Shown here piece after piece: positions 1 through 33,861 of a DNA stretch of 33,861 nucleotides. How positions within the stretch are numbered: the stretch's first letter is position 1; every line of letters starts with the position of its first letter. The stretch is from assembly GCA_963169875.1 (NCBI GenBank), contig CAUJEL010000065.1:1-33861 (forward strand), in the 5' to 3' direction. Origin of the DNA: Candidatus Zhuqueibacterota bacterium. GTDB taxonomy: Bacteria; Zhuqueibacterota; Zhuqueibacteria; Residuimicrobiales; Residuimicrobiaceae. The translations under genes and the position numbers were made by a program. The notes beneath the pieces were generated by a model. It was not told the origin of the DNA, ran no database searches, and was given only the letters and a program-made list of their open reading frames with translations.

Positions 1-128
1 ATTCCTGCCAGGCGTTCGTATACCCCGGCCCCCGCGTAAACGCTGATAAGTGCCGCGGTTCCTGCAAGATGGTTACACCAAAACTGGCTGCGTCGATGAC
101 TGGGAGAAACCCGTTATCCCTCCGCCTG

Positions 129-3239
<3,111 letters not shown>

Positions 3240-3270
3240 TTAGTAATAAATCTGCATGAAACGGAGAACC

Positions 3271-3297
3271 CCTGTCGCTGCGTTACTCGGGATGACA
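3271..3297 (-). repeat. Degenerate dispersed repeat (TGTCATYCYGA type)
   Basis: Read on the minus strand this begins TGTCATCCCGAGTAACG, resembling the dispersed intergenic word TGTCATCCTGAG common in environmental genomes. Similar words occur at 127-139 (TGTCATTCTGAAA) and 27742-27754 (TGTCATCCTGAAA). All three sit between or at the ends of genes. The similarity is short, so a family relation is tentative. Confidence 0.4.
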
Positions 3298-3321
3298 TCA
3301 CAGCCAGATATCCGAAACCTG

Positions 3322-5169
3322 TTATGGACTCCAGGGCCACTGCGCCGTTGTACTGTAACGCGTCTGCTGCAGGGCACCCGGCTCATCGCTGAGCAGCGGA
3401 TAAAGGAGCGTATCTTGCAGCACCTTTTCAACATCATGGATGCGCCCGTCGATATCCACCGATCGATGGACCAGCCGGACACCATGACTGTAATCGACGT
3501 AGCGGCTGATGTGCACATTGGTCAGCGGTTGAATCGCTTCGCCATCCGGACGGTGCCAGCCGTAGAGCAGCAGATGATCGGGCCGCGCCGGATCCAGCAG
3601 GAGATGGCTTATGACTATATCCTTTTTATGGCCGGCTGTGAGTTGACCGGAGATGGCGGCTGTTGCCCGGCATTGGGCTTGTATATCCTGTTGGTGTTGC
3701 ATGAAGGTCGATAGCAACTCGTTGCGATTTCCGCTCGGAAAATAGGGGAGCGGTTCAAGCCGAACCGCCGCAGTGCGATAAATTTGGTCGACCATTTTAC
3801 GCGTTGGCAGCACGGCGCCAAAATCATCGGCGATTTTTTGCGCGGTGCCGGGCCCCATGGGAATGCGGATGAAATCACTATTATCGCCGATGGCGAGATA
3901 ATCGGGCGTGACGGCGAAGATGCAGGTGTGCGAATCGCCGGCTGCATCCGCGCCGCGATACTTGATTAGCGCCAGATGGCGCAGGAAATCGGGCATATTG
4001 CCCCGAGTGATTTCCCGGAAAATGGCATATTCGCGTTGATCAAAGCTGAGAGAATCGGCGTACGTGGCAAAAGCGCGGCCGGACATGCTGGTGCCAGGTC
4101 GTTCCGGTATGGTTAGATGAATCGGCCGCGGGGCGTCGTGACTGATGTGCTGGTCATAAGCACGATTTTCCCAATAACCGTATCCCTGATTTTCCCGGTG
4201 CGTCGCAGCAAACAGGGCATGGATCAGGCCGTTCCGTTCAACCTGTTCGGTGTGCCAGATGCCGCAATTGGGATTTTCCTTGAGATAGAATCGCACCCGG
4301 CCGGCAAGGCCGTAAATCCTGTGAAAAGCGCTGTCCCGTTCGCAGGTAAAAGCCATGTTGCCCGAGAGATCGTGGATCATGCGATGACTGCGATGCCAGG
4401 TGCCGCCGCTGTCGGAGACAAAGCGTTTGCCGTTCAGCAGCGCCACGCTGTCGTTGTAGGCGAAAACCATCAAGCTATGCGTCGTATCCGCCTGGAGCCA
4501 ATGCATCAGCGGCTGCGCATATTTTTGTTCATAACCGTAGTTACTGTCGATAAAAACGATGCGCTGGATGAACGCAGGGATATTTTTACTGCCATCGAGG
4601 TAGCTGAAAGTGAAGCGTCCACCGCCGCTATGGCCGGAGAGGACAATGCGCGGGTCGTGGGGCGCAAACAGTTTGCGCAGGGAATCGACCAGGGCCACGA
4701 TCCGTTGCGCATGATCTGGATGGGATGCTTTCCAGGCCGGCCAGCTTTTTTGCCGCGTGCCCAGAAGGATCAACACCACATTGTGGTCGCTCATTTTCTC
4801 CCGGATGAATCGCGTTTGCGCACCGACATGCTGGATGTCATAATGCCAATCCAATCCCGGGGTCATGATTTTGCCGAAAGTTTGCTCTATAGTGTTACCG
4901 TTGGGCAACGCAAACAGGAGAAGAACGACCGGCGTTTGATTTGAAAAAGAATCCGGGGCAGAGGCATGAATCATGATATCGATTTCATCATGCATCGTGA
5001 ATCGCCGCACCTGTTCCCCATAAGGCAGGCTGGCGGAAAAACCGGGCAGAAAAACCGGGGGATGATCCCAAGCCTGCGAACCGGCCTGCATTGCAAGAAC
5101 TAAAACCCAGGAAAGACAGGCTCTGTAGCTTATGCGTGTGACGATTTGCAGCGATATGCTTTTTTTCAA
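3322..5169 (-). CDS. Secreted alpha/beta hydrolase fused to a His-rich C-terminal region
   Basis: About 616 residues. The N-terminal half is an alpha/beta-hydrolase: strand IVLSGHSGGGRF carries the nucleophile elbow (GHSGG), and IWHTEQVERNGLIHA is a good place for the catalytic His. The remaining C-terminal half is a separate conserved-looking region rich in His and Asp (DYLAIGDNSDFIRIPMG, GQLTAGHKKDIVI, YGWHRPDG, VDYSHGVR), possibly metal binding; I cannot name its family. The frame is open to an ATG at 5271, but I start at TTG 5169 because GAGGAA lies 9 nt upstream and the product then begins MKKSIS followed by a signal peptide ending near MQAGSQA. It precedes the GH2 gene and may act on acylated sugars or a peptide/cell-wall substrate, but this is not shown by the sequence. 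Confidence 0.75.
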   Translation of the reverse strand: MKKSISLQIVTRISYRACLSWVLVLAMQAGSQAWDHPPVFLPGFSASLPYGEQVRRFTMHDEIDIMIHASAPDSFSNQTPVVLLLFALPNGNTIEQTFGKIMTPGLDWHYDIQHVGAQTRFIREKMSDHNVVLILLGTRQKSWPAWKASHPDHAQRIVALVDSLRKLFAPHDPRIVLSGHSGGGRFTFSYLDGSKNIPAFIQRIVFIDSNYGYEQKYAQPLMHWLQADTTHSLMVFAYNDSVALLNGKRFVSDSGGTWHRSHRMIHDLSGNMAFTCERDSAFHRIYGLAGRVRFYLKENPNCGIWHTEQVERNGLIHALFAATHRENQGYGYWENRAYDQHISHDAPRPIHLTIPERPGTSMSGRAFATYADSLSFDQREYAIFREITRGNMPDFLRHLALIKYRGADAAGDSHTCIFAVTPDYLAIGDNSDFIRIPMGPGTAQKIADDFGAVLPTRKMVDQIYRTAAVRLEPLPYFPSGNRNELLSTFMQHQQDIQAQCRATAAISGQLTAGHKKDIVISHLLLDPARPDHLLLYGWHRPDGEAIQPLTNVHISRYVDYSHGVRLVHRSVDIDGRIHDVEKVLQDTLLYPLLSDEPGALQQTRYSTTAQWPWSP

Positions 5170-5556
5170 AAGCAAAAGTTCCTCGACCAGATAGGAGATA
5201 TTTTTCGTCTTGCTACATCCCGGATCACCGGCGAGTGCATGCGCTGGCAAAGGGCTTCCGGAAATTCGCATGTTTGCAGCCGTCCTGTCATCAGAATGGC
5301 GTACGCAAGATAACGCTTTTTTATGCGCAAATAAAGTACTTTTTCTAAAATCAGCCGTTTTTTATGGCATCATGTTGTTTTAGCGATTATATTTTCCGGG
5401 AGTCCGTCGACGCGACCATCAAGCATAAAACCATTCACCCTGGTGTGACTGGAGAGGATTTTGATACGATCTTTGACGCCGGATCCGGGATTATATCCTG
5501 TCTCATCCGCAGGTTCCTGTCAAATTTGCATTGTTCACCAAATACGGGAGGTTGCC
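5170..5556. other. Divergent intergenic region, hydrolase / T9SS protein
   Basis: About 390 bp between divergent genes. It is AT-rich around 5310-5390 and must hold both promoters, but I could not settle on a convincing -35/-10 pair for either side. A GGGAGG ribosome site at 5546-5551 serves the rightward gene. The open frame that continues upstream of the hydrolase start to 5271 lacks protein-like features. Confidence 0.5.
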
Positions 5557-6339
5557 ATGAAACCTATCCCCCGCACGCCTGCCTGGTCAATCCTGTTACT
5601 TCTCACATTAGTTATTCCTTGTTCCGGCCAGATTGCGCCCGGCGAATGGCATGCCATCGAGGCTTATTACGATACCAACCCGATCGATGGCGTCACCGCC
5701 AAGTTTTCTTTTCTGGACGCAGAATATCTTGAAGGCACCTTTCAACTGGGAAACAACCGTGGGCGCGGCAAGTCGCTCTTCACGCTTTCAGCGGGAAAAG
5801 ACACTCTTTACACCCGGTACTCAGCGTCCACCAAATTCAGAACAGGTGGATCTTCCACCTCAGGCGGCAAAAAACTCTATGAATATGATTTATTAAACTG
5901 CGACAGCACCGCCTGGACTTTGGCCGGACAAACCGCCATCGGGTTTGGCCGGGCGCCCGCTTCCAGCAAGACTTTCGTTCTCGTCTCTTTTACCGGTGAC
6001 TCGGTGATGATGCTCACGAGTCCGGACGGCAAGAGCCAAATCATCTACACGTATGGCGTGGCGCGGCCTGCACACAATCCGGTGGTATTCAGCGTCAACA
6101 TGCTGGTGCAGCAGAAACTCGGCATCTTCAATCCTCAGGCCGGGAATCAAGTCATGGTGCTGGGGGACTTTAATAACTGGAATGGTACGACGCCCGTCCT
6201 GGAGGAGAGTGACATCCCTGGCGTTTATTCCTGTGAAATCGATTTGCCTGGATCCGATGTCGGCAAAACGTTTGAGTACATGTTCGTGATTCTATACTCC
6301 GATGGTACGGGAATGGGCGAAAAACGGGCAGCGCGTTGA
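5557..6339 (+). CDS. T9SS-sorted secreted protein, N-terminal segment (frameshifted)
   Basis: First half of a secreted protein split by a frameshift. It starts at an ATG with GGGAGG 5 nt upstream and a signal peptide (MKPIPRTPAWSILLLLTLVI). A beta-rich region follows, then a carbohydrate-binding-like fold of the CBM48/CBM20 type, recognisable by VMVLGDFNNWNGTTP and the EIDLPG strand. The frame ends soon after (GEKRAAR-stop) without a sorting domain. Reading AAAA instead of AAAAA at 6320-6324 gives GTGMGENGQRVDGDGTLL and joins the next frame, which does carry the missing C-terminal parts. A homopolymer sequencing or assembly error, or a recent mutation, explains this best. Role: probably surface binding of polysaccharide. 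Confidence 0.8.
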   Translation: MKPIPRTPAWSILLLLTLVIPCSGQIAPGEWHAIEAYYDTNPIDGVTAKFSFLDAEYLEGTFQLGNNRGRGKSLFTLSAGKDTLYTRYSASTKFRTGGSSTSGGKKLYEYDLLNCDSTAWTLAGQTAIGFGRAPASSKTFVLVSFTGDSVMMLTSPDGKSQIIYTYGVARPAHNPVVFSVNMLVQQKLGIFNPQAGNQVMVLGDFNNWNGTTPVLEESDIPGVYSCEIDLPGSDVGKTFEYMFVILYSDGTGMGEKRAAR

Positions 6340-7711
6340 CGGCGATGGCACGCTGCTGTCCACCTATGGCAGCAGCGCCAGCAAGGTCAATTATGCCATT
6401 ACGGATGCTCCCTATTACACCGACGTGGATCCCGATGTGGATTTTCACGGCCATATTGGAGCGAATACGGGCGAGTGGCTCGTCGTGTTCTCTCGCGGCG
6501 AAAAATCATCCTATTTTGGTCCTCGCATTTGGGGTGTGCGCGTCAAGGGCAGCAATGGCCTTCTGCTCAACACCTATGGCGAAGAGATCCTGCCCGCAAC
6601 TGCCCTCAATAAATCCGCCGCGGGAGGTCCTCCCTGGATGCCCGAATTCCCAATTGGTTTCGATGGAGTCAGCCTGTTTGGCGGCGGGGGTGCCTTTGTT
6701 CAGGGCAGTCCGCATGTCGCGGCCAATGACGACCCGGAGCGGAGCAGCTTGAAGAAATCAACGTTAAAGCCGGTCTTCCAAAACCCGGAATGTCTGGTGG
6801 CCTGGACCGATTATCGTGCGGGTGGAGACATCTACGGGCAGCGCGTGGCCTATTTCCCCGACTCTGCAGCGTATAAACTCCTGCTTAAACCGGAGCGCGG
6901 CAGCGATTCGTTGCATACCCTGATTCTCTTGAATCAAGATGGTTCCTGGGCCGTGCCATTCATGATGTGGATTGACTGGCCCAATTATGCCATCACCAAC
7001 GATCCCTTGTATCAGAGTTGGAACAATCTCGAATACAACCAGGAAGATGGCACCTGGCTGGCGATCTGGAATGACTGGCGCAATACCGCCTGGGATGGCG
7101 CCTGGGGCGGACCCGGTTCTATCACTCCGAATGCGGACATTTATGGACAGCGGCTGTGGATCAATCCGCTCGATTCAGTCCTGGTCTGGATTGATTATGA
7201 AGGCGTTTTGAATGCGCCGCCGGAACTGAACACGCCCATCGCTTTTCTCGAAGCGAATGAAGGATGCAGCAACTATCCATGCATAGCGTATGGCGTAACC
7301 GGAAATACATTTTTGGTCGGCTATGAATATATCGAGGGCAACAGCAGCGTGGATGTCATGGCGAACATGTACAACGGGATCAATCCCGGAGGTGGAACGG
7401 CGGTGGAGCAGGGTACGCCGTCTTCAGCACCGCATGCATTGGAGCTGCAACATAATTATCCCAACCCATTCAATCAAGCGACGGCCATCGAGTATCAGGT
7501 GGCGGCCAGCAGCCAGGTGCGCCTGGCGGTCTATAATATCCGCGGCGAGCAGGTCGCTGTTCTTTTTGAAGGCACACGTCCGGCCGGCGCCTATACAGCC
7601 ACATGGTCCGGGATGGATAATCAGGGCAGGATGCTGCCCAGCGGCGTCTATTTCTACCGCCTCTCGACCCCGGAGATGAGCAAGACGCAGAAAATGGTGC
7701 TGGTGCGATAA
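6302..7711 (+). CDS. T9SS-sorted secreted protein, C-terminal segment (propeller-like repeats + sorting domain)
   Basis: Continues the gene that starts at 5557, in the next frame. It contains repeats of the form W-x-DYRAGGDIYGQRV, ADIYGQRLWI and PRIWGVRV, typical of beta-propeller-like repeats in FCB-group surface proteins. The last about 90 residues are a type IX secretion C-terminal sorting domain: LQHNYPNPFNQATAIEYQV, then VRLAVYNIRGEQV, then LPSGVYFYRL and a final KTQKMVLVR. The apparent ATG at 6302 has no ribosome site and there is no signal peptide, so it is unlikely to be an independent gene. The sorting domain predicts passage through T9SS and attachment to, or release from, the cell surface. 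Confidence 0.85.
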   Translation: MVREWAKNGQRVDGDGTLLSTYGSSASKVNYAITDAPYYTDVDPDVDFHGHIGANTGEWLVVFSRGEKSSYFGPRIWGVRVKGSNGLLLNTYGEEILPATALNKSAAGGPPWMPEFPIGFDGVSLFGGGGAFVQGSPHVAANDDPERSSLKKSTLKPVFQNPECLVAWTDYRAGGDIYGQRVAYFPDSAAYKLLLKPERGSDSLHTLILLNQDGSWAVPFMMWIDWPNYAITNDPLYQSWNNLEYNQEDGTWLAIWNDWRNTAWDGAWGGPGSITPNADIYGQRLWINPLDSVLVWIDYEGVLNAPPELNTPIAFLEANEGCSNYPCIAYGVTGNTFLVGYEYIEGNSSVDVMANMYNGINPGGGTAVEQGTPSSAPHALELQHNYPNPFNQATAIEYQVAASSQVRLAVYNIRGEQVAVLFEGTRPAGAYTATWSGMDNQGRMLPSGVYFYRLSTPEMSKTQKMVLVR

Positions 7712-7755
7712 GGATAATTTTCCGGCAGGTATTGGCAAAACGATATAAAGAGGAT

Positions 7756-7785
7756 TGCAGGAGGGCTCTACTGAGCCCTCCTGCA
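7756..7785 (+). terminator. 13-bp perfect hairpin after the T9SS gene
   Basis: TGCAGGAGGGCTC, loop TACT, then the exact complement. It lies 44 bp past the stop codon. No T-run follows, so it is either a factor-dependent terminator or an mRNA 3'-end stabilising hairpin. Confidence 0.55.
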
Positions 7786-7821
7786 GCCGGCAGCAAACCG
7801 CCGCAGGGAGAAAATAATAAT

Positions 7822-7885
7822 CCCTCTGTGATTCTGTGCCTCGGTGGTAAATAATATTTTACCACTGGGACACGGAGGCTCGGAG
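7822..7885. repeat. Palindromic dispersed repeat, copy 1
   Basis: CTGTGCCTCGGTGGTAAA, short AT loop, TTTACCAC and an imperfect mirrored arm (CACGGAGG). Same design as the copy at 8045-8101. This resembles the non-autonomous palindromic repeats (CTCTGTG..GTGGTAAA) scattered between genes in many uncultivated bacteria. A solitary half arm (TTCCGCAGAGGCGCAGAG) lies near 7980-7997. Confidence 0.65.
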
Positions 7886-8044
7886 AAAAACCGGCTGGTC
7901 AGCCCTGTGCAAATGCAGCATGCAAACATCTGCCACAATCGGTTCGCGCTCTGTAGACCTCCTGCAGAAAAGGATGTTCTTCCGCAGAGGCGCAGAGAAA
8001 AGCAATTTCAGGATTGGCAGAGGCCAAGAGGTGGGTTTCTCGTA

Positions 8045-8101
8045 TCTCTGTGCCCCCGTGGTAAAAAAGATTTTACCACCGAGATCCGGAGGCACGTAGA
8101 G
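8045..8101. repeat. Palindromic dispersed repeat, copy 2
   Basis: Core of 9 perfectly paired bases, GTGGTAAAA (8058-8066) with TTTTACCAC (8071-8079) around loop AAGA, flanked by imperfect arms TCTCTGTGCC and GGCACGTAGAG. Same layout as copy 1, about 220 bp away. No open frame with protein-like content covers it. Confidence 0.65.
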
Positions 8102-8148
8102 AAAGCATTCCAGCAGACTTCCTCTGAAACCGATGGTGTCTTTTCCTC

Positions 8149-8177
8149 TTGACATTTAATCCTGTTTTCACTATATC
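8149..8177 (+). promoter_or_regulatory. Sigma70-type promoter for the DASS transporter
   Basis: TTGACA (8149-8154), 17-bp spacer, TATATC (8172-8177), about 35 bp ahead of the transporter start. The -35 box is perfect and the spacing ideal. Confidence 0.6.
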
Positions 8178-8212
8178 TTTCCTGACTAAACTAATCAACC
8201 CAAGAAATCAAT

Positions 8213-9769
8213 ATGCCCCGTCCCAAAGCGACCAAAGCGCCCTACAGTTTTGCGGAACCCAAAGAAGTCTTGAGCGAAAGCGAGCAGCGCTTCGAACGCA
8301 TCCGCCATACTATCGGACTCTTTCTCGGCCCTCTCGCTGGCCTGATGGTCTATCTCCTGCCCATGACGTCCCTGACACCAGACGCACATCGTCTCGCGGC
8401 CATCCTGGTCTGGGTGATCATCTGGTGGATCACCGAGCCCATTCCCATCCCCATGACCGCCTTGCTGGGCGCGGTGCTCAGCACCGTGCTGGGCATCGCG
8501 CCGGTGCGTGAAGTCTTTGCCCCGTTTGCAGATCCCACCATCTATCTTTTTCTCGGCAGCTTCATCCTGGCGGAAGCAATGGCCGTGCATAATCTCCACA
8601 AGCGATTCGCCTTCTCCATCATGACCTTGCGCTGGGTCGGCGACCGTCCGGGCCGGATTCTCTTCGCGTATGGGGCAGTTGCGGCCTTTCTCTCCATGTG
8701 GATCAGCAACACGGCCACCGCGGCGATGATGCTGCCGATTGGTATCGGCATCGTCCACGCCCTGCGCGAATTACAGTCTCAGGGCGAAAAGAGCACCACC
8801 TCTTCCTTTGCCGCCAGCATCATGCTCATGGCGGCTTACGCGGCATCGGTCGGTGGTATTGGCACTCCAGTCGGCACACCGCCCAACCTCATCGGCATCG
8901 CCATGATCGAAAAATTCGTGCATGTCCGCATCCCCTTTTTTCAATGGATGCTTCTGGCCGTTCCCCTGCTCATCATCATGTACCTTCTGCTCTTTGCACT
9001 CTTGCATCGTCTGCACCGCCCCGGTAATCTATCTCTACAGGGAAGCCGAAACTACATCCGTAACGAACAAAAGACCATGGGACCATGGAGCCGGGGTCAG
9101 TTGAACACGCTGGCGGCCTTTTTGATAACAGTCCTGCTGTGGATCCTCCCCGGCTTGTTGGCGATAATATATGGAACGAATCATCCAATTTATCTCAGTT
9201 ACAACGCGCGATTTGCCGAAGCAGTTGTCGCACTTTTGGGCGCCCTGCTGTTGTTTGTTCTCCCGGTAAACTGGCGCAAGCGCGAGTTCACCCTGACCTG
9301 GCGGGAGGCCTCCCGTATCGATTGGGGCACGCTCATTCTCTTTGGCGGAGGTATTTCCCTGGGACAGATGATGTTCCAGACCAAACTTGCGGAAAATCTC
9401 GGACAAGTCCTTTTGAGCCTGAGCGGCGCCGAGTCGGTATGGGGCATCACCCTGGCCGCCATCTATATCTCCATCTTTGTGAGTGAGGCGACGTCCAACA
9501 CAGCGGCCGCCAATATGGTCATCCCGGTCATAATCTCCCTGGCCCTGGCCGCGGGATTGAACCCGCTGCCCCCTGCCATTGGCGCCACCATCGGCTGCAG
9601 TTGGGGCTTCATGCTGCCGGTCTCCACACCGCCGAACGCCATCGTCTATGGCTCTGGCATGGTATCGATCCGCGCCATGATCCGCGCCGGATTCCTCTTC
9701 GATATTCTGGGCGGCGTTCTCATCTGGATTACCTTGCGCCTGTTGCTGCCGCTAATGGGAATGGCTTGA
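8213..9769 (+). CDS. DASS/SLC13-family anion transporter (Na+-coupled dicarboxylate type)
   Basis: Inner-membrane secondary transporter of 518 residues, usual length for the family, about eleven to twelve hydrophobic spans. Both signature Ser-Asn-Thr hairpin motifs are present: MWISNTATAAMMLP in the first repeat and SEATSNTAAANMVIP in the second, each followed by a glycine/proline-rich loop (GGIGTPVGTPPN and MLPVSTPPNAIVYG). In VcINDY-like proteins these motifs bind Na+ and the carboxylate. The substrate may be succinate, malate or fumarate; sulfate is a less likely alternative. No strong Shine-Dalgarno precedes the ATG. It stands alone, with its own promoter and repeat-filled DNA upstream. 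Confidence 0.92.
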   Translation: MPRPKATKAPYSFAEPKEVLSESEQRFERIRHTIGLFLGPLAGLMVYLLPMTSLTPDAHRLAAILVWVIIWWITEPIPIPMTALLGAVLSTVLGIAPVREVFAPFADPTIYLFLGSFILAEAMAVHNLHKRFAFSIMTLRWVGDRPGRILFAYGAVAAFLSMWISNTATAAMMLPIGIGIVHALRELQSQGEKSTTSSFAASIMLMAAYAASVGGIGTPVGTPPNLIGIAMIEKFVHVRIPFFQWMLLAVPLLIIMYLLLFALLHRLHRPGNLSLQGSRNYIRNEQKTMGPWSRGQLNTLAAFLITVLLWILPGLLAIIYGTNHPIYLSYNARFAEAVVALLGALLLFVLPVNWRKREFTLTWREASRIDWGTLILFGGGISLGQMMFQTKLAENLGQVLLSLSGAESVWGITLAAIYISIFVSEATSNTAAANMVIPVIISLALAAGLNPLPPAIGATIGCSWGFMLPVSTPPNAIVYGSGMVSIRAMIRAGFLFDILGGVLIWITLRLLLPLMGMA

Positions 9770-9799
9770 TATTTTTATCAAAATGGTGTATCTTACTTT

Positions 9800-9952
9800 A
9801 TGCGGCAAAGCAAGACAAAAGGGATATCTCCCTGGCCGGTGGATGAGCGTCCACGGAAACGGTTGTTGCGCCAGGGCGCTCAAAAAGGAAAGGATGACCA
9901 CGATAACGCCGGAAAAACGGCAGTAATCGATTCGCCTGCCGGAACAAAATGA
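9800..9952 (+). pseudogene. RadC N-terminal stub
   Basis: A 50-codon frame whose first about 27 residues match the conserved start of RadC/JAB-type proteins (GISPWPVDERPRKRLLRQGA, equivalent to WPEDERPREKLLxxGA). In RadC the next words are LSDAELLAILLRTG; here the sequence changes at CAAAAAGG near 9880-9888 into unrelated codons and soon stops. The HhH and metal-binding JAB domains (about 200 residues) are missing. I read this as the 5' remnant of a radC gene left by a deletion or insertion. No ribosome site precedes the ATG. Confidence 0.75.
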
Positions 9953-10103
9953 AGATATCTCCCCGAAATGGGCGCTCCTGCTTTTTGGCAGGAAACTCAT
10001 GGGCGTGTTCCTCGATATTTATTGTAATGAGGCGCGTATCCTCATCGATGCGGCCGAGTTCACCAGAAGTGCAGCCCCTAAAAAGAAGGAAAAGAAACGA
10101 TGA
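9894..10103 (+). pseudogene. Small unidentified frame with an internal stop, overlapping the antitoxin start
   Basis: A frame begins ATGACC at 9894 just after AAGGAAAGG, hits TAA at 9924, then stays open to a TGA at 10101-10103 that overlaps the antitoxin ATG (ATGA). The part after the stop reads like protein (LPEQNEDISPKWALLLFG, then VFLDIYCNEARILIDAAEF and a Lys-rich end). An internal ATG at 9999 with AGGAAACTC upstream could begin a 34-residue peptide. I do not recognise a family. Either a broken small gene, the remnant of the gene that replaced the rest of radC, or a short real gene translationally coupled to the antitoxin. Confidence 0.4.
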
Positions 10104-10339
10104 CCGTTTTGCTGGAAAAAATCGCGCGTGAATCCAAACAATTGTCGCGTCAGGAGCGCGAACGCCTGGCGGCTGATCTCATCGCCAGTCTGGATGACAG
10201 CCCCCTAACCCAGGTGGATGAAGCCTGGATAAGGTTGGCGGAACAACGGCTGGATGATCTGTTGACGGGACGCGTCACGGGCGTCTCCGCCTCGCGCGTC
10301 TTCGATCGTATCCGCCGGGATCACGGATGGAACAGGTAA
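10100..10339 (+). CDS. Addiction-module antitoxin (Unstab_antitox family)
   Basis: 79 residues with the typical layout: LLEKIARESKQLSRQERERL helix, the ADLIASLDDSP segment, W-x-x-LAEQRLDDLLTGRV and a C-terminal VFDRIRRDH. These proteins neutralise the ParE/RelE-like toxin encoded just downstream and usually repress their own operon. It overlaps the toxin gene by 13 bp, a usual arrangement for coupled translation. Confidence 0.9.
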   Translation: MTVLLEKIARESKQLSRQERERLAADLIASLDDSPLTQVDEAWIRLAEQRLDDLLTGRVTGVSASRVFDRIRRDHGWNR

Positions 10340-10629
10340 TCCTCCATCCAGCGGCTGAAGCAGAACTTCGCGATGCCGTGGATTTTTATGAGGAGTGCCG
10401 CACCGGATTGGGTGAGGAATTCCTCACAGCGGTCGAGACGGTTCTGGAAATCGCGCGATTGCATCCAGAATCTGGACGTTTGCTGCGAGAACCCTTTCGG
10501 CGGTTCCAGGTGACCCGTTTTCCCTTCAGCATCATCTACTCAAAAACCAGGGACACAATATATGTCACAGCGATCATGCATCTGAAAAGAGAACCCGGAT
10601 ATTGGCTGGATAGAATTGGGGAGGTGTGA
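10327..10629 (+). CDS. ParE/RelE-family toxin
   Basis: 100 residues starting VILHPAAEAELRDAVDFYEE, the standard opening of ParE/RelE plasmid-stabilisation toxins, followed by LGEEFLTAVE, a PFRRFQVTRFPFSIIYS strand pair and an IMHLKREPGYWLDR end. The family either inhibits gyrase (ParE) or cleaves mRNA on ribosomes (RelE); the PGYW ending fits the ParE side. Full length, with no visible damage, directly after its antitoxin. Confidence 0.92.
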   Translation: MEQVILHPAAEAELRDAVDFYEECRTGLGEEFLTAVETVLEIARLHPESGRLLREPFRRFQVTRFPFSIIYSKTRDTIYVTAIMHLKREPGYWLDRIGEV

Positions 10630-10641
10630 TTAAGAGCGCAC

Positions 10642-10922
10642 GTGGAGACAGGCAAACTTTTTAAAAACGAAGTTCTGCTTCTAATCGTGTGTGAAGATAT
10701 CGATCCTGGATTGTGGGAAGAAACCAGCTATGAAGCCTTTATCGATGAGCTCTACAGCAAAAAGGATTTGCTGAAATATACCAGCTCGATTTTCTCTCGC
10801 CGCGCGATTTTAACAAATTCTTTATCAAGTTGCGAAGTGGTGAAGCCAAGGACTTCAAGTCGGAATTGGATATCGCATTGGGTTCCAAGCAATCAGCTAT
10901 TAATCAGAGATCACCATGTTAA
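10642..10922 (+). pseudogene. Frameshifted fragment of an unidentified gene
   Basis: A GTG-started frame reads VLLLIVCEDIDPGLWEE...YSKKDLLKYTSSIF, then turns into low-quality sequence. The frame one base back from about 10794 continues plausibly as SPRDFNKFFIKLRSGEAKD and SELDIALGSKQSAINQ, and stops at 10920-10922. One missing base in the T-run at 10790-10793 restores a single product of about 93 residues. The start is weak and no family is recognised, so it may be an internal or C-terminal piece of a larger protein. It lies in the same scar region as the toxin-antitoxin pair and overlaps the start of the next gene by 7 bp. Confidence 0.5.
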
Positions 10923-11908
10923 GCCAAGTATCCGAAATACTCTTCAGCGCCATCCACGGCATCCAGGTCGGCCACGCCCAGAATGAGCAAGCACTGACCG
11001 GTTGCACCGTGGTCCTGTGCGCAGGCGGTGCCACCGCAGGTGTGGATGTGCGCGGCGGCGCGCCCGGCACCCGCGAAACCGATCTGCTGCGACCGGACAT
11101 GCTGGTGGAGCAGATACACGCTGTCTTTCTCAGCGGCGGCAGCGCCTTTGGCCTGGATGTGGCGAGCGGCATCATGCACTACCTCGAGGAAAAAAACATC
11201 GGTTTTGATGTGCAGGTGACGCGCGTGCCCATCGTCTGCGGTGCGGTTCTCTTTGATCTCACCATCGGCGATGCCCGCGTGCGGCCTGACCGGGAGATGG
11301 GAGTGGCCGCCTGCTGCGCTGCCTCAAGCCACGAAAACCGGCAGGGCAACGTCGGCGCCGGCATGGGCGCCACCGTGGGCAAGGTGCTCGGACCCGCCCG
11401 TGCCATGAAAAGCGGCCTGGGCAGTTACGCAGTCACCATTCAAGGTCTGCAAGTGGGGGCCCTGGTCGCTGTCAATGCCCTGGGTCACATCATCGATCCC
11501 GAAAGCGGCGAACGCCTGGCTGGCGCCCTGGATGCAGACGGGAAAACCATCCTTTCCTCGGAAGAAATCCTCCTGGCGGCGGCGTTCACAAAGAAGAATT
11601 ATTTTCAGGGCAACACCACCATTGGCGTCATCGCCACCAACGCCCGCCTGAGCAAGGCGCAGGCGCAGAAAGTCGCCAGCATGGCCCACGACGGCGTGGC
11701 GCGGACGCAACGGCCGTCGCACACTTTTTTCGATGGCGACACCCTGTTCGCCATGGCCACCAATCAGGTGGAAGCGGATGTAAATGCGGTCGGCGTGCTC
11801 GCAGCTCTGGTCACCGAACAGGCCATCTGCCGGGCCGTGCGCGATGCCAGATCCGTGGCCGGTCTCCCGGCTCATCATGATATCAAAAAATTGAGCCCTA
11901 CTATTTAA
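10916..11908 (+). CDS. P1-family (DmpA/S58) self-processing aminopeptidase
   Basis: 330 residues, the usual length. Members of this family are N-terminal nucleophile hydrolases made as one chain and cut into two by the nucleophile itself. The cut-site motif GNTTIGVIATNA is present (Asn233-Thr234; Thr234 would become the nucleophile). Other hallmarks are TAGVDVRGGAPGTRETDLL near the N-terminus, FLSGGSAFGLDVASGI and the NVGAGMGATVGK glycine loop. No signal peptide, so cytoplasmic. Activity could be L-aminopeptidase, D-amidase or beta-aminopeptidase; sequence alone does not choose. It is followed closely by the RidA-like gene. Confidence 0.92.
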   Translation: MLSQVSEILFSAIHGIQVGHAQNEQALTGCTVVLCAGGATAGVDVRGGAPGTRETDLLRPDMLVEQIHAVFLSGGSAFGLDVASGIMHYLEEKNIGFDVQVTRVPIVCGAVLFDLTIGDARVRPDREMGVAACCAASSHENRQGNVGAGMGATVGKVLGPARAMKSGLGSYAVTIQGLQVGALVAVNALGHIIDPESGERLAGALDADGKTILSSEEILLAAAFTKKNYFQGNTTIGVIATNARLSKAQAQKVASMAHDGVARTQRPSHTFFDGDTLFAMATNQVEADVNAVGVLAALVTEQAICRAVRDARSVAGLPAHHDIKKLSPTI

Positions 11909-11919
11909 AAGGATTCGAG

Positions 11920-12306
11920 ATGACAGACATCAGGCAAGTCGCAACAGACCGTGCTCCAGGGCCAGGCGGCCACTATAGCCAGGCGCTGGTGAATAACGGC
12001 CTGGTTTTCGTTTCCGGCCAACTGCCCATCAAACCGGGAGAGGCCACCCACGTGCCGGGCGGCATCGAGCAGCAGACCGAACAAGTTTTGCACAATCTCC
12101 AGGAAGTACTCGCTGCAGCGGGCAGCCGGCTCGATCTGGTGCTCAAGACAACGGTTTATATCACCGATATATCGCTGTGGGGGCAGGTGAACGAGGTTTA
12201 TGGCAGATTTTTCGCGGAGCATCGTCCGGCGCGCAGCATCGTCCCGGTGACGGCATTACATTATGGTTATCAAATCGAGTTAGATGCCATCGCGGCGCTT
12301 GCGTGA
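11920..12306 (+). CDS. RidA (YjgF/YER057c) family enamine/imine deaminase
   Basis: 128 residues, full length. RidA proteins hydrolyse reactive enamine/imine intermediates, such as 2-aminoacrylate from PLP enzymes, releasing ammonia. Motifs: APGPGGHYSQALVNNG, LVFVSGQLPI, TEQVLHNLQEVLAAAG, KTTVYITDISLW, then HRPARSIVPV with the carboxylate-binding Arg, and a final IELDAIAALA strand. AAAAGGA precedes the ATG. Only 11 bp separate it from the peptidase gene, so the two likely form an operon, perhaps for amino acid or peptide catabolism. Confidence 0.93.
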   Translation: MTDIRQVATDRAPGPGGHYSQALVNNGLVFVSGQLPIKPGEATHVPGGIEQQTEQVLHNLQEVLAAAGSRLDLVLKTTVYITDISLWGQVNEVYGRFFAEHRPARSIVPVTALHYGYQIELDAIAALA

Positions 12307-12356
12307 CTTTTCATTCGCGCCTATGGTTTCCTAAAGTGGAGGCACATCGTAGAAGC

Positions 12357-12716
12357 ATGCAAACATCCAAAGTTTTGTACTGGGCGCCCAGAGTCCTGGG
12401 CATTGCCATGGCGATTTTCATCAGCCTTTTTGCCCTCGACGTCTTTGAGGAAGGCCGTGGACTCGGTGAAATGCTCATTGGTTTTGCCATCCATCTCATC
12501 CCGACCTTCATCCTCATCGCCGTGCTGGTTTTGGCCTGGAAATGGGAATGGATTGGAGCGATCTTTTTCATCGCCCTGGGCGTTTTTTATATCTATTTGA
12601 CCTGGAGCAAGTTCAACTGGACAGCCTGGCTGATCATATCCGGTCCTCTCTTCCTCATCGGCATTCTCTTCGCCGTCAACTGGCTGCTGCATCGGAAGAC
12701 TGCCACTGTTCAATGA
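12357..12716 (+). CDS. Small four-helix membrane protein (DUF7670-like)
   Basis: 119 residues with four hydrophobic spans separated by short loops (APRVLGIAMAIFISLFALDV; IGFAIHLIPTFILIAVLVLA; IGAIFFIALGVFYIY; ISGPLFLIGILFAVNWLL). The sequence pattern is like the conserved bacterial family DUF7670, of unknown function; that match is from memory. The frame is open further upstream into the RidA gene, but I start at ATG 12357, where the hydrophobic protein begins, with GGAGG about 14 nt upstream. Likely the last gene of the peptidase-RidA run. Confidence 0.75.
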   Translation: MQTSKVLYWAPRVLGIAMAIFISLFALDVFEEGRGLGEMLIGFAIHLIPTFILIAVLVLAWKWEWIGAIFFIALGVFYIYLTWSKFNWTAWLIISGPLFLIGILFAVNWLLHRKTATVQ

Positions 12717-12888
12717 GTCCGATCCGGTATTTCCAAAACGCGGACCGGCTCGTTCTCTCCGAAGTTGTCCATCCTCTGCATGCCGTTGACGCGAGTTGCC
12801 ATCACGGTCGATCACCCGCGCCGTTCGAGCGCCATGAGCTAAAATCCTGCATGAAGTGGCGCAGCTTTGGCGTGTCACCCAATGCGCA
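12717..12888 (-). other. Gap between convergent genes with a possible gene remnant
   Basis: On the minus strand a frame open from TGA reads MATRVNGMQRMDNFGEN and ends EIPDRTH-stop at about 12715. The composition is protein-like, but it has no proper start and no family I can name. It may be the 3' remnant of a lost gene. No terminator hairpin with a T-run is visible for either neighbour. Confidence 0.25.
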
Positions 12889-13899
12889 TCACGGTTCCAG
12901 GGCCGCCTCGCACATGGCCTGAAGATTTTGCGGTGGCACATTGGGCAATAATTTCTCGTGGCTCGGACTGATGATGAGTCGCGGTCCGAGCAGCGCTTTC
13001 ACCCGCCGCACATCTTCGCGAACCTGATCAGGCGTGGCATTGACCAGCAAATCCTGCGTGTCCACCCCTCCGATGAATGCAATGCGTCCCTTGAAATCAG
13101 CCGCCAGACTCTCCGCGGACATGTTGCGCGCCCTGGCTTGCAGGGGATGCAGGGCCTGCACGCCCATCTCGATGAAGCGCGGAATGATGGGATGAATTGC
13201 CCCGCAGGAGTGAACGATGATCTGATAGCCATGATCCAGGCCCTGGCGGATAAATTTTTCCATGTATGGCGCGACAAACTGATCGAACATTTTCGGACTG
13301 ATGAGCAGTTCAAGCTGACTGCCGAGATCGTTGCCGAAAAAGAATCCATCGATGCGGTCACCGGCAGCAGCGAATAGCCGTTCATTGGCCGCAAGATAGG
13401 ATGACACGATACGATCAGTGACCGCATGCACCACTTCGGGATTTGAATACATCTTGACAAAATAGTTTTCCATACCGAAGAAATCGCAGAGGTCGTGAAA
13501 AAATTGCGCCCACATGCCGCTGGCGCGGTAATGAGTGCCAAAGCCGTCCAGGATGGCCAGGGTCTCGGTGAAATCGAGGTAATCGGGATTTGGCCAGGGG
13601 AAATCGGCCACCTGCTGCACATCCTCGCAGTCGGCGAAATAGCCCTCTGCCGCGAGTCCCTGATGACGGCGTTGTTTGTCGAAAAAGGGCTTTCCTTCAG
13701 GATGTTTGTAGGCAATACGGTCGGGGTGAAACCAGCGAAAATCATCGCCCAACAACTGCCGCACTTCTTCCTGTGATCGCACGCCAAAATAGTCAAAATA
13801 CAAAGCCCAGCTGTCGTCGTGGGGATTACCGATCCACAGCCCGCAGCGGTCCGTGAATTCGCCCGCGATCAGCCGTTTTATTCGTTCCCGGCTATCCAA
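12889..13899 (-). CDS. Uroporphyrinogen decarboxylase-family protein (methyltransferase-like)
   Basis: 336 residues of the URO-D superfamily TIM barrel. Seen: GFFFGNDLGSQLELLISP, IIVHSCGAIHPIIPRFIEMG and FIGGVDTQDLL, the usual late-strand motifs. Members without the heme-pathway Arg/Asp N-terminal signature are mostly corrinoid-linked methyltransferases (MtaA/CmuA-like) or unknown sugar/aromatic enzymes, so a true HemE role is unlikely. The HSCG motif supplies a Cys/His site where methyltransferases bind zinc. It begins with TTG at 13899 preceded by a strong AGGAGGG. No corrinoid protein is encoded next to it, so the partner must be elsewhere. Confidence 0.88.
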   Translation of the reverse strand: MDSRERIKRLIAGEFTDRCGLWIGNPHDDSWALYFDYFGVRSQEEVRQLLGDDFRWFHPDRIAYKHPEGKPFFDKQRRHQGLAAEGYFADCEDVQQVADFPWPNPDYLDFTETLAILDGFGTHYRASGMWAQFFHDLCDFFGMENYFVKMYSNPEVVHAVTDRIVSSYLAANERLFAAAGDRIDGFFFGNDLGSQLELLISPKMFDQFVAPYMEKFIRQGLDHGYQIIVHSCGAIHPIIPRFIEMGVQALHPLQARARNMSAESLAADFKGRIAFIGGVDTQDLLVNATPDQVREDVRRVKALLGPRLIISPSHEKLLPNVPPQNLQAMCEAALEP

Positions 13900-14127
13900 T
13901 GATCCCTCCTGCTGGTAGATTGCTTAATAGAGCTGTCATGTTATAACCCTGTTCCGCGCATGAACCCCAGAGTCCCGAAAGTTACCTGCTCAATCCCGGA
14001 TATTCAACACCGCCCTGACCGGCGACAAAAATAATCCACAAGATGACATGTGTCTCTTCGATTTTTGTATGGCCTGCATTTCGATGTGATTTTCCCGCAA
14101 CAACCGCGCTTTAAAACGGCGGATGTA

Positions 14128-14157
14128 TTGACAACCCGATGAATCAGCCAATATATT
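14128..14157 (+). promoter_or_regulatory. Promoter candidates for the sodium symporter
   Basis: TTGACA (14128-14133), 18-bp spacer, TATATT (14152-14157). A second, closer candidate is TTGCGT (14233-14238), 17-bp spacer, TATACT (14256-14261). Either could serve the gene starting at 14305. The rest of the gap from 13900 holds no gene I can support. Confidence 0.5.
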
Positions 14158-14304
14158 ATTCCTGAGCAAATAATGCAACATAAAGCTGGGCTTGGCGGGG
14201 AAAAAGCCAATTCATTCCGTCATAAAAATAACTTGCGTTTCCGTCAGGATTTTATTATACTGCCGGATAAAAATTATCAGATCAGAAATCCTCCGAGGAA
14301 CAAC

Positions 14305-15942
14305 ATGACGGTAAGCAAAGAAAAATGGGGCTCGCGCGCCGGCTTGGTGCTGGCCATGGCGGGTAACGCCGTGGGACTGGGCAATTTTCTCCGCTTTCCC
14401 GCACAGGCAGTGCAGAATGGCGGCGGCGCTTTCATCATCCCCTACCTGGTCTCCTTTTTACTCATGGGCATACCGTTGCTATGGATCGAGTGGGCCATCG
14501 GACGGCACGGCGGTCAATATGGCCATCACTCCGCGCCGGGCATGATTCACGCCATTGGCCGCCGCCCGCTGTGGAAATACGTCGGCGTCTTTGGCATATT
14601 CACCAATCTGGCTGTTTCCGCGTACTATTGCTATATAGAGTCGTGGACGCTTGGCTATGTCTGGTATTCGCTCACAGGCGCCTTTGGCGGAAAGACCGCG
14701 GAGCAGGTTTCCCTCTTTTTCAACCAGTATCTCAACATCGGCGGCGGCCATTTCTTCAATTTTTCCACCGCGGCCGTCTTTTTCTTTCTGGTCACATTGG
14801 GCATCAATATCTGGATCCTCTCGCGCGGGCTCGCCAAAGGCGTGGAAATGGCCAGCAAGATCGGCATGCCCCTGCTGCTGGTCTTTGGCGCCTTTCTCGC
14901 CATTCGCGCGCTCACCCTGGACAAGGGCGAAGCCGGCGCCATCAACAGTGCCCTGGATGGGTTGAATTTCCTGTGGCAGCCGCAATTCGATTCGCTCACC
15001 AATCCCAAAGTGTGGCTGGCCGCGGCCGGACAGATCTTTTTCACCTTGTCGGTCGGCATGGGCTCCATCCAATGCTATGCCGCCTATTTGCGCAAAAACG
15101 ATGATATCGCCCTCAATGCCGCATCCGCAGGCTGGATGAACGAATTCGTCGAGGTCGTGCTCGGCGGCTCCATCATCATCCCCATCGCCGTCGCTTATCT
15201 CGGACTGGACTGGATCCAGGCCAATGTCGGGTTTGAGATGGGATTCCGCACCATGCCGACGCTGTTCCAGAATTGGGGACCGATTCTCGCCGCGGTTGCC
15301 GGCGTCGCCTGGTTCGGACTGCTCTTCTTCGCCGGCATCACCAGTTCCCTGGCCATGGGGCAGCCGGTGATGGCTTTCTTCCAGGACGAGTACAAGATGA
15401 GCCGCAACCGCTCCGCGTTGAGTTTGGGTGGCATTCTTTTCGTCATGGCCTTGCCGGCCGTGTTTTTGTATGAAATGGGCGCCTTTGGCGAATATGATTA
15501 TTGGGCGGGCACGTTTTCACTGGTTGCTTTCGCCCTGCTCGAGACCATCGCTTTCGCCTGGGTCTTCGGCATGGATAAGGGATGGGCCGAGATCAACCGC
15601 GGCGCGGATATCAAAATACCCGGCTTTTTTAAATACGTCATCAAATATATCACCCCGCTGTTCCTGTTGGCGGTATTCATCGGTTCGCTCTTCAAACCCG
15701 CCAACAGCGAATGGGTTGGAGCCTTGTCCTCTTTTGTCCGCGGAAACGGCTGGCCTCTGGCCAATGACAGTGTCATCGGCACCATCCTCAACAAAGGTAT
15801 CGCCGATAAACGCTGGTTCGTCGATGGAATGCCTTCGCAGGTTTTTGTGATCGATGCGACGCGGCTGCTTCTGCTCGGCGTCTTTTTGGGGATTGCATTC
15901 CTCGTCTACCGCGCCTGGCGCAGAAAGGAGAAAGCATCATGA
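14305..15942 (+). CDS. NSS/SNF-family sodium-dependent amino acid transporter, large subunit
   Basis: 545 residues, 12 predicted membrane spans, LeuT fold. The first span has the Na+- and substrate-binding signature (AMAGNAVGLGNFLRFPAQAV) matching LeuT NAVGLGNFWRFP, and the region after TM5 is GMGSIQCYAAYLRKNDD. The frame is open to 14173, but I start at ATG 14305, where a GAGG lies 6 nt upstream and the conserved N-terminus begins. The final codons overlap the start of a small membrane-protein gene (ATGA), the MetP/MetS arrangement, so the substrate is probably methionine, alanine or another neutral amino acid. Confidence 0.93.
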   Translation: MTVSKEKWGSRAGLVLAMAGNAVGLGNFLRFPAQAVQNGGGAFIIPYLVSFLLMGIPLLWIEWAIGRHGGQYGHHSAPGMIHAIGRRPLWKYVGVFGIFTNLAVSAYYCYIESWTLGYVWYSLTGAFGGKTAEQVSLFFNQYLNIGGGHFFNFSTAAVFFFLVTLGINIWILSRGLAKGVEMASKIGMPLLLVFGAFLAIRALTLDKGEAGAINSALDGLNFLWQPQFDSLTNPKVWLAAAGQIFFTLSVGMGSIQCYAAYLRKNDDIALNAASAGWMNEFVEVVLGGSIIIPIAVAYLGLDWIQANVGFEMGFRTMPTLFQNWGPILAAVAGVAWFGLLFFAGITSSLAMGQPVMAFFQDEYKMSRNRSALSLGGILFVMALPAVFLYEMGAFGEYDYWAGTFSLVAFALLETIAFAWVFGMDKGWAEINRGADIKIPGFFKYVIKYITPLFLLAVFIGSLFKPANSEWVGALSSFVRGNGWPLANDSVIGTILNKGIADKRWFVDGMPSQVFVIDATRLLLLGVFLGIAFLVYRAWRRKEKAS

Positions 15943-16046
15943 GCACCAGCGCCCTGATCACCATGGTGACAACCTGGACGATCGTCACCGCACTGACGGT
16001 TTATTACTTTATTCAAGTCCTGAGATTACCGATAGAAAAAAAATAA
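15939..16046 (+). CDS. MetS-like NSS transporter small subunit
   Basis: 35 residues: MSTSALITMVTTWTIVTAL, one membrane span, then a short basic tail. This is the form of the methionine/alanine importer small subunit (MetS of Corynebacterium MetPS), which is needed for activity of the large NSS subunit. It overlaps the stop of the transporter gene by 4 bp and is followed by a terminator. Short, but context and composition agree. Confidence 0.88.
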   Translation: MSTSALITMVTTWTIVTALTVYYFIQVLRLPIEKK

Positions 16047-16065
16047 TTGGTTTTTATGTGACCAT

Positions 16066-16107
16066 TTATAAAGCCGCGGCGCCATCATGGGTTCCGCGGC
16101 TTTATAA
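16066..16107 (+). terminator. Terminator after the NSS transporter pair
   Basis: Perfect 14-bp stem, TTATAAAGCCGCGG (16066-16079) with its complement (16094-16107), 14-nt loop, then TTT. It lies 20 bp past the small-subunit stop codon. Confidence 0.75.
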
Positions 16108-16403
16108 TTTCAGACACCTCACTGATCTCAAATTTAAAGTAAAACAGGTTTGCTGCGTCCAGTATAAACAGCTCGGGGAGGAACTCTGCGCGTTCGGCGG
16201 TTTATGAACAGAGCAGGTGGCTCGTGGTTGGCTCACTATGATCAACTCAGATACAGCTTTGGCCAAACGAATTGGACAAAACCCATAATAAATGCCTGGA
16301 TCATTTGCACCCGGAATTATCATCCATGAAAACCAGCAAAATTCTCACCTTGTAAAAAATTCGCAATTTGCCCGTTGCAAAAGCAAGCATTTGTTTCTAA
16401 ATT

Positions 16404-16418
16404 AAACAAATTGTTTCA
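16404..16418 (+). promoter_or_regulatory. Activator-binding site candidate upstream of the sigma54 activator
   Basis: AAACAAATTGTTTCA, an imperfect dyad. Near copies lie upstream of the sigma54 promoter at 17783 and 17824. Its place 28 bp before the preferred start codon suggests negative autoregulation. A partial further arm (TTTGTTTC) lies at 16390-16397. The rest of the gap from 16108 shows no gene. Confidence 0.55.
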
Positions 16419-16445
16419 CAGATGAAGGACAACACAGGAACCAGC

Positions 16446-17783
16446 ATGCCGGGCATCAATGAATTCACTGAAAATATCCTCGACTCCCTCAGCGAGGGCG
16501 TCATCACAGTCGATAAAAATTTCAAGATCAACTATTACAATCGCGCCGCGGAAACAATCACCGGGTTAAGCCGTCACGAGGCGATTGGTAAATTCTGCAA
16601 GTACGTGCTCAATTCCGACGCCTGCACAGCTCGTTGTCCCATTGCAGCGGTGCTGCGTCGGGGCGCGTCCATGTTCGATTTCAATGCGGTCGTCTCACAC
16701 GCCAATGGCATGCGTATTCCGGTGAAGATGAACGCATCTGTCCTCACCAATCCGGACGGTGAACCCATCGGCGGCACCCTCACCTTCCGCGACATGAGCG
16801 CCATCGAATACATCCAGGAACAATTGGTTCATGACAGCCAATTCCATGGACTTGTCGCGCACAGCAAATCCATGCGCGACATCTTTTCATTGATCGAAGA
16901 GATCAGCGACAGCCCCGCCTCGGTGCTGATCCAGGGCGAATCGGGGACCGGCAAGGAGATGATCGCCAATGCGATTCAGGCCACCAGCAGCCGCAAGACC
17001 ATGCCCTATATCAAAGTCAACTGCGCCATCTTTCCGGCACAACTGCTCGCCAGCGAGCTGTTCGGTCACGTCAAAGGCGCTTTCACAGGCGCGATGCGCG
17101 ATCGCCAGGGCCGTTTCGAGCTGGCCGACAAAGGCACCATCCTTCTGGATGAAGTGGCGGAAATGACCCTGGAGATGCAGCTGCATCTGCTGCGCATTCT
17201 CCAGGAAGGCACCTTCGAAAGGGTCGGCGAATCCCTGACGCGACGGGTCAATGTGCGCGTCATCGCCTCCACGAATAAAAATATCCAGAAAGCCATCACC
17301 CGGAAAGAGTTCCGTGAGGATCTTTTCTACCGTCTCAATGTCATCCCCATCCATGTGCCGCCGCTGCGCGAACGCAAGGAGGATATCCCCCACCTTGTTC
17401 GCCACTTTATGCACAAGTACTCCCTCATTTACAACCGCAACATCGAAGATATCGAGGATGGGGCACTGGATGCCTGCCTCAATTACAACTGGCCCGGCAA
17501 TGTGCGCGAACTGGAAAACAACATCGAATATGCCTTTGCACGCACCAAAGAGGAATCCGTCATCCGGGCTAATAAACTCCCGCCGCATCTGCGCGGCAAC
17601 GCGCTTCAGCCGGATACCCCGCCCGATGACGCAGCCCCCGCGGCGCCCCTCTCTGCGGAGGCCCGGGAATTGGCGAAGCAGCTGCAGCAGCACCACTGGA
17701 ACCGCTGCGAAACCGCCCGCGCACTGGGCATCGGCCGCACCACGCTGTGGCGCAGGATGAAAACACTCGGCCTGGAGAAATAG
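16446..17783 (+). CDS. Sigma54-dependent activator, PAS-AAA+-Fis HTH
   Basis: 445 residues. N-terminal PAS domain (about 5-115) with a Cys cluster, Cys51, Cys60 and Cys64 in CKYVLNSDACTARCPI, similar to PAS modules thought to sense redox state or bind a metal cofactor. AAA+ domain (about 135-370): Walker A GESGTGKE (164-171), the sigma54 contact GAFTGA (211-216), Walker B ILLDEVAE and R-finger region FREDLFYRLNV. The Fis-type helix-turn-helix is at the end (ETARALGIGRTTLWRRM). No receiver domain, so the PAS itself is the likely sensor. I start at ATG 16446, which has AGGAA 7 nt upstream; an ATG at 16422 in frame lacks a ribosome site. The sigma54 promoter just downstream is its obvious target. 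Confidence 0.95.
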   Translation: MPGINEFTENILDSLSEGVITVDKNFKINYYNRAAETITGLSRHEAIGKFCKYVLNSDACTARCPIAAVLRRGASMFDFNAVVSHANGMRIPVKMNASVLTNPDGEPIGGTLTFRDMSAIEYIQEQLVHDSQFHGLVAHSKSMRDIFSLIEEISDSPASVLIQGESGTGKEMIANAIQATSSRKTMPYIKVNCAIFPAQLLASELFGHVKGAFTGAMRDRQGRFELADKGTILLDEVAEMTLEMQLHLLRILQEGTFERVGESLTRRVNVRVIASTNKNIQKAITRKEFREDLFYRLNVIPIHVPPLRERKEDIPHLVRHFMHKYSLIYNRNIEDIEDGALDACLNYNWPGNVRELENNIEYAFARTKEESVIRANKLPPHLRGNALQPDTPPDDAAPAAPLSAEARELAKQLQQHHWNRCETARALGIGRTTLWRRMKTLGLEK

Positions 17784-17838
17784 AACGTATTGTTTCACTT
17801 CCATGTTCGATTCCCAAATTATAAAACAATTCGTTTCA
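17783..17838 (+). promoter_or_regulatory. Two upstream activator sites of the sigma54 promoter
   Basis: GAACGTATTGTTTCA (17783-17797) and AAACAATTCGTTTCA (17824-17838) match 12/15 and 13/15 of the site before the activator gene. They are centred about 117 and 76 bp upstream of the predicted transcription start, a normal range for enhancer sites of sigma54 activators. Confidence 0.65.
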
Positions 17839-17880
17839 GCTGAACAGGTTTGATTTGCTGTTTTTTAATGAGTTATAAAA

Positions 17881-17896
17881 TGGCACAGCGATTGCA
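17881..17896 (+). promoter_or_regulatory. Sigma54 (-24/-12) promoter
   Basis: TGGCACAGCGATTGCA: TGGCAC, 5-bp spacer, TTGCA, matching the consensus at every conserved base with correct spacing. Start of transcription is predicted near 17907. It lies 97 bp after a sigma54 activator gene. Confidence 0.9.
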
Positions 17897-17908
17897 TAGC
17901 ATTTCAGT

Positions 17909-18388
17909 ATGCACTCCGAACCCCTGTCAGAAATGCTCGGCAATCAGTATTTCATGGCGCGCAATTATGCAGCGGCTGCTGTACAATTGCAGGGCGCCCT
18001 GGAAAAACACCCGACCAGCAAAGCCATCCGCCGCCGTCTCATCGTTTGTCATACCCAAACCGGTATGATTCAGAAGGCTTTTTCCCTTTTCAGGTCACTT
18101 GTCAAAGAGGACGTCGATTTTATCATCAACACCGACCCGGTGGATGATGATTGTCCGTGCCAGGAACTGGTGAGAGAGGGCGAATGTTTGAGCCCGACCG
18201 CCGAGACTTCAGTTGACTTTTATATCAAAATGGGCATGTTGTGGCTTTTTTGTGATCTGCAGCGCGCCGTGGAGTGCTTTGCGCGGGCAGCCGCAGCTTC
18301 ACCCGGCGATCAGGCGGTTCTGGAGATATCCCAACTCCTCACAAAACGGCTGAAAGCAAGCTATTCCAGTAAAATCACAAACCATTGA
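17909..18388 (+). CDS. TPR-type small protein of the cytochrome operon
   Basis: 159 residues, soluble, no signal peptide. Two helical repeats typical of tetratricopeptide motifs are visible: LGNQYFMARNYAAAAVQL with ALEKHPTSKAIRRRL, and MGMLWLFCDLQRAVECFARA with AAASPGDQAVLEI. An acidic, Cys-bearing loop (DDDCPCQELVREGEC) lies between them. First gene of the sigma54 operon, 41 bp before the cytochrome. It might be a scaffold or assembly factor. The ATG at 17909 is only 2 nt after the predicted transcription start; ATG 17933 (MLGNQYF) leaves a 26-nt leader and may be the real start, though neither has a clear ribosome site. Confidence 0.8.
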   Translation: MHSEPLSEMLGNQYFMARNYAAAAVQLQGALEKHPTSKAIRRRLIVCHTQTGMIQKAFSLFRSLVKEDVDFIINTDPVDDDCPCQELVREGECLSPTAETSVDFYIKMGMLWLFCDLQRAVECFARAAAASPGDQAVLEISQLLTKRLKASYSSKITNH

Positions 18389-18429
18389 GTTGATAAAATA
18401 CCTTTGTATCAGAAGGAAAGGATCGAAAA

Positions 18430-18633
18430 ATGCGTCGCAGACAATGGTTGATCTTGCCCCTTTTCATGGTGGTGCTTCTGCTGCAATTCTGCGCGGAAAA
18501 GAAGACGCCGCAGGGGCCACAATTTGCTTTCATCGAAGGCAACAGCTGTGTGGATTGCCATACCAGCGAAAGCGCCCTCAAGAAAGTCGCCACGCCCTTG
18601 CCGCCGCCTTCCGGTGAAGCGGGTGAAGGCTGA
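18430..18633 (+). CDS. Multiheme cytochrome lipoprotein, 5' segment before the in-frame TGA
   Basis: Begins MRRRQWLILPLFMVVLLLQF then Cys: a lipoprotein signal with lipobox LQFC. The first heme motif CVDCH follows at about residues 40-44. The frame meets TGA at 18631-18633 after PPPSGEAGEG. The continuing frame (18634-19713) is the same frame and holds ten more heme motifs but no export signal. Since c-type heme is attached outside the cytoplasm, the halves make sense only as one protein. AAGGAAAGG precedes the ATG. See the stop-codon entry for the two explanations. Confidence 0.85.
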   Translation: MRRRQWLILPLFMVVLLLQFCAEKKTPQGPQFAFIEGNSCVDCHTSESALKKVATPLPPPSGEAGEG

Positions 18634-18666
18634 GGCGGCTCTGTGTCTCAGTTGGAGGCATGGCAG
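18631..18666 (+). other. In-frame TGA with a SECIS-like hairpin
   Basis: TGA, then 10 nt, then TGTCTC-AGTTG-GAGGCA (18644-18660): a 6-bp stem (one G-U pair) and a 5-nt loop containing GU. CTG (18641-18643) and CAG (18664-18666) can extend the stem past a 3-nt bulge. In E. coli fdhF the minimal SECIS is a 17-nt hairpin 11 nt after UGA with GU in its loop. The fit is suggestive, not proof. The alternatives are a nonsense mutation or a read error. Confidence 0.4.
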
Positions 18667-19713
18667 ATGGTTTATGTCAATTCCAGTTTTTTGAATTCGA
18701 AACATGGCGCGTTGGGATGCACTAATTGTCACAGTGGCAATCCCGCGGCGGCTGGCAAAGAGGATGCCCATAACGGGCTTATCGCGGCACCGAGCAACAC
18801 CCACAACCAGGAAATCTGTGGCAAATGTCATTACTCGATCTCCACGGTGCACGCGAGCAGTCTGCATCGTACCATGCAGGGCTATTACCGCCGCATCGAA
18901 AATCGCTTGGGGTATGATATTTCAGGCGATCCGGAAAAAGTTGCGCATTTTGAAAAAGAGTGCGGCAAGTGTCACGCCAGCTGCGGCCAGTGCCATGTTT
19001 CGCGGCCAGCGTCCGTCGAAGGCGGCTTTATCAGCGGTCACAATTTTCAGGCCTCGCCCAACATGCGCGAAAATTGCACAGCGTGTCACGGCAGTCGCGT
19101 TGGTGCCGAATACCTGGGCGAAAATGAAGGCATCAAAGCGGATGTGCACTGGATTCCCAATGTCAAACGCTGCGACTTTTGTCATACGGGCGATGCCATG
19201 CATGCCTCCTCACCGGGCGCTGAATACCGTTATGAGGACAAGGACATGGTGACCTGCGAGCAGTGCCATGGTGCAAAAAGCGCATCCAACCAATACCACA
19301 AGACTCATTGGGATGATCTCTCCTGCCAGGTGTGTCATTCCCAGCCCTACAAGAATTGTAACAGCTGCCACACCGGCGGTGCGGGCATCACCGGCAGTTC
19401 CTACATGTCGTTCAAAATCGCCAAAAATCCGCTCCCCGGCAACAGGCGTTACAAGGCGGTCACCGTGCGCCATATTCCCATCTCGCGCGACACCTACGCC
19501 AGCTGGGGCATACCTGATTTGCCCCTGTACAACAGCGAACCGACCTGGAAATATACAACGCCCCACAACATCCAGCGCTGGACCGCGCAGACGGACACGA
19601 CCGGTGGAAAATCCTGCGGCGAGAAATGCCACAACGACAACTCGATCTATCTCACCCTGGCAGACTTGGCTGCTGAAGAAGTGGAAGCAAACCGTCATTT
19701 ATTATTGAAATAA
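18634..19713 (+). CDS. Multiheme c-type cytochrome, 3' segment (10 heme motifs)
   Basis: Continues the cytochrome frame after the TGA. Heme-binding motifs in order: CTNCH, CGKCH, CGKCH, CGQCH, CTACH, CDFCH, CEQCH, CQVCH, CNSCH and one CX3CH form, CGEKCH, near the end. With CVDCH upstream the whole protein would carry eleven hemes over 427 residues, a wire-like electron carrier at the outer face of a membrane. Two motifs overlap closely (ECGKCHASCGQCH). A GTG at 18643 with GAGG 7 nt upstream could act as a false start. The next gene encodes rhodanese domains, so the electron donor or acceptor may be a sulfur compound; this is inferred from context only. Confidence 0.9.
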   Translation, partial: GGSVSQLEAWQMVYVNSSFLNSKHGALGCTNCHSGNPAAAGKEDAHNGLIAAPSNTHNQEICGKCHYSISTVHASSLHRTMQGYYRRIENRLGYDISGDPEKVAHFEKECGKCHASCGQCHVSRPASVEGGFISGHNFQASPNMRENCTACHGSRVGAEYLGENEGIKADVHWIPNVKRCDFCHTGDAMHASSPGAEYRYEDKDMVTCEQCHGAKSASNQYHKTHWDDLSCQVCHSQPYKNCNSCHTGGAGITGSSYMSFKIAKNPLPGNRRYKAVTVRHIPISRDTYASWGIPDLPLYNSEPTWKYTTPHNIQRWTAQTDTTGGKSCGEKCHNDNSIYLTLADLAAEEVEANRHLLLK

Positions 19714-19770
19714 AATGATAACCATATCAATAGAAACACCAACAAACCAATCAAACAAGGAGAAACACCC

Positions 19771-20766
19771 ATGTTGAAACGCGTTGCTCTGGCATTCCTG
19801 GCCATGGCGTTGATTTTCGCCGTTGGCTGCAAAGACGATGATAATCCGGCTGCACCGGCCACCGTCGATGAATTCGCCCTTGTCGCCGCCCTCGGCGATG
19901 CTTACTTTACCAATTACACTTCGACATCCGGCGCGGCTCTGAACATGACCGCCCAGCAGCTTTTCGAGAATCTCCAGGATGGCAATACGGCCAATGACCC
20001 GGTGATCGTCGACTACCGTTCCGCAACAGATTTCGCCACCGGGCATATCCGCGGTGCGGTGAACATCAGCCTCGCCAATCTGGTCGCCAAGATTGATGAT
20101 GGTACCCTCACCAAAGGCAAGACCATCCTCAATGTGTGTTATACAGGTCAAACCGCCAGCGTTGCCACTGCATTTTTAAATCTGATGGGTTTCGATGCGG
20201 TTAATCTGGGGTGGGGTATGTGCGGACTCACCACGGATGGCACCATCAACGGCACCGATAAATGGGCGGCGCAGATCGCCGCGGATGAATTCGCCGGACA
20301 GCTGACTGCGACCGAGTCCACACCGACGCAAACCTATACCTACCCAAATCCCAACAGTGGCAAGAAGACGGCTGCAGAGATCATGAAAGCCCGTTTCGGC
20401 TCCATCACCAGTTCCTGGTCCATTTCCGCGGCCGATGTATTTGCCAATCCGGCCAACTATTTTATCGTCAATTACTGGCCCAAGGCCGAGTATCTCAACC
20501 CCGGCCATATCCCTGGCGCCTATTGCTTCGAGCCCAAGGTCTCTATGACCCAGGCCGCCATGTTGAAAAATCTGCCCACGGACAAGACCATTGTGGTGTA
20601 CTGCTATTCCGGTCAGACGTCCGCTCAGTTGGTGAGTTATCTGGGCATGCTGGGTTACAATGCCAAAAGCCTGATGTTCGGCATGAACGGCTTTGCTTAT
20701 GGCAAAATGACCAAATCAAAGTATGTGCCGCCGGCTACGGATTATTCGGCTATTATTGTTAAGTAA
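19771..20766 (+). CDS. Tandem rhodanese-domain lipoprotein
   Basis: 331 residues. Lipoprotein signal with lipobox AVGC (Cys20), so anchored outside the cytoplasmic membrane. Two rhodanese domains: the first has DYRSATDFATGHIRGAVNI and active loop CYTGQTAS (Cys123); the second has YLNPGHIPGAYCF and loop CYSGQTSA (Cys278). Both catalytic cysteines are present, so both may carry persulfide, unusual since one copy is often inactive. It lies 57 bp after the multiheme cytochrome with its own ribosome site (AAGGAG) and ends the operon before a strong terminator. A role in sulfur-atom transfer to or from the cytochrome is an inference. Confidence 0.92.
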   Translation: MLKRVALAFLAMALIFAVGCKDDDNPAAPATVDEFALVAALGDAYFTNYTSTSGAALNMTAQQLFENLQDGNTANDPVIVDYRSATDFATGHIRGAVNISLANLVAKIDDGTLTKGKTILNVCYTGQTASVATAFLNLMGFDAVNLGWGMCGLTTDGTINGTDKWAAQIAADEFAGQLTATESTPTQTYTYPNPNSGKKTAAEIMKARFGSITSSWSISAADVFANPANYFIVNYWPKAEYLNPGHIPGAYCFEPKVSMTQAAMLKNLPTDKTIVVYCYSGQTSAQLVSYLGMLGYNAKSLMFGMNGFAYGKMTKSKYVPPATDYSAIIVK

Positions 20767-20835
20767 GTCTCCGCAAGGAGCAAATATAAGCGGGATTTGC
20801 CTGGTGCCGAGGAGGGGCCTGGCTGCTCGCTCATG

Positions 20836-20865
20836 AAAAAGCCCGGTTGAAAAACCGGGCTTTTT
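20836..20865. terminator. Bidirectional rho-independent terminator
   Basis: AAAAAGCCCGG, loop TTGAAAAA, CCGGGCTTTTT: a perfect 11-bp stem with T-runs on both strands, 70 bp after the rhodanese gene and facing the convergent genes from the right. Confidence 0.9.
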
Positions 20866-20890
20866 GCAATTATCATTTATTCATGAAAAA

Positions 20891-21046
20891 CTATGGGGCA
20901 GCACCGATGTCTGGCGTGCGATCATGTGTCACTGTTTGGGGCTCACGGTCGCGTCTGCGCGATAGCAGGCGCCCGCTTTCAACAAGCGGTACACCAAGGC
21001 GAGGCACAACCACTAAATAACCGCCGGCAGCAAGGGTACAGATCAT
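20891..21046 (-). CDS. Possible small membrane protein after the glycosyltransferase
   Basis: 51 codons, MICTLAAGGYLVVVPRLGVP then a basic, hydrophilic tail ending DIGAAP. One hydrophobic stretch followed by SRRRDRE fits a single-span protein. It lies 45 bp past the glycosyltransferase stop, in the same frame, and ends shortly before a bidirectional terminator. The ribosome site is poor and no family is recognised, so it may be chance. Nothing else is seen in this gap. Confidence 0.3.
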   Translation of the reverse strand: MICTLAAGGYLVVVPRLGVPLVESGRLLSRRRDREPQTVTHDRTPDIGAAP

Positions 21047-21091
21047 AGCCACAGCAATTGCACCATCACAAGCACAGCCAGTCCCTCTTTA

Positions 21092-22300
21092 TCACCTGGC
21101 AACCATCACCCGATCAAATATCTCCAATAATCTTTCCATATAAAGTTCTTCGCAGAATTCTTCCTCAACTAGCTTGCGCCCTGCGATTCCATATTGCTTC
21201 ACCAGATCCGGATCCGCGGCCAGCGTGTCGATGGCCATGGCCATGGCGTCCGTATCCAGCCAGGGGATTTCGAAACCGTTGACACCATCGCGTATCCATT
21301 CCGTCATGCCGCCGACGCCAAAGGCAATCACCGGCGTGCCGTGCGCCATGGCTTCGATGCCCACCAATCCGAATGGCTCCGCCCACAGGGAGGGCACTAC
21401 CAGCGCCATGGATTTTTCATAATAGTTCCCCACTTGATCGGGCGGCGCCCAGCCCATAAACTGCACCCGATCCTGCAAACCCAGTTGTGCCGTCACACGT
21501 TTGGCCCTGGCAAGATAAGTGCCTGAGCCGACCACCTGGAGATGCACGCCGGACGCTGTTTTCTTCAAGGCGTGCAGCAGATATTCTATGCCTTTGTAAC
21601 GATCGGTGAGTCGGCCGAGAAATAGTAACTTCTTTTCACGGGGATAACTCTTTTCCACCTCCATGGCAGGCACCGCGGTGAAATGGGGCAGTTTGAAAAT
21701 CCTCTCCTCCGGAAAACCATTGGCAACGAATGCCTGCTGCATGAATTGACTGGGCACGATGAGACGGGTGTGCTCCGCACAAGTCTGAAGAAAATCCCTC
21801 GCTTTTGCCAGACTGATATAGCGTGGAAAACGCTCACCGCGCGCCGGTGTGCGCACAAAATGACCATGCAGCAGACAGCGCCAGCCGAGACGATGGGGAC
21901 AAATCTTTGTGCTAAAATAAAAGCGTTTGCTGTCGCGCAGACAAATCGCTTCATAGGCATGCATCATGCCCAGCACCGGATAATCCTGAGCCAAATAGCG
22001 AACCGCCTGAGCATTACGGATATAGTGAAAAAAGATGAGGTCCGGCGATTCGGCCGCCAACGCCTGCTGCAGCTTTTGCAGGGTCTGCATTGATTCGCCC
22101 CGGGCATACTCATCCAGCCCCGGTACCAGGTATTCCGTCAAACCCGCAACATGATGGGATGCCTGGTCCTCGAGGCGGTGGGCGTATGCGATGGCACTGC
22201 TGTGGCCTCTTGTGCGCAGGGCTGTGATAACCTGGACGATGTAGCGCCGCAGTCCGCCCGGATGCCCCCCCCATTCGTTGGTTAAAAAAAGAATTTTCAT
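21092..22300 (-). CDS. GT4-family glycosyltransferase
   Basis: 402 residues, GT-B fold, retaining GT4 type. N-terminal acceptor domain starts MKILFLTNEWGGHPGGLRRY with the Gly-rich loop; the C-terminal donor domain has LLFLGRLTDRYKGIEYLLHA, VVGSGTYL, and the EX7E motif in EPFGLVGIEAMAHGTPVIA, followed by VGGMTEWIRDGVNGF. A Cys cluster (CPHRLGWRCLLHG) within the acceptor domain, together with a preceding HAYEAIC, is seen in a subset of GT4 enzymes; its role is unknown to me. The product may be a cell-surface glycan. It stands apart from other glycan synthesis genes here. Confidence 0.92.
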   Translation of the reverse strand: MKILFLTNEWGGHPGGLRRYIVQVITALRTRGHSSAIAYAHRLEDQASHHVAGLTEYLVPGLDEYARGESMQTLQKLQQALAAESPDLIFFHYIRNAQAVRYLAQDYPVLGMMHAYEAICLRDSKRFYFSTKICPHRLGWRCLLHGHFVRTPARGERFPRYISLAKARDFLQTCAEHTRLIVPSQFMQQAFVANGFPEERIFKLPHFTAVPAMEVEKSYPREKKLLFLGRLTDRYKGIEYLLHALKKTASGVHLQVVGSGTYLARAKRVTAQLGLQDRVQFMGWAPPDQVGNYYEKSMALVVPSLWAEPFGLVGIEAMAHGTPVIAFGVGGMTEWIRDGVNGFEIPWLDTDAMAMAIDTLAADPDLVKQYGIAGRKLVEEEFCEELYMERLLEIFDRVMVAR

Positions 22301-22556
22301 TCTTACAGTTATTCCATGGTTTTTCAGGCGTAAACTATCTTGAGCAGTACCTCTGGCCTGCCCTATGACAGGAAATAGATTGATGCCTCAATAGACGCGA
22401 GAACGCATCAACCATTTCTGCATACCTGGCAAAATACCCAATCAGCGCCTGAAAATCAAGCATAAAGTAATATCCGCATAGAGAACTTGTCATATCTTTG
22501 CGCGTCTATCAAACATGAATACAAAATGGGTTTTTTCATCGCAGTGGAGGAAAACC

Positions 22557-24941
22557 ATGTCACGCGCAGGACGTTGGGTAAGCTTTATTGTTTTGATTTC
22601 GCTCAGCCTTACTACGAGCATCTGGTCACAAAAAGTGGACTTTGCCATCGACGGAAAACGCATCGTGCAAACAATCCATCACCTGGCCTCTGATCAACAA
22701 CTGGGCCGCAGAACCAATACCAGCGAATTTTTCCGTTTGCAGGATTGGGCAGCACAACAGTTTCGCGGCTGGAGGCTGGAGCCCGCCGGCGATAACGACA
22801 CCTATTTCCAATCCGTTCCCATCCCCCGCGAGTATACGGTCTCTTACGGCACGCCGCGCCTGTTCATCGACGGACGTGAATTTTTCGTTCGTTTCGACGA
22901 TTTCAGCATCGATCCCCGCTCCGTCACTGGCAAGACCATATCCGGGCCGATTGTATTCGCCGGCTATGGCATCTCGGCGCCCGAAAAAGGGCTGGACGAG
23001 TACGCCGGACTGGATGTTCGCAATAAAATCGTGCTGGTTCTGAAAGGGGATCCCGGCGCTTACAAGCCAGCGCAGCTGCGCTTGTCACGGCGCGCACCCG
23101 CCGCCAGCAGCGAAAAGCTCGACCTCAAAGTGGAATCCACTGACAGCACCAAGATCAAATCTGCGTATGCACAGGGTGCCAGCGCCATTCTCTTTTATGC
23201 GCCTGATCCGGAAGCTCCGGGACGCTCTCCCGGTTTCCAGCGAACACGTTTACAGGCATCCACTTTTGCACGCGATTTTGTTATTGTAACCGATATAGAC
23301 AAAGCGCTGTTCGAATACATGTTATGGACGGATCCGCAGATGTCGCAGCGGGCCTTTGAGACATGGCTGAGCGACATCCGCTGGGATATCCAGCAGAAAA
23401 AAGTGCGCTCGTTCGTCACGGGAAGGAAAGCTGCCATCAGCGGATATGATAAAAGCCTGTTCAAGGGTGAGAAATTTAATGATGCAACCTGCCGCAATGT
23501 GCTCGCTAAAATGACCGGCACGGATGCGCAGCTGAAGAATCAGGTGATCGTCATCGGTGCCCATTTCGACCATGTCGGCGTGACCAACGGCCAAATCTAC
23601 AACGGCGCTGAAGACAATGCATCGGGCAGTGCCGTCATTCTCGAACTGGCGCGACTCATGCACGAGCATAAAATCCGCGGCAAGCGCACCATCCTGCTGG
23701 CGCTGTGGACCGGCGAGGAACTGGGCTTGTACGGTTCGCGCCACTGGGCCGGGAACCCCACCAACGGTATCACCCTGGACAGTGTCGTCGCCTGCTTCAA
23801 CATGGATATGGTTGGGATTGGTGATTCGCTCGGCGCACCGGGCGCGCTCAATTTCCCGCAGCTCTGGGAAATTATCAAAAGAGATCAGGATCCCGGGGTG
23901 ATCGGGATCGTCAAGCCGCGTACCGGCGGTCCTGGCGGTAGCGACCATGCCGCCTTCATCGAACGCGGCATCGAATCGCTGGCCTTGATGACCGATGCGC
24001 CTGGCGGCCATCCCGATTACCATGACACCGGCGATGATCCACAAAAAATGAATCCCGATATCCTCGCCAAAACCTGTCAATTTGTCTTGCAGGGTGCCTT
24101 GAATTTGGCCAATGCCACAGACCAACCTCTGCTCATCGCGGACCGCCAGGAACTCTTTAATGGTCTCAGCTGGCCGCTGGTGGTCAACGATCCCAAGGAG
24201 GGCGTTGAACGGGGCTGGAATCATGTGGAAGCCGGAAGCGCCGATGAGCTGGCGCAGCTGTTGAAAAAAAGAATCGCAGAGATGCGCCAGACCTCCGAAT
24301 CGCGCGGTGAGCGCGCGCAATCGAACCGTTTCGGCCGCCTGCCGATTGCCACCGGACTCAACGGCGCCGCGGTTTTTGATCATAACCTCCACCTGTTGCG
24401 GCTCACCAAGGAGATTCTGGATATTGGCCGCGTCGATCTGGACGGCAGTGATTCCGTCTGGTTCAATCAGGGCATCACCGAGGCCGGCGCCGCGTCGCTG
24501 AAGGCGATGAATCGGGAGGAAATCATCGTGCACATCAAGAATCTTTCAGCAGCAACGCTGTCCGCCTTGCCACAGAGTATTGACCGGCCGGTACTGATAT
24601 CCAATACCATGGTTGAAGATCCGGCAGTGGTGAAAGCGCTGAAGCAAAAATGGGTGCTGGTGGCTGTTGATTTTGATCCGAACCAGGTGGCTGCCTGTGT
24701 CGACCGCTTAATCACCATGAAAAAACGCTTTGGCAGTAGCGATCATCTCCTGCTCAATGTCACCCATAAAGAGAACCTGGAACGCGGGAAACAGGCCTTG
24801 TATCTGGAGCTGTTGAAAAATGGCTGGAGCAAAAAGGAGATCTATGCCATTGGCGGCGCCGGTGAGACGCGCCGCAGCAGCGGCAATCTGGAAGTATTGA
24901 CAGGCCTGCGCTCACCCGCCGTCAATGAAGACGAGTTATAA
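22557..24941 (+). CDS. Secreted M28 zinc peptidase with M19-like C-terminal region
   Basis: 794 residues. Signal peptide MSRAGRWVSFIVLISLSLTT. A PA-like insert (about 90-260) precedes the M28 catalytic core. Zinc ligands and catalytic residues are visible: AHFDHVG (His336, Asp338), GAEDNASG, GEELGLYGS, NMDMVGIG and YHDTGDD. After the core, about 200 residues resemble a degenerate membrane dipeptidase (M19): DHNLHLLRL, VLISNTMVED, and a C-terminal ELLKNGWSKKEIYAIGG, like the M19 ending LxxRGYSEEDIxKILGGN. Most M19 metal ligands seem absent. I start at ATG 22557 with GTGGAGG 6 nt upstream rather than at ATG 22515. Probably a nutrient aminopeptidase. Confidence 0.9.
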   Translation: MSRAGRWVSFIVLISLSLTTSIWSQKVDFAIDGKRIVQTIHHLASDQQLGRRTNTSEFFRLQDWAAQQFRGWRLEPAGDNDTYFQSVPIPREYTVSYGTPRLFIDGREFFVRFDDFSIDPRSVTGKTISGPIVFAGYGISAPEKGLDEYAGLDVRNKIVLVLKGDPGAYKPAQLRLSRRAPAASSEKLDLKVESTDSTKIKSAYAQGASAILFYAPDPEAPGRSPGFQRTRLQASTFARDFVIVTDIDKALFEYMLWTDPQMSQRAFETWLSDIRWDIQQKKVRSFVTGRKAAISGYDKSLFKGEKFNDATCRNVLAKMTGTDAQLKNQVIVIGAHFDHVGVTNGQIYNGAEDNASGSAVILELARLMHEHKIRGKRTILLALWTGEELGLYGSRHWAGNPTNGITLDSVVACFNMDMVGIGDSLGAPGALNFPQLWEIIKRDQDPGVIGIVKPRTGGPGGSDHAAFIERGIESLALMTDAPGGHPDYHDTGDDPQKMNPDILAKTCQFVLQGALNLANATDQPLLIADRQELFNGLSWPLVVNDPKEGVERGWNHVEAGSADELAQLLKKRIAEMRQTSESRGERAQSNRFGRLPIATGLNGAAVFDHNLHLLRLTKEILDIGRVDLDGSDSVWFNQGITEAGAASLKAMNREEIIVHIKNLSAATLSALPQSIDRPVLISNTMVEDPAVVKALKQKWVLVAVDFDPNQVAACVDRLITMKKRFGSSDHLLLNVTHKENLERGKQALYLELLKNGWSKKEIYAIGGAGETRRSSGNLEVLTGLRSPAVNEDEL

Positions 24942-24959
24942 CAGGCCGGTGGATCCGCT

Positions 24960-25090
24960 GCGGGCTGAAGCGCGAGCCCGCTTGTGCGCAAGCCACTCAG
25001 CTGCAGCCGCTTGATGGCCAGCGCGCTGCGCCGGACAGAAAGCGGATGACAATCCTCAGTCCCGATGGCACGGCGCGGAGATTCCGCGCC
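24960..25090. other. Hairpin-rich intergenic segment
   Basis: Three short perfect hairpins in a row: GCGGGCT/AGCCCGC (24960-24981), CTTG/CAAG (24981-24992) and GGCGCGG/CCGCGCC around AGATT (25072-25090). No T-runs follow. It may be a structured 3' untranslated region or a small RNA; no known class is recognised. Confidence 0.4.
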
Positions 25091-25189
25091 AACCTGTCAT
25101 CGAGTTACCTGGCAGGAAAAAAAAACCTGTTATAGCGCACCTGGTCCCTGTTTTCTATTTTGGCATGCACGACCAAGACCTCTGCACAG

Positions 25190-25224
25190 AGCCCGGTCCT
25201 GCCTCATGCGCGTCCGGGCTTTTT
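25190..25224 (+). terminator. Terminator of the M28 peptidase transcript
   Basis: AGCCCGG (25190-25196), 17-nt loop, CCGGGCT (25214-25220), then TTTTA. The T-run overlaps the stop codon region of the convergent GH26 gene. Confidence 0.65.
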
Positions 25225-26398
25225 AGTGGTTCCCACTGCGCATGTGATACATATCCGGTAACTCATCCTCAAAAATGATGATTTCATCCTGTTTGAAGCG
25301 GACAAAGTCCGCGCTGGCGGGATGACCGGGATAAGGGACGTAAAAATGGCCAGTCGAGGCGTTGCGCCAGACCAGCAGATAGGCAATCTTGCGAACATCC
25401 GGGTGGGCATGGAGCGGTTTGAGAATCCGGTCGCTGTACCAGTCAATCTCTGTGAGCGCATTGCAGCCGGTTTCGGTCAGCGCAGGGATTTTGCCTCTCT
25501 GCTCCGCGATCCGCACCAATTCAGACAGACTCTGAATAAAAAGGCTGTCCTGGCGCGACCGCGGTACATCCGGCTCATAGTGTTGAACCGCACCAACATC
25601 CCAATAATTATCCATACCGAGTATATCGACGTACTCATCGCCGGGATAGGCGTAGAGGATGCCCTTTTCGAGGTGGCGCGGATCCATGCGGCTCTTGTCC
25701 GCTGAAATGGCGTAAAGCAGCTGATGCACGCCGAGCGAATCGCGCAAAAATTCGACCGTGAAGCGCCACAGCTGGATGTATTCGCTTTCGCTGCAGGCCC
25801 TGGTGCCCCACCAGAACCAGTCGCCGTTGTGCTCGTGATAGGGCCTGAAAATGACCGGAATGGGTCTGCCCTGATCATCCTGCAGATCTTTGATAAACGC
25901 CCCCACCATGGTGAGGCGATGCCTCCATTCGGCGTGATAGTCCGCGCCGGGAAGCAAGTGTCCCACCGCAGGGGTGAGATCGTTGACGCGGCCTTTGCCC
26001 ACCGGATTGGGCTCATGCCAGCTGATGGTGATGACGCCGCCCCGGGCGTACGCTTCGCGGATGAGCCTTTTCATCTTTTTAAAGACCACATCATCCACAT
26101 TGGCGGATTCGAGGATATGGCCGATGTCCCAGCCATACACCGCCGGATAGGAACCGCTCACATCCCTGACATCGCAATAGCTGCTGTCCGGATGGATGCG
26201 ACCGACGCCATAGGCGGTCGCATCCTGATGGCCGAACAATACCCGGGCACCCGATAGTCTTTTCAAATTGTAAAAAAGCGCGATGGTTTCGGATGTGGCC
26301 TGCGGATCCACCAGCGTTGGCTCGCCGCCGGCGCTGCAACTGTTTGTAAACATTATGGACCCAATCAACACGGTCAGTAGTATCGCTGTTCTTCTCAT
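25223..26398 (-). CDS. GH26 beta-mannanase-type glycoside hydrolase, lipoprotein
   Basis: 391 residues. GH26 clan GH-A barrel: acid/base Glu189 in IFRPYHEHNGDWFWWG and nucleophile Glu309 in PALTETG, the exact motif pair of characterised endo-beta-1,4-mannanases. Also VLFGHQDATAYGV near the start and ITISWHEPNP. The N-terminus has a hydrophobic signal ending TNSC (lipobox-like Cys21), so it is probably membrane-anchored at the surface or periplasm. It would cleave mannan or glucomannan to oligosaccharides for the GH3/GH38 enzymes nearby. Its promoter lies in a palindrome shared with the divergent PHP gene. Some GH26 members are lichenases or xylanases, but the WFWWG loop favours mannanase. Confidence 0.93.
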   Translation of the reverse strand: MRRTAILLTVLIGSIMFTNSCSAGGEPTLVDPQATSETIALFYNLKRLSGARVLFGHQDATAYGVGRIHPDSSYCDVRDVSGSYPAVYGWDIGHILESANVDDVVFKKMKRLIREAYARGGVITISWHEPNPVGKGRVNDLTPAVGHLLPGADYHAEWRHRLTMVGAFIKDLQDDQGRPIPVIFRPYHEHNGDWFWWGTRACSESEYIQLWRFTVEFLRDSLGVHQLLYAISADKSRMDPRHLEKGILYAYPGDEYVDILGMDNYWDVGAVQHYEPDVPRSRQDSLFIQSLSELVRIAEQRGKIPALTETGCNALTEIDWYSDRILKPLHAHPDVRKIAYLLVWRNASTGHFYVPYPGHPASADFVRFKQDEIIIFEDELPDMYHMRSGNH

Positions 26399-26442
26399 CC
26401 TGCTTCTCGCTCTCAGTTGTTCCGTTTGTAGGACTGTATCTC

Positions 26443-26508
26443 ATTATATCCAAAGCAGCGCAGAAAATCAAGGATTACCTTGATTTTCCCGATTTGATTG
26501 AGTATTTT
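26443..26508. promoter_or_regulatory. Divergent promoters sharing a 26-bp palindrome
   Basis: Palindrome GAAAATCAAGG-ATTA-CCTTGATTTTC (26463-26488). On the minus strand TTGATT (26471-26466), 17 bp, TATAAT (26448-26443) points to GH26. On the plus strand TTGATT (26480-26485), 17 bp, TATTTT (26503-26508) points to the PHP gene. Each half of the palindrome holds one -35 box, so one bound regulator could control both. Confidence 0.7.
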
Positions 26509-26611
26509 TTTTGCGATGCCCTGATGCGTCCGGTGTGATTGAGCGAGAACGAACCGGTGATGTGACAAGGCATTAATTGGCACTTGAGACTTTTTTCAAA
26601 GGAACTCGATC

Positions 26612-27685
26612 ATGATAAACAGGTTTCACTTCATTCGCGCAGTCCTCATTTTTGGACTCGTTTGCTCGCTGCCTCTGGCTGCACAGCGTCGGGTGTATAA
26701 CCTGCCCGATCTCGAAGGACGTTTGACCCTGAAATGCGATTTGCACCTCCATACCGTCTTTTCCGATGGGGAGGTCTGGCCCAATGTCCGTGTTGCGGAA
26801 GCCTGGCGCGACGGGCTCGATGCCATTGCCATCACCGATCATATCGAATACCAACCCCACAAAGCGTATGTGCCGACGGACCACAACGCCGCATGGAAGC
26901 TCACTGAGGCCGCGGCGCGCGAGCGCAACATCCTGCTGATCCAGGGCGCAGAGATCACCCGCAAAATGCCGCCCGGACATTTCAACGCGCTTTTTATTTC
27001 CGATGCAACCAAACTCGACCAGCCGGATTTTCTCAACGTCATCGAAGAAGCAATAAAACAGGGCGCCTTCATCCTCTGGAACCATCCTGGCTGGAAAGCC
27101 CAGGAGCCGGACGGGATTCCCAAACTCTATGAAATCCACCATCAGCTTCTGGAAAAAGGCTGGATGCACGGTATTGAATTCTACAACTATGATGAATATT
27201 ATCCCCTGGTGCTGGAATTCTGCAAAACATACAAACTGGCGGTCATGGGCAACAGCGACATGCACGGCCTTATCAGCGAGGAATATATCAAATCACCGGC
27301 TGATCATCGCCCCATGACGCTGGTATTCGCCAGGGAGCGCAGCAGCGAATCCGTGCGCGAGGCGCTCTTCCAGGGCGAAACGCTGGTGTGGTTTGGGGAG
27401 CAGTTGGCTGGCCGCGAGGATTTGGCGCATGCCTTCTTCATGAAAAGCATCACGGTGGGCAAACCCTTTTTCGAGGATGCGAAAAATCGATTTATGGAAA
27501 TAACCAATCACAGTGACATCCCCTGGCAACTCATCAATGGCGTCGCCGGAGCGCCGGCGGCCATCACATTGCCAGCCCATGCCATCACCCGCGTGGTGAT
27601 CGCAAAGACTTTTACAGGTGCTTTGGAATATGATGTGAAGAATATCCTGACGGGTGAGAACACAGTGCTGCATGGTATATTGTGA
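26612..27685 (+). CDS. Exported PHP-domain phosphoesterase (Sb-PDE type)
   Basis: 357 residues with signal peptide (MINRFHFIRAVLIFGLVCSL ending LAAQ). The PHP metal-binding motifs are complete: CDLHLHTVFSDG, AITDHIEY, QGAEITR, WNHPGW and GNSDMHG. The length and layout, including a C-terminal beta-rich extension after about 270, fit the group related to the Sphingobium haloalkylphosphate diesterase (Sb-PDE). It would hydrolyse phosphate esters outside the cytoplasm using two or three metal ions. An AAGGAACTC site precedes the ATG. Divergent to the GH26 mannanase under a shared palindrome, which hints that the substrate comes with the polysaccharide diet, possibly phosphomannan; inferred only. 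Confidence 0.9.
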   Translation: MINRFHFIRAVLIFGLVCSLPLAAQRRVYNLPDLEGRLTLKCDLHLHTVFSDGEVWPNVRVAEAWRDGLDAIAITDHIEYQPHKAYVPTDHNAAWKLTEAAARERNILLIQGAEITRKMPPGHFNALFISDATKLDQPDFLNVIEEAIKQGAFILWNHPGWKAQEPDGIPKLYEIHHQLLEKGWMHGIEFYNYDEYYPLVLEFCKTYKLAVMGNSDMHGLISEEYIKSPADHRPMTLVFARERSSESVREALFQGETLVWFGEQLAGREDLAHAFFMKSITVGKPFFEDAKNRFMEITNHSDIPWQLINGVAGAPAAITLPAHAITRVVIAKTFTGALEYDVKNILTGENTVLHGIL

Positions 27686-27741
27686 TCTGAAGAAAAAAGG
27701 CACGGGCGTAAACATGGCAGAAAGGGCAAAAAATATAAAAA

Positions 27742-27754
27742 TGTCATCCTGAAA
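27742..27754 (+). repeat. Dispersed word TGTCATCCTGAAA
   Basis: Short match to the words at 127-139 and (reverse strand) 3271-3297. Between the convergent PHP and GH3 genes (27686-27913) nothing else is recognised, and no clear terminator is visible. Confidence 0.35.
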
Positions 27755-27913
27755 GGACCTTTTAACATCCGCGGCCATATTTTGAAAATGCCAAAATCGG
27801 CGAGTTACAGGCTTGACAGTTACCCATCTCCGTCCCACGGTCCTACATGGCTCAGCCGGCCGACCGCGGTGGCGGACTACTATAGAAATTACATTTTTGC
27901 CCCGCGACCAACC

Positions 27914-30592
27914 CTACAATATTTGCACCGTCTCCCGCAGCCGCAGATCGCGACTGGAACCACCCACATAGAGGCGCACCGGCCCCGGTTCCAAAACGGA
28001 GTTCAATTCCTTATCCAGTATCCTGAACTGGCTGGCACCCAACGCGAATGCCACCTGTTTGCGTTCGCCCGGACGCAGGTGCAACCGCTGAAAAGCCACA
28101 AGCTCAATCACCGGTTGTGATACCGGGGAGAGCAGATGACTTTTATAAAGCTGCACCACCTCATCCCCGGCCCGCGAGCCGGTATTGGTAATGCAGCAAC
28201 TGAGGCGCAGCGAGTCACCGGACCCGATGGCCATTTTATCCAGCTGCAATTCCTCATAGGCAAAGGTGGTGTAGCTGAGACCGTAGCCAAAGGGAAAGAG
28301 CGGCTCTCCAGGCAGATCATAATATCGGTCGAGCCGACCTGTGGGCTTGTGATTATACATCAGCGGCAGCTGACCTTCGGATAACGGGAATGTAATCGGC
28401 AGACGGCCGGCGGGATTGTAATCGCCGAACAGCACATCCGCCACGGCATGGCCCCCCTCCTGCCCCGGATACCAGACATCCAGGACACCGGCCACTTGAT
28501 CGATCCAGTCGCCCATGGTCACCGCGCTGCCGCCGCTGATGACCACGACGGTCGGCGTACCTGTGGCCGCAACCGCGCGGATCAATTCTCCCTGACGGCC
28601 AGGCAGATGCAGAAACGCCCGATCCATGCCTTCCCCCTCTATCAATCCAACCACCACCACCGCGGTCTGGCTCTGTCTGGCGGCAGCCACAGCCTCGGCG
28701 ATGGCTATATCATCCTGTTTTTGCACGCCATAATCCCAGATGAACTTGAGCCGGGCATTGCCGCCACGTTCGTGATATTCTATCTTGATCCGGTATTTGA
28801 GTCCGCGTTGAAATTGGAAGGGTACCATCGTCTGGCGGTAAGAGCCTTTTTTCCAGTGGTCGATCAGCAACGAATCGTCCAAATAGAGCCGGAAACCATC
28901 CGTGCCCTGCAAACCGATGCGTATCAGGCCATCACATGGCGCCTCCAGATACCCCTTCCAGCGGACGCTGTACCAGTCAAAGGGGATGGCCGGATCAGGA
29001 GAGAACAGGGTCCAGCTGAAATCCAGTTTTTCATCGATGCGGGAAATCCTGGCCGTCCCGGCAAAATCCGGATTATCCCAATAAGCGGCTGACAGTCCAT
29101 TCCTGATCTGCCCCTTTTCCTCATGAGACAGATGTGAAGCAGGCACAACCTGCGCGAATAGTTCTTCGCGCTGGCAGCCAGGGGCCACCGTGATTAGCAC
29201 GTGATCCCCCAATTTTTCGCGAATGCCTTCGAGGATGGAAACCGGGGCGATGCCCGGTCCGCTGTACCCCCCCAGGCGTGCGGCATTAGCGTCCGGGCCG
29301 ATGACGGCGAGTGTTGTCAAATTCTTGGCGAGCGGAAGAACGTCCGCGGCATTTTTCAGCAGGATGATGGATTCGCGCGCCGCTTCTTTGGCCAACTCCT
29401 TATGGCTGGCGTGACCATTCCATAGAGCGGCTTGCGCTGGATCGACATAGGGGTCTTCGAACAATCCCAGTTGGAATTTGGCGCGCAGTACCCTGGCCAC
29501 GGCGCTGTCCACCGCAGCCGCTGCGATGGGCTGATCCGCCAGGGCGGGCGCATAGAAGAGCGGAAAATGCGCCGGTGTGGTCTGGAACAGGACATCAAGA
29601 CCGTTTTCCAGGGCGAAGCGGGCCGATTCAGCGTACCCCGGCGTGAGGCGGTGGAGATCGTTGATGCCGCCGACCGCGCCCGCATCGGAGATGACGAACC
29701 CCTGGAAGCCATACTCATCGCGGAGCAAGGTGTGCAGCAGCCAGTCATTGGCGCTGCACGGCAGGCCATTCAGTGAATTGTAAGAAATCATCAGGGAGCG
29801 GCTGCCGCCTTGCTGAAAACAGGCTTTAAAGGGCGGCAGATAAACCTCCCGGAGACGGCGTTCATTGAATTCCACCGGATAACTGTCGCGGCCGCCGTCC
29901 CCATGATTGGCGAGAAAATGCTTCGGCGTGGTGATCACGCCCAGCTTTTCGAAGGCGCTGACAAAGGCCGTCCCCATGGCAGCGGATAAAAAGGGATCCT
30001 CCCCATAGGTTTCCTCCACGCGGCCCCAGCGCACATCGGTGGCGACATTGACCACCGGACTGAGGATCTGGCGGATGCCGCGCGAACGCGTTTCCCGCGA
30101 AATGGCCTCCGCTACCTTTCCCATGAGATTGACATTGAACGTGGCGGACAGACCAATGGACTGCGGGAACGCCGTGGCGCCTTCCCGCACCAGTCCATGC
30201 AGCGCTTCATCGAACGCAATGATGGGGATGCCCAGCCGGGTCTCCTCGACAAAATAATGCTGGATGGCATTGATTTTCTCCGCAGCCACCTTGGCGCTGC
30301 CCGAGGGATCATGGCGCAGCAGCTGTTCAGCGACACCGCTGCCCTGAGCCGTAGTGCCGACCTGCAAACCGAAGACGCCATGGCGATAGACCTCTTTTCC
30401 CTCCTGCAGATCGCCGGGCGTCATGAAAAGCTGCCACAGCTTTTCCTCCAGAGTCATTCGCGAGAGCAGATCCTGCACCCGCGTTTCAATCTTCAATTGC
30501 GGATTCTGGTAAGGGAATGGTTTATCCTGCGCCCGCAGTTGCACCGCGCAGGCCAGAGAGAGGAAAATGATCAGTCGAACAGGATATCTCAT
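27914..30592 (-). CDS. GH3 beta-glycosidase with inserted PA14 domain
   Basis: 892 residues with signal peptide (MRYPVRLIIFLSLACAVQLR). GH3 N-terminal barrel (about 35-390): AFDEALHGLVREGATAFPQS, RWGRVEETYGEDP, KHFLANHGDGGRD and nucleophile Asp303 in GFVISDAGAV. The C-terminal alpha/beta sandwich is interrupted by a PA14 domain (about 495-640: AAYWDNPDFAG, GTDGFRLYLDDSLLIDHW, RIKIEYHERGGNARLKFIWD), a sugar-binding insert seen in beta-glucosidases, and a fibronectin-III-like domain ends the chain. The nucleophile motif reads SDAG rather than the frequent SDWG. Probably releases glucose or xylose/mannose from oligosaccharides; lies on the same strand downstream of GH38 with a 296-bp gap. Confidence 0.94.
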   Translation of the reverse strand: MRYPVRLIIFLSLACAVQLRAQDKPFPYQNPQLKIETRVQDLLSRMTLEEKLWQLFMTPGDLQEGKEVYRHGVFGLQVGTTAQGSGVAEQLLRHDPSGSAKVAAEKINAIQHYFVEETRLGIPIIAFDEALHGLVREGATAFPQSIGLSATFNVNLMGKVAEAISRETRSRGIRQILSPVVNVATDVRWGRVEETYGEDPFLSAAMGTAFVSAFEKLGVITTPKHFLANHGDGGRDSYPVEFNERRLREVYLPPFKACFQQGGSRSLMISYNSLNGLPCSANDWLLHTLLRDEYGFQGFVISDAGAVGGINDLHRLTPGYAESARFALENGLDVLFQTTPAHFPLFYAPALADQPIAAAAVDSAVARVLRAKFQLGLFEDPYVDPAQAALWNGHASHKELAKEAARESIILLKNAADVLPLAKNLTTLAVIGPDANAARLGGYSGPGIAPVSILEGIREKLGDHVLITVAPGCQREELFAQVVPASHLSHEEKGQIRNGLSAAYWDNPDFAGTARISRIDEKLDFSWTLFSPDPAIPFDWYSVRWKGYLEAPCDGLIRIGLQGTDGFRLYLDDSLLIDHWKKGSYRQTMVPFQFQRGLKYRIKIEYHERGGNARLKFIWDYGVQKQDDIAIAEAVAAARQSQTAVVVVGLIEGEGMDRAFLHLPGRQGELIRAVAATGTPTVVVISGGSAVTMGDWIDQVAGVLDVWYPGQEGGHAVADVLFGDYNPAGRLPITFPLSEGQLPLMYNHKPTGRLDRYYDLPGEPLFPFGYGLSYTTFAYEELQLDKMAIGSGDSLRLSCCITNTGSRAGDEVVQLYKSHLLSPVSQPVIELVAFQRLHLRPGERKQVAFALGASQFRILDKELNSVLEPGPVRLYVGGSSRDLRLRETVQIL

Positions 30593-30690
30593 ACTGGTCC
30601 ATCTTATTAGGTTATCTGCAACAATGAAATTGCCATCGTGAGTTAATATCCCGGAGCCCTGTAAATTTACTGGCTGAGATCAGATGCATG

Positions 30691-30776
30691 CACCTCATGG
30701 GTGAACTGAATCAGTGCCATCCGGATTCTGTGTTACCTCAACCTTCTTATTCAAGTGTGTTCACCATAAGGGTGAA
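30691..30776 (-). promoter_or_regulatory. Pair of CACC-N5-GGTGAA dyads upstream of GH3
   Basis: CACCTCATGGGTGAACTGAA (30691-30710) and CACCATAAGGGTGAATTGAA (30762-30781) share 16 of 20 bases, each with dyad CACC-N5-GGTG, 71 bp apart. Their place 100-190 bp before the GH3 start fits a sugar-responsive regulator site. The rest of the 30593-30888 gap has no gene. Confidence 0.45.
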
Positions 30777-30854
30777 TTGAAATGATCTCAGGACGATCGC
30801 TAACACCGAATCGGGGTGCCATACTTATCATTGACAACATTTTTTAAAATAATG

Positions 30855-30889
30855 AACCTGCACCATAGTAAACTATCATTGCGCAGGTT
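30855..30889 (-). terminator. Possible terminator after GH38
   Basis: AACCTGC and GCAGGTT pair across a 21-nt loop that itself can fold (ATAG/CTAT). Read on the minus strand it follows the GH38 stop codon directly and is trailed by ATTATTTT. A weak stem. Confidence 0.4.
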
Positions 30890-33861
30890 TATTTCCACAA
30901 ACGCACGAACTTAATCTCATGGGGCTTGAATGTGAGATTTGATATTCCTTTTTCCACCATACCCAACGCATCCGTCTCTTCAAGTTTCCAGATAGCATTT
31001 TTGTCGCTCAACTCGAGCTTCGTCGGCTCTCCATCGATTTCGCGCAGCTGCAGCAGCACGCCGCGTTCGTATGGTGTGCTGGCCACCAGCAGGACGCTGG
31101 CGGGTTTGAAAGGCCATAGCGAAAGATTTGCGCTACCTTGCCGCGGCGCGGGCGAGGCCGGAAGAACCCTGGAGGCGAACGGCGTACGCGCGTTCCAGCC
31201 AAAACGGCTGGCCCAGGCGCTGGAGTTGTCAGCAGTCGATGTCAATACATACGTCCAGGTTATTTCGCCCTCCTGCGCGGCGCGAAAGTTGGTGGTCCAA
31301 TAGTTGTTGAGCACCCAGGAAAAAATCTGCTGACTCTGCGGTCTGGCGTCCCGTTGGTAGCGGCCGGTGTTAATGGCGCCGAACTGCATGAGCGGCACTT
31401 CATTGCTCACCAGCACAATTTGCGCCTGATCATTGCGCACCCGGGCATAATTTTGCACCGTGTTCCAATCGGACGCCGTGCCCTGCAACTGATTTACCCC
31501 CGGGGAGACCTCGCCGCCCTGAGCCTCAAAGAAAAGTCCGCCATCCGCGAGCGCGAAGGGAAAGGCCACATAGACAGCCTCGGGATCGGTCACCGCGCTT
31601 TTCCGGGCCTTGAAATGCAGTTCGATACGCTTGATTTTTTTATACATTCGCAGTTCGCATTGCACCGGGATTTCGCCGGTGAATCCGGCGCTTGTGCCCC
31701 TGATGATCAGGCTCTGCCAGATGGGACCGTCCACCCCCGGTTCGACGTGCACATGTGCCAGCGCCGTGCGGGTATGATCGCCAAGACGCAGCTCCTCCAT
31801 GGGGTGACGGTCGGCGAGGCGTTCGTAGATGAACTCGCCCAGCTGCCATTGGCGCTGCGGATCGAGGAGATCGCAGCCGAGCTCGCGGTCGAAGAGACGG
31901 CGAATGGCGCCTTTTTCCGCATCCACTTCGATCTCATAGAAATCATTTTTAATGACGCCCTGTTCGGCTGTAAAGGCGGGCGGCAGCGGCCGGTTCTTCT
32001 TCTCCACCATAATGCGATAGGTTTTGTAACCCAGCGCCGGAATATCCTCCACCCACAGTGCCCAGTGGTTGCCCTCGGCGCGGCTGCTGATGGCCTGAAC
32101 GGCGATTTCCACGCCGTGTTCATCGACGAGCTTAAAGTCAACCTCCTTGGGGAGAATCTGGTTATCCATGTAAACCACGTGCAAGCCCGAGCGCGCCCAG
32201 TTCAGGGTGTTAAAAACAACCAGGGTTGGCACATCGGCGGGGGCGAGAAAGCTCTGCAGCTGTCCCATGGCGGCTTCCTTGAGCAGCCGGGACTGCATCA
32301 CCGCCTGCCACACATAGGAGGATTTTTCCGACCACTGCACCTGGCTGTTTTCGGCAAGCGGATCGGTGATGCTTTCCGCGGCGCCGAAGGTATGTTCGTT
32401 ATAAAAGTTGAGCAGCTCCGCCACTTCATTGATGCGGCGCAGCGTAGTCTCGGGAATCTGCGCGCCCTGAAGCCGGGCCATGGATAAGAGTCCCTGGTTG
32501 ACGAGGAGATCCGCCTGGGTGGTGCGGCCTGCCGCGGTCTCGCGCATGGCGCAGCCATAGCCGTCGGTCCACCAGTCCGGCCAGGCCGCGCGATAGACGT
32601 CCAACTGGCCGCCGTAATTCTGCTCCACCTGATCGAGAAACTCGTGCGCTGTGGCGCTCTTCAGCCGCGGATAGATATATTTGTCATTCCATTTCCGGAT
32701 CAATTCCGATGCGGTGGTCGAGGGCGGCGCGTTATCCGTGCCATAGCCGCTGAACTGCATGCTGACGAAATCGTACTGGTAGCCATCCTGTACCAGTTTG
32801 TCGAGATAGTGCGACAGGCCGTCCTCAAAGGGTTCGAGGGGCCCGGCCAGGAGTCCGATCAAGTTACCCGTCATATAGTGGTCGGCGCGAAATGCCAGCA
32901 CCCGTTTTCCGGACGGCGATTCCCACCAGAAGGCGGTGGGCACAGCAAAGGGCTTCAGGGCGCGATGGGTGTTGATGCCGGAAGTGACATATTTAACGCC
33001 CAGGTCGCTGAAATAATCCACCAGACACCAGGCAAAGCCGTTGACATCGTTCTGCATGGCGGTGTACACGGGGAATCCCATCTTTTTGAAGGCGCGCACC
33101 GGATCGAGCGAATGCCGCAGGCTGTTTTCATCGGCCACTTCGGCCCAGTTGAGCAGTTGTGCAGTGATTTCGATGCGTCCCTCCTGCACCCGTCTTTTAA
33201 GCCGGGCGATTTGCTCAGCAGGACGCATCTTGAGATATTCGCGCACCGCCCAGGAAGTCTCGCAGGTCCAGCGGAATTTGGCCTCATCGGGATAGGCGTC
33301 GGTCTGATCGCAATAGTCCAGGGCATAGTCGATATAGCGGATGTGCTCGGCGAGGATATCCGTTTGCGGCCGGGTATATCCGATATCGGTGTGGGTGTGC
33401 TGCACCAAATAGACTGTCCACGGTTTGACCGGCTTGAGCGTGATGGACCGGGTTTGTTTGATGCCCTCGATTTCGATGTGCACTTTTTTTTCGGCCGGAC
33501 TTGATACTGCTTTCAGTTTGAGGGTGTCCCGCGTGACGCCGAATTTGACGGGAATCTTAAGCGGCGGCAGGTCGTCCACCTGAATGGTGGCAACGGCCGG
33601 CGCGCCGAGGTGGATAAAAACCACTTCGAGGGGCTGATGGGGCTCTCCTTCTCCGCGCAATAAAAGGCCGGGCGAGAACAGGGAGATGCTCTCAGCCACA
33701 TTGGCTTGATAGGTCATGACCCAGGCCGTGCTCCCGGCCGCCTCACCCTGGATGTGCAAGGTGAGGGGCTCGCCGGATGTGAGTCCTTGCGCGGAGAGGT
33801 GGAGCTGCATGAATCCGAAATGATCGCCATAGCGATCGACCGACAGAGTCCTGAAAACCAG
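30889..33861 (-). CDS. GH38 alpha-mannosidase, 5' end outside the window
   Basis: About 990 codons visible; the frame has no stop up to the window edge, so the start lies further right (an ATG at 33810 is internal, preceded in frame by RTLSVDRYGDHFGF). A beta-rich N-terminal region precedes the GH38 barrel: metal-binding HTHTDIGYT, FRWTCETSWAVREYL, nucleophile Asp in AMQNDVNGFAWCL, YVTSGINTHRALKP and FRADHYMTG. The late beta-sandwich domain has FYEIEVDAEKGAIRRLFDRE, usual for class II mannosidases. The enzyme removes alpha-linked mannose from glycans or mannans. Whether it has a signal peptide cannot be seen. Likely functions with GH26, GH3 and GH2. Confidence 0.93.
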   Translation of the reverse strand: MVFRTLSVDRYGDHFGFMQLHLSAQGLTSGEPLTLHIQGEAAGSTAWVMTYQANVAESISLFSPGLLLRGEGEPHQPLEVVFIHLGAPAVATIQVDDLPPLKIPVKFGVTRDTLKLKAVSSPAEKKVHIEIEGIKQTRSITLKPVKPWTVYLVQHTHTDIGYTRPQTDILAEHIRYIDYALDYCDQTDAYPDEAKFRWTCETSWAVREYLKMRPAEQIARLKRRVQEGRIEITAQLLNWAEVADENSLRHSLDPVRAFKKMGFPVYTAMQNDVNGFAWCLVDYFSDLGVKYVTSGINTHRALKPFAVPTAFWWESPSGKRVLAFRADHYMTGNLIGLLAGPLEPFEDGLSHYLDKLVQDGYQYDFVSMQFSGYGTDNAPPSTTASELIRKWNDKYIYPRLKSATAHEFLDQVEQNYGGQLDVYRAAWPDWWTDGYGCAMRETAAGRTTQADLLVNQGLLSMARLQGAQIPETTLRRINEVAELLNFYNEHTFGAAESITDPLAENSQVQWSEKSSYVWQAVMQSRLLKEAAMGQLQSFLAPADVPTLVVFNTLNWARSGLHVVYMDNQILPKEVDFKLVDEHGVEIAVQAISSRAEGNHWALWVEDIPALGYKTYRIMVEKKNRPLPPAFTAEQGVIKNDFYEIEVDAEKGAIRRLFDRELGCDLLDPQRQWQLGEFIYERLADRHPMEELRLGDHTRTALAHVHVEPGVDGPIWQSLIIRGTSAGFTGEIPVQCELRMYKKIKRIELHFKARKSAVTDPEAVYVAFPFALADGGLFFEAQGGEVSPGVNQLQGTASDWNTVQNYARVRNDQAQIVLVSNEVPLMQFGAINTGRYQRDARPQSQQIFSWVLNNYWTTNFRAAQEGEITWTYVLTSTADNSSAWASRFGWNARTPFASRVLPASPAPRQGSANLSLWPFKPASVLLVASTPYERGVLLQLREIDGEPTKLELSDKNAIWKLEETDALGMVEKGISNLTFKPHEIKFVRLWK

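Follow-up and report, generated by a model that had tools for sequence, protein, structure and literature searches.

Selenocysteine (Sec) in a multiheme cytochrome was previously supported only weakly. The idea rested on ExtKL (GSU2937-2936; NF040886), listed as the family of Sec multiheme cytochromes in the 2026 catalogue of prokaryotic selenoproteins (PMC13188914). It is encoded by the Geobacter ext operon, which is involved in selenite/tellurite reduction (PMC5877670); the cluster further encodes ExtH, which is rhodanese-like, the porin ExtI and additional multiheme cytochromes (PMC5877670, PMC1914089). The Sec of ExtKL is a prediction, and its discoverers found neither a SECIS element nor non-Sec homologues (PMC1914089). 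The same catalogue includes one GenBank-annotated Sec member of TIGR04315, the family of octaheme tetrathionate reductases (PMC13188914).

The present analysis concerns a gene from a stretch of 33,861 nucleotides (contig CAUJEL010000065.1; hereafter, the window) of a bacterium inferred to belong to the candidate phylum KSB1. The closest public genome is UBA2214, a name that also designates a class within KSB1 (PMC9386943). The gene encodes an eleven-heme c-type cytochrome lipoprotein whose single in-frame UGA codon is very likely read as Sec (Table 1). Together with its homologues from KSB1 and from genomes outside this phylum, it would add to the repertoire a selenoprotein family covered neither by the NCBIfam library of June 2026, in which no model reaches its cut-off for the window cytochrome, nor by the 2026 catalogue, whose 119 prokaryotic families do not include it (PMC13188914). 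The main text of deep-Sep (PMC12013277) makes no mention of cytochromes, and no description of the family was found in the open-access literature searched, subscription papers and supplements being outside that search. It should also be emphasized that a standard gene caller would cut the genes of this family at a false stop codon.

Table 1. Features of the cytochrome locus in the window (L and G numbers designate loci and genomes, C numbers contigs)
Feature	Position	Strand	Basis and remarks
PAS / sigma-54-interacting transcriptional activator	16422..17783	+	PF00158, PF00989, PF02954; adjoins the locus in L086, L087, L088, L090 and L148
Perfect sigma-54 promoter-like site, TGGCAC-N5-TTGCA	17881..17896	+	0 mismatches; 0.07 expected by chance in the window
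TPR protein, probably first gene of the unit	17909..18388	+	Pfam TPR; also 5′ of the cytochrome gene in L086, L087, L088, L090, L091 and L148
Eleven-heme c-type cytochrome lipoprotein gene, very likely Sec-containing	18430..19713	+	427 aa, Sec68; reading of the ORF and homologues
Heme-1 motif CVDCH, 5′ of the UGA	18547..18561	+	Residues 40-44; kept in 23/23 aligned Sec sequences
UGA codon very likely read as Sec68, motif GEGUGG	18631..18633	+	28 homologous genes with TGA, 2 with Cys
bSECIS hairpin	18641..18663	+	Stem 18643-18649/18655-18661, outer pairs to 18641/18663, loop AGUUG
Tandem-rhodanese lipoprotein, proposed functional partner	19771..20766	+	PF00581, two domains; two CY(T/S)GQ active-site loops

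The cytochrome gene, its UGA codon and its homologues

The initial annotation had described an eleven-heme open reading frame in which a lipoprotein signal and a first heme motif (CVDCH) precede a single in-frame TGA, codon 68, and ten further heme motifs follow it in the same frame. This description held, except that the motifs 3′ of the TGA comprise nine CXXCH and a last one that is a CX3CH (CGEKCH, C396-H401), the whole cytochrome carrying 10 CXXCH and one CX3CH. The lipobox is LLLQFC (C21). Sec68 lies between heme 1 and heme 2 in the context GEAGEG-U-GGS; what the initial annotation called a Gly-rich linker is a conserved motif (GEGUGG) and not a neutral linker. In the alignment of Sec sequences (n = 23), the His of all 11 heme motifs are conserved in every sequence, and position 68 is the only conserved thiol or selenol besides the 22 heme Cys. 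Outside the heme motifs, these sequences share eight invariant and two nearly invariant His. Since ten conserved free His are available for eleven hemes, it is possible that one heme has no His ligand.

The aligned position was examined in all the homologues found, in KSB1 and in genomes outside KSB1 (the latter classified as "same domain"). It is a UGA at 28 loci (17 from KSB1 and 11 from outside the phylum), a Cys at two (L005 and L006), a Leu at one (L075) and an Arg at one (L076), and the segment is deleted at three (L018, L019 and L142). The 28 UGA and two Cys constitute a classical Sec/Cys pair at a homologous site. The flanking motif, mostly G-E-G-U-G-G, persists down to about 32% overall protein identity. 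A gene 79% identical to that of the window is found in bacterium UBA2214 (G001, contig DCUM01000182.1), which belongs to the same genus; a scan of contigs with the window protein matched this congener alone, the wider sampling being provided by genome searches. A plasmid collection searched with the cytochrome protein and a search of PHROGs gave no match. In one genome from outside the class (G065), the gene occurs as two paralogues: L075 has Leu at the site and L077 has Sec, and a rhodanese gene adjoins L077 only.

The initial annotation had left a nonsense mutation or a read error as the alternative. A nonsense mutation, a pseudogene or an assembly error in the window's genome would be in line with the window alone, which shows a single TGA in one draft genome. 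However, the same TGA is present at 27 other loci, with the remainder of each gene intact. Conservation of the TGA in independent genomes excludes both an error in the reads and a nonsense mutation restricted to this genome, and this whole class of explanations is practically eliminated.

The hairpin and the decoding of the UGA codon

The claim that a hairpin close to the bacterial SECIS (bSECIS) geometry follows the TGA also held, the pairs at 18643-18661 extending to 18641-18663. With the U of the UGA taken as nt 1, pairing in the window spans nt 13-31, and the UGA-to-loop spacing is 16 nt. The bSECIS model (PMC13188914) specifies: (i) an apical loop of 3-9 nt with a G in its first two positions, (ii) a stem of 4-16 bp, (iii) a distance of 16-37 nt from the UGA, and (iv) an energy of -7.5 kcal/mol or lower. 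The window hairpin, with an energy of -9.5, satisfies every criterion. A hairpin 3′ of the UGA is seen in all the UGA-bearing homologues (28/28) and always fulfils the criterion of a G at the start of the loop. The UGA-to-loop spacing is 16-19 nt in 27 of them; for the remaining one (L074), the script preferred an alternative hairpin and the spacing is 29 nt. In nine of the 28, the best individual hairpin (-5.3 to -7.4) is weaker than the energy threshold of the model.

In the 17 KSB1 genes, 114 cells out of 119 are paired, compared to 68.4 +/- 3.8 after resampling of synonymous codons (z = 12.1), while four downstream control windows gave no pairing signal (z from -0.8 to 1.0). The KSB1 stem consists of 95.8% standard pairs, and two-sided compensatory changes affect three of its seven pairs, compared to 0.2 in shuffles. 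Codon third positions after the UGA are frozen in this phylum: codon +4 ends with G and codon +5 with T in 17/17 genes, Gln is always encoded by CAG, Pro at +6 always by CCG, and Leu always by TTR although CTN triplets are the majority of Leu codons in these genes. These constraints exceed what the protein requires. The 11 genes from outside KSB1, some of which have a rather different stem (L137, for example, has UCCCCC-GGUC-GGGGGA), likewise show hairpin energies far below those of resampled sequences (z = -8.0; -11.5 for all 28 genes; -2.0 to 0.1 for controls). Pairing is lost or weakened in the Cys gene L005 and in the Leu and Arg genes; the Cys gene L006 retains the hairpin.

Another explanation would be that the UGA is a normal stop, ending a short one-heme lipoprotein, and that a ten-heme protein is then translated from a start of its own, for example the GTG at 18643. 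In its favour, an in-frame GTG four codons 3′ of the UGA is kept in 15 of the 17 KSB1 genes, and the same alternative was raised in 2007 for the Geobacter candidate by its authors (PMC1914089). However, (i) the ten-heme part would lack a signal peptide and hence the export needed for its hemes to be attached, (ii) the GTG is replaced by GCG, CTG, GTT, CCA or ATC in other homologues, (iii) the Cys, Leu and Arg homologues are each a single open frame, and (iv) the selection acting on the hairpin would be left unexplained. This two-gene organization is thus very improbable.

Sec decoding is further supported by the genes found in the window's genome: selA (570 bits), selB (334 bits, over its cut-off) and selD (390 bits). 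The selD gene has its own in-frame TGA, in the context CAG-U-ASK (L078 1480-1560, G000:C41), and serves as an internal positive control for Sec decoding. SelA is missing in two of the UGA-bearing genomes, whose assemblies are only 56% and 73% complete. No tRNA-Sec gene (selC) was found in the window's own assembly; a match of 48.6 bits on G000:C13 was rejected, being an ordinary tRNA of only 74 nt located beside an elongation-factor gene. The region surrounding selC in the congener G001 corresponds in part to G000:C171 (90% identity, 2 kb from its end) and in part to G000:C54 (79% identity, from base 141), and the piece carrying selC falls between these two contigs, in an assembly gap. Tandem 76-base repeats lie near this break (L116 1198-1575; G000:C171, around 39594-39971) and might explain the gap. 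ARAGORN detected a tRNA-Sec with anticodon TCA in all the relatives' loci that were scanned (8/8: L042 1501-1595, L040, L041 and L043-L047), including that of the congener. A 2022 study reported that KSB1 possesses selA, selB and selD and lacks selC (PMC9012183). The tRNA-Sec present in most of the relatives searched settles this small puzzle, the reported absence being apparently a detection problem.

A reading of the UGA as another residue such as Trp or Gly, by suppression or by a change of code, has in its favour that Gly would fit the Gly-rich flanks. However, the residue substituted in two homologues is Cys, the SECIS and the genes selA, selB and selD have been found, and SelD itself relies on this mode of decoding. 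Furthermore, since the neighbouring gene (17909-18388) ends with TGA as its ordinary stop, UGA is not globally reassigned. This reading can be set aside almost completely.

Overall, the checks suggested with the initial proposal of Sec came out in its favour: alignment of homologues showed the TGA at 28 loci, Cys at two and a conserved hairpin, and the sel genes were found in the genome, apart from selC, whose expected position lies in the assembly gap and which was recovered in the congener and in other relatives. We consider it very likely that codon 68 is decoded as Sec. This conclusion relies on comparative sequence evidence, with no protein or mass-spectrometry data; from sequence data alone, the case for recoding could hardly be stronger.

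The locus and the proposed rhodanese partner

In the window, the cytochrome gene belongs to a transcription unit encoding a TPR protein, the cytochrome and a rhodanese. The sigma-54 promoter-like site stands between this unit and the gene of the PAS/sigma-54 activator, which likely regulates it. In many relatives, the unit extends with genes encoding a porin-like protein and further multiheme cytochromes. Close to non-Sec cytochromes, a nine-heme cytochrome is encoded in L091 (7178-8923, minus strand) and L090 (4032-5771, minus strand); that of L091 has a C-terminal tail of the type IX secretion sorting type.

The rhodanese of the window has its active-site loops at Cys123 (CYTGQT) and Cys278 (CYSGQT). 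A rhodanese gene lies directly 3′ of the cytochrome gene in all the Sec loci where this could be assessed (27/27), L074 being left out of this count because its contig ends there. It is broken in both Cys loci: frameshifted in L006 (300-1520) and reduced to a C-terminal fragment in L090, the locus of L005 (8600-9060). In the vicinity of the other five non-Sec loci (Leu, Arg and the three deletions), no rhodanese was found, the search being restricted to 1.5 kb flanks in the case of L018 and L076. In a maximum-likelihood tree from which the N-terminal columns had been left out, the non-Sec genes fall into four distinct groups, indicating four independent losses of Sec, and the rhodanese was lost in 4/4 of them. 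The comparative evidence thus shows that Sec and the rhodanese gene are retained jointly and disappear jointly, although only four loss events are available: a sign test gives p = 0.125 and cannot reach significance with four events, even though the agreement is complete. A functional coupling of the Sec cytochrome to the rhodanese is likely, their physical interaction being inferred. This rhodanese partner is new in the present analysis, and the co-loss gives a specific, testable partner and chemistry, i.e. transfer of sulfane sulfur or selenium to a Sec carried by a heme wire.

Predicted fold, proposed chemistry and known relatives

An AlphaFold2 model of the cytochrome built from 22 rows (pLDDT 72.8) gave only weak matches to hydroxylamine oxidoreductases (Z up to 4.0). 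A second model, built from 30 sequences (pLDDT 82.2), matched 1SP3, a Shewanella octaheme cytochrome known as octaheme tetrathionate reductase (OTR), over residues 89-427 (VIA-align: Z 8.8, rmsd 4.2, 243 aligned). A profile search of the PDB with the cytochrome also ranked this chain first (E 3.3e-10); Foldseek alone found no significant PDB match for the model. Since 1SP3 is the best match both by model structure and by sequence profile, we infer that residues 89-427 form an OTR-like core to which heme 1 and Sec were added as an N-terminal module. This organization is predicted by the model and leans on VIA-align and the profile, in the absence of a significant Foldseek match.

We propose the following mechanism. 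SelB and tRNA-Sec very likely decode UGA 68 at the hairpin just 3′ of it, yielding an exported eleven-heme lipoprotein. In its persulfide form, with sulfane sulfur (or selenium) loaded on the CYTGQ cysteines, the rhodanese would act as donor to the Sec selenolate; electrons would then be exchanged between the heme chain and the newly formed Se-S (or Se-Se) bond. The pair may thus work as a sulfane-sulfur, polythionate or selenium-oxyanion oxidoreductase, the substrate and the direction of the reaction being inferred, and in several relatives it would be connected to additional multiheme cytochromes and to a porin-like protein. The transfer mechanism fits both the OTR-like fold, which is associated with S-S chemistry, and the parallel with the ext operon (rhodanese, porin and Sec cytochrome). 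Sulfur/selenium-transfer chemistry is, on balance, the reading that we favour, but it is inferred and the function is untested. The full explanation, combining Sec decoding, an OTR-like core and a sulfur/selenium redox reaction fed by the rhodanese, is in our opinion somewhat more likely than not, with activity, interaction, substrate and direction all inferred. In a bolder reading, Sec68 would act at a heme, either as sixth ligand of the heme that may be devoid of a His ligand or as a nucleophile facing an open site. It would then be a natural Sec-heme catalytic centre supplied with sulfur or selenium by a dedicated rhodanese. We regard this as unlikely; the model contains no hemes and gives no Sec-heme distance.

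Alternatively, Sec would be decoded but the protein would be an electron-transfer cytochrome of an ext-like selenite/tellurite reduction, with Sec having a redox or metalloid-binding role and the rhodanese acting as a selenium carrier. Several points speak for it: members of the family show distant similarity to ExtM (NF040943; 20/30) and ExtN (NF040967; 7/30) of the Geobacter operon, the association of a rhodanese, a porin-like protein and multiheme cytochromes is common to the loci of several relatives and to the ext operon (PMC5877670), and selenium can be carried by a rhodanese (reference cited in PMC5877670). However, no ext model is matched at its cut-off, the porin-like and rhodanese proteins match no Ext model, and, of this association, the window itself holds only the cytochrome and the rhodanese. 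This role therefore remains a possibility that we rank below sulfur/selenium transfer. Under the latter, preferred reading, the Sec cytochrome and its rhodanese suggest a novel redox enzyme that acts on sulfur or selenium and depends on selenium, an inference whose functional side is untested.

The similarities to ExtM and ExtN are limited (best E of 7e-13 and 2e-11, respectively), far from the cut-offs of the ExtN and ExtM models (200 and 800 bits), the best member reaching 43.3 bits with ExtN, and the ExtN model gave no match over its cut-off in the genomes of 60 relatives. TGA-containing matches to this model in G053 and G050 proved to be ordinary gene ends and not selenoproteins. ExtN resembles the window family by its 10 hemes and its similar size. 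The best matches to both models begin around profile position 30, after the Sec/heme-1 module, which seems to be absent from ExtN and ExtM. The NF040886 model of ExtKL (cut-off 250 bits) did not match the window cytochrome up to E 10, and TIGR04315 (cut-off 375 bits, not reached) matched only one of the 30 members (E 0.0013).

The nearest known systems are ExtKL and an octaheme tetrathionate reductase relative. The octaheme tetrathionate reductases (TIGR04315; 1SP3) contain eight hemes, compared to eleven hemes and an N-terminal heme/Sec module in the window family. ExtKL is, like this family, a predicted Sec multiheme c-type cytochrome (PMC5877670, PMC1914089), but it has five hemes and an unrelated C-terminal half, whereas in the window family there are eleven hemes, the Sec is N-terminal, the SECIS is clear and homologues with Cys exist.
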